From Marmoricola sp. URHB0036 (GTDB lineage Bacteria > Actinomycetota > Actinomycetes > Propionibacteriales > Nocardioidaceae), in NCBI RefSeq assembly GCF_000426045.1, contig NZ_AUEP01000005.1, positions 124,001 through 188,000 of the forward strand: a stretch of 64,000 nucleotides of DNA, given 5' to 3'. This document shows positions 1 to 64,000 of this stretch, in pieces. The notes beneath the pieces were generated by a model. It was not told where the DNA came from, did no database searches, and saw only the letters and a list, made by a program, of their open reading frames with translations. Within the stretch, counting starts at the first letter, position 1. Every line of letters begins with the position of its first letter. The translations under genes and the position numbers were made by a program.

Positions 1-1209
1 GACCCCGAGCAGACCTTCGAGGTGCCGCCCGCGGTCATCGAGCACACCCGGGCCCTGCGTGAGCGCGGTGCCGAGAACGGCGCCCTCTGGGACGAGCAGT
101 ACGCCGCCTGGGCCAAGAAGCACCCGACCCAGGAGAAGCTGCTCCACCGGATGAAGGAGCGCCGGCTGCCCGAGGGCTGGGCCGACGCGTTGCCCACCTT
201 CCCGGCCGACGAGAAGGGGATGGCGACCCGCAAGGCCTCCGGGGCCGTGATCCAGGCGATGGCCAAGGTCGTGCCCGAGCTGTGGGGCGGCTCCGCCGAC
301 CTGGCCGAGTCCAACAACACCACCATCGAGGACGCTCCCTCGTTCCTGCCCGACGCCCGCGCCACCAAGATGTGGAAGGCCGACCCGCTGGCCGGCCGGG
401 TGCTGCACTTCGGCATCCGCGAGCACGGCATGGGCTCGATCATGAACGGCATCGCCGTGCACGGAGGCACCCGTGTCTTCGGCGGCACCTTCCTCACCTT
501 CTCCGACTACATGCGCGGTGCGGTGCGGCTGGCGTCGCTGATGGGCCTGCCGGTCACCTACGTCTGGACCCACGACTCCATCGGGCTCGGCGAGGACGGG
601 CCGACGCACCAGCCGGTCGAGCACCTGGCTGCGTTGCGCGCGATCCCGGGTCTCGACGTCGTACGCCCGGCGGACGCCAACGAGACGGCCGCCTGCTGGC
701 AGGCCGTGATGGAGAACACCGACCGCCCGACCGGCCTGATCCTGACCCGCCAGAACGTGCCGGTCTTCCCCCGCGGCGAGGACGGCTTCGCGACCACCGA
801 CGATGTCCACAAGGGCGGCTACGTCCTCGTCGACGCCGAGGACGGCAACCCCGACGTCGTCCTGGTCGGCACCGGCTCCGAGGTACAGCTCGCCGTGCAG
901 GCCCGGGCGATGCTCGCCGAGAAGGGCGTCAAGGCCCGCGTCGTCTCGATGCCGTGCCGGGAATGGTTCGACGCCCAGGAGTCTTCCTACAAGGAGAGCG
1001 TGATCCCGCCGAACATCAAGGCGCGCGTCTCCGTCGAGGCGGGGGTGGCGCAGGGCTGGCGCGAGATCGTCGGCGACCACGGCAAGATCGTGTCGCTGGA
1101 GCACTACGGCGCATCCGCTGACTTCGCCCGGATCTACCGGGAGTTCGGGATCACCGCACAGGCCGTCGCAGACGCGGCCGAGGACAGCATCCGGGTGGCC
1201 ACCGGCTGA
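1..1209 (+). CDS. tkt: Transketolase, C-terminal part (5' end outside window)
   Basis: The reading frame is open from base 1, so the gene starts upstream; 402 residues remain of about 700 usual for the family. Transketolase moves two-carbon ketol units between sugar phosphates in the non-oxidative pentose phosphate pathway, using thiamine diphosphate, in the cytosol. Visible are the pyrimidine-binding domain ([10 protein letters not shown], then [13 protein letters not shown] with the catalytic Glu, and [19 protein letters not shown]) and the C-terminal domain. It heads a plus-strand sugar phosphate operon, with tal 54 bp downstream. Base composition matches its neighbours. The family call is secure. 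Confidence 0.97.
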
Positions 1210-1263
1210 ACAGCACGGTCGGGACCACCGGCAACCGATCAACGACGACAGGGAGTGCATCAC

Positions 1264-2382
1264 ATGACTGACCACCTGCAGGAGCTGACGGAGGCTGGGG
1301 TCTCCATCTGGCTCGACGACCTCTCACGCGAGCGCCTCGAGACCGGCAACCTCGCCGACCTGGTCCAGGACGACCACGTCGTGGGCGTGACCACCAACCC
1401 CTCGATCTTCGCCGCGGCCATCGCCGACGGCGAGCGGTACACCGACCAGGTCCGCCAGCTCGCCGCCGAGGGCGCCGACGTCGACCGGACGGTCTTCGCC
1501 CTGACGACGACCGACGTACGCAACGCCTGCGATGTCCTCAAGCCGGTGTTCGACGCCACCAACGGGGTCGACGGGCGGGTCTCGATCGAGGTCGCGCCTG
1601 ATCTCGCCTTCGACACCGACGAGACCCTGGGCTCCGCCAAGGAGCTGTGGAAGGAGGTCGACCGGGAGAACCTCTTCATCAAGATCCCGGCCACCACCGA
1701 GGGCGCCCCAGCGATCAGCGACGCGCTCGCGGAGGGGATCAGCATCAACGTCACGCTGATCTTCGGCCTCGACCGCTACCAGGGGGTCATGGAGGCCTAC
1801 GCCGCCGGCCTCGAGAAGGCGCTCGACGCCGGGCTGGACCTCTCCAAGATCCACTCGGTCGCGTCGTTCTTCGTCTCGCGGGTCGACACCGAGATCGACA
1901 ACCGGCTGAACAAGACCGGCGCCCCGGACGACCTGCGCGGCAAGGCCGGTGTCGCCAACGCCCGGCTCGCCTACGAGGCCTACGAGAAGTTCTTCTCCGG
2001 CGAGCGGTGGGACAAGCTCGCCGCGGCGGGAGCCAACCGCCAGCGTCCGCTCTGGGCCTCGACCGGCGTCAAGAACCCTGACTACAAGGACACCATGTAC
2101 GTCGACGACCTGGTCGTCGAGAACACCGTGAACACGATGCCGGAGAAGACCCTGCTGGCCGTCAAGGACCACAGCGAGATCATCGGCGACCAGGTCCGGC
2201 CGAACTACGACGACGCCCGCGCGGTGATGAAGTCCCTGGCCGATGCCGGCATCGACTACGACGACGTGATCGCCACTCTCGAGCAGGAGGGCGTCGACAA
2301 GTTCCTCGCGGCATGGAACGAGCTCCTGGCCACCGTGAAGACGAACCTCGACGGGGCCCGCAACGAGGACGGCGCCCAGTGA
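1264..2382 (+). CDS. tal: Transaldolase
   Basis: A 372-residue transaldolase of the longer actinobacterial/cyanobacterial type, transferring a dihydroxyacetone unit between sugar phosphates. [11 protein letters not shown] carries the Schiff-base lysine of the barrel and [14 protein letters not shown] is the second signature. A GTG lies further upstream at 1255, but the ATG at 1264 is preceded by AGGGAG at 1250-1255 at normal spacing, so I start there. Its stop overlaps the pgi start in GTGA, suggesting translational coupling within the tkt-tal-pgi-zwf-opcA-pgl operon. Confidence 0.95.
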
Positions 2383-4016
2383 CCGACTGGAGCACCACGT
2401 CGGGCGACGGGTTCGAGCTGTTCTTCGGCTACCGGGACGAGAACGCCTTCGCCTCGACCGTCGAGCAGCTGGTCACCGACGGGGTGGCGTCCGGCATCGC
2501 CAAGCGCAACGCGACGCTGTGGGGCCCGGAGGCCGAGTCCGAGGCCGGCAAACGGCTGGCCTGGGTGGGCCTCGCGGAGGAGTCGCGGCCGCTGGTCGAC
2601 GAGATCGTCGGCCTGCGCGACGTGCTGGCCGACCGAGGCTGCTCCCGCATCGTGCTGTGCGGCATGGGCGGGTCCTCGCTCGCGCCCGAGGTCATCTGCG
2701 CCACCCACGGCGTGGAGCTGACCGTGCTGGACTCCTCCGACCCTGACTACGTCCGCGGCGCCATCGGAGAGAACCTCGAGAGCACGGTCGTCGTGGTCTC
2801 GAGCAAGTCCGGCGGCACGGTCGAGACCGACAGCCAGAAGCGCGCCTACGAACAGGCCTTCCGCGACGCCGACCTCGAGCCGGCGGCCCACATCATCGTG
2901 GTCACCGACCCGGGCTCACCCCTCGACGAGTCCGCCACCGAGGCGGGCTACCGCGTCTTCCACGCCGACCCCGACGTCGGTGGGCGCTACTCGGCGCTGA
3001 CCGCGTTCGGGCTGGTGCCCAGTGGGCTGGCCGGCGCCGACATCGGGCGTCTGCTCGACGAGGCAGCGGCCATCCAGCCGCGGCTCGAGGCCGACGACCC
3101 CGACAACCCGGCGCTGCGGCTAGGTGCCCTGCTGGGGGCGGCCAACACGGAGGGCGTCGACAAGGTGGTGCTCGGCGACAAGGACTCCGGGATCGTCGGC
3201 TTCGGCGACTGGGCCGAGCAGCTGATCGCCGAGTCGACCGGGAAGAACGGCAAGGGCATCCTGCCGGTCGTCGTACCCTCCCTGGACGCGCCGAACTTCT
3301 CGCCGAGCACGAAGGACGAGGTCCTGGTCACGATCGGCTCCGGCGTACACATGGACGCACTGCCGTCCTCCGGCTGGGGCGCCGCCGTGTCCGCGTCGTT
3401 GGGCGCCCAGATGCTGCTGTGGGAGTACGCCACCGCCGTCGCCGGTCGCATCATCGGGATCAACCCGTTCGACCAGCCCGACGTCGAGAGCGCGAAGCAG
3501 GCCGCCCGCGACATGCTCGAGGGCGGCGGAGACAAGCCGACGCCGGTCTTCACCGACGGTCCCGTCGAGGTGTACGCCACCGACGGGCTGCTCTCCGGCG
3601 AGAGCACCGTGGCCGACGCCGTGGCCACCCTGCTCGGGCAGCTCGACCCCGAGCACGGCTACCTGGCCGTGATGGCCTACCTCGACCGCGCCCGGCAGGC
3701 CCACCTGGCCCACGTGCGCGACCACCTGGCGGAGCGGACCGGGCGGCCGACGACGTTCGGCTGGGGTCCGCGCTTCCTGCACTCGACCGGGCAGTACCAC
3801 AAGGGCGGGCCACCCACCGGGGTCTACCTGCAGGTCACGGCCGAGCCCTTGCAGGACCTCGAGATCCCCGGGCGCCCGTTCACCTTCGGCGGCTTCATCA
3901 GCGCCCAGGCGATCGGTGACGCCTCCGTGCTCGCCGACCACGGGCGGCCCGTCCTCCGGTTGCACCTCACCGACCAGCAAGCCGGCCTCGGCGTGCTGCG
4001 GGAGACCCTCAGGTGA
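2379..4016 (+). CDS. pgi: Glucose-6-phosphate isomerase
   Basis: A 545-residue cytosolic isomerase interconverting glucose 6-phosphate and fructose 6-phosphate, linking glycolysis to the oxidative pentose phosphate branch encoded next to it. SIS-type sugar-phosphate binding segments are visible ([11 protein letters not shown] near residue 95, [12 protein letters not shown] near 140). The GTG at 2379 overlaps the tal stop by 4 bp; an upstream in-frame start at 2313 would lie inside tal and encode an Arg/Pro-rich tail foreign to the family. The 3' end overlaps zwf by 4 bp. It resembles the Pgi-like proteins found beside zwf in actinobacteria. Confidence 0.93.
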
Positions 4017-5575
4017 CGACGACTGGCAACCAGCGGGCCTCATGGACGAACCCGCTGCGGGATCCCGACGATCGTCGGTTGCCGCGCATCGCGGGTCCGT
4101 GCGGCCTGGTGCTCTTCGGCGTCACCGGCGACCTCGCCCGCAAGAAGGTGATGCCGGCGATCTACGACCTGGCCAACCGCGGCCTGCTGCCACCTGGCTT
4201 CAGCCTGGTCGGCTACGCCCGACGTGACTGGGCCCACCAGGACTTCGCCCAGATCGTGCACGACTCGGTGCGCCAGCACGCCCGCACCGAGTTCCGCGAG
4301 GAGGTGTGGCGCCAGCTCGCCGAGGGGTTCCGGTTCGTGTCGGGCGACTTCGGTGACGACGCCGACTTCGACAAGCTCCGGCGCACCATCGAGGAGCTCG
4401 ACGAGGTGCGCGGCACGGCCGGCAACCACGCCTTCTACCTCTCCATCCCCCCGAAGTTCTTCGGCCCGGTCATCGACCAGCTCGAGGAGCACGGCCTCTC
4501 CGACGGTGGCGAGCACTCCTGGCGACGGGTGGTCGTGGAGAAGCCGTTCGGCCACGACCTCGAGTCGGCCCGCGCGCTGAACGCGACCATCAACAAGGTG
4601 TTTCCGCCTGAGTCGGTCTTCCGGATCGACCACTACCTCGGCAAGGAGACGGTGCAGAACATCCTGGCGATGCGCTTCGCCAACAACCTGTTCGAGCCGA
4701 TCTGGAACGCCAACTACGTCGACCACGTGCAGATCACCATGGCCGAGGACATCGGCATCGGCGGGCGCGCGGGGTACTACGACGGCATCGGTGCTGCCCG
4801 CGACGTCATCCAGAACCACCTGCTCCAGCTGATGGCGCTGGTGGCGATGGAGGAGCCCACCTCCTTCGACGCCGCCAGTCTCCGGATCGAGAAGCAGAAG
4901 GTGCTCTCGTCCGTCGTACTCCCCCGGCGGCTGGACCTCTACACGGCCCGCGGCCAGTACGCCGCCGGCTGGGCCGGGGGTGAACAGGTCAACGGGTACC
5001 TCGACGAGGACGACATCAAGAACACCTCGACCACCGAGACGTTCGCTGCCATCCGGGTCGACGTCGAGACCAGGCGGTGGGCCGGGGTGCCGTTCTACCT
5101 GCGCACCGGCAAGCGGCTCGGTCGTCGGGTGACCGAGGTCGCCGTGGTGTTCAAGCGGGCGCCGCACCTGCCGTTCACCGCCACCGCGACCGAGGACCTG
5201 ACCCACAACGCGATCGTGTTCCGCATCCAGCCCGACGAGGGCGCGACCATCCGCTTCGGGTCGAAGGTGCCCGGCAGCTCGATGGAGATCCGCGACGTGA
5301 ACATGGACTTCGCCTACGGCGGGTCGTTCACCGAGGCCAGTCCGGAGGCCTACGAGCGACTGATCCTCGACGTGCTCCTCGGTGACCCGCCGCTGTTCCC
5401 CCAGCAGGACGAGGTCGAGCTCTCCTGGAAGATCCTCGACCCCGTGCTCGAGCACTGGGCCAAGCAGGATGCTGCCGGGAAGGCGAAACCCGAGCAGTAC
5501 GAGTCGGGCAACTGGGGCCCGGAGTCCGCGCACGCCATGTTGGCCCGCGACGGCCGCGTCTGGAGGCGACCCTGA
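4013..5575 (+). CDS. zwf: Glucose-6-phosphate 1-dehydrogenase
   Basis: A 520-residue dehydrogenase that oxidises glucose 6-phosphate to 6-phosphogluconolactone with NADP+, the entry step of the oxidative pentose phosphate pathway. The N-terminal Rossmann fingerprint is LFGVTGDLARKK, and the substrate-site signature RIDHYLGKETVQN is present around residue 205. The GTG start overlaps the pgi stop. Its stop is followed by a 58-bp gap before opcA that looks like an inserted repeat (5574-5639); the ancestral arrangement was probably an overlap. OpcA, encoded next, is known in actinobacteria to be needed for assembly or activity of this enzyme. Confidence 0.97.
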   Translation: MTTTGNQRASWTNPLRDPDDRRLPRIAGPCGLVLFGVTGDLARKKVMPAIYDLANRGLLPPGFSLVGYARRDWAHQDFAQIVHDSVRQHARTEFREEVWRQLAEGFRFVSGDFGDDADFDKLRRTIEELDEVRGTAGNHAFYLSIPPKFFGPVIDQLEEHGLSDGGEHSWRRVVVEKPFGHDLESARALNATINKVFPPESVFRIDHYLGKETVQNILAMRFANNLFEPIWNANYVDHVQITMAEDIGIGGRAGYYDGIGAARDVIQNHLLQLMALVAMEEPTSFDAASLRIEKQKVLSSVVLPRRLDLYTARGQYAAGWAGGEQVNGYLDEDDIKNTSTTETFAAIRVDVETRRWAGVPFYLRTGKRLGRRVTEVAVVFKRAPHLPFTATATEDLTHNAIVFRIQPDEGATIRFGSKVPGSSMEIRDVNMDFAYGGSFTEASPEAYERLILDVLLGDPPLFPQQDEVELSWKILDPVLEHWAKQDAAGKAKPEQYESGNWGPESAHAMLARDGRVWRRP

Positions 5576-5639
5576 TGATCTCACCCCACCAGCTCGCTCC
5601 GCTGGCGCTCCGCGACCGGGCGGGGACCCCGAGATGATC
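5574..5639. repeat. GC-rich insert flanked by 7-bp direct repeats between zwf and opcA
   Basis: GATGATC occurs at 5574-5580, on the zwf stop, and again at 5633-5639, on the opcA start, enclosing 52 bp. The insert contains CCAGC and GCTGG arms around a short loop, plus GCTCGCTCCGCTGGCGCTCC, a composition typical of short palindromic repeats in this lineage. Removing one copy plus the insert would restore TGATG, an overlapping stop/start like the tight junctions elsewhere in the operon. This looks like target-site duplication by a small non-autonomous element. That is an inference; only the direct repeat and hairpin are seen. Confidence 0.6.
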
Positions 5640-6542
5640 GAGCTGACCGACACCAACGCAGCCGGCATCGCCGCCGAGCTGGTGCGTGCGCGCACCAAGG
5701 CAGGCTCGCCGGCGATGGGCATGGTGATGACCCTGATCATCGTGGTCGACGAGGACACCTCCGACGAGGCGATGGCTTCGGCCCGGGCCGCCTCGAAGGA
5801 GCACCCGGCGCGCGTGCTCGGGGTCATCCTCGGGGACGCCCGCGGCAAGGCCGAGGTGAACGCCCAGGTGGGGACCGGCTCGGGATGGAGCGGCGAGACA
5901 GCGCTGATCCGGCTCAAGGGTGAGGTGGTCAAGCACGCCGAGTCCGTCGTACTCCCCTTGCTGCTGCCCGACTCCCCGGTCGCCATCTGGTGGCCGACCG
6001 ACGCTCCGGAGGACCCGGCGTCCGACCCGCTGGGTGCGTTGGCGCAGCGGCGGATCACCGACTCCGCGGCGGTCACGCGCGGCAAGACCAAGGCGATCCA
6101 CCGGCAGTGTTCGTCGTACGCCATGGGCAACACCGACCTGGCCTGGACCCGGATCACGCCGTGGCGCGCGCTGCTCGCGGCCGCGCTCGACCAGTACCCC
6201 GAGAAGGTGACGTCGGCGTCGGTGACCGCCGAGCGGATCAGCCCGAGCGCCGACCTGCTCGTCGCCTGGCTCAACGACCGGCTCCGCGTGGACGTGTCGC
6301 GGCACACCTCCGGGGGGCCGGGCATCACCGAGGTGGTGATGAGCACCAGGTCGGGAGACATCACCATCAGCCGTGGTGACGGCAAGCTGGCCAGGTTCTC
6401 CTCCCCCGGTCAGCCGGACCGGCCCGTGGCGCTGAAGCGTCGCGACGTACCCGAGCTGCTGGCCGAGGAGCTGCGGCGCCTGGACGAGGACGACACCTAC
6501 GCATCCGCGGCGAAGCGACTCGTGAGGCTGGCCTCGCGGTGA
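5634..6542 (+). CDS. opcA: Glucose-6-phosphate dehydrogenase assembly protein OpcA
   Basis: A 302-residue OpcA family protein, an accessory factor for the Zwf dehydrogenase encoded just upstream; it has no known catalytic site. Family features include the internal segment PLLLPDSPVAIWWPTDAPE (about residues 105-125). The ATG at 5634 gives the normal N-terminus; the longer open frame upstream overlaps zwf in another frame and is spurious. The stop overlaps the pgl GTG by 4 bp. OpcA next to zwf and pgl is the standard actinobacterial arrangement. Confidence 0.93.
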   Translation: MIELTDTNAAGIAAELVRARTKAGSPAMGMVMTLIIVVDEDTSDEAMASARAASKEHPARVLGVILGDARGKAEVNAQVGTGSGWSGETALIRLKGEVVKHAESVVLPLLLPDSPVAIWWPTDAPEDPASDPLGALAQRRITDSAAVTRGKTKAIHRQCSSYAMGNTDLAWTRITPWRALLAAALDQYPEKVTSASVTAERISPSADLLVAWLNDRLRVDVSRHTSGGPGITEVVMSTRSGDITISRGDGKLARFSSPGQPDRPVALKRRDVPELLAEELRRLDEDDTYASAAKRLVRLASR

Positions 6543-7267
6543 GCCCACGGGTGGAGGTGCTGCCGTCCGCGGAGGCGCTGGCGACGCGGGTGGCGGCGGA
6601 GATCGTGGCCAAGCTGGTCGCCGTACAGGCCGAGGGACGAGTGCCGTCGATCGCCCTGACCGGCGGCACGATCGCTGACGCGATCTACCGGTCGATCGCC
6701 TCCCTGGAGTCCGACGAGCCGTCGGTCGACTGGATGCAGGTCGACTTCTGGTGGGGAGACGAGCGCTACGTGCCGGCCGACTCCTCCGACCGGAACGACC
6801 GGGCGGTCGGGCTCGACCTGCTCGACGTGGTGACGGTGGACCCGGCTCGGGTGCATGCGATGCCGGCGGCTGACGAGGTCCATCCCGACCTCGAGGCCGC
6901 TGCTGCGTCGTACGACCAGCTGGTGCGTACCCGCGAGCCCGGCGACTTCGACCTCGTGCTCCTCGGGGTCGGTCCGGATGGCCACGTCGCCTCGCTGTTC
7001 CCCGGCTTCCCGCAGCTCGACGTCGACGACCGCATCGCCGTGGCGGTCACCGACTCCCCCAAGCCACCCCCCGAGCGCATCTCGCTCACCTTCACCGCCC
7101 TCAACCAGGCCGGCGAGGTGTGGTTCCTCGTCTCGGGCGAGGGGAAGGCCGACGCCGTCGCCCGCGCCCTGGCCGACGACGGCTCGGTCCACGACACCCC
7201 CGCCCGCGGCATCACCGCCCCCCACCGCACCTGGTGGCTCGACCAGGCAGCAGCAGGTTCCTTGTAG
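6539..7267 (+). CDS. pgl: 6-phosphogluconolactonase
   Basis: A 242-residue lactonase that hydrolyses 6-phosphogluconolactone, the product of Zwf, to 6-phosphogluconate. It belongs to the glucosamine-6-phosphate isomerase/6-phosphogluconolactonase fold: LTGGTIADAIY near residue 40 and WWGDERYVPADSSDRN near residue 71 are family motifs, with LLGVGPDGHVASLFPG near 140. The GTG start overlaps opcA. It ends the operon, and the 32-bp repeats begin 4 bp after its stop. Confidence 0.94.
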   Translation: MSPRVEVLPSAEALATRVAAEIVAKLVAVQAEGRVPSIALTGGTIADAIYRSIASLESDEPSVDWMQVDFWWGDERYVPADSSDRNDRAVGLDLLDVVTVDPARVHAMPAADEVHPDLEAAAASYDQLVRTREPGDFDLVLLGVGPDGHVASLFPGFPQLDVDDRIAVAVTDSPKPPPERISLTFTALNQAGEVWFLVSGEGKADAVARALADDGSVHDTPARGITAPHRTWWLDQAAAGSL

Positions 7268-7271
7268 TTTC

Positions 7272-7367
7272 GCCGAGAGGGCCCTTTTGGTTGGCAGAAG
7301 TACGCCGAGAGGGCAGTTCTGGTTGCTTCGACGGCGCCGACCGGGCAGTTCTGGTTAGCTCGCTCGG
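7272..7367 (+). repeat. Three tandem 32-bp repeats, left flank of DUF559 gene
   Basis: Units start at 7272, 7304 and 7336, exactly 32 bp apart. Each begins GCCGA followed by a GGGC-(2)-TT(C/T)TGGTT core (GCCGAGAGGGC in units 1-2, GCCGACCGGGC in unit 3); the second half is more variable. The array begins 4 bp after the pgl stop and runs into the 3' end of the minus-strand gene at 7355. The same core appears on the other flank in inverted orientation. Confidence 0.85.
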
Positions 7368-8332
7368 CCGTACGGCGTCCACAGCGTGCGCTTGCGGGCC
7401 TGGTCGAAGGCACCGCTCAATCGCGGCAACGGATCAGGGCGTCGGTCGTAGACATCGACCTTGGTGAAGATCTCGAACAGCCACTGTCGCTCGGTGGCGC
7501 ACCACGACCGGCGCTCCTCGTCGTTTTCTCGATCGACCTCGCCCGTGTGGTGCTCCTCGCCGTCGTACTCGGCGGCGAACAGGAGCTCCGGGAGCGTGAT
7601 GTCGAGGCGATAGATGCCGACCCCGTTGTCGTCGTACACCCAGGTCTGCAGGTCGGGTCGCGGTAGGCCCGCGTCGTACCAGTTGAGTCGGAGTCCCGAC
7701 TCCCCGGGCGATTCGGCACGACCGTCGCCCAGGAGAGCAAGGACGCGCAGCTGGCGGACGCCGCGGTAACCCTTGAAGCGCCCGATCTCGGCGATCAGTA
7801 GGTCATGAGGTACGCCGATCCGCAGGAAGCCGTCGATCGCCGCGAGGGCGTCGTACCTCCACAGAAGGCGGCCCAGGTCCAACGCCGTCCTGAGCGCGGT
7901 GGTGACCCGAATCTCCTTGACCACCGTGATGTCGTTGGGCAACAAGCCGCGTCGGCCGGCGTCCACTCCGGGGCGCCGCATGCGGGTGTCGCGCGTGTGG
8001 AAGACATTGATCGGCGGGGGCGTCACCCCTGAGCTGCGCGGCAGGAGATCGACGCCATGGAGCCACGCGGCCGTTCGATCGGTGACTACTGCCCCGGTGG
8101 GAACGACCAAAGAGAGCGCAATGGCGCGGAGATCCATGTCGTCGCGTGCCTGGGCAGCGACGTACACGCCTTGCAGCATGCGTCTGACGTGGCCGCGTTC
8201 GAGCATCGTGCGCAGGGTCTGCCGGGAGACGCCCAGCGCGAGGGCGTCCGCTCCGGTGAAAGGTACGTCGAGCGGGAGCGGACACCGTGACGTGAGAAAC
8301 AGCCGCCGGTCATCGAGCCAGTTGGGATCCAT
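7355..8332 (-). CDS. AbiEi-like HTH / DUF559 nuclease-like protein
   Basis: A 325-residue protein of a type I associate with multicopy genes in Nocardioides. The N-terminal third resembles the AbiEi antitoxin-type winged helix (FTGADALALGVSRQTLRTML, then VRRMLQGVYVAA). The C-terminal part has the DUF559/Vsr-like restriction-endonuclease-fold pattern (LDITLPELLFAAEYDGEEHH, near residue 265). No toxin gene accompanies it. The start at 8332 (MDPNWLDD) is preferred over 8401, which adds a tail unlike the family, though no clear ribosome site is seen. It sits alone between two conserved housekeeping operons, bracketed by inverted arrays of 32-bp repeats, suggesting acquisition as a unit. Function unknown. 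Confidence 0.75.
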   Translation of the reverse strand: MDPNWLDDRRLFLTSRCPLPLDVPFTGADALALGVSRQTLRTMLERGHVRRMLQGVYVAAQARDDMDLRAIALSLVVPTGAVVTDRTAAWLHGVDLLPRSSGVTPPPINVFHTRDTRMRRPGVDAGRRGLLPNDITVVKEIRVTTALRTALDLGRLLWRYDALAAIDGFLRIGVPHDLLIAEIGRFKGYRGVRQLRVLALLGDGRAESPGESGLRLNWYDAGLPRPDLQTWVYDDNGVGIYRLDITLPELLFAAEYDGEEHHTGEVDRENDEERRSWCATERQWLFEIFTKVDVYDRRPDPLPRLSGAFDQARKRTLWTPYGRAS

Positions 8333-8424
8333 CGCGGCAGGATGCCGAGGATGCGGAATCGCTGCTGGACCAATCCACAGGGGCGCCCCGACGGCAACCA
8401 TCTGCGCCCGGTCGGCGTACTCAA

Positions 8425-8520
8425 GCCAACCGGACCAGCCCTGTCAGCGAGCTGCAGCCAACCAGAACAGCCCTGACAGCGGACTGCTGCCAACCAGAAG
8501 TGCCCGGTCGGGGGTTAGAA
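8425..8520 (-). repeat. Three tandem 32-bp repeats, right flank of DUF559 gene
   Basis: Units start at 8425, 8457 and 8489, again exactly 32 bp apart. Each begins GCCAACC(A/G)GA on the plus strand, the reverse complement of the TTCTGGTTGGC core of the left array. The last unit covers the stop codon of rbpA (8515-8517). The two arrays point inward at the gene between them. Confidence 0.85.
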
Positions 8521-8874
8521 GATGACCTCGCCGGACTTGCGGCGTTGGCGGAGGGTCTGGATGGCCTCATTGAGGATGTCCTTGGCCTCGGCGTCGGAGC
8601 GGCGCTCCTTCACGTAGGCGAGGTGGGTCTTGTAGGGCTCGATCTTGGGGGCCGGGGGCGGGTTGTCGGAGTCCATGCTGGCCGGCAGTCCGCAGCGGGG
8701 GCAGTCCCAGGTGTCGGGGACGGTGGCCTCGACCGCGAAGGCGATCAGGGTGCGGTGCTCGTTGGAGCAGAAGTAGGTGACGCTCTGGCGCGGAGCAGCC
8801 TCACCGCGCTCCGCCTCGCCCATGGGGCCTGCGCCGACACGGCTGCCCCGGATGGCGTTTCCTCCGCCTGCCAC
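8515..8874 (-). CDS. rbpA: RNA polymerase-binding protein RbpA
   Basis: A 119-residue actinobacterial RNA polymerase-binding protein that stabilises open complexes with group 1 and 2 sigma factors. The core has FCSNEHRTLIAFAVEATVPD and WDCPRCGLPA, followed by the linker and C-terminal sigma-interaction region (KTHLAYVKERRSDAEAKDIL). The GTG at 8874 is chosen because GGAG lies just upstream and the N-terminus GGGNAIRGSRVGAGPMGE matches the family; the open frame extends to 9033 but overlaps secG. The stop codon lies inside the last 32-bp repeat unit, so the extreme 3' end may have been shaped by that insertion. Confidence 0.95.
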   Translation of the reverse strand: MAGGGNAIRGSRVGAGPMGEAERGEAAPRQSVTYFCSNEHRTLIAFAVEATVPDTWDCPRCGLPASMDSDNPPPAPKIEPYKTHLAYVKERRSDAEAKDILNEAIQTLRQRRKSGEVIF

Positions 8875-8902
8875 GGTGGTCTCCTTCAGAGATCGTTGAG
8901 GA

Positions 8903-9139
8903 TCAGTTGCCGGTCTTGAGCAGCAGCCCGAGCCCGACAACGGTCGCGAACCACACCACGCCGATACCGACGGTGATGCGGTCGAGGTTGCGTTCGGCCA
9001 CGGACGATCCGCCAAGGCCGCTCGAGACGCCACCCCCGAACATGTCGGAGAGCCCGCCGCCGCGCCCCTTGTGGAGGAGCACCAGCAGGATCATCAGCAA
9101 GCTCGTGATCACGAGCAAGACCTCGAAGACGATAACCAC
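8903..9139 (-). CDS. secG: Preprotein translocase subunit SecG
   Basis: A 78-residue membrane subunit of the SecYEG channel with two hydrophobic helices (residues about 1-22 and 55-74) and a Gly-rich cytoplasmic loop (KGRGGGLSDMFGGGV), the family hallmark. The GTG at 9139 is preceded by TAGGCT at 9147-9152 (minus strand) only 7 nt upstream and no Shine-Dalgarno sequence, suggesting a leaderless transcript. It follows tpiA with a 31-bp gap, the usual actinobacterial order. Confidence 0.93.
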   Translation of the reverse strand: MVIVFEVLLVITSLLMILLVLLHKGRGGGLSDMFGGGVSSGLGGSSVAERNLDRITVGIGVVWFATVVGLGLLLKTGN

Positions 9140-9170
9140 GGTGGGGAGCCTAACTGATCAGGCGCGCGGT

Positions 9171-9965
9171 TCAGAGCACGGGCATGTCGTAGAAACGGCA
9201 GATCCCGCCGAACTCATCGGCCTGCAGGCTGGCACCGCCGACCAGACACCCGTCGACGTCCGGCTTCTGCATGATGCCGCCGACGTTGGCGGCCTTCACC
9301 GAACCGCCGTAGAGAATGCGTACGCCGGCCGCGGCCTCGTCTCCCGCGGACTCGGCGATGCATGCGCGGACCGCGCCACAGACCTCCTGCGCGTCGTCGG
9401 GGGTCGCGACCTCACCGGTGCCGATCGCCCACACTGGTTCGTAGGCCACCACCAGACCGGCGAGCTGCTCGGGTGTGAAGCCGGCCAGCGAACCTTGGAC
9501 CTGGGCCACGCAGTGGTCGACGTGCCGTTCCTCCTTGCGTACGTCGAGCCCCTCGCCGACACACACGATCGGGGTCACCCCGGCAGCGAGCGCCGCGTGT
9601 GCCTTGGCGTTGACCTCGGCATCGTCCTCGGCGTGGTACTGACGCCGCTCGGAGTGACCGACCACGACGTAGGAGCAGCCGAGCTTCGAGAGCATCGCTG
9701 CCGAGATCTCGCCGGTGTAGGCGCCGTTGTCGTGCGTCGAGACGTCCTGGGCGCCGTACTTGAGCTGCAGCCGGTCTCCGTCGACCATCGTCTGCACGCT
9801 GCGGATGTCGGTGAACGGAGGCAGCACGACCACCTCGACCTTGCCGTAGTCGTGCTTCTTGTCCGACAGCGTCCAGGCCAGCTTCTGCACCAGGACGACT
9901 GCCTCCTGGTGGTTCAGGTTCATCTTCCAGTTCCCCGCCATCAGCGGGGTGCGGGCGGTTGCCAT
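9171..9965 (-). CDS. tpiA: Triosephosphate isomerase
   Basis: A 264-residue TIM-barrel isomerase interconverting dihydroxyacetone phosphate and glyceraldehyde 3-phosphate. GNWKMN (active-site Lys), VVGHSERR (catalytic His) and [13 protein letters not shown] (catalytic Glu) are all present. The start overlaps the pgk stop by one base, so translation is probably coupled. It lies downstream of gap and pgk in one minus-strand glycolytic cluster. Confidence 0.97.
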
Positions 9966-11155
9966 CAGTCCTCCAAGACCGTAATGCCGGGCAGTTCCTT
10001 GCCCTCGAGGTACTCCAGGCTGGCGCCGCCGCCGGTGGAGATGTGACCGAAGTCGTCGTCGGCGAAGCCGAGCTGACGTACGGCGGCCGCGGAGTCGCCC
10101 CCTCCAACGACGGACAACCCGTCGACCTCGGTCAGTGCCTGCGCGACTGCGCGGGTGCCCTCGGCGAACGCGTCGAACTCGAAGACACCCATCGGGCCGT
10201 TCCAGAAGACCGTGCGCGCGCTGACGATCGCCTTCGCGAACGCCGCCCCCGAGTCGGGTCCGATGTCGAGCCCGATCTGGTCAGCGGGGATGGAGTCGAC
10301 CGGCACCGTCGTCGGCGGCGCGTCGGCCTTGAACTCCGGCGCCACCACGACGTCGGTGGGCAGCACGATCTCCACGCCGGTGTCCTTCGAGCGCTGCAGG
10401 TAGTCGCGGCAGGTCTCGACCTGCTCCTCCTCGAGGAGGCTCTGGCCGACCTCGTGGCCCTGGGCCTTGAGGAAGGTGAACACCATCCCGCCGCCGATCA
10501 GCAGCGTGTCGGCCTTGCCGAGCAGGTTGTCGATGACCGCGAGCTTGTCGCTCACCTTCGAGCCGCCGAGCACCACGACGTAGGGACGCTGCGGCTCCTC
10601 GGTCAGCTTGCGGAGCACGTCGACCTCGGCCCGGACGAGGCCGCCCATCGCGTGCGGGAGTCGCTTCGCGACGTCGTACACACTGGCCTGCTTGCGGTGT
10701 ACGACGCCGAACCCGTCACTGACGAACCCGTCACCGAGGGCCGCCAACTCGTCGGCGAAGGCACCCCGCTCCACCTCGTCCTTGCTGGTCTCGCCGCGGT
10801 TGAACCGCACGTTCTCGAGCAGGGCCACCTCGCCGTCGCCCAGCGAGGAGACGGTGGACTGCGCCGACTCCCCCACCGTGTCGGTCGCGAAGTGCACCTC
10901 GATGCCGAGGAGCTCGCCGAGACGGTCGGCGACCGGTCGCAGCGAGTACTTGTCCTCCGGTGCTCCCTTGGGTCGACCCAGATGCGCCATCACGACGACG
11001 CGCGCACCGGCCTCGGAGAGAGTCCGGATGGTCGGCACGCTCGCCCGGATCCGGCCGTCGTCGGTGATGGTGCTGCCGTCGAGGGGCACGTTCAGGTCCG
11101 AGCGGACCAGGATCCGTTTGCCGGCGACGTCTCCCAGTGAGTCGAACTCCCCCAT
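9965..11155 (-). CDS. pgk: Phosphoglycerate kinase
   Basis: A 396-residue glycolytic kinase transferring phosphate from 1,3-bisphosphoglycerate to ADP. The N-lobe signature [14 protein letters not shown] and substrate-site segment [20 protein letters not shown] are present, followed by the C-lobe nucleotide site [11 protein letters not shown] and GGGDSAAAV. Length is normal. It starts one base after the gap stop and overlaps tpiA by one base. Confidence 0.97.
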
Positions 11156-11156
11156 C

Positions 11157-12311
<1,155 letters not shown>

Positions 12312-13298
12312 TCAGGCCTCTTCGGCCAGCATCTCCGGGGTCAGCGACGACTCGGTGTCGGGGATGCCGAGCTCTTCGGCCCGCTTGTCGGCCATCGCCA
12401 GCAGGCGGCGGATGCGACCGGCGATCGCGTCCTTGGTGAGTACCGGCTCGCTCAGCTGGCCGAGCTCCTCCAGCGACGCCTGCTTGTGCTCGAGCCGGAG
12501 CCGGCCGGCCTGGCCGAGGTGGTCGGGGATCTCGGGGCCGAGGATCTCCAGCGCTCGCTCGACGCGGGCGCCGGCGGCAACGGCGGCACGGGCGGAGCGA
12601 CGCAGGTTGGCGTCGTCGAAGTTGGCGAGTCGGTTGGCGGTGGCGCGGACCTCGCGCCGCATCCGCCGCTCCTCCCACGCGAGGAGTGACTCGTGGGCGC
12701 CGAGGCGGGTCAACAGCTGGCCGATGGCGTCGCCGTCGCGGATGACCACCCGGTCGATGCCGCGCACCTCGCGGGCCTTGGCGGAGATGCCGAGCCGACG
12801 AGCCGAGCCGACCAGGGCCAGGGCGGCCTCCGGACCGGGGCAGGTGACCTCGAGCGAGCTGGAGCGGCCGGGCTCGGTCAGTGAGCCGTGGGCCAGGAAG
12901 GCGCCGCGCCAGGCAGCGACGGCGTCGCAGCCGGAGCCGTTGACGACCACCGGCGGCAGCCCACGCACCGGGCGGTTGCGTTGGTCGATCAGCCCGGTCT
13001 GGCGGGCCAGCGACTCACCCTCGCGGGTGACCCGGACGATGTAACGGGACCCACGACGGATCCCGCTTCCCTTGAGCAGCACCACCTCGGGATGGTGCCC
13101 GAAGACCTCTGCGATGTCCTTGCGCATCCGTCGGGCGGCGGCGCCGGTGTCCAGCTCGGCCTCGACGACGATGCCGCCGTTGACCAGGTGGAGGGCGTCG
13201 GCGAACCGGAGCATCGAGGACACCTCGGCCTTTCGGCAACAGGTCTTTGTCACGGTCGTGCTGGCCAGTTCTGCCTTTACCTGTGCCGTCATCGCCAT
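12312..13298 (-). CDS. whiA: Sporulation/cell-division regulator WhiA
   Basis: A 328-residue DNA-binding protein with a degenerate LAGLIDADG homing-endonuclease-like N-terminal domain and a C-terminal helix-turn-helix ([26 protein letters not shown]). In sporulating actinomycetes WhiA works with WhiB on division genes; in non-sporulating relatives it is still conserved. The N-terminus [12 protein letters not shown] is typical. The ATG at 13298 has TAAGGT at 13305-13310 (minus strand) 6 nt upstream, consistent with a leaderless promoter inside the yvcK-whiA gap. Confidence 0.95.
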
Positions 13299-13307
13299 GT
13301 CGTCACC

Positions 13308-14255
13308 TTAGTTCCCATCGAACAAACGCGTGTACGCAGAGCCAAGTTTTTGCGGATCGTGGACACCGGGCTGTACCGCGGCAAGATCGGTGGTCACCAG
13401 ACGAGCTCCCGCGGCCTCGACGGTGGCCCGGAGACGATCGCCGTCGTGCACCGCGCTCGGGTCGACCAGGACGGCGTGGAGGGCCAGGTCAGGCGCGTGC
13501 CGGAGGAGTACGTCGAGATGGTCGGCCAGGTCGTAGCCCCGGGTCTCGTCGAGATGGGGCTCGAGGTTCATCGAGACCACCACCTTGCCCGGCGTACGGC
13601 ACAGGGCGTCGCGCAGGTCGGGCACCAACAGGTGCGGGATGACGCTGGAGTACCAGGACCCCGGACCCAGCACCACCCAGTCGGCCTCGCCGATGGCCTC
13701 GATCGCCTGGGGGCAGGCCGCGGCGTTCTCGGGGTCCAGTGCGACCGACAAGACGTTGCCGGGCGTGGTCGCCACCTCCACCTGGCCACGGACGGTGGTG
13801 ACCTCCTCGGGGTCGTCGCCGGCTCCCCTCACCTCGGCCGTGATGTCCAGTGGTGACAGCGCCATCGGCAGCACTCGGCCGCGGGCACCGAGCAGCCCGG
13901 CCACCCAGTCGAGGCCGTCCACGTGGTCGTGCAGCAGGTCCCACAGGGTGACGATGAGCAGGTTGCCCATCGAGTGGCCGTCCATCTCGCCGTCCGAGGA
14001 GAACCGGTGCTGCAGCACCCGGGCCCAGGTCTGCCCCCACCGGTCGTCGCCGCACAGAGCGGCCAGCGCCATTCGCAGGTCACCGGGAGGCAGTACGCCG
14101 AACTCGTCGCGCAACCGGCCCGAGGAGCCGCCGTTGTCGGCCACCGTGACCACCGCGGTCAGGTCGGTGGTCACGCCGCGCAGGGCGGTCAGTGACACCG
14201 CCAGACCGTGGCCGCCGCCGAGGGCGACGACCGAGGGTTCCGTCGACCAGCGCAC
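13308..14255 (-). CDS. yvcK: YvcK/CofD-like protein (gluconeogenesis factor family)
   Basis: A 315-residue member of the CofD/YvcK family. VVALGGGHGLAVSLTALRG near the start and ADNGGSSGRLRDEFGVLPPGD near residue 40 are the family's nucleotide-sugar-type binding motifs. In firmicutes and mycobacteria YvcK (CuvA) binds UDP-GlcNAc and affects cell wall synthesis and growth on gluconeogenic carbon. The gene starts 5 bp after the rapZ stop and is followed by whiA, an order conserved across Gram-positive bacteria. Confidence 0.92.
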   Translation of the reverse strand: MRWSTEPSVVALGGGHGLAVSLTALRGVTTDLTAVVTVADNGGSSGRLRDEFGVLPPGDLRMALAALCGDDRWGQTWARVLQHRFSSDGEMDGHSMGNLLIVTLWDLLHDHVDGLDWVAGLLGARGRVLPMALSPLDITAEVRGAGDDPEEVTTVRGQVEVATTPGNVLSVALDPENAAACPQAIEAIGEADWVVLGPGSWYSSVIPHLLVPDLRDALCRTPGKVVVSMNLEPHLDETRGYDLADHLDVLLRHAPDLALHAVLVDPSAVHDGDRLRATVEAAGARLVTTDLAAVQPGVHDPQKLGSAYTRLFDGN

Positions 14256-14260
14256 CCCGG

Positions 14261-15154
14261 CTACTCCCGCCCGAGGTCGCGGTGGGTGGCCTCGGCCTCC
14301 AGCCCGGCCGCACGCAGTCGGGCGACGATCTCCTCGGTCATCGCCACGCTGCGGTGCTTGCCGCCGGTGCAGCCGATCGCCACGGTCATGAACCGCTTGC
14401 CCTCGCGCAGGTAGCCGGCGCCGACCGTCTGGATCACCGGGACGTAGCGCTCGAGGAACTCCTGGGCGTCTCCCCGGTCCTTAACGTACGTCGCGACGTC
14501 AGCGTCCATGCCGGTGCGCTGACGCAGCTCGGGCACCCAGTGGGGGTTCGGCAGGAAGCGCATGTCCGCCATCAGGTCGGCATCGACCGGGACGCCGTAC
14601 TTGAAACCGAAGCTGACCACGGTGATCCGGAGCTTCACCGTCTCGGGAGTGCCGAAGGCGTTGGCCACCTTGTCGGTGAGCTGGTGCACGTTCAACGGCG
14701 TGGTGTCGATGACCAGGTCGGCGTCGCCGCGCAGGCTCGCCATCACTGCTCGCTCCTGCTTGATGCCCTCCAGCAGCCGCCCGGTGCCCTGGAGCGGGTG
14801 CGGTCGCCGGGCCGCCTCCTGGCGACGCACCAGGATGTCGTCGGAGGCCTCGAGGAAGAGCAGCGTCGTGCGCCGGGTCGGGAACTTCGCCGCCAGCTGC
14901 GCGCGGAGGGAGTCGAAGAACACGCCGGCACGGACGTCGACCACTGCCGCCACCGGCTGGCTCACGCCCTGCTTCTCGTCGACCAGGCGCACCACGTCGC
15001 CGACCAGCTCGGGGGGCAGGTTGTCGACCACGAAGTAGCCGAGGTCCTCGAGCTCCTTGGCCGCCGTGCTGCGCCCGGCACCGGTCATCCCCGTCACGAT
15101 GACGAGCTCACCCTGGTGCTCCTCGAGCCCGGCAGGGGTGCTGTCGGGTGCCAT
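14261..15154 (-). CDS. rapZ: RNase adapter protein RapZ (P-loop NTPase, YvcJ)
   Basis: A 297-residue P-loop protein. Walker A is VTGMTGAGRST near residue 20; the C-terminal RapZ domain has ITVVSFGFKYGVP and AIGCTGGKHRSVA. Proteobacterial RapZ steers RNase E on glmZ sRNA; the actinobacterial homologue hydrolyses nucleotides but its role is unclear. The ATG at 15154 overlaps the uvrC stop by one base (TGATG). A longer open frame reaching 15541 lies inside uvrC and is spurious. Confidence 0.94.
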   Translation of the reverse strand: MAPDSTPAGLEEHQGELVIVTGMTGAGRSTAAKELEDLGYFVVDNLPPELVGDVVRLVDEKQGVSQPVAAVVDVRAGVFFDSLRAQLAAKFPTRRTTLLFLEASDDILVRRQEAARRPHPLQGTGRLLEGIKQERAVMASLRGDADLVIDTTPLNVHQLTDKVANAFGTPETVKLRITVVSFGFKYGVPVDADLMADMRFLPNPHWVPELRQRTGMDADVATYVKDRGDAQEFLERYVPVIQTVGAGYLREGKRFMTVAIGCTGGKHRSVAMTEEIVARLRAAGLEAEATHRDLGRE

Positions 15155-17130
15155 CAGTGCTCCTGAATCTCTCCGGTGGCCGTGTTGACGGAGGTGGGTC
15201 TCGGCGACGCCGCGACGGCGTCCGCGATCGCCGTGGCAGTGCGCGTGCCGATGCCCGGCACCTCGGCGATCTCGTCGATGGTGGCAGCCCGGAGCTTCTT
15301 GAGCGACCCGAAGTGCTTGATCAGGGTCTTGCGCCGCACTTCTCCGAGCCCCGGGACGTCGTCGAGGAGGCTCTCCACCATCGTCTTCGAGCGCCGCGAG
15401 CGGTGGTGGGTGATCGCGAACCGGTGCGCCTCGTCGCGGATGCGCTGGAGCAGGTAGAGGCCCTCGCTGGAGCGGGGCAGGATCACCGGGTCTGCCTGAC
15501 CGGGCACCCAGACCTCCTCCAACCGCTTGGCCAGGCCGCACAGTGGGATGTCGTCGATGCCGAGCTCGTCGAGCGCGCGGTTGGCCGCCGCCACCTGGGG
15601 CGGACCACCGTCGACGACGACCAGGCCCGGGGTGTAGGCGAACTTCCGCGGGCGGCCGGTGTCGGGGTCGATCAGCATCGGCCCGCGGTCCTCGGGGTCG
15701 ACCTCTCCCCCGGTCAGCTCGGGGGTGTCGATCCGCTCGTCGAGGAGCCGGCGGAACCGTCGCGTGATCACCTCGTGCATCGAGGCGACGTCGTTCTGTC
15801 CGTCGACCCCTCGGATGACGAACCGGCGGTACTCACTCCTGCGCGGCAGGCCGTCCTCGAAGACCACCATCGAGGCGACCACCTCGGTGCCCTGGAGGTT
15901 GGAGATGTCGTAGCACTCGATGCGCAGCGGTGCCCCGGGCAGGTCGAGGGCCTCCTGGATCTCCTCGAGCGCCTGGTTGCGCACGGTGAGGTCGCTGGCC
16001 CGCTTGGTCTTGTGCAGGGCCAGCGACTGTCCGGCGTTGCGGGCGACCGTCTCCTGCAGGGTCCGCTTGTCACCGCGCTGGGGCACCCGGATGGAGACCT
16101 TGCTCCCCCGGCTCTCCGAGAGCAGCTGCTCGAAGGTCTCGGCGTCGTCGGGCATGGCGGGCACCAGGATCTCGCGCGGGATCGAGTCGCCGTCCTCGCC
16201 GGCGTAGAGCTGGAGCAGGAACTCGCTGACCAGTCCACGGGTGTCGAGGTCCTCGACCCGGTCGGCCACCCAGCCGCGCTGGCCGCGGATGCGTCCGGCG
16301 CGGACGTGGAAGATCTGCACGGCGACCTCGAGCGGGTCCTCGGCCAGCGCGATGACGTCGGCGTCGGTGCCGTCGCCGAACACGACGGCCTGCTTCTCGA
16401 GCGCCTTGTGCAGCGCGCCGAGGTCGTCTCGCAGGCGGGCGGCCTTCTCGTAGTCCTGGGCCTCCGACGCGGCGTACATCTCCCGCTGGATGCGCTTCAC
16501 GAAGGCGTCGGTGCGACCGCCCATGAAGTCGGCGAAGTCCTCCGCGATCCGACGGTGCTCGTCGGCGTCGACCCGGCCCACGCACGGCGCGGAGCACTTG
16601 TCGATGTAGCCGAGCAGGCATGGCCGGCCGATCTGCCCGGACCGCTTGAACACCCCGTTGCTGCACGAGCGCATCGGGAAGACACGCAGCAGGGTGTCCA
16701 CGGTGTCGCGGATGGCCCAGGCGTGGCTGTAGGGGCCGTAGTACTTGACGCCCTTCTTCTTGGCTCCGCGGCCGACCATCACCCGCGGGAACTCCTCGTT
16801 CATGGTGATCGCCAGCCAGGGGTAGGACTTGTCGTCGCGGTACTTCACGTTGAACCGCGGGTCGAACTCCTTGATCCAGGAGTACTCCAGCTGCAGGGCC
16901 TCGACCTCGGTGGCGACCACCGTCCACTCCACGGAAGCCGCGGTCGTCACCATCGTGGCGGTGCGCGGGTGCAGGTTGGCCAGGTCCTGGAAGTACGACG
17001 ACAACCGCGACCGGAGGCTGACGGCCTTCCCGACGTAGATCACGCGACCGTCCTTGTCGCGGAACCGGTAGACACCGGGCTGGGTAGGGATCGACCCGGG
17101 CTTCGGACGGTACGTCGACGGGTCGGCCAC
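15154..17130 (-). CDS. uvrC: Excinuclease ABC subunit C
   Basis: A 658-residue nucleotide-excision-repair nuclease making both incisions around a lesion bound by UvrAB. The GIY-YIG domain ([20 protein letters not shown]) is at the N-terminus, the UVR motif lies near residue 220, the C-terminal RNase H-like nuclease half ([20 protein letters not shown]) follows, and tandem helix-hairpin-helix motifs ([32 protein letters not shown]) end it. The GTG start has TAGGGT at 17137-17142 (minus strand) 6 nt upstream and no Shine-Dalgarno site, suggesting leaderless transcription. It heads uvrC-rapZ-yvcK. Confidence 0.96.
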
Positions 17131-17302
17131 GCCCCAACCCTACGAGGGCCCGGTGTCAGGATCACGGCGACGTGCACGCACTGGATCACCCCTGCCACAC
17201 GTGGAATACTCGGCACGAGGTCAGGTCCAGCCCACGGTTGGATCTACTCGGGAGCAGCCCAGACCCCGCTGCGTGCATTGAGCACTGCTGACAGGGGGCT
17301 GC

Positions 17303-18562
17303 GTGATCAACTTTCCACGTCCGGGCGACGAGACGCCGCCGCCGCGTGCACTCCCGTTCCGCCCCCGCACCGGGTGGCACCCGTTGCCCAGCAGCCAGCC
17401 GGATCCGCCGCGGATCGCGCCCGTCGATGCCGTGCGCTGGCTGCCCGGCCCGGTGCCGCCGGAGCGGGTGCTGCCGTCGGGCTGGCGGAGCAACGGCCAC
17501 GAGGTCGCGGCGTTCGAGCGCGAGTTCGCCGCCTACATCGGGTCCGAGGAGGCAGTGGGTGTCTCCTCGGGAGCAGCCGCGGTCGAGCTCTCCTTGCGTG
17601 CCCTGCGCCTCGCGCACGGTTCCCGGGTGGCCGTGTCGACGATGGCGCCGTGCTCGGTGGTGCAGGCCGTCCTCCGGGCCGGCCTGAGGCCGGTGCTCCT
17701 CGACGTGGCCGCGGACACCGGTCTGTCGACGGTCGAGCAGGCCGGCGAGGCGGCCCGCTTGGGTCCGATGCGCGCCCTCGTGGTGGTGCACTGGGCCGGA
17801 GACCAGTCGGAGGTGTCGCCCCTCGCCGAGGCAGCAGGGGTGCCGGCCGGGGCCGTGGTCGAGGACGTGGGACCCGCTGTCGGTGGCTGGCTCGACGGGC
17901 AGCGCGTGGGTGCCGCGGGCTCCGCCTGCTTCAGCTTCTACGCCACGGCCAACCTGCCGATCGGCGAAGGCGGCATGATCGCCACCGACGACCCGGGCCG
18001 AGCGGCGCTGCTCCGGTACTCGAGGGAGCGCGGCATCTCCCCGGCCGCACGTCGCCACGTCCGGCACGGCCACGTCGGGCCGCACGTGCTCCGCGAGGGA
18101 GGCCTGCAGTCCGGCCTCAGCGAGCAGAGCGCCGCCATGGGTCGTGACCACCTGCAGCGCCTCGTCTCGCGCCAGCTCAGACGCCAGCGGCTGGCTCGGC
18201 GGTACGACGAACGGCTCGCCGAGATCCCCGATCTCACGCTTCCGCATCGCCCGGTACCCGGCACGGGCGAGCACGCCTGGCAGCAGTACCCGGTGCGCAT
18301 CGGGCGCTCCCGGACCGAGCGCGACGCCGTCGTCCGGGCGCTGGCCGACGCAGGGGTGGGAACGGTCGATCCGGTGCCTCCCCTGCACCGGATCGCCTTC
18401 TGCCGCGACGTGTGCGAGGTCCCGCCGTCCGGATTCCCGGGGGCCGAGGCACTCGTCGACCAGGTCGTGTCCCTGCCCATCTACCCGCGGATCAGCGACA
18501 CCGTCGTGGAGAGAGTCAGCGACGTCCTGCAGACCACACTCGGGCGGCGGCGTACAGCGTGA
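17303..18562 (+). CDS. DegT/DnrJ/EryC1-fold protein lacking the PLP lysine
   Basis: A 419-residue protein with the fold of sugar aminotransferases of the DegT/DnrJ/EryC1/StrS family, which normally make amino sugars with pyridoxal phosphate. SNGHEVAAFEREFAAYIGSE and VGVSSGAAAVELSLRALRL fit the N-terminal half. The segment CFSFYATANLPIGEGGM aligns with the usual FSF-x3-K-x(N)-GEGGM signature, but the lysine that forms the internal aldimine is Ala216 (GCC at 17948-17950). It is therefore unlikely to be an ordinary aminotransferase and may be a PLP-independent dehydratase-like or regulatory protein. AGGGGG precedes the GTG start. The sugar ABC transporter begins 70 bp downstream, so a sugar-related role is possible. 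Confidence 0.7.
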   Translation: MINFPRPGDETPPPRALPFRPRTGWHPLPSSQPDPPRIAPVDAVRWLPGPVPPERVLPSGWRSNGHEVAAFEREFAAYIGSEEAVGVSSGAAAVELSLRALRLAHGSRVAVSTMAPCSVVQAVLRAGLRPVLLDVAADTGLSTVEQAGEAARLGPMRALVVVHWAGDQSEVSPLAEAAGVPAGAVVEDVGPAVGGWLDGQRVGAAGSACFSFYATANLPIGEGGMIATDDPGRAALLRYSRERGISPAARRHVRHGHVGPHVLREGGLQSGLSEQSAAMGRDHLQRLVSRQLRRQRLARRYDERLAEIPDLTLPHRPVPGTGEHAWQQYPVRIGRSRTERDAVVRALADAGVGTVDPVPPLHRIAFCRDVCEVPPSGFPGAEALVDQVVSLPIYPRISDTVVERVSDVLQTTLGRRRTA

Positions 18563-18632
18563 CCAGTCCGCCGAGGGTTGCGGTGCAGTGGTCCCGGGCA
18601 CTAGACCTGAACGTGAGCTCGGGGAGGTCCGG

Positions 18633-19727
18633 ATGATCAGGCATCACCGCAACGACGTGTCGCGAGTCGGTCGCGTCCTCAGCGTGGTGGTGGTCGGTTG
18701 CCTCGTGGCCCTGCTCTCCAGCTGTGGCGGCAACGGCGACAAGACCGGTGTCTCCCTCATCATCAAGACACAGACCAACCCCTACTTCGTGTCGATGAAG
18801 CAGGCCGCGCAGAAGGCCGCCGGCCAGAACGGCACCCACCTGTCGGTCGCCTCCGGACAGGCAGACGGCGACACCCAGTCGCAGATCAACGCCATCGACA
18901 CCGCGATCGCCCGCGGCGACAAGGGCATCCTGATCACGTCGAACGGTCCCGCGGTCAACGCCGCACTGCGTCAGGCCAAGGCCTACGGGCTGTTCGTGAT
19001 CGCCCTCGACACTCCGCTCGACCCGGCCAAGACGGCCAACGTGACCTACGCGACCAACAACTTCCAGGCCGGCAAGCTGATCGGTCAGTACGCCGCCTCG
19101 CGGCTCGCCGGGAAGCCCGCAGTGATCGCGATGCTGGACCTCTACGACGACCAGGTCGTCTCCGTCGACGTCGACCGCGACCACGGCTTCCTCACCGGCA
19201 TGGGCATCGACCCGGGCAGCAAGACGCTGAACGCCAAGGAGGCCCGCAAGGGCAAGTACTCCGGCGGCAAGGGCGGCAGCTACACGATCGCCTGCCACCA
19301 GGCGACGCAGGGCGCGGTCGACGGCGGTCGCAAGGCGATGGAGCAGTGCCTCTCGCGCAACCCCGACATCAACGTCGTCTACACGATCAACGAGCCGGCC
19401 GGCGAGGGTGCCTACGCCGCCCTCAAGGCCGACAACCACCAGGACAAGACGTTCATCGTCTCCATCGACGGCAGCTGCCAGGGCATGTCCGACGTCGAGA
19501 GCGGCATCTTCGCCGCCGACGCAACGCAGTACCCGGGCAAGATGGCGCAGCTCGGTGTCGACGCGGTCGCCAAGATCGGCAAGGGCCAGCAGGCGCCCTC
19601 ACTCCCGCCCGGGGAGGACTACCTCGACACCGGCACCAAGCTGGTCACCGCGAAGCCGCTGCCCGGGATCGAGAGCCAGACGCCTGCCGAGGGCAAGAAG
19701 GCGTGCTGGGGCACGGCCGGCGGATGA
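18633..19727 (+). CDS. frcB: Sugar ABC transporter substrate-binding lipoprotein (fructose/ribose type)
   Basis: A 364-residue periplasmic-binding-protein-like lipoprotein. The N-terminus is basic, then hydrophobic, ending in a lipobox with Cys31 (ALLSSC), so it is anchored outside the membrane. The mature part is a type I sugar-binding fold (VSLIIKTQTNPYFVSMKQAA, SQINAIDTAIARGDKGILI) close to FrcB-type proteins of the CUT2 class; fructose is a guess from family resemblance. The ATG has GGGGAGG 5 bp upstream. Permease and ATPase genes follow directly. Confidence 0.85.
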   Translation: MIRHHRNDVSRVGRVLSVVVVGCLVALLSSCGGNGDKTGVSLIIKTQTNPYFVSMKQAAQKAAGQNGTHLSVASGQADGDTQSQINAIDTAIARGDKGILITSNGPAVNAALRQAKAYGLFVIALDTPLDPAKTANVTYATNNFQAGKLIGQYAASRLAGKPAVIAMLDLYDDQVVSVDVDRDHGFLTGMGIDPGSKTLNAKEARKGKYSGGKGGSYTIACHQATQGAVDGGRKAMEQCLSRNPDINVVYTINEPAGEGAYAALKADNHQDKTFIVSIDGSCQGMSDVESGIFAADATQYPGKMAQLGVDAVAKIGKGQQAPSLPPGEDYLDTGTKLVTAKPLPGIESQTPAEGKKACWGTAGG

Positions 19728-19752
19728 CAGTGGACGAGCAGAGGAGCACATC

Positions 19753-20790
19753 GTGAGCAACGACGCGTCGCAGACCGCCGAGACACCGGCGTCGGCGGAG
19801 GACCTGCTGCCCACTCGGCACACGCCCGCGCAGCGGGTCCAGCACCTGCTGCACGGCAACCCGGCGCTGAGCCCGCTCATCGTGCTGATCGTGGCCGTGA
19901 TCGTGTTCGGGATCTTCGCCGACAACTTCCTGCGACCCCAGGCCCTCTCCCTGCTCGTGCAGCAGGTCGCCGTCGTCGCCGCACTTGCCGTGGGACAGAC
20001 GGTGATCATCCTGACGGCCGGCATCGATCTCTCCATCGGCATGGCGATGGTGCTCTCGAGCCTGGTGATGGTGAAGCTGAACAACGACCACGGCGTCCCG
20101 GGCCCGATCGCGCTGCTGATCGGCATCGGCGTCGGGCTGCTCACCGGACTGCTCAACGGCGCACTCGTCACCAGGCTGAACTTGCCGCCGTTCATCGTCA
20201 CCCTGGGCACCTTCTCGATCTTCACCGCCGTCTCCCTGCTGTACGCCGCCGGCCAGACGATCGCCCTCGGTCCCGACGCCTTCCTGGTGTGGACGGGAAA
20301 GACCATCAGCATCGGCAGCGTCAGCATCACCTGGGGCGTCATCCTGATGCTGCTGCTGTACGCCGGCGTCGGGTTCGCCTTGCGCAACACCGCCTGGGGG
20401 CGACATCTCTACGCCACCGGTGACGACCGTGAGGCCTCCCAGCTCGCCGGTATCGCCACCGACCGGGTGCTGCTCAGTGCCTACGTCGTGGCCGGCTTCA
20501 CCGTCGGGATCGCCGCCTGGATCGTCTGCGGACGTGTCGGCGGTGCGGACCCCAACGCCGGGCTGAACTACAACCTGCAGAGCATCACCGCCGTCGTGAT
20601 CGGCGGCACCAGCCTCTTCGGCGGCCGCGGACTCGTCATCGGCAGCCTGATCGGTGCACTGATCGTGCAGGTGTTCAACAGCGGGCTGGCGCTGGCCGGA
20701 GTCGACCCGAACTACCAGGTGCTCGCCACCGGCGTCCTGGTGATCCTCGCCGTCTCGGTCGACCAGTGGATCAGGAGGGTCAAGGCATGA
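19753..20790 (+). CDS. frcC: Sugar ABC transporter permease (CUT2 class)
   Basis: A 345-residue integral membrane permease with 8-10 hydrophobic segments. TVIILTAGIDLSIGMAMVL is the conserved CUT2 permease region, and the cytoplasmic coupling segment RHLYATGDDREASQLAGI lies near residue 215. The chosen GTG at 19753 has GAGGAG upstream. The gene follows the binding protein by 25 bp and is separated from the ATPase gene by a 67-bp GC-rich stretch with a short direct repeat. Confidence 0.9.
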   Translation: MSNDASQTAETPASAEDLLPTRHTPAQRVQHLLHGNPALSPLIVLIVAVIVFGIFADNFLRPQALSLLVQQVAVVAALAVGQTVIILTAGIDLSIGMAMVLSSLVMVKLNNDHGVPGPIALLIGIGVGLLTGLLNGALVTRLNLPPFIVTLGTFSIFTAVSLLYAAGQTIALGPDAFLVWTGKTISIGSVSITWGVILMLLLYAGVGFALRNTAWGRHLYATGDDREASQLAGIATDRVLLSAYVVAGFTVGIAAWIVCGRVGGADPNAGLNYNLQSITAVVIGGTSLFGGRGLVIGSLIGALIVQVFNSGLALAGVDPNYQVLATGVLVILAVSVDQWIRRVKA

Positions 20791-20794
20791 ACAC

Positions 20795-20840
20795 CCCACG
20801 ACATCGAGTGCTTCCCCCGCTGCGCTCCTCCAGCCCACGA
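20795..20840. repeat. Short GC-rich insert between CCCACGA direct repeats
   Basis: CCCACGA occurs at 20795-20801 and 20834-20840, between the permease and ATPase genes, enclosing 32 bp that includes CCCCCGCTGCGCTCCTCC. It resembles the zwf-opcA insert in having a 7-bp direct repeat and a CGCTGCGCTC-like core, but the hairpin is weak. It may be a decayed insertion of the same kind, or chance. Confidence 0.35.
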
Positions 20841-20857
20841 TTCCGAGGGGACTCCGT

Positions 20858-21724
20858 ATGAGCGAGAGCCAGAGCGAGACCGCCACGAACCAGACCGCCA
20901 CCGACCAGGCCGCCACCGAGAAGCGCAGCGCCCCCGACTACTCCGGTCAGCCGATCCTCGAGGCCGAGGGGATGATCAAGCTGTTCGGCCGGGTCGTCGG
21001 CCTGCGCGGCGTCGACCTGCGGCTCTTCCCGGGCGAGGTGCTGGCGGTGATCGGGGACAACGGCGCCGGCAAGTCCACCCTCATCAAGTGCCTGTCGGGG
21101 GCGATGATCCCCGACCGCGGAACCCTGAAGGTCGACGGCAAGCAGGTCGCCTTCAAGTCCACAGCCGAGGCGCGCGTGGCCGGGATCGAGACCGTCTACC
21201 AGACCCTCGCGGTCGCGCCCGCCCTCGACATCGCCAGCAACCTCTACCTCGCGCGCGAGATCCGACGTCCGGGCTTCGCCGGCTCGGTGCTGCGGATGCT
21301 CGACACCAAGGCGATGCGCTCGCACGCCGAGGAGCACATCAAGAGCCTCGGCATCTCCACCCTGCAGAACATCAACCAGTCGGTCGAGACCCTCTCCGGA
21401 GGTCAGCGGCAGATCGTCGCCGTGGCCCGCACGGGAGCGTTCGGCAGCAAGGTGGCCATCCTCGACGAGCCGACTGCTGCTCTCGGCGTACGCGAGACGG
21501 CGCAGGTGCTGCGCCTCGTCCGCGACCTGCGCGAGCAGGGTCTCGGCGTCATCCTGATCAGCCACAACATGCCCAACGTGTTCGAGACCGCCGACCGCAT
21601 CCACGTGCAGCGGCTCGGTGGCCGGGCTGCGGTGATCAGTCCGGAGACACACTCGATGCAGGACGCCGTGGCCATCATGACCGGCGCGATGACGGTGCCC
21701 GAGGACGAGCAGAGCCTGAGATGA
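20858..21724 (+). CDS. frcA: Sugar ABC transporter ATP-binding protein
   Basis: A 288-residue single-domain ATPase, shorter than the double-domain RbsA/XylG type and matching FrcA. Walker A is GDNGAGKST (near residue 67), the ABC signature is LSGGQRQ, Walker B is VAILDEPTAALG, and the H-loop is LISHNMP. It energises the permease at the inner face of the membrane. The N-terminal 25 residues are Thr/Ala-rich and probably disordered. Its stop overlaps the start of the next gene by 4 bp. Confidence 0.9.
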   Translation: MSESQSETATNQTATDQAATEKRSAPDYSGQPILEAEGMIKLFGRVVGLRGVDLRLFPGEVLAVIGDNGAGKSTLIKCLSGAMIPDRGTLKVDGKQVAFKSTAEARVAGIETVYQTLAVAPALDIASNLYLAREIRRPGFAGSVLRMLDTKAMRSHAEEHIKSLGISTLQNINQSVETLSGGQRQIVAVARTGAFGSKVAILDEPTAALGVRETAQVLRLVRDLREQGLGVILISHNMPNVFETADRIHVQRLGGRAAVISPETHSMQDAVAIMTGAMTVPEDEQSLR

Positions 21725-22128
21725 GCCTGCTCGGCACCATCGTCGTGGGCTACCTGCCGACGCCCGAGGGTGTGGCCGCCCTCGAGCACGCCAAGGCGTG
21801 GGCCAGGTCCGAGTCGGCCCGCGTCGTGGTCGTCAACACGGGTCGCAACGGCGACTACGCCCACCCCAACTTCGCCACGTCGCAGGACATCGACGCCATC
21901 GAGGCCGAGCTCGCCGAGGCCGGGATCGAGCACGAGGTGTACCAGCCCACCGACGGCTCAAGTGCTGCGGAGGCGATCCTCGGGGTCGCCGTGCAGAACG
22001 CGGCCGACCTGATCGTGATCGGCGTACGCCGTCGATCACCGGTGGGCAAGGTGATCACCGGGAGCACCGCGCAGCACATCCTGCTCGACGCGCCCTGCCC
22101 TGTGCTCAGCGTGAAAGCACCTGCCTGA
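21721..22128 (+). CDS. Universal stress protein, UspA family
   Basis: A 135-residue single-domain Usp protein. The N-terminal strand TIVVGYLPTPEG and C-terminal ATP-binding pattern (GVRRRSPVGKVITGSTAQHI, fitting G-x2-x-G-x9-G-S/T) indicate the nucleotide-binding subtype. The ATG overlaps the stop of the ABC ATPase gene by 4 bp, so the two are likely co-translated, which suggests a role tied to this importer, for example sensing ATP or energy state. That role is inferred only from linkage. Confidence 0.88.
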   Translation: MSLLGTIVVGYLPTPEGVAALEHAKAWARSESARVVVVNTGRNGDYAHPNFATSQDIDAIEAELAEAGIEHEVYQPTDGSSAAEAILGVAVQNAADLIVIGVRRRSPVGKVITGSTAQHILLDAPCPVLSVKAPA

Positions 22129-22132
22129 GGCG

Positions 22133-22570
22133 TCAGGCGACGCTGATCTCCCCGCCCTTGACGGTCACCTTGAGTGCCTCGAGCGGCTTGGTGGCCGGGC
22201 CCTGCACGACGGAGCCGTCGGTGATGGAGAACTTGCTGCCGTGGCAGGTGCAGTCGATGTCCTGGCCCTTGATCTCGGCGACCACGCAGCCCTGGTGGGT
22301 GCACACGGCGCTGAACGCCTTGTAGGCCCCCTCGGTCGGCTGGGTCACCACGACCTTGTCGGCCGCGAAGATCTTGCCGCCGCCCACCGGCACCTCGTCG
22401 GCCTTGCCGATCGGCCCCGAGGCGGTGGTGCTGGTGCCGCCGCTTCCGCCGTCGCCGCTGCCGGAGCCACACGCGGCGAGCAGGGGTACGCCGACCCCGA
22501 GGCCCACCACGCCTCCGACCACGGCACGACGCGACGCACCGACCGACCTTGCACTCACGTTCTCGGCCAC
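22133..22570 (-). CDS. Rieske [2Fe-2S] protein, Tat-type lipoprotein
   Basis: A 145-residue exported iron-sulfur protein. The N-terminus has a twin-arginine pair (GASRRAVVGG), a hydrophobic stretch and a lipobox (PLLAAC), indicating folded export through Tat and lipid anchoring. The Rieske ligands are intact: CTHQGC and CTCHGS, at about residues 93-115. Such small Rieske lipoproteins are common in actinobacteria with unknown electron partners. The GTG at 22570 follows GGGAGG; the open frame extends to 22642, but the extra residues would precede the signal. It converges on the Usp gene with a 4-bp gap. Confidence 0.88.
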   Translation of the reverse strand: MAENVSARSVGASRRAVVGGVVGLGVGVPLLAACGSGSGDGGSGGTSTTASGPIGKADEVPVGGGKIFAADKVVVTQPTEGAYKAFSAVCTHQGCVVAEIKGQDIDCTCHGSKFSITDGSVVQGPATKPLEALKVTVKGGEISVA

Positions 22571-22672
22571 GGACCCTCCCGGGATCGCCTGCAGTTGAAT
22601 CGCCAACCTACGGCGCGACCCTGAGAAATTGCTGTTGTCCATTGGTCGTAGGACTGTGCCCGGACTCCATCG

Positions 22673-24799
22673 TCAGCGCCGCAGCAGTGAGACGATCCGC
22701 TCGGCGGCGACGTCGGCCCCGTCGCGGCGTACGGCCCGATATCTCGGCCGGCGCTGCATCGACCTGAGCATGGCAGTCGCCAGGTCGGGCGGGCTGGTGC
22801 TCGCGTAGTCCATGCGGGTTCCGGCCCGGTAGTGGTCGAGGCGGTGGGTGACGAAGTGTTGCTGTTCCCAGTGGTGTGCCAGCGGGAAGTAGAGGAACGG
22901 CCGTTGTGCCGCCACCAGCTCCATCGTGGTGGAGAGGCCGCCCTGGACGACGGCGGTGTCAGCGCAGGCGAGGTGCGCGAAACCCTCCTCGAGGTAGGCG
23001 TGCTTGGTCAGGCCCTCGACGTCGCTGATGTCACTCGGCGCGATCCGGGGACCGGTGAGCATCACCATCCGGGCCTCTGGAACTTCCTTGCGGAGATGGC
23101 CGAACCCCTCGGCAACGAGGTCCAGGAGTGGCCGTCCCACCGCCGTACCGCCGACCGCGGCCGCGAGCAGCGGCACGTCCTGCGGGTAGCCGAGCCGATT
23201 CCGCAGGGCGATCGGGTCTCGGTAGTCGCGCGGGTCGAACGGCAGTACGTACGGGACCATCTCGAACCAGTCCTCGGCCCACTCGCGGACACCGGGCAGG
23301 CCCGGTCCCATGGAGCTCGTCGGCAGCTCGGCAGCCGAGCCGAGGAAGAGGGAGAGGTCGCGCACGCGGGGATGCCGCGCCCGGTGCTCGATCATCTCCG
23401 CGTTGTAGTCGGCGGTGACCTCCACCTCACGAAGGTCGCCCTCCGGGTCGACCGGCAGGAAGCCCACGACGTCGGTGGTGAAGACGTACGGCGCGATCTT
23501 GCGCTCGGGGTTCTCGTGCAGGAAGTGGTCGACCTCCCAGGACTCATCCCCCACCCAGAGGTCGTACGGCGTCTCGCGGACGACCTCGTCGAAGAGCAGG
23601 TAGTTGGCACAGAAGATCTCGTCCATGTTCCGGAACGCCTGGAAGGCGTGCAGATCGTGGTCGGAGGCCTCGCTCTCCCAGTGCTCGGTCTCCGACGCCA
23701 TCTCCTGGCTGACCGGATGGATGATCTCGCCGGCGGCCGCGAGAACGTTCGTCACGGGCGGCTGCGCCCACCACTCGATCTGGAGGTCGGGGACCCGCTC
23801 CCTCACCGCACGGGCGATCGCAAGGTCGCGCAGCACGTGACCCAGCCCGATCGGCGACGAGACCCAGAGCGCCCTGCGCCTCCGCTCGCGGGCGAACAGC
23901 CACGGGGTGGCGCGCGGCGGGGGCGGGATGATCCGGTCCACGAAGTCCTTGATCGCATGGTTGACCACGACCGGGTGTCGTGCGTGCGGGAGGTGGCCGC
24001 CACCACCGATCATCAGCAGGTCGCCGCCCGTCACCTCGGCGAGCCGAGTGGCCCGTCCCGACGGGATGACCTCGTCATCGGTGCCGCCGATGGCCAGCAC
24101 CGGGCAGCGGATCGAGGTGCACAGCTCGGTTCGTTCCTCCATCGACATCTGCATCAGCGAGTTGGAGGAGTCCTCGTCGTGCAGGATCGTCTCGGCATCG
24201 GTGTCTAGTCCCCAGCCCACCATGTCGTCGTAGACCTTCGTGGAGAAGGGCTCGGTGACCATCCGCTCCGCGAAGAAGCGGATGTAGCCCTCCCAGTCGC
24301 GCTTCCAGTAGGCCCGGTTCTCCTTGGCCCAGCCTTCCTCGGTGTCGAGGACCATCTCGAAGTCGTGGGTCCTGCGTGCCTGACGCACAGGAGGGTCGCT
24401 GATGACGCTGGGCGAGATGGCGACCAGGCCCAGCATCCGCTCGGGATGACGCGCGTGCAGCAGCGTCGACCAGATGGTGCCGGTGCACAGCGCCACGAAC
24501 ACCGCAGCGTCGGTGTCGGTCGCGTCCATCACAGCCAGGGTGTCCTCGACGATCCGGTCCGCGTCGTACGCCGCGTCGGTGTCGGGCCGGTCGGTCAGAC
24601 CGTTGCCCCGCGGGTCGAAGGTGACCACGCGGAAGTGCCGGGCCAGGTAGGGCACCTGCATCTTCCACATCCGCGACTGGGAGATCGCCCAGCTCGGCAT
24701 CAGCAGGATGGTCGGGCTGCCCTCCCCGTGCACCTCGTAGTAGACGCGCACTCCGTCATTGACGGCGTACCCCGAGCTGTCCGGTTGTCGTGCCCTCAT
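22673..24799 (-). CDS. Alpha/beta hydrolase fused to a GT-B-like glycosyltransferase domain
   Basis: A 708-residue two-domain protein. Residues about 10-290 form an alpha/beta hydrolase: VVTFDPRGNGLTDRP, a nucleophile elbow reading ALCTG with Cys105 in place of the usual Ser, an acid region GTDDEVIPSG, and a late His in GGGGHLPHARHP. After a Pro/Arg-rich linker (about 290-310) the rest resembles MurG/UGT-type glycosyltransferases: WVSSPIGLGHVLRDLAIARA at the start and VVQGGLSTTMELVAAQRPFLYFP near the donor site. No membrane segment is seen. The ATG has GAGGGG upstream. The substrate is unknown; single-chain fusion suggests sequential acyl and glycosyl chemistry, but this is speculative. Confidence 0.75.
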   Translation of the reverse strand: MRARQPDSSGYAVNDGVRVYYEVHGEGSPTILLMPSWAISQSRMWKMQVPYLARHFRVVTFDPRGNGLTDRPDTDAAYDADRIVEDTLAVMDATDTDAAVFVALCTGTIWSTLLHARHPERMLGLVAISPSVISDPPVRQARRTHDFEMVLDTEEGWAKENRAYWKRDWEGYIRFFAERMVTEPFSTKVYDDMVGWGLDTDAETILHDEDSSNSLMQMSMEERTELCTSIRCPVLAIGGTDDEVIPSGRATRLAEVTGGDLLMIGGGGHLPHARHPVVVNHAIKDFVDRIIPPPPRATPWLFARERRRRALWVSSPIGLGHVLRDLAIARAVRERVPDLQIEWWAQPPVTNVLAAAGEIIHPVSQEMASETEHWESEASDHDLHAFQAFRNMDEIFCANYLLFDEVVRETPYDLWVGDESWEVDHFLHENPERKIAPYVFTTDVVGFLPVDPEGDLREVEVTADYNAEMIEHRARHPRVRDLSLFLGSAAELPTSSMGPGLPGVREWAEDWFEMVPYVLPFDPRDYRDPIALRNRLGYPQDVPLLAAAVGGTAVGRPLLDLVAEGFGHLRKEVPEARMVMLTGPRIAPSDISDVEGLTKHAYLEEGFAHLACADTAVVQGGLSTTMELVAAQRPFLYFPLAHHWEQQHFVTHRLDHYRAGTRMDYASTSPPDLATAMLRSMQRRPRYRAVRRDGADVAAERIVSLLRR

Positions 24800-24847
24800 G
24801 GTGTTCCCCTCACCTGGATCGATTGTGCTCCCACGTCCACCCGCAGG

Positions 24848-25621
24848 TCACCCCAGGAAGACAGGTGCGGCGATCAGCACCCCGGAGGCGATGAACCCGA
24901 GAGCCACGGGTCGCACCAGCCGGGCGCCCTCGCGGGTGGTCTTCTCGGCGACCATCACGGCGGTCAGGCCAAGCATCCAGAGGAGGCTGCCGACTCCCGT
25001 GGCGAACATGAGGAGCATCAGGGCCCAGCAGCAGCCAAGGCAGTTCAGCGCGTGCGCGAACCCGACCCGCCACCCCCCCGCAGCGCCTGTCCGATAGTGC
25101 TGACCCACCAGTGAGAGCGGCGAACGGCACGCGCGCAGACAGGCGTCCTTGAGCGGGGTCAGCTGGTAGACCCCGGCCAGGACCAGCGTCGCCGCCAGGA
25201 TCAGCGGCTCACGGTCACGCAGCCAGGCCGAGTGGTCGACCGTCCAGTGAACCCTGGTGTCGCCCGCCAGCGCGACCAGTGCAAAGCCGATCCAGACGAG
25301 CAGGTACGACGCCATGAAGGCTGTCCTGGCCGGACCGGGGTGCTCTTGACGGTTGCTCACCGCCCAGAACATCCGTGCCATCGGCACCGTGCTCGGCAGC
25401 ATCATCGCGCCGATCATCACCAGCCAGGCCCCCGAGAAAGCGAGCAGCCGCAGGGGCAGCCACAGGTGCGAGTGCTCGATGACAACGTCGTGGTTCGCGA
25501 TGTTGATGTCGGCAGTGACCAGCAGCCCCGCCATTGCCAGCCAGCAGGCACCCGTCACGAGCCACAGGGCCAGTGCCGGATCGCGCGGCGGTCGTACGGC
25601 GACCGGATCGGTGACGCTCAT
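24848..25621 (-). CDS. DUF2182 membrane protein
   Basis: A 257-residue integral membrane protein with six or seven hydrophobic segments and the DUF2182 pattern: MIGAMMLPSTVPMARMF near residue 80, and YQLTPLKDACLRACRSPLSL and HALNCLGCCWALMLLMF in the second half, both Cys-rich. The function of DUF2182 is unknown; it is frequently encoded beside a DUF1326 gene, as here. The start lies 14 bp after the stop of that gene, so the two form an operon. Confidence 0.85.
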   Translation of the reverse strand: MSVTDPVAVRPPRDPALALWLVTGACWLAMAGLLVTADINIANHDVVIEHSHLWLPLRLLAFSGAWLVMIGAMMLPSTVPMARMFWAVSNRQEHPGPARTAFMASYLLVWIGFALVALAGDTRVHWTVDHSAWLRDREPLILAATLVLAGVYQLTPLKDACLRACRSPLSLVGQHYRTGAAGGWRVGFAHALNCLGCCWALMLLMFATGVGSLLWMLGLTAVMVAEKTTREGARLVRPVALGFIASGVLIAAPVFLG

Positions 25622-25635
25622 GACCCTCTCGATCC

Positions 25636-26262
25636 TCAGGCCGAGAAGTGGAAGGCGCCCTGGACGGCGTTCTTCCCGGACTCCGCCATGTCGGCCATGC
25701 CGTAGGCGCTGGCGCTGCGCGTGAACGTCGTGGCACGACCCGGGTAGGCCGGGGATCCCGGGATGGTGCTGAACACCGTGTCCTGCAGCGTCGTCGGCTG
25801 GCCGGTGGCTCCCGTGAACGGCTCGAGCTCTGCGTTGGCCACGTCCCCGAAGGAGAGCTTGCCGCGGCCGTCGGTCACCGTGCAGGTGATCGGCACCCGC
25901 TCGACCGCAGCGACCTCGCCGATCAGGGCAGCGAAGTCGGCGATCGCCCCACCGAGCTGTCCGGTGAACACGGCGAGCAACGCCTCCTGCTGGGCCTCGT
26001 CGCACCGCTCGTCGACGTACACGACGGCCTTCCAGTTGCCAGCGAGCACGTTGCCCGGGATGTGCACGGACAGGCCGATGATGCGGTCCCCCACGTCCAC
26101 CCCCTTGACGGTGCCGCTGTCCACGGCCCACGCGAGGATCGAGTCACAGGTGCCGTTGTCCGGGTCGAGTCCGACCCAGCACGGGCAGATGGCCTCGCAG
26201 TTGCACACCTCCAACAGCCTGCCCTCGACGTCGTAGGTCGTCGTCTCCTGCATGATGCTCAT
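25636..26262 (-). CDS. DUF1326 protein
   Basis: A 208-residue protein of the DUF1326 family. The conserved cysteine cluster CNCEAICPCW lies at about residues 21-30, suggesting metal or redox chemistry, and a later segment (SFGDVANAELEPF) is also typical. The ATG at 26262 is preferred to one at 26277 because AGGGAG stands just upstream. It forms a two-gene unit with the DUF2182 membrane protein. Biochemical role unknown. Confidence 0.82.
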   Translation of the reverse strand: MSIMQETTTYDVEGRLLEVCNCEAICPCWVGLDPDNGTCDSILAWAVDSGTVKGVDVGDRIIGLSVHIPGNVLAGNWKAVVYVDERCDEAQQEALLAVFTGQLGGAIADFAALIGEVAAVERVPITCTVTDGRGKLSFGDVANAELEPFTGATGQPTTLQDTVFSTIPGSPAYPGRATTFTRSASAYGMADMAESGKNAVQGAFHFSA

Positions 26263-26359
26263 TACGGGCTCCCTCATGTCTCCCTGTCGCGGTCTGCGAC
26301 ACCACAGGTCTACGGCGACCGGATGGTCCGCCGGTATTGGGGAAATCCCTGAGTACTTC

Positions 26360-28510
26360 TCAGCGAGCCGGCGCCTCGAGGCCTGACTGGACGGCGTGGG
26401 TAGCCACCTGCGCGCGGTTGTGCACGTCGAGGCGGGCCATGATCTGGGCCAGGTGGACCTCGACCGTCTTGTCGGCGATGCCGAGTCGCCGGGCGATCTG
26501 CCGGTTGGTGGCCCCCTCGGCCACCAGGGCCGCCACCTCGCGCTGGCGCGGCGTCAGGGGGCTGGTCGGCACCGCCGTCGACTCCAGCACCGATCGGGCC
26601 AGCCTGATCAGTCTCGACGTCGAGAGGCCGGACCGGGTGAGGTCCTCGGCCAGCGAGGTGAGTCCACGCCCGCGGGCGACCTCGGCCAACAGCCGGCAGC
26701 AGTGCGCGATCCGTGGCTGGTCGCCGTTGGCGGCGTACACCTCCAGCGCACGCACCAGCAGGTCACCGGCCTCCAGCCACTGGGCACGACGCAGGGCCAC
26801 CTCGGCCAGCCCGGACCAGCCCCACGCGCACGACCAGTCGTCCCCGTCGCTCTCGAAGACCGACAGTGCGTCGGCGAACAGCGACGCGGCCCCGTCGTCC
26901 TTGCCCTCCTCCAGGGCGACCAGGGCCAGGTCGTGGCTGGCCCAGGCGCGGCCGCGCTGGTTGCCCAGCTCGACATACGCCGCCTGAGCGGTCAGATGCT
27001 CGCGCCGGGCACGAGGGAGGTCTCCGGCCGAGCGGGCGAGGTGGCCGAGGAAGGCCCGCGCGATGGCACCTCGCCGGACCGAAGGTAGGGCCTCGGCCAG
27101 CGCACAGGCCCGCTGGAGCAAGGTGTGGGCTGCCTCCAGGTCGTCGCAGGCCCACGCGATGATGCCGGCGATCAGCACCGCACCCCCCAACGCGTCCTGA
27201 TCGTGGCTGGACAGGTCACGGTCCAAGGCACGGTCGACGAGGTCGGTGACGACGGCGGCCTCGCCGAGGCCGCCCCGGGTGTACCAGTACCACCCGGCGG
27301 CCGCTGCCAGCGGCAACGCGTTGGCCAGGTCGTCGGCGGCCACGCTCGCCGTCAGCGCCGCCCGGAGGTTGGTGAGGTCGTCGTCGCTCCAGTGCACCGC
27401 GATCGCCTCGTCGGGGGTGCCCATCCCCGCCTCGGCCGTCTCCGCCAGCGCGGCGTAGTGCGCGCGGAACCGGACCTCGACCGCCGCCGACTCCCCCGTC
27501 CGCTCGAGCTCCTCGCGCCCGTAGCGGCGCAAGGTGTCAAGGAGGTCGTAGGCCTCGGTGCCGTCACTGGTCGTGACGCTACGGAGCAGGTTCTTGGCGA
27601 CGAGTGAGGCCACGGCCTGCACCACGTCGGTGTCCGAGTCGGCGACGACCGCTGCCGCGGCGGCGAGGGTCCATGCGCCGGGAAACACCGCCACCCGCCG
27701 GAACACCAGCCGCTCGCCCTCGCCGAGCAGGTCGTGACTCCACGCGATGGCGGCGTGCAGGCTGCGATGACGACCCGACGGGGCGAGCTGGGCGTCCAGG
27801 AGACGGTGCCGGTTCTCCAGGCGTACGGCGAGCTCGGCTGGCTCGAACTGCCCGAGCCGGGCGGCGGCCACCTCCAGAGCCAGGGGTAGCCCCTCGAGCC
27901 GTCGACAGATGCCCACCAGCGCACGCACGTTGCCGGCGTCGAGGCTGAAGTCGGGGCGGACGGCCCGGATGCTGGCCAGCAACATCTCCATGGCCGGCAC
28001 CGCGGCCAGCAGCTCCAGGTCCTCCGGCCCGACCCCAGCCGGGCCAGGCATGGCCAGGGGGGGTACGGCGTACTCCCGTTCGGTCGCGACCCGGACGCGC
28101 TCCTGCGACGTGGCCAGCACCTTCACCCGTCGCGACCCGTCCAGCACGGCCGTCACCATCGGGCCGAGGTCGGGAACGGCCTCACAGCTGTCCATGACGA
28201 GCAGGACGGTCCGGTCCTGCAGGTGTCCGGCCAGCCGGGCGACGGCCGAGCCGGTGGCGCCCCGGCCGATCCCGAACCGGGCACCGATGAGCGCGGCCAC
28301 GGCCTCTGCGGAGGTGCTGCCGAGCAGGTCGACCTCGACAACGCCGTCCGGGAACCGATCGCTCACCTCATCGGCGAAGGTGGCGGCCAGCCGTGTCTTT
28401 CCGACCCCCGGAGGGCCGGTCAGGGTCAGCAGGCGGCACTCGGGGGACAACAGCGCTTGACGGAGTGCCCCGAGCTCCTGGTGACGTCCGAGCAGCGTGG
28501 CAGCGCCCAC
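26360..28510 (-). CDS. LuxR-family ATPase transcriptional regulator
   Basis: A 716-residue regulator with an N-terminal NB-ARC/AAA-type ATPase (Walker A TGPPGVGKTRLA near residue 37, Walker B VLLVMDSCE near 105), a winged-helix-like region, a long TPR-like helical middle, and a C-terminal LuxR helix-turn-helix (LTPRQREVAALVAEGATNRQ, then IARRLGIADKTVEVHLAQIM). Such proteins integrate a ligand or partner signal with ATP binding to activate transcription; the targets are unknown. The GTG at 28510 has TAGGAT at 28517-28522 (minus strand) 6 nt upstream, indicating a leaderless message and a promoter of its own just past the uvrA stop. Confidence 0.87.
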   Translation of the reverse strand: MGAATLLGRHQELGALRQALLSPECRLLTLTGPPGVGKTRLAATFADEVSDRFPDGVVEVDLLGSTSAEAVAALIGARFGIGRGATGSAVARLAGHLQDRTVLLVMDSCEAVPDLGPMVTAVLDGSRRVKVLATSQERVRVATEREYAVPPLAMPGPAGVGPEDLELLAAVPAMEMLLASIRAVRPDFSLDAGNVRALVGICRRLEGLPLALEVAAARLGQFEPAELAVRLENRHRLLDAQLAPSGRHRSLHAAIAWSHDLLGEGERLVFRRVAVFPGAWTLAAAAAVVADSDTDVVQAVASLVAKNLLRSVTTSDGTEAYDLLDTLRRYGREELERTGESAAVEVRFRAHYAALAETAEAGMGTPDEAIAVHWSDDDLTNLRAALTASVAADDLANALPLAAAAGWYWYTRGGLGEAAVVTDLVDRALDRDLSSHDQDALGGAVLIAGIIAWACDDLEAAHTLLQRACALAEALPSVRRGAIARAFLGHLARSAGDLPRARREHLTAQAAYVELGNQRGRAWASHDLALVALEEGKDDGAASLFADALSVFESDGDDWSCAWGWSGLAEVALRRAQWLEAGDLLVRALEVYAANGDQPRIAHCCRLLAEVARGRGLTSLAEDLTRSGLSTSRLIRLARSVLESTAVPTSPLTPRQREVAALVAEGATNRQIARRLGIADKTVEVHLAQIMARLDVHNRAQVATHAVQSGLEAPAR

Positions 28511-28535
28511 CGCTCCATCCTAGGAGCGAAAGGGG

Positions 28536-31394
<2,859 letters not shown>

Positions 31395-31427
31395 GAAAGA
31401 GACCCCTGACCTGTCTGTGAACCTGTT

Positions 31428-31449
31428 CGAACAAGTGTTCGCTATCCTA
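31428..31449 (-). promoter_or_regulatory. LexA (SOS) box and -10 element of uvrA
   Basis: CGAACAAGTGTTCG at 31428-31441 is a perfect CGAAC-N4-GTTCG palindrome, the actinobacterial LexA operator. It lies 2 bp downstream of TAGGAT (31444-31449, minus strand), placing it over the transcription start, ideal for repression. uvrA is a known SOS gene in actinobacteria. Confidence 0.9.
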
Positions 31450-31515
31450 CCGGATCCGGCAAGGCGCCACGCGGGCGACCACCCGGCCATGAGACCCACC
31501 ACGCCCGCGCCCATC

Positions 31516-31521
31516 TAGGCT
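31516..31521 (+). promoter_or_regulatory. -10 element of psd (leaderless)
   Basis: TAGGCT ends 8 nt before the psd ATG with no Shine-Dalgarno sequence between them, implying transcription begins at or next to the start codon. Confidence 0.6.
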
Positions 31522-31529
31522 GTGACCCC

Positions 31530-32237
31530 ATGCTTTCCTTCCCACCATCCAGCAGCGGTGCCGTCGACCGGGCTGCTGCGCCGTTCGTGGCAGCGAGCGC
31601 CGTCCCGGCAGTCGTGGCCGCGTTGACCGGACACCGTCGAAGCGCCCTGTCACTGCTCGCCCTGCCCGCCGGGGTGACGGCGTTCTTCCGCGACCCAGAC
31701 CGTACGCCGGACCACCGACAAGTCCACAGCGACCTCGTCCTGGCACCCGCCGACGGCAAGGTGATGTACGCCGGCCCGGGCCAGGACGGCGTCGCACCGC
31801 CGGGTGACTGGCAGCAGGTGAGCATCTTCCTCTCGCTCTTCGACGTGCACATCAACCGGACGCCGTACGGCGGGACCGTGGAGGACGTCAGCTACCGGCC
31901 CGGCCGCTGGCACGCCGCCTACCGCTTCGAGAGCGCGACCGAGAACGAGCGCAGCGAGATCACCGTCAGCGACACCGTCGACGGTGAGCTCCGGCTGGTC
32001 GTGTTCCGCCAGATCGTCGGCCTGGTCGCCCGCCGGGTCGTGACCCGGGTGCAGAAGGGCGACGTGCTCCGGGCCGGGCAACGCATCGGCCTGATGAAGT
32101 TCGGCTCCCGGATGGACGTGTTCGTCCCCTCCCACGTCGAGCTGGCCGCGGCGGTCGGTGACCGCACGGTGGCCGGCGAGACGGTGATCGCGCGGTGGCC
32201 GTCGACCGTGGCTGCCCGAGACGCGAGCGCGTCCTGA
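31530..32237 (+). CDS. psd: Phosphatidylserine decarboxylase
   Basis: A 235-residue membrane-associated enzyme converting phosphatidylserine to phosphatidylethanolamine. It is of the short class: LAPADGKVMYAG and FLSLFDVHINRTPYGG are family motifs, and LMKFGSRMDVFVP holds the Gly-Ser self-cleavage site producing the pyruvoyl cofactor. An N-terminal hydrophobic stretch (about 15-50) probably anchors it. A -10 lies 8 nt upstream of the ATG. It is immediately followed by pssA, which makes its substrate, so the two form a phosphatidylethanolamine operon. Confidence 0.95.
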   Translation: MLSFPPSSSGAVDRAAAPFVAASAVPAVVAALTGHRRSALSLLALPAGVTAFFRDPDRTPDHRQVHSDLVLAPADGKVMYAGPGQDGVAPPGDWQQVSIFLSLFDVHINRTPYGGTVEDVSYRPGRWHAAYRFESATENERSEITVSDTVDGELRLVVFRQIVGLVARRVVTRVQKGDVLRAGQRIGLMKFGSRMDVFVPSHVELAAAVGDRTVAGETVIARWPSTVAARDASAS

Positions 32238-33118
32238 GCCCGGCGACGGAGAAGCCCAGCCGCCGGCTGCTCGACCGGTGGCGGCTGAAGTCTCCGTCCG
32301 GCGCGGCCGTCGTCTCACTGCGCCAGCTCAACACCCGCCAGCGGCTGCGCGTCACCGCGCCGAGCATGTTCACCACCGGCAACATGGCCTGCGGGTTCTC
32401 GGCGATCCTGCTGGCCTTCGCCGACAAGTTCACCTGGGCCGCCGCACTGCTCGCCGGGTCGATCGTGCTCGACATCGCCGACGGGGCGGTGGCCCGTCTG
32501 GTCGGGGCGACCTCTCCCTTCGGCGTACAGCTCGACTCGCTGGCCGACCTCGTCTCCTTCGGGCTCGCGCCGGCCGTGCTCGTGCACACCTGGGCGCTCC
32601 CGGAGAACCCCGTGCTGGCGTGGCTCTCGGCCTTCTTCTGGCTGGCCTGCGCGGCGTTCCGGCTGGCGCGGTTCAACGTCACGGTGGACCCGCTCGAGGA
32701 CAAGAAGTACTTCGTCGGCCTGCCCAGCCCCGGCGCGACGCTGGTGGTGATCGCCACGATCCTCGCCTTGCGCACCCCGCACCACGGGCCGGGCATGCTC
32801 GTCCCGGTCGGCGTGAGCATCGTCCCGGCGCTGCTGATGATCACGACGGTGCGCTTCCGCTCCTTCCGCGGGCTCCTCTCCCCGCGGACCCGCCAGGCGC
32901 GGGCCACCACCGCAGTCCTGGCCGTCGCCCTCGTCGTGGGGCTGGCGCTGGACCCGGCCGCGACGGGACTCGTGGTCGCCTGCTCCTACCTGCTGACCGC
33001 GCCGCTCGGGGTCGTGACCGCCTCGGCGCGGGCCAGGGTGTTCGGCCCCCAGGCCGTGGCGCCGCCGCGACGCCGGATGCAGTCGGTGTTCCTGCCGATC
33101 ACGGGCGACGACGAATGA
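32195..33118 (+). CDS. pssA: CDP-diacylglycerol-serine O-phosphatidyltransferase
   Basis: A membrane enzyme joining CDP-diacylglycerol and serine to phosphatidylserine. The CDP-alcohol phosphotransferase signature is intact as DGAVARLVGATSPFGVQLDS followed by LAD, near residue 102, and six to eight hydrophobic helices follow from GNMACGFSAILLAF. The start is uncertain: GTG at 32195 overlaps psd by 43 bp; CTG at 32234 would overlap the psd stop in CTGA and resembles the 4-bp couplings elsewhere. I give the longest frame (307 residues). Either start leaves a basic N-terminal extension of about 45-60 residues. Confidence 0.92.
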   Translation: MAVDRGCPRRERVLSPATEKPSRRLLDRWRLKSPSGAAVVSLRQLNTRQRLRVTAPSMFTTGNMACGFSAILLAFADKFTWAAALLAGSIVLDIADGAVARLVGATSPFGVQLDSLADLVSFGLAPAVLVHTWALPENPVLAWLSAFFWLACAAFRLARFNVTVDPLEDKKYFVGLPSPGATLVVIATILALRTPHHGPGMLVPVGVSIVPALLMITTVRFRSFRGLLSPRTRQARATTAVLAVALVVGLALDPAATGLVVACSYLLTAPLGVVTASARARVFGPQAVAPPRRRMQSVFLPITGDDE

Positions 33119-33131
33119 GGCCGGCCCGCGG

Positions 33132-33692
33132 TCAGGTCATCGCGTTGAAGCTGAGTACGCCGAGGACGGCGCCGACCGCGCCCAGGACGGGGTAGAGCAT
33201 CCACCACCTGCGCGCCTCGGGCCGGCTCGTCGCGCCTGCACGGGGGGCGATCGCGTTCAGGAGCCCCAACACGATGAGGTAGACGGCCGGCAACGCCATC
33301 ACCCAGAACACCACGCCGCAGATGATCCAACCGGCCACCGGGCCGCCGGTGGTGGTGATGCCGTACTCCAGGAAGTTCCAGCCCAGCGAGCCGAACAGTC
33401 CGGCCCACATCGGGACCAGGAGGTTGGGCGCCGAGAGCGACGCGGCGGCGAAGCTGCCGAGGAAGGCCGCGAGGAGCATCAACGGGATCGCGAGACCGAT
33501 GAACCCGGCCCCGGACGGACACGGTTGCGCGCTCACGTAGGGGCCGCCGTCGGCACACGAACCACCGACCACCATCACCGCCCGCATGCTGAGGAACGCC
33601 CAGGCCAGCGAGAGGCCGAGCACGACCACGCAGCCCACGACGATCCCGGCACGGGCAGCGGACGGGGGCGCGGTCACGTCGCTCAGGCTCAC
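33132..33692 (-). CDS. Hypothetical membrane protein
   Basis: A 186-residue protein with four or five hydrophobic helices (about 15-38, 63-85, 93-110, 120-145, 165-184) and one extracytoplasmic loop holding two cysteines (GGSCADGGPYVSAQPCPSG) that could form a disulfide. I do not recognise the family; similar small membrane proteins are frequent in actinobacteria. It is convergent with pssA (14-bp gap) and divergent from the next gene. No catalytic motif is visible. Confidence 0.75.
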   Translation of the reverse strand: MSLSDVTAPPSAARAGIVVGCVVVLGLSLAWAFLSMRAVMVVGGSCADGGPYVSAQPCPSGAGFIGLAIPLMLLAAFLGSFAAASLSAPNLLVPMWAGLFGSLGWNFLEYGITTTGGPVAGWIICGVVFWVMALPAVYLIVLGLLNAIAPRAGATSRPEARRWWMLYPVLGAVGAVLGVLSFNAMT

Positions 33693-33763
33693 GCAGTGAC
33701 TTTCGCAGACCCACCGCGCCCGGTGAATGGTCTGCGTGGGCCATCTGCGGTACTCATGGAGCC

Positions 33764-34498
33764 ATGGACACTCCCCGCGCGGCCGTCGACCCGTCCGGTC
33801 TCGAGGCGTCGACGATCGCCCTGAACCGCACCGTCGACGGGCTCTCGGCCGAGGAGCTCGCGGAGCCCTCGCTCCTCCCCGGCTGGTCGCGGGCCCACGT
33901 CGTCGCCCACCTGGCCCTCAACGGTGTCGCCATGGCCGGGGTCGTGGACGGGGTCGCGCGGGGCCAGACCCCGGCGATGTACGAGTCAGACGAGCAACGC
34001 AACGCAGAGATCGAGGAGCTGGCCACGGCCGACCCGACCGACCTGCGCGACCGGCTGCTGGCCGCGACGACCCAGTTCAGCGATGCCATCGCAGCAGTCG
34101 ACCCGGATCGGTGGGGCGGGGCGTTCACGCGTACGCCGGGTGGCCCGGCCTGGCCGGCCGTGACGATCGTGGCGACCCGGCGTCGTGAGATCGAGATCCA
34201 TCATGCCGACCTCGGGACGTCGTACACGCAGCACGACTGGCCCGACGACTTCGTCGCGGAGCTGCTCGACACCGTCTGCGTCGACCAGGCGGACGCCGGA
34301 CCGTTCCAGCTGCGTGCCACCGATCTCGGTCGCCACTGGGCCGTCGGCGGTGACGGCGGACCCACGGTCATGGGGCGTGGCGCCGAGCTCGGCTGGTGGC
34401 TCACCGGGCGCGGCCCGGGCGAGGGTCTCTCCTGCGACTCCGGGGCGCTGCCGACCATCGGGCCGTGGCGACGAGCGTCCGGCACCGCGGTCTCCTGA
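33764..34498 (+). CDS. Mycothiol-dependent maleylpyruvate isomerase-family protein
   Basis: A 244-residue DinB-like protein of the mycothiol-dependent maleylpyruvate isomerase family. The N-terminal helical bundle has LLPGWSRAHVVAHLALN near residue 38, and EIEIHHADLG near 144 supplies further metal-ligand histidines. Members use mycothiol or act as metal-dependent transferases; the substrate here is unknown and no gentisate genes are nearby. Its stop is convergent with the DUF427 gene, 1 bp apart. Confidence 0.8.
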   Translation: MDTPRAAVDPSGLEASTIALNRTVDGLSAEELAEPSLLPGWSRAHVVAHLALNGVAMAGVVDGVARGQTPAMYESDEQRNAEIEELATADPTDLRDRLLAATTQFSDAIAAVDPDRWGGAFTRTPGGPAWPAVTIVATRRREIEIHHADLGTSYTQHDWPDDFVAELLDTVCVDQADAGPFQLRATDLGRHWAVGGDGGPTVMGRGAELGWWLTGRGPGEGLSCDSGALPTIGPWRRASGTAVS

Positions 34499-34499
34499 G

Positions 34500-34997
34500 C
34501 TACCAGCCCAGCGTGCCGGGATCGCCCTTGAACGGCCCGACCACGCTGTCGGTCACCCAGCCGCCGTAGAACTCGCCGGGCTGCGGCCGCACGATCTCAC
34601 CGTCGACGAGGCACCGCTCCACGCGACCCGGCATCACCGCCATCGCGCCCGCGATCGCCTCGAAGCCCGGCGCCGGTTGGCGGTAGGTCCACGCTGCCCT
34701 ATTGGCCACCGTGTCGCCCGCGACCAGGTCGAACCACGACGCGGCGCCCTTCCACTCACACCAGCTCGAGTCGTCGGCCGCCACGACGACATCCGGGTCG
34801 AAGGCGTCCGCCGGGAGGTAGTACGTGGGCGGGTGGCTGGTCTCGAGGACCCGCCAGCCGTGCGTCGTACGCGCGATGACCCGGCCGTCCAGCACGACCT
34901 CCAGCCGTGCGGTGGTGGTCTCGAGGCGCGGCGGGCGCGGGTAGTCCCAGACCGACTCCTGTCCATCGGTCACGGGGAGGGGCTGGGGTCGGCGCAC
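34500..34997 (-). CDS. DUF427 protein
   Basis: A 165-residue DUF427 protein with the typical segments LEVVLDGRVIARTT, YYLPADAFD and CEWKGAASWFDLVAGD. These beta-rich proteins have no established activity. Two consecutive GTG codons (35000 and 34997) can start it; TAGGGT at 35004-35009 lies 6 nt before the second, matching the leaderless spacing seen elsewhere in the window, so I use 34997. It is divergent from the metallo-hydrolase gene with overlapping -10 boxes. Confidence 0.88.
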   Translation of the reverse strand: MRRPQPLPVTDGQESVWDYPRPPRLETTTARLEVVLDGRVIARTTHGWRVLETSHPPTYYLPADAFDPDVVVAADDSSWCEWKGAASWFDLVAGDTVANRAAWTYRQPAPGFEAIAGAMAVMPGRVERCLVDGEIVRPQPGEFYGGWVTDSVVGPFKGDPGTLGW

Positions 34998-35003
34998 CAC
35001 TCG

Positions 35004-35013
35004 ACCCTAGTCT
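35004..35013. promoter_or_regulatory. Overlapping divergent -10 elements, DUF427 / MBL hydrolase
   Basis: TAGGGT (35004-35009, minus strand) and TAGTCT (35008-35013, plus strand) share two bases. Each is 6-7 nt from its start codon with no Shine-Dalgarno sequence. RNA polymerase cannot occupy both at once, so the two genes should compete for transcription. Confidence 0.6.
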
Positions 35014-35020
35014 GGGCCCC

Positions 35021-35716
35021 ATGGCAGCGAGCATCGGCGACAGCGGTCCCTACTCCGGCGAGGTGGCCCCCGGCGGTCCCCCGGACACCCGCGAGCTGGC
35101 GGGGCTGATCATCACCAAGCTGGCGGTGGACAAGGAGATGTCCAACAACTGCTACCTGCTGCGGTGCCGCGCCACCGACGAGCAGGTGCTCATCGACGCG
35201 GCGGCCGAACCGGAGAACCTGCGACAGCTGATCGGGCCCTCGGGACTGACCAAGGTCATCACCACCCACCAGCACTGGGACCACCATCGCGCGCTCGCTG
35301 ACATCGTCGGCGCGACCGGAGCCGTCACCGTGGCCGGCCAGCCCGATGCAGCTGCGATCACCGAGCAGACCGGCGTGACCGTCGACGACCAGGTCCAGGA
35401 CGGCGACACGATCGAGTTCGGCGACGTCGTACTCCAGGTCATCCACCTCGTCGGCCACACTCCCGGCTCCATCGCCCTGCTCTACGACGACCCTGGCGGC
35501 ACCCCCCACCTCTGGACCGGCGACTGCCTCTTCCCGGGCGGCGTCGGCAACACCTTCGGCGACAAGGACGCGTTCAGGTCCCTCCTCGACGACGTCAGCA
35601 CCAAGATCTTCGACCGACTGCCCGACGAGACCTGGTTCTACCCCGGCCACGGCAACGACTCGGTCCTCGGCAACGAACGCCCCCACCTCGAGGAGTGGCG
35701 CCAGCGCGGCTGGTGA
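35021..35716 (+). CDS. Metallo-beta-lactamase-fold hydrolase
   Basis: A 231-residue MBL-fold hydrolase. The metal-ligand motif THQHWDHH (near residue 83) and later ligands in LVGHTPGSIAL, TGDCLFPGGVGNT and YPGHGNDSVLG are intact, resembling glyoxalase II-like members. The ATG at 35021 follows TAGTCT by 7 nt, a leaderless arrangement; the frame open to 34907 runs through the divergent promoter and is not used. The substrate cannot be told from sequence. Confidence 0.9.
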   Translation: MAASIGDSGPYSGEVAPGGPPDTRELAGLIITKLAVDKEMSNNCYLLRCRATDEQVLIDAAAEPENLRQLIGPSGLTKVITTHQHWDHHRALADIVGATGAVTVAGQPDAAAITEQTGVTVDDQVQDGDTIEFGDVVLQVIHLVGHTPGSIALLYDDPGGTPHLWTGDCLFPGGVGNTFGDKDAFRSLLDDVSTKIFDRLPDETWFYPGHGNDSVLGNERPHLEEWRQRGW

Positions 35717-35726
35717 GAGTCGCTTG

Positions 35727-35768
35727 CGTCATACGAACTGTGGCCTGGAGCGCACCATCCGGATGACG
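35727..35768. repeat. 42-bp repeat, copy 1
   Basis: Begins CGTCATACGAA and ends ATGACG, with AGCG at the same internal offset as in two copies at 57 kb. Length is exactly 42 bp in all three. The ends are complementary (CGTCAT/ATGACG), so the unit can fold back. It lies 10 bp after the MBL hydrolase stop in the convergent gap with kshB. Confidence 0.75.
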
Positions 35769-35790
35769 CATCGGGGGGTGGGTCGGCTCG

Positions 35791-35815
35791 AACGGCTTCG
35801 CTGCGCTCAGCCGTT
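35791..35815. terminator. Hairpin across the kshB stop codon
   Basis: AACGGCT (35791-35797) and AGCCGTT (35809-35815) flank TCGCTGCGCTC. The right arm includes the kshB stop codon (35807-35809). It resembles the short CGCTGCGCTC repeats found elsewhere in the window and could end both convergent transcripts. There is no T-tract. Confidence 0.45.
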
Positions 35816-36889
35816 GTACGTGATCTTGAGCTTCTCGCTGGCGGGGAGGGACTGGCAGACCAGGCGGATGCCGTCGGCCAGGTCGTCGGCGTCGAGGACC
35901 TCGTTGTGCTTGAGCTTGACCTCACCCTCGAGCACGACGCACGCGCAGGCGCTGCAGTTGCCCTCGCGGCAGGAGAACGGCGCGTCGACGCCCTTCTCCT
36001 CGAGGAACTCCAGCAGCACCTTGTCGCCCTGCCAGTCGTCGAAGGAGAACTGCTCGCCGTCGAGCTCGACCTCCACGGCGATCGGTCCGGCGATCGGCTG
36101 CTCGTCGTCGTCCTCGTGGTCGTCGGCGTCAGCCAGCGTTTGAGCGGCGGCCTGCATCTCCTCGACGTCGCCGAACGGGTTGCCACCCAGCGACACGAAC
36201 TTCTCCTGGTGGCGTCGGTCGCGGGGGAAGCCGAGCTCCTTGAGCGAGTCGCTGACGGCCTTCATGTACGGCGCTGGACCGCAGACGAAGGCCGTGTAGC
36301 TGGAGAAGTACGACGCGAACGACAACAGCTGCTCCTGCGTCGGGAGTCCCTGCACCGACTCGAGCCAGTGCACGACGACCAGCCGGTCGGCGTACTCCCC
36401 CGCCATCTCGGCCAGCTCCCGGGCGAAGATCACCGAGCTCTCGTCGCGGTTGGCGTAGAACAGCACGACTTTGCCGTGCCCCTTCTCCAGCGCCGTCCGG
36501 GTGATCGACATGATCGGCGTGATACCGGAGCCGCCGGCGAACAGCAGCAGGTCGGACTCGATGTCGCGCGGCGTGAAGATCCCGCTCGGCGGCAGCACCC
36601 GCAGGGTGTCGCCCTCGCGGAGGTTGTCGCAGATCCAGTTCGAGGCGTAGCCGTCGACGGTGCGCTTGACGGTGATCTGGTGCCGGCCCGAGTGCGGCGC
36701 CGACGACAGCGAGTAGCAGCGGGCGGCGAGGCCGGTCTGCTCACTGGGTACGGCGACCGTCAGGAACTGTCCCGGGGTGTAGCCGAACTGTTCCTGGAGA
36801 TCCTCGGGCACCTCGAAGACGATCGAGTGGGCGTCGGCGGTCTCCTCGACGACATCGAGCACCTTCAGCACGAAGGACTCAGTAGCCAT
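35807..36889 (-). CDS. kshB: 3-ketosteroid-9-alpha-monooxygenase reductase KshB
   Basis: A 360-residue electron-transfer protein feeding the KshA oxygenase. Order: FAD domain (RCYSLSSAP), NAD-binding domain (LLLFAGGSGITPIMSI, FVCGPAPYM), an acidic linker (DADDHEDDDEQ), and a C-terminal plant-type [2Fe-2S] domain with CREGNCSACAC plus a final Cys in RLVCQSL. The ATG at 36889 is chosen; the frame to 36928 adds a short non-family tail. It overlaps the small upstream gene by 11 bp and is third in kshA-small gene-kshB. Phenylacetyl-CoA or other ring-oxygenase reductases look similar; steroid context favours KshB. Confidence 0.88.
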   Translation of the reverse strand: MATESFVLKVLDVVEETADAHSIVFEVPEDLQEQFGYTPGQFLTVAVPSEQTGLAARCYSLSSAPHSGRHQITVKRTVDGYASNWICDNLREGDTLRVLPPSGIFTPRDIESDLLLFAGGSGITPIMSITRTALEKGHGKVVLFYANRDESSVIFARELAEMAGEYADRLVVVHWLESVQGLPTQEQLLSFASYFSSYTAFVCGPAPYMKAVSDSLKELGFPRDRRHQEKFVSLGGNPFGDVEEMQAAAQTLADADDHEDDDEQPIAGPIAVEVELDGEQFSFDDWQGDKVLLEFLEEKGVDAPFSCREGNCSACACVVLEGEVKLKHNEVLDADDLADGIRLVCQSLPASEKLKITYNG

Positions 36890-37181
36890 CCAGGGCCCCG
36901 ATCTCGATCTGGCCGTCGGCGACGGCACGTTCGATCGAGGACCGTAGCCGGGAGCAGCCTTGGTAGACGTGGCGGCCCCCCGGCTCGGAGTCCATCCTGC
37001 GGAACTCGGCGCAGTGCTCGAGCGCCTCGGCGTTCCACTGGATCGAGGTGTGGTGCTCGCTGTTCTTCTTCACTCCCACCTGGGCAAGACAGTCCAGGCA
37101 CGCCACGTTGGTGAGGCGCGCCTGGGTGTAGAGACGCTGGTCCTCCAGCGTCTCCTCGCTGGTCGGGGCGAAGGAGACCAT
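36879..37181 (-). CDS. Small four-cysteine protein between kshA and kshB
   Basis: A 100-residue soluble protein with Cys28, Cys31, Cys57 and Cys76 and a His pair (43-44); ACLDCLAQVGVKKNSEHHTS holds the first pair. The spacing could bind zinc or an iron-sulfur cluster but matches no domain I can name. Its start overlaps the kshA stop by one base and its end overlaps kshB by 11 bp, so all three are translationally coupled. I believe a similar small protein is encoded beside kshA in mycobacterial steroid loci, but cannot verify that here. Possible roles: cluster delivery, complex assembly or a third redox component. Confidence 0.75.
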   Translation of the reverse strand: MVSFAPTSEETLEDQRLYTQARLTNVACLDCLAQVGVKKNSEHHTSIQWNAEALEHCAEFRRMDSEPGGRHVYQGCSRLRSSIERAVADGQIEIGALDGY

Positions 37182-38392
37182 CAGACCCCGCCGGCCGCCG
37201 TCGGAGCAGGGGCGCCCGCCTCAGCGGACTCGGAGTCCTCGGCCGCCTTCTTCTTCAGGTTCTCGGCGACCTCCTCGTGCCAGTACTCGTTGGCCTTGGT
37301 GGTGTCGACCTCGAACTCGAAGCGCTCGGTCATCTCGGGAGTGACGTCGGCCTGGTCGACGTAGAACTGCTCGTACCAGCGACGCAGCTGGTAGACGGGC
37401 CCGTCCTCCTCGCAGAGCAAGGGGTTCTGCACCGGCGCCTTGTTCAGCCAGATGTGCACGTCCTGCATGAACCCGTCGCCGAACATCTGGGTGTAGCGCT
37501 TGCCGATGTAGTCGGTCGTCTTCTCGTCGGTGCCTTCGGGCTTGAGCACCTTCAGGCCGTACTGCAGGACGAAGGAATTGGGGCCGGTCGGGATGTGGCA
37601 GTTGATCAGCACCACGTCGGTGACGAAACCCTTGTAGTCGTTCTTGATCCAGTTGATCATGAACGACGGCCCGAAGTAGGTCGCCTCGGACTTCAGCACG
37701 AGGTCCTCGTCGCCGTACCCCTCGCCCGCCATGTCCGGCCGACCGGTCGACTCCATGAACTGGGTGGCCATGTGGCCCTCGAACACGTTGCGGAAGCTGG
37801 TCGGGAAGGCGAAGTGGATGTAGAAGAAGTGCGCCATGTCGACGACGTTGTCGATGATCTCCCGGCAGTGCGCCGACGGGACGTCGAGGGTGTTCCAGTT
37901 CCAGTCGGTGTACTTCGAGTCGTCCATGATGCCGTCGAGCTCCGGCGGGAGCACGTCGCGGTCGGCCGGGCCGCCCTCGGTGTCGTGCCACACCATCAGC
38001 AGGCCGTTGCGCACCTCGGTCTCGTACTTCTGGGTGCGGGCACGCAGCGGGATCCGCCGGGCGTAGGGGATCGCCTTGCACTTGCCGTCGCCGCCCCAGC
38101 GCCAGTCGTGGAACGGGCAGGCGATCTCGTCGCCCTTCACCGTGCCCTGGGTCAGGTCGCCGCCCATGTGCCGGCAGTAGCCGTCGAGCACGTTGAGGTC
38201 ACCGTTGGCGCCCTTCCAGACGACCAGCTTCCCGCCGAACCCCTGGACGGCGTGCGGCAGCCCGTCGTCGAAGAGCGACACGGGGCCGAGGCAGTGCCAG
38301 CCGCGCGCGAATCGCTGCGGCGGGGTGCCGCGGTCGATGGAACGTGCTTGGCTGGGCCCAGAGGCGGGTGCTGACGTGGTGCTGGTGCTCAT
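37181..38392 (-). CDS. kshA: 3-ketosteroid-9-alpha-monooxygenase oxygenase KshA
   Basis: A 403-residue Rieske non-heme iron oxygenase that 9-alpha-hydroxylates 3-ketosteroids (androstadienedione or CoA-thioester substrates), opening ring B after ring A dehydrogenation. Rieske ligands: YCRHMGGDL and CPFHDWRW (about residues 65-100); the catalytic domain has NVVDMAHFFYIHFAFP with mononuclear iron ligands. The ATG at 38392 has GGAGGAACC just upstream and is preferred over starts at 38407 and 38422. Its promoter carries a KstR-like operator shared with the divergent fadE26 gene. Confidence 0.9.
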   Translation of the reverse strand: MSTSTTSAPASGPSQARSIDRGTPPQRFARGWHCLGPVSLFDDGLPHAVQGFGGKLVVWKGANGDLNVLDGYCRHMGGDLTQGTVKGDEIACPFHDWRWGGDGKCKAIPYARRIPLRARTQKYETEVRNGLLMVWHDTEGGPADRDVLPPELDGIMDDSKYTDWNWNTLDVPSAHCREIIDNVVDMAHFFYIHFAFPTSFRNVFEGHMATQFMESTGRPDMAGEGYGDEDLVLKSEATYFGPSFMINWIKNDYKGFVTDVVLINCHIPTGPNSFVLQYGLKVLKPEGTDEKTTDYIGKRYTQMFGDGFMQDVHIWLNKAPVQNPLLCEEDGPVYQLRRWYEQFYVDQADVTPEMTERFEFEVDTTKANEYWHEEVAENLKKKAAEDSESAEAGAPAPTAAGGV

Positions 38393-38420
38393 CGGTTCCT
38401 CCGTCATGGTGGCCGGAAAC

Positions 38421-38436
38421 AAGAACAGGTTATAGT
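38421..38436. promoter_or_regulatory. KstR-like operator and divergent -10 boxes, kshA / fadE26
   Basis: AAGAACAGGTTATA (38421-38434) matches the AAC-N2-GTT core of the KstR operator. TATAGT at 38431-38436 is a plus-strand -10 for fadE26, and TATAAC overlaps on the minus strand for kshA. KstR is the TetR-family repressor of steroid genes in actinobacteria; binding here would block both directions. Confidence 0.65.
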
Positions 38437-38503
38437 TTTACGCGGGAGATTGACAGTCCAACGCCCAATCCGAGCCCGACTCGAGTCGCTTTTCAGGAGC
38501 CCC

Positions 38504-39718
38504 ATGCACATCGCTCTGACCCCCGAGCAGGACAAGCTGCGCGCCGAGCTCCGCGACTACTTCGAGGCGCTGGTGACTCCGGAGCGACGGGCCGGCCTGG
38601 CCGCCTCCACCAACGCCTTCGGTGATGACGCCGCAGGTGGCGGCGACGGCGAGTTCGGGGCCGCCGACGTCTACAAGGAGGTCATCCGCCAGATCGGGCA
38701 CGACGGCTGGCTCGGCATCGGCTGGCCGGAGGAGTACGGCGGCCAGGACCGCTCGATGATGGACCAGCTGATCTTCACTGACGAGGCGGCCATCGCCGGC
38801 GTACCCATCCCCTACCTGACGCTGAACACCGTCGGCCCGACGATCATGCGGTTCGGCACCGACGCGCAGAAGAGCGAGATCCTGCCCAAGATCCTCAAGG
38901 GCGAGATGCACTTCTCGATCGGCTACTCCGAGCCGGGCTCCGGCACCGACCTCGCCAGCCTGCAGACGAAGGCGCGGCTCGAGGGCGACGAGTGGGTGAT
39001 CAACGGGCAGAAGATGTGGACCTCGCTGATCCAGTACGCCGACTACATCTGGCTGGCCTGCCGTACCGACCCCGACCTGCCCCGCCACAAGGGCCTCTCG
39101 ATGATCCTGGTGCCGGCCGACAGGGACGGGTTCTCCTACACGCCGGTGCACACCATCGCCGGAGTCGGCACGAGTGCGACCTACTACGAGGCCGTCCGGG
39201 TGCCGAAGGACAACCTCGTCGGCGAGCTCAACGGCGGCTGGGCGCTGATGACCAACCAGCTCAACCACGAGCGCGTGGCGCTGACGTCCGCGGCCCCCGT
39301 CACCCACTCCATCAAGCTGGTCACCGACTGGGCCCAGCAGACGCGCAACCCCGACGGGAGCCGCGTGATCGACTCCGAGTGGGTGCAGGTGCTGCTCGGC
39401 CGTGCCCACGCCCGTGCCGACATGCTCAAGCTGCTCAACTGGCAACTGGCCTCCGCGACCAAGGACCTCTCCCCCGCCGACGCGTCCGCGACCAAGGTCT
39501 ACGGCTCCGAGATGGCCACCGAGGTCTACCGGTCGCTGATGGAGGTCGTCGGGCCCAAGGCACTGGTCAGTGCCGGCTCCAGCGGCACCGTGCTGCGCGG
39601 CCGCCTCGAGCGCTTCTACCGGTCCTCGCTGGTGATGACCTTCGGCGGCGGCACCAACGAGATCCAGCGCGACATCATCGGGTACGTCGGCCTCGGGCTC
39701 CCGCCCGCCAAGCGATAG
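38504..39718 (+). CDS. fadE26: Acyl-CoA dehydrogenase, FadE26/ChsE4-like
   Basis: A 404-residue flavin dehydrogenase subunit. IGYSEPGSGTDLASLQT (FAD/substrate loop), QKMWTSLIQYADYIWLACRT and the C-terminal FGGGTNEIQRDIIGYVGLGLP fit the cholesterol side-chain type; Glu256 in NHERVAL is the likely catalytic base. In mycobacteria FadE26 and FadE27 form the ChsE4-ChsE5 heterotetramer acting on the C8 side chain of steroid CoA esters. The ATG follows CAGGAG. The next two genes are fadE27-like and fadD17-like, the same order as Rv3504-Rv3506. Confidence 0.85.
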   Translation: MHIALTPEQDKLRAELRDYFEALVTPERRAGLAASTNAFGDDAAGGGDGEFGAADVYKEVIRQIGHDGWLGIGWPEEYGGQDRSMMDQLIFTDEAAIAGVPIPYLTLNTVGPTIMRFGTDAQKSEILPKILKGEMHFSIGYSEPGSGTDLASLQTKARLEGDEWVINGQKMWTSLIQYADYIWLACRTDPDLPRHKGLSMILVPADRDGFSYTPVHTIAGVGTSATYYEAVRVPKDNLVGELNGGWALMTNQLNHERVALTSAAPVTHSIKLVTDWAQQTRNPDGSRVIDSEWVQVLLGRAHARADMLKLLNWQLASATKDLSPADASATKVYGSEMATEVYRSLMEVVGPKALVSAGSSGTVLRGRLERFYRSSLVMTFGGGTNEIQRDIIGYVGLGLPPAKR

Positions 39719-39728
39719 AGGGACTGGC

Positions 39729-40847
39729 ATGGACTTCGAGCAGACCCCCGACGGCGTCGAGGCGGGCGAGCTGGCCGGCACCATCCTGGACAAGCACTGC
39801 ACCCCCGAGCGACTCCGCGAGGTCGAGTCCGGGGCGGTGCGCTTCGACCAGGACCTGTGGCGGCGCTTCGCCGACTCCGGACTGATCGCCCTGACCGTTC
39901 CCGAGGAGCACAACGGCAGCGGACTCGGCATCCTCGAGCTGGCCGGCGTGCTGGTCGAGATCGGTCGCCGAGTCGCCCCGCTGCCCCTGGGCGCTCACGC
40001 CGTGACGGCGATGGCGCTGGCAGCGTTCGGCAACCAGACGCAGCAGGCCCGCTGGCTGGACGTCGCCGGGATGGGTGAGTTCGTGCTCACCACCGCGCTC
40101 TCCGAGGATCGGTTGTTCGCGCCCGCCCATCCGGTGACGCGTGCGGACAACGACGGGTCCAGCTGGCTGATCACCGGCAGCAAGGCGGCGGTCCCCTCGG
40201 GTCCGCTGGCCGACCTGTTCATCGTCCCGGCCGAGACTTCCTCCGGCCTCACCGTGTTCCTCGTGCATTGCGACGACCCCGGGGTCGCTGTGGTCCCGCA
40301 GCAGCTCAGCGGCCAGGAGGTGGCAGCACGGCTCGAGCTCGACCGTGCGGTCATCCCCCACGACCGCGTGCTCGGCACCATCGGCGAGGGTGCCGCGATC
40401 GTCGAGTGGCTCACCGAGCGCCTCACCGTCGCGGTGTGCGCAGAACAGCTCGGAGTGCTCGAGGGTGCGCTGTCGCTCACCTCGGAGTACGCCAAGACAC
40501 GGGAGCAGTTCGGCCGTCCGATCGGCACCTTCCAGGCCGTCTCGCAGCGGCTGGCCGACGGCTACATCGACGTGCTCGGCACCCGGCTGACGATGTGGCA
40601 GGCGGCGTGGCTCTTGAGCGAGTCGCTCCCGGCCACCCAGGAGATCGCGGTCGCCAAGCTGTGGGCCGCCGACGCCGGCCACCGGGTCGCGCACACGACG
40701 GTGCACGTCCACGGCGGGGTGGGCATCGACCTCGACGGCGAGGCCCACCGCTACTTCACCGCGGCCAAGCGGCTCGAGTTCGCGCTCGGCGGCACCACCG
40801 ACCAGGCCCGCCTCATCGGCGCGCTGATGGCCGGCGACCCGTCCTGA
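39729..40847 (+). CDS. fadE27: Acyl-CoA dehydrogenase, FadE27/ChsE5-like
   Basis: A 372-residue partner subunit of the preceding dehydrogenase. Acyl-CoA dehydrogenase features include YAKTREQFGRPIGTFQAVSQ near residue 257 and HVHGGVGIDLDGEAHRYFTA near 330, but the catalytic-base region is not conserved, as expected for the non-catalytic half of a heteromer. It lies 10 bp after fadE26 and 1 bp before the ligase gene. Confidence 0.83.
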   Translation: MDFEQTPDGVEAGELAGTILDKHCTPERLREVESGAVRFDQDLWRRFADSGLIALTVPEEHNGSGLGILELAGVLVEIGRRVAPLPLGAHAVTAMALAAFGNQTQQARWLDVAGMGEFVLTTALSEDRLFAPAHPVTRADNDGSSWLITGSKAAVPSGPLADLFIVPAETSSGLTVFLVHCDDPGVAVVPQQLSGQEVAARLELDRAVIPHDRVLGTIGEGAAIVEWLTERLTVAVCAEQLGVLEGALSLTSEYAKTREQFGRPIGTFQAVSQRLADGYIDVLGTRLTMWQAAWLLSESLPATQEIAVAKLWAADAGHRVAHTTVHVHGGVGIDLDGEAHRYFTAAKRLEFALGGTTDQARLIGALMAGDPS

Positions 40848-40848
40848 G

Positions 40849-42408
40849 ATGAGCACGGTCCGGGACGCGCTGCTGGCGCGCTCGGCGGACGACCGCCCTG
40901 CCCTGCTCGCGGGTGACGAGCGTTGGTCGTGGCGCGAGTACGTCGAGCAGTGCGCCCGTCGCGCCCACGTGCTCGACGACCTGCTGGCGGAGGATCGGCC
41001 ACGACACGTCGGGCTGCTGATGGACAACACCCCCGAGATGGCCTTCCAGCTCGGCGCCGCCGGTCTCGGCGGCCACGCGGCCGTCGGGCTGAATACCACC
41101 CGTCGTGGCGAGGCGCTGCTCGCCGACATCCGCAAGGCCGACTGCCAGGTGATCGTGGCCGACCCGCGGCTGCTGCCGCTGCTCGAGGGCATCGACCTGG
41201 CCGGCGTACGCCTCGAGCGGAGTGACGACCCGTCGTGGAGCCAACGCGTCGGTGCCGCACCCACGGTGGCCCCGGACGCGACTCCCGAGGCGGCGTCGCT
41301 GTTCATGCTGATCTTCACCTCCGGCACGAGCGGCGACCCGAAGGCGGTGCGGATCACCCACGAGAAGGTCACCGTCCCCGGCGCCTATCTCGTCGAGCGC
41401 CTCGGGCTCGGTGCCGAGGACGTCTTCTACGCCTCGATGCCGCTGTTCCACTCCAACGCCGTGATGGCCGGCTGGGGTCCGGCCCTGGTGTGCGGCGGCT
41501 GCATCGCGCTGGCGGAGCGGTTCTCGGCGAGCGGCTTCCTCTCCGACGTACGCCGCTACGGCGCGACGTACCTGAACTACGTCGGCAAGCCGCTCTCCTA
41601 CGTCCTGGCCACACCGGCCCGGCCCGACGACGCCGACAATCCGCTGCGGCTGGCGTTCGGCAACGAGGCCGGCGACCGCGACATCGCGGCCTTCTCGGAG
41701 CGCTTCGGGTGTCGCGTGGTCGACGGCTTCGGGTCCACCGAGAACGCCGTCGTGGTCTCCCGCATCGAGGGCACGCCCCCCGGCTCGCTCGGCATGCCTC
41801 TCGAGGGCGTCGCGGTGCTCGATCCCGAGACCGGCCAGGAGTGCCCGAGGGCGGTCTTCGACGACAACGGTCGGGTGGCCAACCTCGACGAGGCGACGGG
41901 TGAGCTGGTCAACACGGCCGGCACCGGGCAGTTCGCCGGCTACTACAACGACGAGGCTGCGACGGCCGAGCGGATGCGCGACGGGATGTACTGGAGCGGC
42001 GACCTCGCCTACCGCGACGCGGCCGGCTTCGTGTACTACGCCGGGCGTACGGCCGACTGGCTGCGGGTCGACGGAGAGAACCTCGCCGCCGCCCCGATCG
42101 AGCGCATCCTCGTCCGGCACCCGGCGATCGCCGAGGCAGCCGTGTACGCCGTACCCGACCCTGCCTCGGGTGACCGGCTGGTCGTCGCCCTGGTGCTCGT
42201 GGACGAGCTGACCCCCGAGGGGCTCGAGGCCTTCCTGTCCGACCAGGCCGACCTGGGTCCTAAGCAGTGGCCGCACCACGTGCGGATCCTGGACGCCCTG
42301 CCGCGCACCGCGACCAACAAGGTGCTCAAGCGGGACCTCCGGGCCGAGGGGCTCGGAGGCGGGATCACCTGGCACCGGGCGGAGCGAGGTACGTCGTACT
42401 CCGGCTGA
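40849..42408 (+). CDS. fadD17: Acyl-CoA synthetase, FadD17-like
   Basis: A 519-residue adenylate-forming (ANL) ligase. The P-loop FTSGTSGDPKAVRITHE is near residue 153, GFGSTENAVV near 293, and the hinge/C-terminal part has YWSGDLAYRD and a late catalytic lysine (TATNKVLKRDL). FadD17 activates steroids carrying shortened side chains to CoA thioesters. The assignment rests on family features plus the fadE26-fadE27-fadD17 order; other steroid ligases cannot be excluded. The ATG overlaps the end region of fadE27 in TGAGATG. Confidence 0.8.
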   Translation: MSTVRDALLARSADDRPALLAGDERWSWREYVEQCARRAHVLDDLLAEDRPRHVGLLMDNTPEMAFQLGAAGLGGHAAVGLNTTRRGEALLADIRKADCQVIVADPRLLPLLEGIDLAGVRLERSDDPSWSQRVGAAPTVAPDATPEAASLFMLIFTSGTSGDPKAVRITHEKVTVPGAYLVERLGLGAEDVFYASMPLFHSNAVMAGWGPALVCGGCIALAERFSASGFLSDVRRYGATYLNYVGKPLSYVLATPARPDDADNPLRLAFGNEAGDRDIAAFSERFGCRVVDGFGSTENAVVVSRIEGTPPGSLGMPLEGVAVLDPETGQECPRAVFDDNGRVANLDEATGELVNTAGTGQFAGYYNDEAATAERMRDGMYWSGDLAYRDAAGFVYYAGRTADWLRVDGENLAAAPIERILVRHPAIAEAAVYAVPDPASGDRLVVALVLVDELTPEGLEAFLSDQADLGPKQWPHHVRILDALPRTATNKVLKRDLRAEGLGGGITWHRAERGTSYSG

Positions 42409-42422
42409 TCTAGCCTTGCCGG

Positions 42423-42911
42423 GTGAAACGCGCTGCCGTGTACACGGTGGTCTTCTTCTTCCTGGCACCCGGGACGACGGCCGGTCTCGTGCCCTGGCTG
42501 ATCACGCAGTGGGAGCGTCCCGACGGTGGGGTCGGCGTGCTCGACGTGCTCGGCACGGGTCTGGTCGTGCTCGGTCTGGCAGCCGTGATGGCGTGCTTCT
42601 GGCGCTTCGTGACCGAGGGGCTCGGTACGCCGGCGCCGGTCGCCCCCACGGAGTCACTCGTGGTCGGCGGACTGTACCGCCACGTGCGCAACCCGATGTA
42701 CCTCGCCGTCGCGTCGATCATCGGCGGTCAGGCGCTGATCTTCCGCAGCACCGGGGTGCTCTGGTGGCTGCTGGTGTTCCTGGTGAGCGTCTGGGCCTTC
42801 GTCCGCGGCTACGAAGAGCCCGAGCTCGCGCGGCAGCACGGGGACTCCTACCAGCGCTACCGCGACGCGGTGCCGGGCTGGTGGCCGCGACTGCGGCCCT
42901 ACCAGGGGTGA
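42423..42911 (+). CDS. Isoprenylcysteine carboxyl methyltransferase-like membrane protein
   Basis: A 162-residue membrane protein with four hydrophobic helices and the ICMT/phospholipid methyltransferase C-terminal pattern: GGLYRHVRNPMYLAVASIIG near residue 83 and EEPELARQHGDSYQRYRDAV near 128. Bacterial members methylate lipids or small molecules; the substrate is unknown. GTG at 42423 has TAGCCT at 42411-42416 6 nt upstream (leaderless). It may be unrelated to the steroid genes around it. Confidence 0.83.
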   Translation: MKRAAVYTVVFFFLAPGTTAGLVPWLITQWERPDGGVGVLDVLGTGLVVLGLAAVMACFWRFVTEGLGTPAPVAPTESLVVGGLYRHVRNPMYLAVASIIGGQALIFRSTGVLWWLLVFLVSVWAFVRGYEEPELARQHGDSYQRYRDAVPGWWPRLRPYQG

Positions 42912-42925
42912 CGGGCTAGCCGCAC

Positions 42926-42943
42926 CCCGGGGACGACCCCGGG
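42926..42943. terminator. GC hairpin after the ICMT-like gene
   Basis: CCCGGGG and CCCCGGG with loop ACGA form a perfect 7-bp stem, 14 bp after the stop codon. It has no T-run but lies at the expected place for a terminator. Confidence 0.55.
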
Positions 42944-43019
42944 CCGGATGGGCGCGGACGGCGCGCCTGTACGTGCGCTGCCGAGCCTGCGGTGATGACG
43001 ACGACTCTTGGGCGAATTC

Positions 43020-43048
43020 TTACCTTATGTCCGTTTTGCCCGTATACT
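43020..43048 (+). promoter_or_regulatory. Promoter of the GH26-like gene
   Basis: TATACT at 43043-43048 is a strong -10 in a locally AT-rich stretch; TTACCT at 43020-43025 is a weak -35 at 17-bp spacing. The start codon is about 80 bp further on, giving a long leader. Confidence 0.55.
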
Positions 43049-43132
43049 GAGAACACGTCCTGAACCTCATCGCTCGGGCGAGCGAGGAACGGTCGATCGG
43101 TCCCAGCCCCCTGACATTACTGGAGTACCAGC

Positions 43133-44743
43133 ATGCTCGCCCGCTTGAGGAACACCGCGCTCTGCTTCACCCTGCTCTCCCTTCTGGCCACTCTCGGTGT
43201 CGGACTGACCGCAACCAGCGCGGGTGCCGCATCGCGGGCAGCCGCCAGCTTCGACAGGGGCGCCACCGGCTGGCACGCCGGCACGGCCGCGACCCGAGTC
43301 GCCCTGATCAAGCGCGGAGCGGGTCACGCAGTCGCGATCTCGGCGCGTCGCGCCGCCACCGCCGTACTCGTGAGCCGGGCCAACCTGGTCCGCTCCTCCA
43401 GGGCGGGACAGCAGTACACCGTCTCGGCGCTGGTGCGCTCCACCCGTCCCGGCGTGCTGGCCCGGATGGCCCTGCGGGAGACCGCCAACGGCCGCCTCGT
43501 GGCCGCCACCGGCACCTCCTTCCGGCCGACACCCACCTGGCAGAAGGTCACCATGACCGCCACCGCGCGTCGGGCCGCCAGCAACCTCGGCGTCCGCGTG
43601 ACGGCCACCCGCCTGCGCGGCAAGCAGTACCTCTTCGTCGACAACGTCACGGTGGTCCCGGTGCCTGCACCCGCCGCGACGTTCCCCCCGCTGCCCGTCC
43701 CGCTCCCGATTCCGACTCCCACCCCGCAGCCCACTCCGACGCCGACCCCCACCCCCACCCCTGAGCCCACCCCGACGCCGACCCCCACCCCGACGCCGAC
43801 TCCCACCCCGACGCCGACTCCCACCCCGACGCCGACCCCCACCCCCACACCGACGCCCACACCGACGCCCGCCCCTGTGGCCGGTCAGCTCAGCAACGGC
43901 TGCGCCTACAACACCCGCGGCATCCCCGCCGGTTGCGCCGCCCTCCTCGGCAGCGCCTTCGGATCGAACACCGACCCGGCTTCGTGGGAGACCACGATGG
44001 GCCACCAGCTCGGCATCCACCGCACCTACTGGGGTGCCAGCCAGGTCACCAGCGCGGTCAACACCGCCAAGACCGACCTCGCCAAGCACCGGATCCCGTG
44101 GATCAGCTTCAAGATGCCCTACAGCTGGGGCGACATGGTCGCCGGCAAGGGCGATGCCTGGACGCTCGACCTGGCCACCAGGCTGAGCCAGCTCAACGGC
44201 CCGGTGTGGCTGGCCTTCCACCACGAGCCCGAGGGCGACGGCGACATCACCCAGTGGACCGCGATGCAGGCCCGGCTCGCGCCGATGGTGCGGTCCGCAG
44301 CGCCGAACGTGGCCTACACGATCATCGTCACCGGATGGAACCAGTTCTTCGGACCGGCGCAGTACAGCCTGGACAACATCATGCCGAAGAACACGAAGAT
44401 CGACATGCTCGGCATCGACATCTACCAGCGGTACGGCGCCCCGACCGACGGGAAGATCAAGACCACCTACAGCAACTTCGACCGCGACTACTACGCGCCG
44501 ACCAGCGCCTGGGCCAAGGCTCACGACATGGCCTGGGGGGTCGCGGAGACCGGCTACACCGACGCCGCTGCCGAGGACGACCCGACCTGGCTCGGGACTG
44601 CCTACAACCAGCTCAAGGCGCGCGGTGGGTCTGCCTTCACCTACTTCAACTCCGGCCTGAACAGCACCGCCAACTGGGTGCTGAGCACGGACGCGAAGAA
44701 GACCCAGTACACCGCGGCCCTGAAGTCCGCACCGGCCATGTGA
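43133..44743 (+). CDS. Secreted GH26-like glycoside hydrolase with Pro-Thr linker
   Basis: A 536-residue exported protein. Residues 1-33 are a Sec signal peptide ending near SAGAAS. Residues about 35-180 resemble a carbohydrate-binding jelly-roll ([12 protein letters not shown]). Residues about 190-245 are a PT-repeat linker. Residues 250-536 resemble GH26 mannanase/glucanase-type catalytic domains: [13 protein letters not shown] with Glu365 as acid/base, and GVAETGYTD with Glu472 as nucleophile. The substrate is probably a beta-mannan or beta-glucan, unproven. GGAG precedes the ATG. It sits inside the steroid locus without obvious functional link. Confidence 0.82.
43722..43872. repeat. Pro-Thr coding microsatellite
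   Basis: About 150 bp of CC(G/C/A)AC(G/C)-type codons giving alternating Pro and Thr in the linker of the secreted hydrolase. It is interrupted by two Glu codons and a Gln. The low complexity makes it prone to length change. Confidence 0.85.
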
Positions 44744-44767
44744 GCCGTCAGAGCGGTCTGGGCAGGG

Positions 44768-45874
44768 TCAGCTCGCGCTGATCTTGTCCAGCCGCTCGAC
44801 GGCCTCGTCGTACCCGCGGACCAGCTCGGCCATCACGTCGGCGACGGACCGGACCTCGTTCATCCGGCCGACGATCTGGCCGACCGGCATCGAGATGACG
44901 TCGGGGTCGCCGTGCTCGTTCATCCGGTTGTGCGCGTCGGAGACCAGCAGGTTCTGCAGCGGCATCGGCAGCGGCTGGGGAGCACCCTCCTCGGCCCAGG
45001 CGTCGGTCCACTTGGTCTTGAGCAGCCGGGCCGGCTTGCCGGTGTAGACGCGGGTGCGCACCGTGTCGGAGCTGCTGGCCCGGAGGAACGCCTCGGTCAT
45101 GCCCTTGTTCGTGTTCAGGTTGGAGTACTCCTCCGTGGTCAGCCACACCGACCCGGTCCACACCCCCTGGGCCCCCAGGGCGATGGAGGCGGCGACCTGC
45201 CGGCCGGAACCGATGCCACCGGCGCCCAGCACGGGAACGTCGGGTCCGACCGCGTCCACGACCTCGGGGGTCAGCACCATGCTGGCGATCTCGCCGGTGT
45301 GGCCGCCGGCCTCGTAGCCCTGGGCGATGATGATGTCGACGCCGTTCTTGACGTGCGACAGCGCGTGCTTGGCGGCGCCGGCCAGAGCGGCCACCTGGAC
45401 GCCGTGCTCGTGCGCCTTCTCGATGACGTCCACCGGCGGGGAGCCCAGCGCGTTGGCGATCAGCACGGGCCGGTGCTTCAGCGCGACGTCGACGTGCGAG
45501 CGCGCTGTGGAGTGCAGCCAACCGAGGACGCCCTCGCGCCCCTCACCCTCCGGGAGTGGAGGTACGCCGAGCTGCTGGAGCGTCTTCTCCACGAAGCTGA
45601 TGTGCTCCTCGGGGATCATCGCCTTGAGGTCGACCGACTTGCCCTCGGTGGGGATCTTCATCGGCATCACCACGTCGACGCCGTACGGCTTGCCGTCGGT
45701 GTTCTCGTCGAGCCAGGTCAGCGTCGCGTCGAGCTCCTCGGCGTCGTTGAAGCGGACCGCCCCGAGCACGCCCAGCCCGCCGGCACGGGAGACCGCAGCG
45801 GCCACGTGCTCGGAGGGCGTGAAGGCGAAGATCGGGTACTCGATCCCGAACCGGTCACAGAGTTTGGTGCGCAT
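44768..45874 (-). CDS. Nitronate monooxygenase-family flavoprotein
   Basis: A 368-residue TIM-barrel FMN protein (NPD/nitronate monooxygenase family). IFAFTPSEHVAAAVSRAGGL at the N-terminus, AQGYEAGGHTGEIAS near residue 190 and VLGAGGIGSGRQVAASIALG near 215 form the flavin site. Related flavoproteins take part in steroid C/D-ring degradation in mycobacteria (IpdC-type), but the subfamily is not certain. It starts 4 bp after fadD19 in the same KstR-controlled operon, which favours a steroid role over nitronate detoxification. Confidence 0.82.
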   Translation of the reverse strand: MRTKLCDRFGIEYPIFAFTPSEHVAAAVSRAGGLGVLGAVRFNDAEELDATLTWLDENTDGKPYGVDVVMPMKIPTEGKSVDLKAMIPEEHISFVEKTLQQLGVPPLPEGEGREGVLGWLHSTARSHVDVALKHRPVLIANALGSPPVDVIEKAHEHGVQVAALAGAAKHALSHVKNGVDIIIAQGYEAGGHTGEIASMVLTPEVVDAVGPDVPVLGAGGIGSGRQVAASIALGAQGVWTGSVWLTTEEYSNLNTNKGMTEAFLRASSSDTVRTRVYTGKPARLLKTKWTDAWAEEGAPQPLPMPLQNLLVSDAHNRMNEHGDPDVISMPVGQIVGRMNEVRSVADVMAELVRGYDEAVERLDKISAS

Positions 45875-45878
45875 GGGA

Positions 45879-47537
45879 TCAGGCTCCTGTCGGTGAGGTG
45901 GCGACCTTGGCGGCGAACGAGGCCATCGCCAGCTCCTTGGCCTTGGGGTACTGCGCCTTGCCGGTGGCGTTGCGCGGGATCTCCTCGACCAACGTGATCG
46001 CGCGGGGCAGCTTGTAGCCGCTGAGGTGTGCGCGCAGGTAGCTGCGCAGGTCCTCGAGCTCGACGGTGGCCTCCTCGCGCGGCTGGATCACGGCGGTCAC
46101 CGACTGGCCGTACTTCTCGTCGGGCACGCCGACCACGAGCACGTCGTACACCCCGGGGTGGCCCTTGATCGCCATCTCCACCTCTTCGGGGTAGACCTTC
46201 TCGCCACCGGTGTTGATGCAGTTGGAGCCGCGGCCGAGCAGGGTGACCTTGCCGTCCTCCTCGATCCGGGCGAAGTCGCCGGGCACCGAGTAGCGCTCGC
46301 CGTCGATCTCGAGGAAGGTCGCAGCCGACTTCTCCGGGTCCTTGTAGTAGCCGACGGGCACCGACCCGCCGCGACCGAGCCTGCCGATCTGGCCGATGTC
46401 CTTGGTGACGTCGAGGACGCGGTTGTCCTCGTCGATCACCACGCTGTTGGGGCCGAGGCCGACGACCGGACCGTCGGTGCTGATGTGGTTCTTGTCCTGC
46501 AGGCCCATCCCCTGGAAGCCGGTCTCGGAGGCGCCGACCGAGTCGGTGAACACGGCGTTCGGGAACGCCTCCATCCAGCGCTGCTTCACCGGTGGGCTGA
46601 AGATCGCGGCGCTGCTGGAGATCGCGAACAGGCTGGATCCGTCGTACGGCGCCCCGGTGGCGGCCTTGCGCTCGAACTCCTCGATCAGCGGGCGGGCCAT
46701 CGCGTCACCGGTCATGAAGATCAGCTGGACGCCGTTGGCGTCGATGATCTCCCAGGTGCGCTGGGCGTCGAACTTGGGCTCGAGGATCGTCAGGTGGCCG
46801 GCGAAGAGGTGCATGAGGAGGCCGGCCTGGGCACCGCCGTGCATCAGCGGGCTGAGCGGGAAGGTGACCATCCGCGGGTCGGTCGCCTGCTTGGACTGGT
46901 CGAACTCCTCGAGCGGCTCGCCGGTGTAGAAGTCGATGCCGCCACCGAGCACGCGCCAGAAGTCCTCGTGGCGCCACATCACGCCCTTCGGGAAGCCGGT
47001 GGTGCCGCCGGTGTAGATGATGTGCAGGTCGTCGTTGCTGCGCGCACCGAAGTCGCGCTCGGCGCTCTGGTCTGCGGTCGCCTCCTCCAGCGTGACTCCG
47101 CCGAAGGACGAGATGTCGGCGTCGTTGTCGGGGTCGGTGACGTCGGGGATGGAGACGAAGGTGGTCAGCTGCGCGTGCTTGGGGGCGCAGTTGGCCACGA
47201 TCGGCGCGTAGGGCCGCTCGAAGACAAGCGCCTTCACGTCGGCGTTGTCGAACAGGTAGTTGAGCTCGCCCTCGACGTAGCGGTAGTTGACGTTGATGTT
47301 CACCGCACGGATCTTCACGACGGCCAGGACGGCGATGACGTGCTCGGCGCTGTTCTTGGCGTAGATGCCGACGTGGTCGCCGGGCTGCACGCCCTGCGAG
47401 GCCAGGTAATGCGCGAGCTTGTTGGACTCCCGCTCCAGCTCGGCGTAGGTCACCACACGGTCCAACACCTTGAGCGCAGGGTTGTCCGGGACCACGTCCA
47501 CGGCATGCTCGAACAGGTCTGCAATGTTCAGGGCCAT
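45879..47537 (-). CDS. fadD19: Steroid side-chain acyl-CoA synthetase, FadD19-like
   Basis: A 552-residue ANL ligase very similar in layout to mycobacterial FadD19, which activates C24-branched sterol side chains. P-loop YTGGTTGFPKGVMWRHEDF near residue 178, DSVGASETGFQGMG near 330, PGDFARIEEDGKVTLLGRGS near 432, and a C-terminal lysine in RNATGKAQYPKAKE. The ATG has TAGTCT at 47545-47550 (minus strand) 7 nt upstream, overlapping a KstR palindrome. It is divergent from echA19 exactly as fadD19/echA19 (Rv3515c/Rv3516) are in Mycobacterium. Confidence 0.9.
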   Translation of the reverse strand: MALNIADLFEHAVDVVPDNPALKVLDRVVTYAELERESNKLAHYLASQGVQPGDHVGIYAKNSAEHVIAVLAVVKIRAVNINVNYRYVEGELNYLFDNADVKALVFERPYAPIVANCAPKHAQLTTFVSIPDVTDPDNDADISSFGGVTLEEATADQSAERDFGARSNDDLHIIYTGGTTGFPKGVMWRHEDFWRVLGGGIDFYTGEPLEEFDQSKQATDPRMVTFPLSPLMHGGAQAGLLMHLFAGHLTILEPKFDAQRTWEIIDANGVQLIFMTGDAMARPLIEEFERKAATGAPYDGSSLFAISSSAAIFSPPVKQRWMEAFPNAVFTDSVGASETGFQGMGLQDKNHISTDGPVVGLGPNSVVIDEDNRVLDVTKDIGQIGRLGRGGSVPVGYYKDPEKSAATFLEIDGERYSVPGDFARIEEDGKVTLLGRGSNCINTGGEKVYPEEVEMAIKGHPGVYDVLVVGVPDEKYGQSVTAVIQPREEATVELEDLRSYLRAHLSGYKLPRAITLVEEIPRNATGKAQYPKAKELAMASFAAKVATSPTGA

Positions 47538-47544
47538 GGGCGCA

Positions 47545-47577
47545 AGACTAGAACACGTTCTTGTTTCTGACTAGCAT
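47545..47577. promoter_or_regulatory. KstR operator and divergent -10 boxes, fadD19 / echA19
   Basis: TAGAACACGTTCTT at 47549-47562 is a near-perfect KstR palindrome (AAC-N2-GTT core, inverted flanks). It overlaps TAGTCT (47545-47550, minus strand) of fadD19 and lies 9 bp before TAGCAT (47572-47577) of echA19. Both messages look leaderless. Confidence 0.85.
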
Positions 47578-47584
47578 GGTCCCC

Positions 47585-48394
47585 ATGACGGAAACCGCCT
47601 CTGACGAGCACCCGCCGCACGCCCTCGTGGAGCTTGAGGACCACGTGCTCGTGGTCACGATGAACCGCCCCGAGGCGCGCAACGCGCTCTCCGGGGAGAT
47701 GCTCGCGATCATGGAGCAGGCCTGGGTGCGGGCCAACGAGGACCCCGAGGTGCGGGTCGTCATCCTGACCGGTGCGGGTGGCTACTTCTGTGCCGGCGCC
47801 GACCTCAAGGCGATGTCGAAGCGCTCCCCCTCCGACAGCTTCGAGTCCGGCGAGTTCGACCCGTCGGTGATCCGCTCGCTGCTCAAGGGCTACCGGCTGA
47901 CCAAGCCGTTGATCGCCGCCGTCGAGGGCCCCGCCATCGCCGGTGGCACCGAGATCCTCCAGGCCACCGACATCCGGGTGGCCGGAGAGTCGGCCCGTTT
48001 CGGTGTGTCGGAGCCCAAGTGGGGGCTGTACCCGCTCGGCGGCTCCGCCGTACGCCTGGTCCGGCAGCTGCCCTACACCGTGGCGGCCGACCTGCTGCTC
48101 ACCGGCCGGCACATCAAGGCACCGGAGGCCAAGGAGATCGGGCTGATCGGGTACGTCGTGCCCGACGGTGAGGCGCTGGCCAAGGCCCACGAGATCGCGG
48201 CCCTGATCGCGGCCAACGGACCGCTCGCCGTCCAGGCGGTGCTCAAGACGATCCGCGACTCCGAGGGCAAGCACGAGGACGAGTGCTGGAAGGACGACGC
48301 GGCGGTCGGCGCCGCCGTGTTCGCCTCCAACGACGCCAAGGAGGGGCCGCGGGCGTTCTCGGAGAAGCGCTCCCCGAACTTCACCGGGACCTGA
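47585..48394 (+). CDS. echA19: Enoyl-CoA hydratase, EchA19-like
   Basis: A 269-residue crotonase-fold hydratase, expected to hydrate the 2-enoyl-CoA made from sterol side chains. [20 protein letters not shown] (oxyanion hole), [20 protein letters not shown] and [12 protein letters not shown] carry the family active-site region. The ATG at 47585 has TAGCAT at 47572-47577, 7 nt upstream; an in-frame ATG at 47561 lies before that -10 element and is rejected. Its position opposite fadD19 supports the assignment. Confidence 0.88.
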
Positions 48395-48442
48395 GCTCGA
48401 AAATCGCTGGGTCGTCGAGGTTCGCGCTCCTAGGCTGGCCCG

Positions 48443-48877
48443 ATGCCATCGGTCAAGGAGTTCCAGGTCACCTTCGACTGCGCCGAACCCGAGCGCGTCG
48501 CCCGCTTCTGGTGCGAGGTGCTGGGGTACGTCGTACCGCCACCGCCGACGGGTTTCGACACCTGGGCCGACTTCGATCGCTCCTTGCCGCCCGACAAGCA
48601 AGGGTCGGCGTACGCCGCCATCGATCCCACAGGCGTGGGCCCACGGCTGTTCTTCCAGCGCGTCCCCGAGGGCAAGGTGGTCAAGAACCGCGTGCACCTC
48701 GACGTGCGGGTCGGCACCGGGATGGTGGGCGAGGAGCGCCTCGCCGCGCTCGAGGCCGAGTGCGCACGACTGATCCCCCTCGGCGCGACGCGCTTCCAGC
48801 TCCTGCTGGCGGACGAAGAGAACGAGTCGTGCCTGGTGATGCAGGACGTCGAGGGCAACGAGTTCTGTCTCGACTGA
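48443..48877 (+). CDS. VOC-family (glyoxalase-like) protein
   Basis: A 144-residue vicinal-oxygen-chelate fold protein of the glyoxalase-like type common in actinobacteria: FQVTFDCAEPERVARFWCEV at the N-terminus, RVHLDVRVG mid-way and VMQDVEGNEFCLD at the end. The Glu near the C-terminus is a typical metal ligand, but activity is unknown. TAGGCT at 48431-48436 precedes the ATG by 6 nt (leaderless). Confidence 0.85.
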   Translation: MPSVKEFQVTFDCAEPERVARFWCEVLGYVVPPPPTGFDTWADFDRSLPPDKQGSAYAAIDPTGVGPRLFFQRVPEGKVVKNRVHLDVRVGTGMVGEERLAALEAECARLIPLGATRFQLLLADEENESCLVMQDVEGNEFCLD

Positions 48878-48928
48878 GGGTCGACGAACGGGCACTCACC
48901 GCCACGGGTGGACCTGTGTGCACAGGGA

Positions 48929-48947
48929 GTTCCGCGATTCGCGGAAC
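48929..48947. terminator. Bidirectional hairpin between VOC and GNAT genes
   Basis: GTTCCGCG and CGCGGAAC form a perfect 8-bp stem around ATT, in the convergent gap between the two genes, 4 bp from the GNAT stop. It suits termination from both sides. Confidence 0.6.
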
Positions 48948-48950
48948 GGA

Positions 48951-49447
48951 TCAGAGCTGTCTCATCGTGACCAGGTTGGTGCCGTAGGTCGCGTCCTCGG
49001 AGCGCTCCACCTCGGTGAACCCGAGCTTGTCCAGCACGCGGCGCGATGCGCTGTTCCACTCCCAGACCGTGGCCCAGACGCGCCGGTACCCGGAGGATCT
49101 CGCCCAGTCCAGCACCGCGCGGCCCGCCTCGGTTGCGTACCCCTGGCCCCAGAACCGGCGGAGCAGCTCGAACGCCAGTTCCGGATCGGTGCCTCGGCCG
49201 CTGTCAACCAGTCCGCAGTAGCCGAGGACGTCCTCGGTGGCCGTCGTTCGATCGCCAGCAACCCGGTCGACGATGACGTACCGGCGCGGATCAGCTCCTC
49301 GATGTCCCCGACCGTCGGGCGTCCGTCAGCGTCGATGCGGCGGTGGGGCGGCACCCGCGGATCGCGCTCGGTCCACAGCTCCCGCTGGATGCGGGCCTCG
49401 GACACCCGCCACGGCCTGAGCAGCAGGCGACCCGTCTCGAGGACCAC
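48951..49447 (-). pseudogene. GNAT acetyltransferase, frameshifted
   Basis: The N-terminal part (from ATG at 49447: MVLETGRLLLRPWRVSEARI) and the C-terminal part lie in different frames. After about 49230 the family sequence continues one frame over: VLGYCGLVDSGRGTDPELAF, then RFWGQGYATEAGRAVLDWAR and a Y-x-R-V-W-A-T-V core, ending at a TGA at 48951-48953. One base removed or added near 49225-49250 would restore a normal Rim/GNAT acetyltransferase of about 165 residues. It is either a recent pseudogene or a sequencing error. The annotated single-frame product would have a nonsense second half. Confidence 0.8.
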
Positions 49448-49456
49448 CTCAGGTGC

Positions 49457-49747
49457 CTAGTGCACGCCGGGGACGATCCGCAGGTCCCGTACGGCGCCGC
49501 CGTCGAGCGCGGCCAGGGCTTCCTGGTACGCCGGACTGTCGTGGGCTGCCGTCGCGGCCTCGACGGAGTCGAACTCGATGAGGACCGTGCGGGTGTTCGC
49601 CCCGGCCTCGTAGACCTGTTGCGGCAGGCCGCGCGCGATGAAGGTCCCGCCGGCGGCGCGGAGGGCCGGGCCGGCGAGCTCGGCGTACGCCGCCACCTTG
49701 GCCTCGTCGAGGACCTCGTCGTAGGTGCTGATCCAGTAGGCAGTCAC
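49457..49747 (-). CDS. DUF1330 protein
   Basis: A 96-residue ferredoxin-like alpha+beta barrel protein: [20 protein letters not shown] at the N-terminus and [20 protein letters not shown] mid-way are typical DUF1330 features. The role is unknown; the fold resembles dimeric EthD-like proteins. The GTG at 49747 gives the family start. It lies 4 bp after the next upstream gene's stop, so the two are likely co-transcribed. Confidence 0.88.
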
Positions 49748-49751
49748 GCGG

Positions 49752-49931
49752 TCAGTCCTTCTTGTCGTTCCAGCGCGGGTCGTTGTCCCATTCCTCGTTG
49801 CGCTCCTTGACCTTCTCCAACGCCCGGGAAGCCTCCGCCTCCGACGGGTAGGGACCGAGCCGGTCGGCATAGCTGCAGAGGTTCTCGTGCTCGACCCGGT
49901 GGTGCTTGAGGCAGTACCAGTAGTCGCTCAT
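49752..49931 (-). CDS. Small conserved hypothetical protein
   Basis: A 59-residue acidic protein with Cys, His and aromatic residues at the start ([20 protein letters not shown]) and a charged helix ([20 protein letters not shown]). It resembles small SPOR-like proteins often encoded beside map in this lineage; the metal-binding look (C-x2-HH, then C) is suggestive only. The ATG has TAGTTT at 49939-49944 (minus strand) 7 nt upstream, so it is leaderless and divergent from map. Confidence 0.75.
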
Positions 49932-49938
49932 GCGGCTG

Positions 49939-49948
49939 AAACTACACT
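49939..49948. promoter_or_regulatory. Overlapping divergent -10 elements, small gene / map
   Basis: TAGTTT (49939-49944, minus strand) and TACACT (49943-49948, plus strand) overlap by two bases, each 7 nt from its start codon. The layout is the same as at 35004-35013. Confidence 0.6.
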
Positions 49949-49955
49949 CGTCCGC

Positions 49956-50804
49956 GTGAGTGTCATGACCCCCGGAAGGATCTCCGCCCGTCGACCCGTG
50001 CCCGCCAACATCCCGCGGCCGGAGTACGTCGACAAGCCCGGACCGGCTCCCTTCACCGGCTCGGAGGTCAAGGACTCCGGCACGATCGAGCGGATGCGCC
50101 TCGCCGGCAAGCTGGCCGCCGAGGCGCGCGACCTGGTCGGCTCCCACGTCGCCCCCGGCATCACCACCGACGAGCTGGACCGCATCGGCCACGAGTTCCT
50201 GTGCGACCACGGCGCCTACCCCTCGACCCTCGGCTACAGGAACTTCCCCAAGTCGCTGTGCGCGTCGGTCAACGAGGTGATCTGCCACGGCATCCCCGAC
50301 AGCTACGTCGTCCAGGACGGCGACATCGTGAACATCGACATCACGGCCTTCATCCACGGCGTCCACGGCGACACCAACGCGACGTTCCTGACACCGGGTG
50401 TCTCGCAGGAGGTGCGTGACCTGGTCGACCGCACCCGCGAGGCCCTTCGCCGGGCCATCAACGCAGTCAAGCCGGGGCGGCAGATCAACGTCATCGGCCG
50501 CGTCATCGAGTCCTACGCGAAGCGGTTCGGGTACGGCGTCGTACGCGAGTTCACCGGACACGGCATCGGCTCGTCGTTCCACTCCGGGCTGGTCATCCCG
50601 CACTTCGAGGACCTGCACTACGACGAACCCATCCAGACCGGCATGACGTTCACCATCGAGCCGATGCTCAACCTCGGCACCCGCGAGTGGAACATGTGGG
50701 ACGACAACTGGACCGTCGTCACCCGCGACGGGAAGGCCAGCGCGCAGTTCGAGCACACCCTGCTCGTCACCGACGACGGAGCCGAGGTCCTGACCCTTCC
50801 CTGA
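49956..50804 (+). CDS. map: Type I methionine aminopeptidase
   Basis: A 282-residue metalloprotease that removes N-terminal methionine. The five metal ligands are visible in [20 protein letters not shown] (two Asp), [12 protein letters not shown] (His), TIEPMLNLG (Glu) and [10 protein letters not shown] (Glu). A roughly 40-residue N-terminal extension with a Pro-rich stretch ([17 protein letters not shown]) marks the actinobacterial longer form. I take GTG at 49956, 7 nt after TACACT, as the leaderless start; ATG at 49965 is the alternative. Confidence 0.93.
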
Positions 50805-50846
50805 CCACGGCTGAGACCGGGGCACACGCCGGCAACACGTCCTCGC

Positions 50847-50852
50847 TATGGT
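50847..50852 (+). promoter_or_regulatory. -10 element of the ATP-grasp operon (leaderless)
   Basis: TATGGT ends 7 nt before GTG 50860. Because the ATG at 50848 lies inside this element, it decides the start codon in favour of 50860. Confidence 0.6.
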
Positions 50853-50859
50853 CGCTCGG

Positions 50860-52437
50860 GTGACCAGCATGTTCGAGGACTACGCGACCGGCATGGGTGC
50901 GGCCTACGACGAGATGTTCGAGGACGGTGAGGGGCTCCGCACCCCATACAGCCAGCTCCAGCCCTCCTTGCAGCAGATGGGCTCGGCCGAGCTGCAGACC
51001 AGGGTGGAGGCGCTGCAGTCCAGCTACCTCGACCAGGGCGTCACCTTCGACATCGGCGGTGAGGAGCGCGCGTTCCCGCTCGACGTGCTCCCCCGCGTCA
51101 TCGAGATGGACCAGTGGGCCAAGGTCGAGACCGGCGTCCAGCAGCGGGTGCAGACCCTGGAGAAGTTCCTCGACGACCTGTACGACGCCGGCCGGGTGCT
51201 CCAGGACGGGATCGTCCCCCGTCGCGTCGTCACCACGTCCTCGCACTTCCACCGCGCCGCCGCCGGGATCGAGCCGCCCAACGGTGTCCGCGTGCACGTC
51301 AGCGGTATCGACCTCATCCGCGACGACGAGGGCGAGTTCCGCGTCCTCGAGGACAACGTGCGCGTCCCCTCGGGCGTGTCCTACGTGATGACCAACCGCC
51401 GCGCGATCGCGGCCGCGCTGCCGGAGACCTTCGCCGAGCACCGCATCAGGCCGGTCGCCGGCTATCCGCAGAAGCTGCTCACCGCCCTGCGTGCCGCCGC
51501 GCCCGCCGGTGTGACCGACCCCAACGTCGTCGTGCTCACCCCCGGTGTGTTCAACGGCGCCTACTTCGAGCACGCGCTGCTCGCCCGCACCATGGGCGTC
51601 GAGCTGGTCGAGGGTCGTGACCTCGAGTGCCGTCGCGGCCGCGTGATGATGCGTACGACGCAGGGACTCGAGCCCGTGCACGTCATCTACCGCCGCGTCG
51701 ACGACGAGTTCCTCGACCCGGTGCACTTCCGCAGCAACTCGCTGCTCGGCTGCTCGGGCCTGATCAACGCCGCCCGCGCCGGCAACGTGACGATCGCCAA
51801 TGCCGTGGGCAACGGGGTCGCCGACGACAAGCTGATCTACACCTACCTGCCCGACCTCGTCCGCTACTACCTCGGCGAGGAGCCGGTGCTGAAGAACGTC
51901 GACACCTGGCGGCTCGGTGACGCCGACCACCGCGAGGAGGTGATGGACCGCCTCGACGAGCTGGTGCTCAAGCCGGTCGACGGCTCGGGCGGCAAGGGCA
52001 TCGTGATCGGCCCGCAGGCCTCGAAGGCCGAGCTCGACGAGCTGCGCGAGAAGGTGCTCCAGGACCCGCGGTCGTGGATCGCCCAGCCGGTGATCCAGCT
52101 GAGCACCGTGCCGACGTACGTCAACGGCATGATGCGTCCCCGGCACGTCGACCTGCGACCGTTCGCGGTCAACGACGGCAACCGCGTGTGGGTGCTCCCC
52201 GGCGGCCTGACGCGCGTGGCGCTGGGCGAGGGCGAGCTGATCGTGAACTCCTCGCGCGGCGGTGGCTCGAAGGACACCTGGGTGCTCGCCGGTCACGGCC
52301 GGCACGGCGTACGCGCCGAGCCGGAGCGCATCGAGCTGCACACCACTAGGCAGGACGTGGGCCCGGCACTCGACTCCTTCTCCTCACAGAAGGACCAGCA
52401 ACAGCAGCAACAGCAGACGGGTGGCCGAGCATGCTGA
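50860..52437 (+). CDS. Circularly permuted ATP-grasp family protein (COG2308)
   Basis: A 525-residue member of the circularly permuted ATP-grasp group. Conserved segments include FPLDVLPRVIEMDQW, FRVLEDNVRVPSGVSYVM, LVLKPVDGSGGKGIVIG (ATP-grasp loop, near residue 370) and RPRHVDLRPFAVND. Known analyses place these in amide-bond-forming operons with alpha-E and transglutaminase-like genes, exactly as here; the product is unknown. The C-terminus has a Gln run (residues about 512-518), odd for the family. It overlaps the alpha-E gene by 7 bp. Confidence 0.88.
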   Translation: MTSMFEDYATGMGAAYDEMFEDGEGLRTPYSQLQPSLQQMGSAELQTRVEALQSSYLDQGVTFDIGGEERAFPLDVLPRVIEMDQWAKVETGVQQRVQTLEKFLDDLYDAGRVLQDGIVPRRVVTTSSHFHRAAAGIEPPNGVRVHVSGIDLIRDDEGEFRVLEDNVRVPSGVSYVMTNRRAIAAALPETFAEHRIRPVAGYPQKLLTALRAAAPAGVTDPNVVVLTPGVFNGAYFEHALLARTMGVELVEGRDLECRRGRVMMRTTQGLEPVHVIYRRVDDEFLDPVHFRSNSLLGCSGLINAARAGNVTIANAVGNGVADDKLIYTYLPDLVRYYLGEEPVLKNVDTWRLGDADHREEVMDRLDELVLKPVDGSGGKGIVIGPQASKAELDELREKVLQDPRSWIAQPVIQLSTVPTYVNGMMRPRHVDLRPFAVNDGNRVWVLPGGLTRVALGEGELIVNSSRGGGSKDTWVLAGHGRHGVRAEPERIELHTTRQDVGPALDSFSSQKDQQQQQQQTGGRAC

Positions 52438-53357
52438 GCCGGATCGCCGAGTCGCTGTTCTGGATCGGCCGCTACGTCGAGCGGGCCGAGGACACCGCCC
52501 GCATCCTCGACGTACAGACCCAGCTGATCCTGGAGGACCCGGGCGTCGACGAGGCCACGACCTGTCGCAGCCTGCTCTCGATCATGGGGGTCGAGGTCGA
52601 GGACGATGCGACATTCGACACCGCCGAGGTGATGCGGATCCTGGCCTACGACACCGGCTCGACCGCCTCCATCGCCGCCACCCTGGCGGCTGCTCGCGAG
52701 AGCGCCCGCCGCGCGCGGGAAACCCTGTCGACCTCGATGTGGGAGGCGCTGAACACGACGTACCGCGCCGTTCCCTCGGGCCATTTCCGCTCGATGCGCC
52801 CACCGGTCGCGTTCCGCTGGGTCCGCGACCGCGCAGCGCAGATCAACGGCATCGCCGAGGCGACCATGACCCGCGACGAGGGCTACCAGTTCCTCGTGCT
52901 GGGCCGGTCGATCGAGCGCGCCGACATGACCTCGCGACTGGTCGCGACCGCTGCGATCACGTCGGGGGCTGCGTGGGGGACCTCGCTGCGGGCGTGCGGC
53001 GCCTACGAGGCGTTCCTGCGCACCTACAAGGGCCTCGAGACCGAGCGCGGCGCCGCCGAGTTCCTGCTGCTCGACCGGCTCTTCCCGCGGTCGGTGGTCT
53101 TCGGGCTCAGCGAGGCCGAACGCTGCCTGGAGCGGCTGCAGTCGGCCGGCACCCGCGCCGGCTTCCAGAACGAGGCGCAGCGGCTGCTCGGACGGACCCG
53201 GGCCGAGCTGGAGTACCGCTCGCTGAGCGACGTCGTCGCCGAGCTGCCCAACGAGATGGAGCGTCTGCAGCGCACCTGTGCGCTGGCGACCGACGCGATC
53301 AGTCGGCGCTACTTCGCCGGCGCCGAGGCAACCGAGTGGCACGGAGTTCGCGCATGA
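52431..53357 (+). CDS. Alpha-E domain protein (COG2307)
   Basis: A 308-residue, largely helical alpha-E protein. MLSRIAESLFWIGRYVERAE at the start and GRSIERADMTSRLVATAAI near residue 158 are the repeated E-R-A signatures of the family. No enzymatic activity is established; it is nearly always encoded with the permuted ATP-grasp protein. The ATG lies inside the ATP-grasp 3' end and its stop overlaps the transglutaminase start by 4 bp, so the three are coupled. Confidence 0.9.
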   Translation: MLSRIAESLFWIGRYVERAEDTARILDVQTQLILEDPGVDEATTCRSLLSIMGVEVEDDATFDTAEVMRILAYDTGSTASIAATLAAARESARRARETLSTSMWEALNTTYRAVPSGHFRSMRPPVAFRWVRDRAAQINGIAEATMTRDEGYQFLVLGRSIERADMTSRLVATAAITSGAAWGTSLRACGAYEAFLRTYKGLETERGAAEFLLLDRLFPRSVVFGLSEAERCLERLQSAGTRAGFQNEAQRLLGRTRAELEYRSLSDVVAELPNEMERLQRTCALATDAISRRYFAGAEATEWHGVRA

Positions 53358-54199
53358 GCATGCAGCTACGGATCGCCCACACCACGGGCTTCGAGTACGA
53401 CGGCAAGGCGAACACCTCCTTCAACGAGGCCCGCCTCACGCCGCTGACCCTGCCGGGCCAGATCGTCGTGCACTCGCGCGTCGAGGTCACGCCGACGCCG
53501 TGGGTGTACACCTACCGCGACTACTGGGGCGCCCAGGTCACCGCCTTCGAGGTGCTCGACCCGCACCAGTCCCTGACCGTCACGGCGTCGGCCACGGTGC
53601 ACACCGACCGCAGCCCGGCCGGCCCGACCACGATGAGCTGGGAGGAGATCCGCAGCGACGAGACCGCCGACCTGCACACCGAGTTCCTCACCCTCCCCGA
53701 CCGGGTGCGGCCGAAGGAGGACCTCGTCGCCCTGGCCAGGGAGATCGCGGACCGAAACGCGACCCCCGGCGAGGCGGCCCGGGAGGTGTGCGCGCTGGTC
53801 TACAACGAGGTGAAGTACGTTTCCGGCTCCACCACGGTCGACGCCTTCGCCGCCCACTCGTGGACCGAGCGCAGCGGGGTCTGCCAGGACATGGCCCACA
53901 TCGCCATCGGTGCCCTGCGCTCCATCGGCATCCCGGCCCGCTACGTCTCGGGTTACCTCCACCCCCAGAAGGACCCCGAGGTCGGCGTACCGGCCAAGGG
54001 CGAGTCGCACGCCTGGGTCGAGTGGTGGGACGACGGCTGGCGGGGCTTCGACCCGACCAACGACACCGAGCCCGGCGACCGGCACGTCATCGTCGCCACC
54101 GGTCGCGACTACAACGACGTCAAGCCGCTGGCCGGTGTCTTCTCGGGCACCGGCACCTCGCGGATGTTCGTCGACGTGCAGGTCACCCGCTTGCAGTAG
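53354..54199 (+). CDS. Transglutaminase-like protease-fold protein
   Basis: A 281-residue protein with an N-terminal beta-rich domain (MQLRIAHTTGFEYDGKANTS) and a transglutaminase-like papain-fold core. The triad is intact: Cys in SGVCQDMAHIAIGAL, His in GESHAWVEWWDDGW and Asp in GFDPTNDTEPGDRHV. No signal peptide is seen, so it acts in the cytosol, possibly cleaving or transferring a peptide made by the ATP-grasp partner. Confidence 0.92.
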   Translation: MSMQLRIAHTTGFEYDGKANTSFNEARLTPLTLPGQIVVHSRVEVTPTPWVYTYRDYWGAQVTAFEVLDPHQSLTVTASATVHTDRSPAGPTTMSWEEIRSDETADLHTEFLTLPDRVRPKEDLVALAREIADRNATPGEAAREVCALVYNEVKYVSGSTTVDAFAAHSWTERSGVCQDMAHIAIGALRSIGIPARYVSGYLHPQKDPEVGVPAKGESHAWVEWWDDGWRGFDPTNDTEPGDRHVIVATGRDYNDVKPLAGVFSGTGTSRMFVDVQVTRLQ

Positions 54200-54202
54200 C
54201 GG

Positions 54203-54574
54203 TCAGCGCACCACCAGGCAGAACAGATGACCCTCGGGGTCGGCGTACACCCGCCACGGCACCGGCTGACCACCTAGGCCCGGCTTGGGCGACCACCGCT
54301 CCTCGACGTACGACGCCCCGGCCGCGATCACCGCCTCGTGAGCGACGTGCAGGTCCTCGACGAGTACGTCGACATGGACTCCGCCCTCCCCTGGGTCATC
54401 GCTGCCCTGGAAGGAGAGCCGCTGACCGCGCGGGGGCGGCTCGAGGGTGACCCACCCGTCGTACCACTCCGTCGGCGTGCCACCCACGACCCGGGCCCAG
54501 AACGAAGCCAGTGCGTGCGGGTCGCGACAGTTCAGCACGATCTCGCGGATCCAGCCGATCGGCCCAGTGGTCAT
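54203..54574 (-). CDS. VOC-family protein
   Basis: A 123-residue glyoxalase-like protein: IREIVLNCRDPHALASFWAR at the N-terminus, GGVHVDVLVEDLHVAHEAVI mid-way and VYADPEGHLFCLVV at the end. It is of the same broad type as the gene at 48443 but not a close copy. The ATG at 54574 is chosen, giving the usual N-terminus; it converges with the transglutaminase gene, 3 bp apart. Confidence 0.85.
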   Translation of the reverse strand: MTTGPIGWIREIVLNCRDPHALASFWARVVGGTPTEWYDGWVTLEPPPRGQRLSFQGSDDPGEGGVHVDVLVEDLHVAHEAVIAAGASYVEERWSPKPGLGGQPVPWRVYADPEGHLFCLVVR

Positions 54575-54632
54575 CCCCGCAGCCAACCGGAGGCGGACAG
54601 CCCGGAGCAACCTCGAGCAAGGTGCATCCGTG

Positions 54633-54911
54633 CTAACGCGTCAGGCGCCTCATGCGCAGCTCGTCGCGCAAGGCGTAGGGAATCGGTCGCCTGTGGTTGG
54701 TGAGGCTCACGGCGTACGCCTCCAACGCCGAGAGCAGGTCGGCCCGGGCGGTCGACGACGATCCACCAACCGGCGCGAGCCTCTCCGAGGCGACCACGCG
54801 CCGCGCCTCCAGCACCTGGTGCCACAAGAACATGGGCTCACCCGTGTGCTTCGGTGCTGCGGGCTCGTTGGCCACCGACATCGCGACAACTCTCTCCGAG
54901 GCGCACGACAT
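54633..54911 (-). CDS. Small hypothetical protein
   Basis: A 92-residue protein of unknown function. The second half (ARADLLSALEAYAVSLTNHR, then RPIPYALRDELRMRR) is amphipathic and basic, a pattern I have seen in small actinobacterial proteins, which supports it being a real gene. The start is uncertain: Met11 and Met27 are alternatives, and no clear ribosome site is visible. Confidence 0.55.
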   Translation of the reverse strand: MSCASERVVAMSVANEPAAPKHTGEPMFLWHQVLEARRVVASERLAPVGGSSSTARADLLSALEAYAVSLTNHRRPIPYALRDELRMRRLTR

Positions 54912-55197
54912 CTCCGGCTGGAGATGGAGCTGCCCAAGGCGCTGACTCTACGCCTGAACGGAGTCGTGATGGCTGCTTCGCGCCGACTCAGCGCCTGGGT
55001 GCAGAGGGCCTGGCACCCAAGGCCGACCCCTCATAGCTCGGGGCAGCCATCCCGGAGTGACATCGACGGGGGGACGAGACACCCGAGATGGCTGCTGACT
55101 TGCAGTGTTTGCGAAACTTCGCACTCCGTCAAAGGGTGGACTAGATCGTGTTTCCGGCAGGGGTGCCCGCAAGGAGCTGACGCCTGATAGTTGACCC
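54912..55197. other. Upstream region of the PVTE-repeat gene; no gene seen
   Basis: This 286-bp stretch holds no supported gene. GATAGT ends 6 nt before the ATG at 55198, a possible leaderless -10. I looked for riboswitch-like conserved blocks and saw none I could name. Confidence 0.4.
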
Positions 55198-56151
55198 ATG
55201 CTCTTCTCAGGGCGGCTACGTGTCGACGCGCAGGCGGAAGCTCGCGGGTGGCTCTCGGCTGCGCCGTCCCTGAGGTTCTTCGTCCGTCTGTTGCTTCTCC
55301 TTGGGGCGGCCGTCGTCGCCTTCTTGCTCACCACCGGCGCCGCCAGTGCCGATGACGGCTCCGGTCCGCCAGGCGACGTGTCTGTGAGCAGCGGGATCCA
55401 GTCGCAGCCGGTCACCGAACCCGCCTCCGGGCCGGTCGCGCAGGCAACTGAGCCGGTCACTGAGCCGGTCACCGAGCCGGTCACCGAGCCGGTCACCGAA
55501 CCGGTCACCGAACCGGTCACCGAACCGGTCGAGCAGGCGACTGAGCCGGTCACCGACCCGGTGACCGAGCCCGTCACCGACCCCGTCACCGAACCGTTCA
55601 TAGAGCCGGTCGAGCAGGCGACTGAACCGGTCACCGAACCGGTCACCGAACCGGTCACCGAACCGGTCACCGATCCGGTCACCGAACCGGTCACCGAACC
55701 AGTCACCGAACCGGTCACCGAACCAGTCACCGAACCGGTCGAGTCGGCCGTCGTGCTGGCCGTACCTCGAAGCCCTCGTGCCTTCGCCCCTGTCGCGCTT
55801 CAGTTCGCCTCGCCGGGCGCCTGTGGGTACGTGACAGGGACCAAGTCCGTCACTGGTTGGGTAGCCGCTGATGCCGGAGCTGGTCGCGGCGCCATGATGG
55901 AGGGCCCGAGGGCTCTTCCCAAGAGCCCCGCGCAGGCGCCGACCGCACCCAGCGCTCCCAGTGCTCCCACCGCTCCCAACGCCCCGGGACACGGACCAGC
56001 CTCTGTCAGTGGATCGGATTGGTTGGCGCCTTCCCTGGGGGTCCTTGACAACCCTGACGTCGGCGCCACGCTGAGCGCTGATCGATTCGCTGCTGGGGAT
56101 GACGCAGTGCCGCACAGTCGTGCCGCACTGCTCCGCACCTGGCCTGGTTGA
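55198..56151 (+). CDS. Exported PVTE-repeat low-complexity protein
   Basis: A 317-residue protein. Residues about 24-50 are a hydrophobic export signal (FFVRLLLLLGAAVVAFLLTT, then ASADDG). Residues about 68-182 are 4-residue E-P-V-T repeats, with interspersed VEQAT and Asp-for-Glu variants, very acidic and Pro-rich and probably extended. The last third is Ala/Pro/Ser-rich without a recognisable fold or LPXTG anchor. Function unknown; cell-envelope spacer or matrix roles are possible. The DNA is a roughly 340-bp array of 12-bp units, so length is likely variable between strains. Confidence 0.7.
   Translation: MLFSGRLRVDAQAEARGWLSAAPSLRFFVRLLLLLGAAVVAFLLTTGAASADDGSGPPGDVSVSSGIQSQPVTEPASGPVAQATEPVTEPVTEPVTEPVTEPVTEPVTEPVEQATEPVTDPVTEPVTDPVTEPFIEPVEQATEPVTEPVTEPVTEPVTDPVTEPVTEPVTEPVTEPVTEPVESAVVLAVPRSPRAFAPVALQFASPGACGYVTGTKSVTGWVAADAGAGRGAMMEGPRALPKSPAQAPTAPSAPSAPTAPNAPGHGPASVSGSDWLAPSLGVLDNPDVGATLSADRFAAGDDAVPHSRAALLRTWPG
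55444..55743. repeat. 12-bp tandem array coding for EPVT repeats
   Basis: Units of the form GAACCGGTCACC repeat with G/A third-base changes and occasional Asp or Gln codons. The antisense strand is open as well and would read as Gly-Ser-Val-Thr repeats, which is an artefact of the period being a multiple of three. Confidence 0.9.
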
Positions 56152-56553
56152 CCCTCCCGGCACGGGCTCGCCCATGCGCGCCCCGTCGCCATCGACGGGT
56201 GCAAGCGGCACAGGGACCACGACAGGCACTGTGCGCCGGCGCAGGGCGCGTCCACGCCTGACGCCGAACCGCCAACCCGCTCGACCTCGAGTGACACAGG
56301 CGGCTACTGCAACGGGGCGACGCCGCAATGAACCAGCGCCTCCCCCCTCCACGGGGGGGAGGGGGAGGCGCTTGATAGTGCAGCGCCTCCCCCTTCACGG
56401 GGGGAGGGGGAGGCGCTGCAATGTGACGTGAAAGCGTCCAACGACTCGGACCCCGCGCCAGCGCGTGACTCGGTTGCCTCTGTCAGAACCCGATCGTGCG
56501 ATAGGAAGAACTTGAAGCCCACGGGCGTGGCCGCTCTGCGGCATCATGTCGTC
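56152..56553. other. Intergenic region with twin G-rich hairpins
   Basis: No supported gene in this 402-bp stretch. Its first 150 bp are Pro/Thr/Arg-coding-like in another frame and could be a decayed 3' extension of the PVTE gene. The rest contains the twin 38-bp hairpins. Confidence 0.5.
56335..56418. repeat. Two 38-bp G-rich palindromes, 46 bp apart
   Basis: Copies at 56335-56372 and 56381-56418. Each begins (C)AGCGCCTCCCCC and ends GGGGGAGGCGCT(G), around a CTTCACGGGG-like centre (CCTCCACGGGG in copy 1). Stems of 12-13 bp are possible, with an alternative inner hairpin, and the G-runs could form a quadruplex. They may terminate the PVTE gene. Confidence 0.8.
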
Positions 56554-56862
56554 ATGGCTCGGACAGTGCGCTGGCTCGTCGGGGCGGGGGTGGTGGTGTT
56601 GGCGGGGGTGGCGCTGGCTCTGCTTCCAGTTTCGGGAACCTTTGACAGCGAGAGCTTCACGTGCGGCACGCCCTTCCACTATGACAACTCCGGTGGATAT
56701 GCCGGATCTCTGGCTTTTGCCAATTGCAACGAGCGTCGTGAAGGTCGGCAAGTCCCTGCCGCGGGTCTGATCCTCGTTGGCCTCGGGATCGGTGTGTTCT
56801 TGACTGCCCGAGGCAGAGGATCCGACACGAGGTTGGTTGTCGAGTCACCTCGCGTGTCGTAG
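56554..56862 (+). CDS. Small membrane protein
   Basis: A 102-residue protein with two hydrophobic helices (about 5-25 and 70-88) around an extracytoplasmic loop with two Cys (SFTCGTPF and FANCNERR) that could pair. I do not recognise the family. The ATG at 56554 is used; the frame open to 56428 adds a basic tail crossing intergenic DNA. A short basic C-terminus is cytosolic. Confidence 0.65.
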   Translation: MARTVRWLVGAGVVVLAGVALALLPVSGTFDSESFTCGTPFHYDNSGGYAGSLAFANCNERREGRQVPAAGLILVGLGIGVFLTARGRGSDTRLVVESPRVS

Positions 56863-57073
56863 GCGTCCGCAACGCAGCTGCGCGATCCGAGCGGACATGC
56901 CGATTCTGCGGATAGTTCGCAACGAACCGCACGCGAGAGCACGCTGTTCGCCGGCGGATCGGTCCGAACTATCGGGCTGCGAGCCGAAAGCTGGTGGGCC
57001 GCCTCAGGCGCAGGTGATGCCTCCATGCCGGATCCGCCGATGCGGATCCAGGTCCGCGATGACGGGCTCAGGA

Positions 57074-57115
57074 CGTCATACGTTCTGGTCGCTATCACGG
57101 CCACTTCGTACGACG
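57074..57115 (-). repeat. 42-bp repeat, copy 2
   Basis: Read on the minus strand it begins CGTCGTACGAA, has AGCGACCAGAACG, and ends ATGACG. It is in opposite orientation to the copy at 35727. Confidence 0.75.
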
Positions 57116-57125
57116 TCCCGGACAT

Positions 57126-57167
57126 CGTCATGCGTCCTGGTCGCTGTAGCAGCCGTTTCGTATGACG
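57126..57167 (-). repeat. 42-bp repeat, copy 3
   Basis: Read on the minus strand it begins CGTCATACGAA, has AGCGACCAGGACG, and ends ATGACG. It is a direct repeat of copy 2 at 52-bp period. Confidence 0.75.
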
Positions 57168-57281
57168 TTCACCGGCTCGAGGACCTGAGGCTCATCTGCC
57201 GCTGATGGTGCGCGGAGATGCCGATGTTCGTCCACGCCTCGGATGCTCGGGAGGCGAGTTCACCGAGCCTCTCGGAAGGGT

Positions 57282-57691
57282 GCGGATGGGCTGGCTCATA
57301 GGCCGGGTTCTGTTCGCCGGGACGCCTCACGACGTCCCGGTTGGCGACCATCCATCTCCGGGTGCCGTTGCCGACACCCTCCAGCGACCTACCCACGAGC
57401 TCGGGCGGACCACCCTCGAACGCTCGCTGTCTGGTCTTGCTCCAGGTGGGGTTTGCCTAGCCACGACGGTCGCCCGTCGCGCTGGTGGTCTCTTGCACCA
57501 CCGTTTCACCCTTACCACCGCCCCCATCCGAAGACGGAGCCGGTGGCGGTCTGTTCTCTGTGGCACTGATCCCGCGGGTCACCCCGGGTGGGCGTTACCC
57601 ACCACCTCGTCCTGTGGAGCCCGGACCTTCCTCGACACCGCCTCGAGATCAACCCGAAGCAGTGACGCGGTCGCCCGGCCAGCCCATCCGC
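57282..57691 (-). ncRNA. rnpB: RNase P RNA, class A
   Basis: The catalytic RNA that matures tRNA 5' ends. On the minus strand the 5' region has GAGGAAGGTCCGGGCTCCAC (P4/CRI region), the middle has GGTAAGGGTGAAACGGTGG, and the 3' region has GAACAGAACCCGGCCTATGA, all hallmark segments. The ends pair as P1: GGATGGGCTGGC near the 5' end with GCCAGCCCATCC at the 3' end. TATCCT at 57698-57703 (minus strand) sits 6 bp before the proposed 5' end and supports it. Length about 410 nt is normal. Several long open frames crossing it are artefacts. Confidence 0.96.
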
Positions 57692-57823
57692 CTGCCAAGG
57701 ATAGGGCAGTCCGCCCGGCGCGCCGCGATCCCGGCGCTGCGACGAATTGGGGACCTCCCCAAAACGGACATTTGCCCTCCGGGCAGGCGCCGTTTCACCT
57801 ACGGTGTGCCGCGGGGGTAAGCC

Positions 57824-59620
57824 ATGTCAGTCATCGACGTCGAGACTGGCGGCACCGGAGCGACGGTGCCGCCGGCACGGTGGCGCGCCCCGGACACGTT
57901 GCTCGAGAACCTCCAGCTGATCGGCGACGGCGTGGTCGCGATGGCCGGCTTTGCCGTGGCCGCGATCAGGATCCGGCGCGGCGACGAGCTCGAGCTGGTC
58001 GTCGACACCGGACTGCCGGAGGAGATCGGCTCCAGCATCCCGGTGCAGCTGATGCTCGACGAGCTGGCCCTGGCCGAGGACTGGGGGCTGCTGCAGTTCG
58101 TCCCCCACGGAGTCGGGGACACCACCTCCGGGGGCTGGGTCGTGCCGAGCGGCGTGGTCGCCTCCGACGAGCCCGACGCCTGGCACCCCATGGACATGCT
58201 CGTGGCCCCGCTGTACGACGCCCAGGGCGTGCTGCGCGGGACGCTGGCCATCGACGAGCCGCTCGACGGGCGGCTCCCCGACCTCGAACGCCGCCGGGTC
58301 CTCGAGAAGTTCGCCGTCCTGGCCGCCCGCGCCGTGCTCGCCTCGGTCGAGCGCGAGTCGCTGGCCGAGCAGGTTGCCATGGCCGACACCGTCAAGGCCA
58401 TCGTGCGCACCACCAGCGCCCAGCTCAGCCTCAGCGGGTTGCTCCAGGCGAGCGAGCAGACCCTGCTCGACGGGTTCGCGGCCCAGCGGCTCTGGATCAA
58501 GACCGTCGCCGACGACGACCAGTCCCCCAGCGAGTACCTCCCGGGCGACCTGTCACTCGCGCTCCCGCCCGACATCGTGAGGTTCGCGGAGAGCTCGGCG
58601 GCGTACTGCTGGCGCCACCAGGTCGTGATGAAGATCGGTCCGCAGTACCCCGTGCCGCCGAAGATGGACGAGCACCACTTCCACCAGGTCGTCGGACTGC
58701 TGCGCAGCATCTCGATGTCGTCGCTGGTCTTCGTCCCCCTCGGCGCCGGCCCCGAGTGCATGGGCAGTCTCGTGCTGATGCGCGCCGACCCGAGCCGCGA
58801 GTGGACCGACGTCGAGTGTGCCGCGCTGCTGGACATCGGCCACGACCTCGGGCGCGCCGCCCTCAACGCCCGCACCTTCGACCGGGAGCACGCTCTCGTC
58901 GCGGAGCTGCAGGCTCTCGACAGCTACAAGAGCCAGCTGATCGCCACCGTCTCGCACGAGCTGAAGAGCCCCCTCACGACCGTGGCCGGGCACCTCGAGA
59001 TGCTCGAGTCCGGCACGATCACCATCGAAGAGGAGGCACGCGCGTCACTGGCCGCCATCGGCCGCGCCTCCCAGCGGATGACCCGCGTGATCGAGGACCT
59101 GCTGCTCCTCCGCAAGGTCGGCGAGGCCCACAAGCCGTTGCGGCTCGACCCGGTCGACCTCGGTGAGCTGGTCCGCGACGCCGTCGCCCTGACCGCCCTG
59201 GCCGCTGCGGAGAAGGGGCTCAAGGTCCAGGTCGAGCTACGGGGACCGCGGGTCGTCGCCCTCGGCGAGCCCGAGGAGCTCGACAAGGTGGTGCACAACC
59301 TGGTCAGCAACGCGGTGAAGTACTCCCCCGCCGGGGGCTGGGTGCAGATCAGTGCCGAGGCCGGTGAGTCCCGAGCCGTGCTGACGGTCCGCGACGAGGG
59401 CATCGGCATCTCACCCGAGGACCAGGAGCACCTGTTCACGGAGTTCTTCCGCTCCACCAACCCGGTCGCGGTGGCGCTGCCGGGGACGGGCCTGGGTCTC
59501 GCGATCGTGCGCCGCATCGTCGAACGGCACGGTGGCTGGATCGACGTCGAGTCGGCCCCCGGAGTCGGCAGCACGTTCCGCGTCAGCCTGCCCGCGCCGG
59601 CCGACGTCAACGCTTCGTGA
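57824..59620 (+). CDS. GAF-domain sensor histidine kinase
   Basis: A 598-residue soluble kinase. Two GAF-like domains (about 25-175 and 190-355) precede HisKA with His378 in ATVSHELKSPLTTVAGHLEM and an HATPase domain with VHNLVSNAVKYSP (N box), VRDEGIGISPED (G1) and PGTGLGLAIVRRIV (G2). No transmembrane segment, so it senses an internal signal. No response regulator is adjacent, making it an orphan. TACGGT at 57800-57805 is a candidate -10, with GGGGG before the ATG. Its 3' end overlaps the convergent RNB gene by 14 bp. Confidence 0.9.
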   Translation: MSVIDVETGGTGATVPPARWRAPDTLLENLQLIGDGVVAMAGFAVAAIRIRRGDELELVVDTGLPEEIGSSIPVQLMLDELALAEDWGLLQFVPHGVGDTTSGGWVVPSGVVASDEPDAWHPMDMLVAPLYDAQGVLRGTLAIDEPLDGRLPDLERRRVLEKFAVLAARAVLASVERESLAEQVAMADTVKAIVRTTSAQLSLSGLLQASEQTLLDGFAAQRLWIKTVADDDQSPSEYLPGDLSLALPPDIVRFAESSAAYCWRHQVVMKIGPQYPVPPKMDEHHFHQVVGLLRSISMSSLVFVPLGAGPECMGSLVLMRADPSREWTDVECAALLDIGHDLGRAALNARTFDREHALVAELQALDSYKSQLIATVSHELKSPLTTVAGHLEMLESGTITIEEEARASLAAIGRASQRMTRVIEDLLLLRKVGEAHKPLRLDPVDLGELVRDAVALTALAAAEKGLKVQVELRGPRVVALGEPEELDKVVHNLVSNAVKYSPAGGWVQISAEAGESRAVLTVRDEGIGISPEDQEHLFTEFFRSTNPVAVALPGTGLGLAIVRRIVERHGGWIDVESAPGVGSTFRVSLPAPADVNAS

Positions 59621-61040
59621 AGCGCACCTTGCGCGTGGCCGGGTCGGCCTCGGTCAGCGTCACGGTGACGTCCTCGCCGACCGGCAGCGGCTGGGTGGAC
59701 ACGACGGGTGCCTCGACCGCCGGCTCCCGGACCATCACGGTCCCCCCGCGCTCGTCGTCGTCCTCCACCTCGAGGATAACGCCCTCGAAGCTCTCCCCCA
59801 CCCGCTTCTCGAGGGTCAGCGCCTCGACGAGGTTCACCACCGCGTTCTCGTAGGCGTGCGAACGACGCCCCGAGTCGCGCATCAGGTCGGGCAGCGCGTC
59901 CATGCCGTCGAGCACCCACGCCGGGATCTCGGCGCCTGCACACAGGGCCGCGCAGATCTCCAGGCCGTAGCGGTCGACCAGCCGGCGCAGCGGCGCCGTC
60001 ACATGGGCGTACGGCGAGGCCAGTGCTGCGTGCTCCGGCTGGTCGGGAACGTGTCCGTGGAAGGAGGCGTACCCGGCTCCGCGCAGCAGCCGCGTGCACG
60101 CCACCACCATCGCGGCATCGGCCGGACGCGACGGGTCGAGCGACCGGATGAACTCGGGATGACCCATGCTGTTGGGCCAGTCGATCCCCAGGGCCCGCGC
60201 CGTACGACGCAACGCCCGCACCTCGTGCTCCGGAGCCGGAGGCAGTGTTCGCAGCACGCCCACCTTGCCGTCGATCATCAGCCTGGCCGCCGCGAAACCG
60301 GTCAGCAGCGACAGCTGGGCGTTCCAGTTCTCGACAGGCAGCATGGCGCGGTACTCCAGCCGGAGCCGGTCGTCCTCGACGTCGATCTCCTGGGCCGGCA
60401 TCGGCAGCGAGACCCCGCCACGCTCGGCCTCCTTGGCGATCCGCAGCTTGCCGACCACCTCCAGCAGGGCCAGCGTCGAGCCGGGCGCCGCCTGACCCAG
60501 TTCGCGCTGCACGCCGACGTAGTCGAGCTTCTGCCGCGACCGCACGCGGGCCCGCTCCACCTTCGCCTCGGTCACGTCACCGTCGGCGTCGAGCGAGATC
60601 GTCCACACGAAGGCCGGCCTGACCTGGTCAGGCAGCAAGGACGCTGCTCCCTCGCTGAGCACCGGTGGATGCAGCGGGATCTTGCTGTTCGCGCCGTACA
60701 ACGACTCCCCCCGTGCGTGTGCCTCGACGTCCACCGCGTCGCCGGGAGCTACGAAGGCATGGACGTCGGCGATCGCGTAGTGCACGACGTAGCCGTCACC
60801 ATCCGTCTCCAGGTGCATCGCCTGGTCGAGGTCCATGGCCCCGGCCGGGTCGACGGTGACGAGCTCGAGGTGGGTCAGGTCCAGGTCGGGCAGCCGCGGC
60901 GTGCGGGCATCCTGCTCGGCGGTCGCCTGCACGGGCGCCGGGAAGTCCGGCTGCACGTGCTGCTCCTGCTGGATGGCCTCGATCCCCGCCCGCAGCCGGT
61001 CGTACGCCGCGTCCCGAGCCTGCAGCACTCGCTGAGCCAC
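59607..61040 (-). CDS. RNB-domain ribonuclease (RNase II/R family)
   Basis: A 477-residue exoribonuclease-like protein of the short actinobacterial type. The RNB catalytic core is clear: VDPAGAMDLDQAMHLE with catalytic Asp residues near 65-75, HYAIADVHAFV, YGANSKIPLHPPVLSEGAAS, and SPYAHVTAPLRRLVDRYGLE near 365. A short C-terminal beta domain (VTVTLTEADPATRKVRFTKR) follows; no separate cold-shock domains. GTG at 61040 is preferred over 61046, because GAGGAG touches the latter but is properly spaced from the former. Confidence 0.88.
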   Translation of the reverse strand: MAQRVLQARDAAYDRLRAGIEAIQQEQHVQPDFPAPVQATAEQDARTPRLPDLDLTHLELVTVDPAGAMDLDQAMHLETDGDGYVVHYAIADVHAFVAPGDAVDVEAHARGESLYGANSKIPLHPPVLSEGAASLLPDQVRPAFVWTISLDADGDVTEAKVERARVRSRQKLDYVGVQRELGQAAPGSTLALLEVVGKLRIAKEAERGGVSLPMPAQEIDVEDDRLRLEYRAMLPVENWNAQLSLLTGFAAARLMIDGKVGVLRTLPPAPEHEVRALRRTARALGIDWPNSMGHPEFIRSLDPSRPADAAMVVACTRLLRGAGYASFHGHVPDQPEHAALASPYAHVTAPLRRLVDRYGLEICAALCAGAEIPAWVLDGMDALPDLMRDSGRRSHAYENAVVNLVEALTLEKRVGESFEGVILEVEDDDERGGTVMVREPAVEAPVVSTQPLPVGEDVTVTLTEADPATRKVRFTKR

Positions 61041-61070
61041 CCGCACCTCCTCGAAGTCGTGGAACCACCC

Positions 61071-61076
61071 TAGGGT
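61071..61076 (+). promoter_or_regulatory. -10 element of yaaA (leaderless)
   Basis: TAGGGT ends 6 nt before the GTG start at 61083, with no ribosome site between. The sequence CCACCCTAGGGTGG around it is also a perfect 14-bp palindrome (61067-61080), which might be an operator. Confidence 0.55.
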
Positions 61077-61082
61077 GGTTGC

Positions 61083-61862
61083 GTGCTGATCCTGCTTCCC
61101 CCGTCCGAGGGCAAGGCCACGCCGCGCCGCGGAGCGCAGCTCGATCTCGACCGGCTCAGCGCACCCGAGCTAACCCCCGCCCGGGAGCAGGTGCTCGGCG
61201 CACTCACCGAGCTGTCCCGCACCGATCCCGACCGGGCCATGCACGTGCTTGGGCTCGGGCCCACCCAGGCCGACGACGTACGGCGCAACGCGGACCTGCT
61301 CGACGCACCCACGGCCCGGGCCGACGCGATCTACACCGGCGTGCTCTATGAGTCCCTCGACCTCGCGACCCTGGACGCGGCTGCCCGACGCCGCGCCTCC
61401 CGGTGGCTGGCGGTGACCTCGTCGGTGTTCGGACTGGTGCGCCCCGGTGACCGGATCCCGTCGTACCGGCTCGGCGGCGGGGTCAACCTGCCCGGGCTCG
61501 GCGTCGTCTCGGCGCACTGGCGGGTCCACCTCGATGACACCGTGCGTGCGGCTGCCGGCTCCGGACTGGTCGTCGACCTGCGCTCCACGACCTACGCAGG
61601 CTTCTGGCGCCCCGACACCGACCCCGCGCGCAAGGTGGCGACGGTGCGTGTGCTCCACGAGGTCGGGACCAGGCGCACCGTGGTCAGCCACTTCAACAAG
61701 GCCACCAAGGGCCGGCTGGTGCGCGCCCTGCTCGAGAGCGGCGCCACGCCGGGAACACCGGCCCGTCTGGCCGACACCATCACCGACCTGGGCTGGAAGG
61801 TCGAGCTCGGCGAGCCCGGCAAGCACGGCCACCAGCTCGACGTCGTCGTCGAGGAGCTCTAG
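61083..61862 (+). CDS. yaaA: YaaA-family peroxide stress protein (UPF0246)
   Basis: A 259-residue YaaA/DUF328 protein. LILLPPSEGKATP at the N-terminus, YTGVLYESLDLATLD, SSVFGLVRPGDRIPSYRL and VVSHFNKATKGRLVRALL are diagnostic. In E. coli YaaA lowers free iron under peroxide stress and the fold binds DNA. The GTG is leaderless-type with a palindrome over its -10. It is convergent with the RNase H-phosphatase gene (6-bp gap). Confidence 0.92.
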   Translation: MLILLPPSEGKATPRRGAQLDLDRLSAPELTPAREQVLGALTELSRTDPDRAMHVLGLGPTQADDVRRNADLLDAPTARADAIYTGVLYESLDLATLDAAARRRASRWLAVTSSVFGLVRPGDRIPSYRLGGGVNLPGLGVVSAHWRVHLDDTVRAAAGSGLVVDLRSTTYAGFWRPDTDPARKVATVRVLHEVGTRRTVVSHFNKATKGRLVRALLESGATPGTPARLADTITDLGWKVELGEPGKHGHQLDVVVEEL

Positions 61863-61868
61863 AGCCGG

Positions 61869-63038
61869 CTAACCGAAGATCTCGGTGGGCCGGGCGTTGT
61901 AGAGACGGAGGTTGGCCATCGGGGTGTCTGCGTCGGGGCCGCCCCTGAAGTAGGAGATGACGCTCACCGAGGCCGGGGCGAGCTCCATCCGGTAGACCGC
62001 CTCCAGCGGCGCGCCGAGAGCGTCCGCGACGAGGGTCTTGATCGGCGTGACGTGGCTGACCACGACCACGGTCTGCCCGTCGTACGACGCCACCATGCGG
62101 TCGCGCCCCTCGAGCACTCGTTTCTCGACCACGCGGAACGACTCGCCGCCGTGCGGGGCCGACTCGAGGTCGCCGAGCCAGGCACCGAGCTCGTCGGGCC
62201 ACTTCTCGTGCACCTCGGTGAAGCTCATCCCGTCCCAGGTGCCGAACTCCATCTCGGCGATGCCGGGCTCCTCCTCGACCTCGAGGTCGAAGAACTCGGC
62301 GAGGATCTCGGCCGTCTCCCGCGTACGACGCACCGGCGAGCTCACCAGCGCGTCGAACGTGCCCGACAAAGGGGCCAGCCACTCCCCCGTCGCCCGGGCC
62401 TGCTCGCGGCCCTCGTCGTTCAGCGGCGGGTTGGAGCTGGCCAGGCCGCCGGAGAACAGCTTGCCCTTGGTCGCGTCGGTGACCCCGTGGCGCACCAGGA
62501 TCAGGGTGGTCGGCTTGTCGTGGGGCGGACCCCAGCCTCGCTTCGGTGCCGCCTCTTCGGTCGGTGGTCTCGACTGATCGCTCGCTTCGCTCGCTGCTCG
62601 ACCACCTTCGTTCAGGGGGCCGGATGCGTCGCGGAGGCCGTCGAGGGCTTCGTTGGCGAGCCGGTCGGCGTGCACGTTCTCGCCCCTCGGGACCCAGGTG
62701 AACGTGGTCCCGATCGGCGCCAGCCGGTTGGCCTCGATGGCCAGCGGCTTCATCGAGGGATGCTTGATCTTCCAGTTGCCGGCCATCTGCTCGACCACCA
62801 GCTTGGAGTCCATCCGGACCTCGATCTCGGCCTCCGGCGCGTGCTCGGCGGCCAGCTCCAGGCCGGCGATGAGGCCGCGGTACTCCGCGACGTTGTTGGT
62901 GGCGATGCCGATCGTCTCCCCGACCTCGGCGATCAGCTCACCGGTCTCGGCGTCCTTGAGGAGGGCGCCGTACGCCGCCGGGCCGGGGTTGCCCCGGGAG
63001 CCACCGTCGGCCTCGACGATGACGGAGCGATGGGTCAC
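61869..63038 (-). CDS. Bifunctional RNase H / histidine phosphatase
   Basis: A 389-residue fusion. Residues 1-135 are type I RNase H (VIVEADGGSRGNPGPAAYGA, AEYRGLIAGLELA, MDSKLVVEQM, ENVHADRLANEA: the D-E-D-D metal site is intact). Residues about 180-389 are a histidine phosphatase (ILVRHGVTDATKGK, VVVVSHVTPIKTLV). Mycobacterial Rv2228c has this layout, with RNase H and alpha-ribazole-phosphatase-like activities. The linker at about residues 145-160 is encoded by a palindromic repeat (62563-62606). GTG overlaps the upstream stop by 4 bp. Confidence 0.92.
   Translation of the reverse strand: MTHRSVIVEADGGSRGNPGPAAYGALLKDAETGELIAEVGETIGIATNNVAEYRGLIAGLELAAEHAPEAEIEVRMDSKLVVEQMAGNWKIKHPSMKPLAIEANRLAPIGTTFTWVPRGENVHADRLANEALDGLRDASGPLNEGGRAASEASDQSRPPTEEAAPKRGWGPPHDKPTTLILVRHGVTDATKGKLFSGGLASSNPPLNDEGREQARATGEWLAPLSGTFDALVSSPVRRTRETAEILAEFFDLEVEEEPGIAEMEFGTWDGMSFTEVHEKWPDELGAWLGDLESAPHGGESFRVVEKRVLEGRDRMVASYDGQTVVVVSHVTPIKTLVADALGAPLEAVYRMELAPASVSVISYFRGGPDADTPMANLRLYNARPTEIFG
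62563..62606. repeat. Palindromic repeat inside the RNase H-phosphatase linker
   Basis: GGTGGTC at 62563-62569 pairs with GACCACC at 62600-62606, around CGCTCGCTTCGCTCGCTGC. I recognise this as the short palindromic repeat common between genes in Nocardioidaceae. Here it is read through in frame, giving GGRAASEASDQSRPP in the linker. Confidence 0.75.
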
Positions 63039-63778
63039 AGTCCGGACTCCCCCGTGCGCACCAGGATCCGGTTGCACTCCTCGCAACGGATCACCTCGTC
63101 GCTGGGCTGCTTGGCGATGATGCCGAGGTCGGAGGCGTTCAGGGTCAGCCGGCAGCCGCCGCACTCGCGACGACGCAGCGCGGCCGCGCCGACGCCACCC
63201 TTCTGTGCGCGCAGCTTCTCGTAGAGCGCCATCAGGTCCTCGGGCATCCCCGAGGTCGCCGTGGCGCGCTCGTCCTTGACCGCGGCCAGCTGGGTCTGGA
63301 GCTCTCCCGACGTCTTCTCGTGGGCCGCCTCCACGGTCGCGATCTCGGTCTCGAGGGCGGCGAGGTCGTCGGTGTAGCGACCGACGGCGTTCTGCGCCTC
63401 CTCGAGGCGTTCCATCACCTCGATCTCGACGTCCTCGAGGTCACTGATCCGGCGGTGCAGCGACTCCAGCTCGCCCAGCATCCGCTCGAGCGCCTTGGGG
63501 TCCTTGACCTGGCCGGCGTCGATCATCCCCTGGTCACGTGCTCGCCGGGTCTTGACCTGCTCGACGTCGGCGTCGGCCCGCTTCTGCTCCGAGGTGAGGT
63601 CGTCGACCTGGACGCGCAGGTCGCGCAGCGCATTGTCCAGCGTCTTGCGACGGGCCGTGAGCTCACGCAGCTGGGTCGCCTCCGGGATCGAACCCAGCTG
63701 ATGGGTGAGCGTGTCTATCCTGGAGTCGAGCTCCTGGACGTCGAGCAGCTTGAGCTGGACGAACGGGTCGGCTTTCAG
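63035..63778 (-). CDS. C4 zinc-ribbon coiled-coil protein, CTG start
   Basis: A 247-residue protein with a long coiled coil (about residues 5-175) and a C-terminal zinc ribbon (RRRECGGCRLTLN and VIRCEECNRILVR), the zf-RING_7/DUF164 family encoded beside Nif3 in many actinobacteria. The family N-terminus is LKADPFVQLKLLDVQELDSR. Upstream of it an in-frame TAG lies 12 nt away and no ATG, GTG or TTG intervenes, while TAGGAG is 6 nt before the CTG, so CTG at 63778 is the likely start. Starting at ATG 63526 would delete 84 conserved residues. Nucleic-acid binding is proposed for the family. Confidence 0.85.
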   Translation of the reverse strand: MKADPFVQLKLLDVQELDSRIDTLTHQLGSIPEATQLRELTARRKTLDNALRDLRVQVDDLTSEQKRADADVEQVKTRRARDQGMIDAGQVKDPKALERMLGELESLHRRISDLEDVEIEVMERLEEAQNAVGRYTDDLAALETEIATVEAAHEKTSGELQTQLAAVKDERATATSGMPEDLMALYEKLRAQKGGVGAAALRRRECGGCRLTLNASDLGIIAKQPSDEVIRCEECNRILVRTGESGL

Positions 63779-63800
63779 GACGGTCTCCTACAGGTCGGGC

Positions 63801-64000
63801 TCACACGCGGAAGGTCCACGGGTCGGTGTTGGTCGCGCTGACGCGCACCTCCACCGTATCGCCCGGCCCAGGATCGTTGAGTGCCGCGACCAGTCGGTCC
63901 CGGAGCACCGGCAGCCAGGTGCTCTCGGCCGCCCAGTGCGCGACGTCGACAAGCGCGGGCGCCCCGTGCTCGCGCAGCTCGGAAGCCGGGTGGTGTCGCA
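63801..64000 (-). CDS. Nif3-like dinuclear metal-centre protein, C-terminal fragment
   Basis: The last 65 residues of a gene entering from the right edge on the minus strand. RHHPASELREHGAPALVDVA followed by HWAAESTWLPVL is the C-terminal metal-site region of the Nif3/YqfO family, and TNTDPWTFRV ends it before TGA at 63801-63803. It precedes the zinc-ribbon gene by 22 bp, the usual operon order. Activity is unknown; GTP cyclohydrolase-like proposals exist for the family. Confidence 0.9.
   Translation of the reverse strand, partial: RHHPASELREHGAPALVDVAHWAAESTWLPVLRDRLVAALNDPGPGDTVEVRVSATNTDPWTFRV

Follow-up and report, generated by a model that had tools for sequence, protein, structure and literature searches.

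The window analysed here, a stretch of 64,000 nucleotides from Marmoricola sp. URHB0036, carries a single gene for a probable DNA-cutting protein between two arrays of repeat units that face each other. The gene (7355..8332, minus strand, 325 aa) is the only one between two neighbours in the open reading frame list that we take to be pgl on the left (6539..7267, plus strand, convergent) and rbpA on the right (8515..8871, minus strand, stop codon 8515-8517). Self-comparison and motif scans place three plus-strand units of 32 bp on the left: the first starts 4 bp past the pgl stop (7272..7303), the second follows directly (7304..7335), and the third (7336..7367) includes the nuclease gene's own stop codon (7355-7357). 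On the right, minus-strand units lie at 8417..8448, 8449..8480 and 8481..8512, the last ending 2 bp short of the rbpA stop codon, with a fourth, diverged and weaker unit at 8385..8416. Every unit of both arms is thus oriented inward, and the two arms match each other at 74% over 88 nt.

The original prediction for this locus had three units per side, spaced by exactly 32 bp and in opposite orientation, and this is confirmed, with the left starts at 7272, 7304 and 7336 as given. Its right starts of 8425, 8457 and 8489 lie on the correct lattice in a register 8 bp off, and its last unit, said to cover the rbpA stop codon, ends before it. The listed reading frame of the nuclease gene opens at 8401; we prefer the ATG at 8332, which is probably the true start because aligned homologues begin there.

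The encoded protein appears to join an AbiEi-like winged helix, a middle domain and an EDxHD/Vsr-like nuclease. Pfam detects AbiEi_4 (PF13338, 1.7e-6) as a winged helix at residues 25-58 (8159..8260, minus strand), PADLOC matches the protein to AbiEi (1e-17), the AlphaFold model has a mean pLDDT of 88.6, and the best Foldseek match is the AbiEi antitoxin 6y8q (E 1.5e-5). Of the earlier DUF559/AbiEi-like label, DUF559 is not reached by the window protein in Pfam, though it is by 11 of 25 aligned homologues, among which AbiEi_4 is found in 20, the nuclease model MTES_1575 in 17 and AbiEi_1 in 7. A basic hairpin region follows at residues 111-130 (7943..8002, minus strand). The putative nuclease domain (residues 205-296; 7445..7720, minus strand) contains E211, E255, H262 and D271, invariant at 72 of 72 loci, and D244, which is D in 65 of the 72 and E in 7. 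Together with the predicted fold these residues match the EDxHD/Vsr-like pattern, an assignment of our own for which the fold matches are weak: Vsr (1vsr, E 0.57, target TM 0.47) and a domain of I-Bth0305I (3r3p, E 1.4, target TM 0.62), presumably a member of the EDxHD family. A further weak match is to TnsA (E 0.18). A search of the 25 homologues found no strand-transfer domain bar a single weak Transposase_20 match (1/25, E 0.0041), and within the window no partner toxin gene (AbiEii nucleotidyltransferase) was found between the arrays or beside the gene, where pgl and rbpA lie.

A motif finder located units at 93 of 105 loci. The anchored units, with anchoring seeded from GCYGA, have G C C/T G A N N N G G/T C in common, beyond which they differ. 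Their spacing is periodic: 298 of the 305 steps of at most 60 bp (71 loci) fall into classes of 20-23, 30-34 or 41-45 bp, corresponding to about two, three or four helical turns. Folded as RNA, the window's two single arms do no better than shuffled sequences (z -0.6 and -0.7), which rules out the single unit as an RNA hairpin; only paired arms fold, and four compact clusters form very stable hairpins (z -7.3 to -11.7). No Rfam family was found in the seven loci searched.

Inverted arrays of this kind accompany relatives of the gene well beyond the window. A profile scan of a genome contig collection with alignment A1 gave at least 303 relatives, the best 80 of which were used; these come mostly from Nocardioides and Marmoricola, some from Microlunatus, and some are unclassified. 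Comparing the 420 bp upstream of each gene with the reverse-complemented 420 bp on its downstream side, we found mirror-image arrays at 72 of these best 80 (score at least 20), with 8 failing the cut and some of the 80 closely related to each other or to the genus loci. Of 118 control genes, 600-1400 bp long and taken from these loci, none passed (maximum 17.5), and mismatched locus pairs did so in 5 of 160 cases, the highest score of 148.5 being attributed to supposedly related loci. The cut was also passed by 12 of 30 homologues from other families of the order and by 13 of 21 from other families of the class, the latter set being 23 of 30 loci (the remaining 7 being from the family of the window itself) less two whose flanks were too short. 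It had been anticipated that most homologues would be flanked by the same arrays: inverted arrays are indeed general, and what does not hold is their identity, as array sequences for the most part vary between homologues. A GATCATGC-type unit is frequent at homologues in other families of the class. Flanking repeats built on GATCATGC at L383, L384, L389-L392, L397 and L407, all from other actinobacterial families, may represent a second unit superfamily. Homologues occur in 7 of 72,556 plasmid records, each below 60% identity, and in no phage record of the same search for horizontal carriage.

The elements sit in a characteristic position. Once 12 of the 80 loci lacking units or neighbours had been dropped, 53 of 68 gene-bearing elements were found between two convergent stops and 2 of 68 between two starts. 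Outer units lie a median of 4 bp from a neighbouring stop (at most 15 bp in 98 of 119 cases), as compared with a median of 45 bp from a neighbouring start (n=17). An array also lies upstream of the nuclease gene at most loci having units.

At the pgl-rbpA junction itself, 9 of 23 genus relatives have the gene in synteny and a tenth retains a remnant of it. All nine syntenic genes have inward-facing arrays on both sides, built of units that are mostly 32 bp long (22 bp in G004) and vary in sequence by species; seven of the nine pass the inverted-match cut of 20, and the other two, L084 (16) and L085 (17), have units in motif scans. Empty junctions, expected by the original prediction in sister genomes, are seen in some of them. 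In G104 the gene is absent, the junction is bare, and both stops share one CTAG (L119). In G028, also without the gene, the junction seems by eye to hold two units of that genome's own type. CTAG, a possible target duplication, recurs on either side of the G089 element, at its outer edges (L087), and is inconsistent at the other edges inspected by eye; no constant duplication was seen.

Units are also dispersed through the genome of Marmoricola sp. URHB0036 (G000). With up to two mismatches, the unit core GGGCANTTCTGGTTGGC has 49 matches in its 4.83 Mb, against 1 for the reversed control. Sixteen repeat-match sites were fetched, of which 13 hold clusters (L040, L050 and L051 do not and were dropped), giving 14 places with the window locus included and 75 units at a motif score of at least 12. 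The locus had been described as a self-contained package; this is contradicted by the units at 13 other places without the nuclease gene. All 13 solo clusters have plus units on the left and minus units on the right, that is, facing inward. Five lie between two stops, eight in tandem settings and none at a divergent one. Their stop-facing ends fall between -5 and +7 bp from the stop codon in 16 of 18 cases, while start-facing ends (n=8) keep 29-117 bp from the start. Divergent promoters are likewise rare sites in other genomes (0/10 solo loci in G071, 1/17 in G104, compared with 0/13 here), and the solo arrays of G104 fit stop codons more loosely.

On contig 10 of the same genome, two inward-facing arms built of units from the window's family enclose an unrelated MDMPI_N-domain gene (L047, 2994-3828), and a gene between two arms is therefore not diagnostic on its own. 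Three of the four other homologues of the nuclease gene in G000 were examined, two of them without flanking arrays (scores 11 and 10.5). The third, a second AbiEi-like gene on contig 4 (L054, 4815-5765), is bounded on either side by an inverted palindrome of another kind (score 38).

The distribution of units between genomes largely follows that of the cognate gene. The exact window unit is enriched in G000 alone among 149 family genomes, and its tandem pattern was not found in genome and viral contig collections in which very near records may be missing. A species-private repeat was considered and dropped once a relaxed pattern, the 5' half of the window unit with at most one mismatch, matched relatives. 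This pattern has 71 matches in G071, 50 in G000, 16 in G089, 14 in G113, 11 in G098 and 9 in G066, all with the gene present between pgl and rbpA, and, in another genus, 20 in G145, 19 in G108, 15 in G111 and 13 in G044; no other listed genome exceeds 6, and the control does not exceed 2. Where the gene is present with other units (G084, G060, G004 and G092), counts are 4, 4, 1 and 0. In the other genus, G108 has a homologue with a matching unit and G145 and G111 have homologues with loosely similar units; G044 counts against gene tracking, as the pattern is enriched there and yet the only homologue found has another unit. A second unit, CCGAGGCGTCGCANNTTGCG, searched with a pattern derived from sequence flanking the homologues L097 (G104) and L106 (G113), is present in 63 copies in G104 and 41 in G113, and in at most 3 in each of 22 other genomes, where the control also reaches 3.

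For the two units examined, then, solo arrays largely track the cognate gene, with G044 unexplained. It had been argued that repeats scattered without the gene would speak against a unit of gene and repeats: such copies exist, and what survives is that between genomes they mostly keep company with their gene. Two of the genes contain an in-frame stop codon: the pgl-rbpA gene of G071 (L088) has an in-frame TAG although that genome has the most pattern matches, and L106 has an in-frame TGA inside the matched stretch.

Solo sites also turn over between species. At the 3' end of glmM, compared across 24 genus genomes, G000 and G071 carry arrays of their own units and G084 has two units of its own type (by eye), while G113, which has the convergent neighbour of G000, and G089 and G043, which have that of G071, lack an array. 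By BLAST of flanks, 2 of the 10 G071 sites taken from among the matches listed have a junction in common with the 13 G000 sites; of 17 G104 loci, not one does. From these comparisons it follows that junction occupancy differs between species and that shared sites carry the local unit type. One genome per species was compared, and no insertion event was caught.

Two sites differ further between G071 and G000. In G071 the arms at L353 (2343-3146) flank an OsmC-like gene between glmM and a metE-like gene; L038, the G000 counterpart of that junction, lacks the OsmC-like gene, and its arms lie near each other. L352 (G071) and L043 (G000) have an array site in common, next to which about 825 bp are inverted, as though the arrays had brought the inversion about.

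The original prediction suggested that the protein might recognise the repeats, and covariation between protein and unit now points the same way. From 105 loci we removed 12 without clear units, 6 with doubtful anchors and 15 redundant at 90%, leaving 72, over which unit similarity tracks protein similarity (Mantel r 0.41, reached in 0 of 500 permutations). By corrected mutual information the high-ranking residues include 54, 127, 114, 117, 120, 37 and 42, in the recognition helix, wing tip and basic hairpin, as well as 101, 161, 168 and 301 outside the DNA-binding regions. R37, T42 and Q54 of the winged helix covary with unit positions 15-18, and residues 114 and 127 of the hairpin region with positions 6-8. 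Three DNA-binding regions, named after the ranking had been seen, hold 14 of the top 30 pairs where 15% would be expected (p 5e-5). When permutation was confined within six clades, the pairs 54/base 15 and 127/base 8 exceeded the family-wise 95% limit; within twelve clades 54/base 15 alone did.

The clearest rule concerns residue 127 and base 8, in which E goes with C (31/34), R with G (8/8) and K with T (6/6), for 45 of 48 overall and 0 of 20,000 plain permutations. It was carried to 24 new loci, 23 of them sharing no more than 75% identity with the first set and one identical and uncounted, and held at 14 of 14 with a unit score of at least 10 and E, R or K at the residue; the uncounted loci comprise three E loci with poorer units (one agreeing, two disagreeing) and seven with other residues. 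When a tree was built with the two DNA-binding regions left out, residue 127 changed on the same branch in 8 of 14 changes of base 8 (expectation 1.9; p 4e-5 uncorrected) and ranked first of 224 residues for such co-change, and E to R is reconstructed together with C to G twice. In light of this covariation and of the dispersal of units with the cognate gene, the protein appears to recognise its own units, and very probably does so.

The anatomy of the locus, its generality, the gene-tracking dispersal of two units, the periodicity, the covariation, the position at stop codons and the differing occupancy of shared junctions by solo arrays between species were all shown computationally. Based on these observations, we suggest a nuclease-and-repeat system that resembles REP/RAYT in its working and uses an unrelated enzyme, with units spread by cutting and by copying between arrays, an explanation that we regard as somewhat probable and whose binding, cutting and copying route we infer. 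In this view a solitary protein that joins AbiEi-type DNA binding to an EDxHD/Vsr-like nuclease would recognise its own unit, made up of a common core, approximately GCYGA-NNN-GKC, and then a specificity half that varies among homologues. The helix and wing would contact the 3' half of the unit and the hairpin bases 6-8, and the helical phasing of units could align copies of the protein on one face of the DNA. Two inward-facing arrays would then be brought together or paired, the nuclease would cut in or beside them, and repair that uses the genome's other arrays as templates (recombinational copying) would copy, lengthen and homogenise units. If arrays are copied and homogenised by repair, unit and protein would co-evolve as a consequence, and solo arrays would arise at gene ends, where they are tolerated; selection against gene damage would be the simplest reason for array ends a few bp from stop codons. 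First entry into a unit-free site is left unexplained by this mechanism because no strand-transfer domain was found.

In REP/RAYT systems, a single gene is likewise flanked by inverted repeats that are also dispersed extragenically, mostly downstream of coding regions, as far as these accounts go (PMC2817692, PMC3733652). REPtrons and REPINs thus share with the present elements the inverted flanking repeats and the intergenic dispersal mainly at 3' ends. They differ in the enzyme, here a winged helix-turn-helix protein with an EDxHD-type nuclease, and in the units, which here are tandem, helically phased and non-palindromic, form no hairpins as single arms, and have no GTAG foot in their anchored motif. 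RAYT itself is ruled out as the enzyme, as the Y1 (HUH) tyrosine transposase PF01797 was found in 0 of 24 genus genomes, the window's own included, and in 5 of 14 control genomes. CGTC repeats are described in one of these accounts as lacking a dedicated transposase (PMC3733652).

Other known systems share parts of the design. The winged helix and middle domain resemble AbiEi antitoxins of the type IV toxin-antitoxin system AbiE in sequence and fold; the window locus differs in having no adjoining AbiEii toxin gene, in its added nuclease domain, and in arrays that are both flanking and dispersed. Tn7-type ends, with their multiple 22-bp TnsB sites, are similar in having several spaced inward-facing sites per end, as well as through the weak TnsA fold match; here, by contrast, the gene is solitary and no DDE transposase adjoins it. 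EDxHD has been named as a homing endonuclease family (PMC6083498). To I-Bth0305I and Vsr the likeness is one of residue pattern and of nuclease fold, the latter with weak Foldseek E-values; unlike I-Bth0305I-type homing endonucleases, the present gene lies outside any intron, intein or gene and has arrays of sites alongside it.

The winged helix leaves room for a different account, in which a solitary defence or abortive-infection gene encodes an AbiEi-type repressor that carries a nuclease domain and regulates its own gene, with the arrays as operators and titration sites restraining it and the solo arrays as decoys or a regulon. An AbiEi antitoxin is after all the closest solved fold, PADLOC agrees, and an array does lie upstream of the gene at most unit-bearing loci. 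However, the downstream array and the arrays at the 3' ends of unrelated genes would make poor operators, start-facing ends of solo clusters in G000 stand well back from starts, divergent promoters are seldom used, and there is no partner toxin gene between the arrays in the window. We consider this account unlikely.

Somewhat less likely again is that the arrays are bidirectional terminators, insulators or nucleoid sites bound by an architectural protein whose nuclease is incidental or related to repair. The very stable RNA hairpins of the four compact clusters are consistent with such a host function, as is the placement of most gene-bearing elements a few bp from convergent stops. Against this, the window's single arms fold no better than chance, the same junction is occupied in some sisters and not in others, and the nuclease residues are strictly conserved. 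That an unrelated factor spreads the arrays and the gene is a passenger in a tolerant junction is strongly disfavoured and very improbable: the apparent two-unit solo array at the gene-less G028 junction and the unrelated genes between arms at L047 and L353 would fit it, but none of the 118 control genes is flanked by arrays, and both the cognate-specific dispersal and the protein-unit covariation argue against it.

A literature search, with most subscription papers beyond its reach, found no description of such arrays at DUF559/AbiEi genes, and a nuclease flanked by its own dispersed units looks like a so far undescribed repeat-spreading system of soil actinobacteria. The larger claim is that actinobacteria harbour a class-wide, undescribed family of mobile repeat systems, with helically phased arrays that spread through the genome without a transposase, propagated by a solitary AbiEi-EDxHD nuclease whose recognition code can be read, in a re-invention of the REP/RAYT life style; we offer it tentatively, as possible but a little short of probable. 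The arrays place actinobacterial DUF559/AbiEi-type proteins, which Pfam names as of "unknown function" or "antitoxin", in a context that bears on function. A second, independent origin of an enzyme-plus-extragenic-repeat system would in turn test what REP-like repeats require. The many natural pairs of protein and site (at least 303 relatives, with arrays examined at 80) might allow a DNA recognition code to be read, and the first rule of that code, residue 127 with base 8, is already predictive on unseen loci.

The window contains two further repeats. A tandem repeat with periods of 6, 12, 18, 36 and 54 bp (43706-43875) lies within an open reading frame of 536 aa (43133-44743, plus strand). 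At 55453-55740 there are about 24 copies of the 12-bp tandem repeat CCGGTCACCGAA, in a stretch where the gene finder places no gene.
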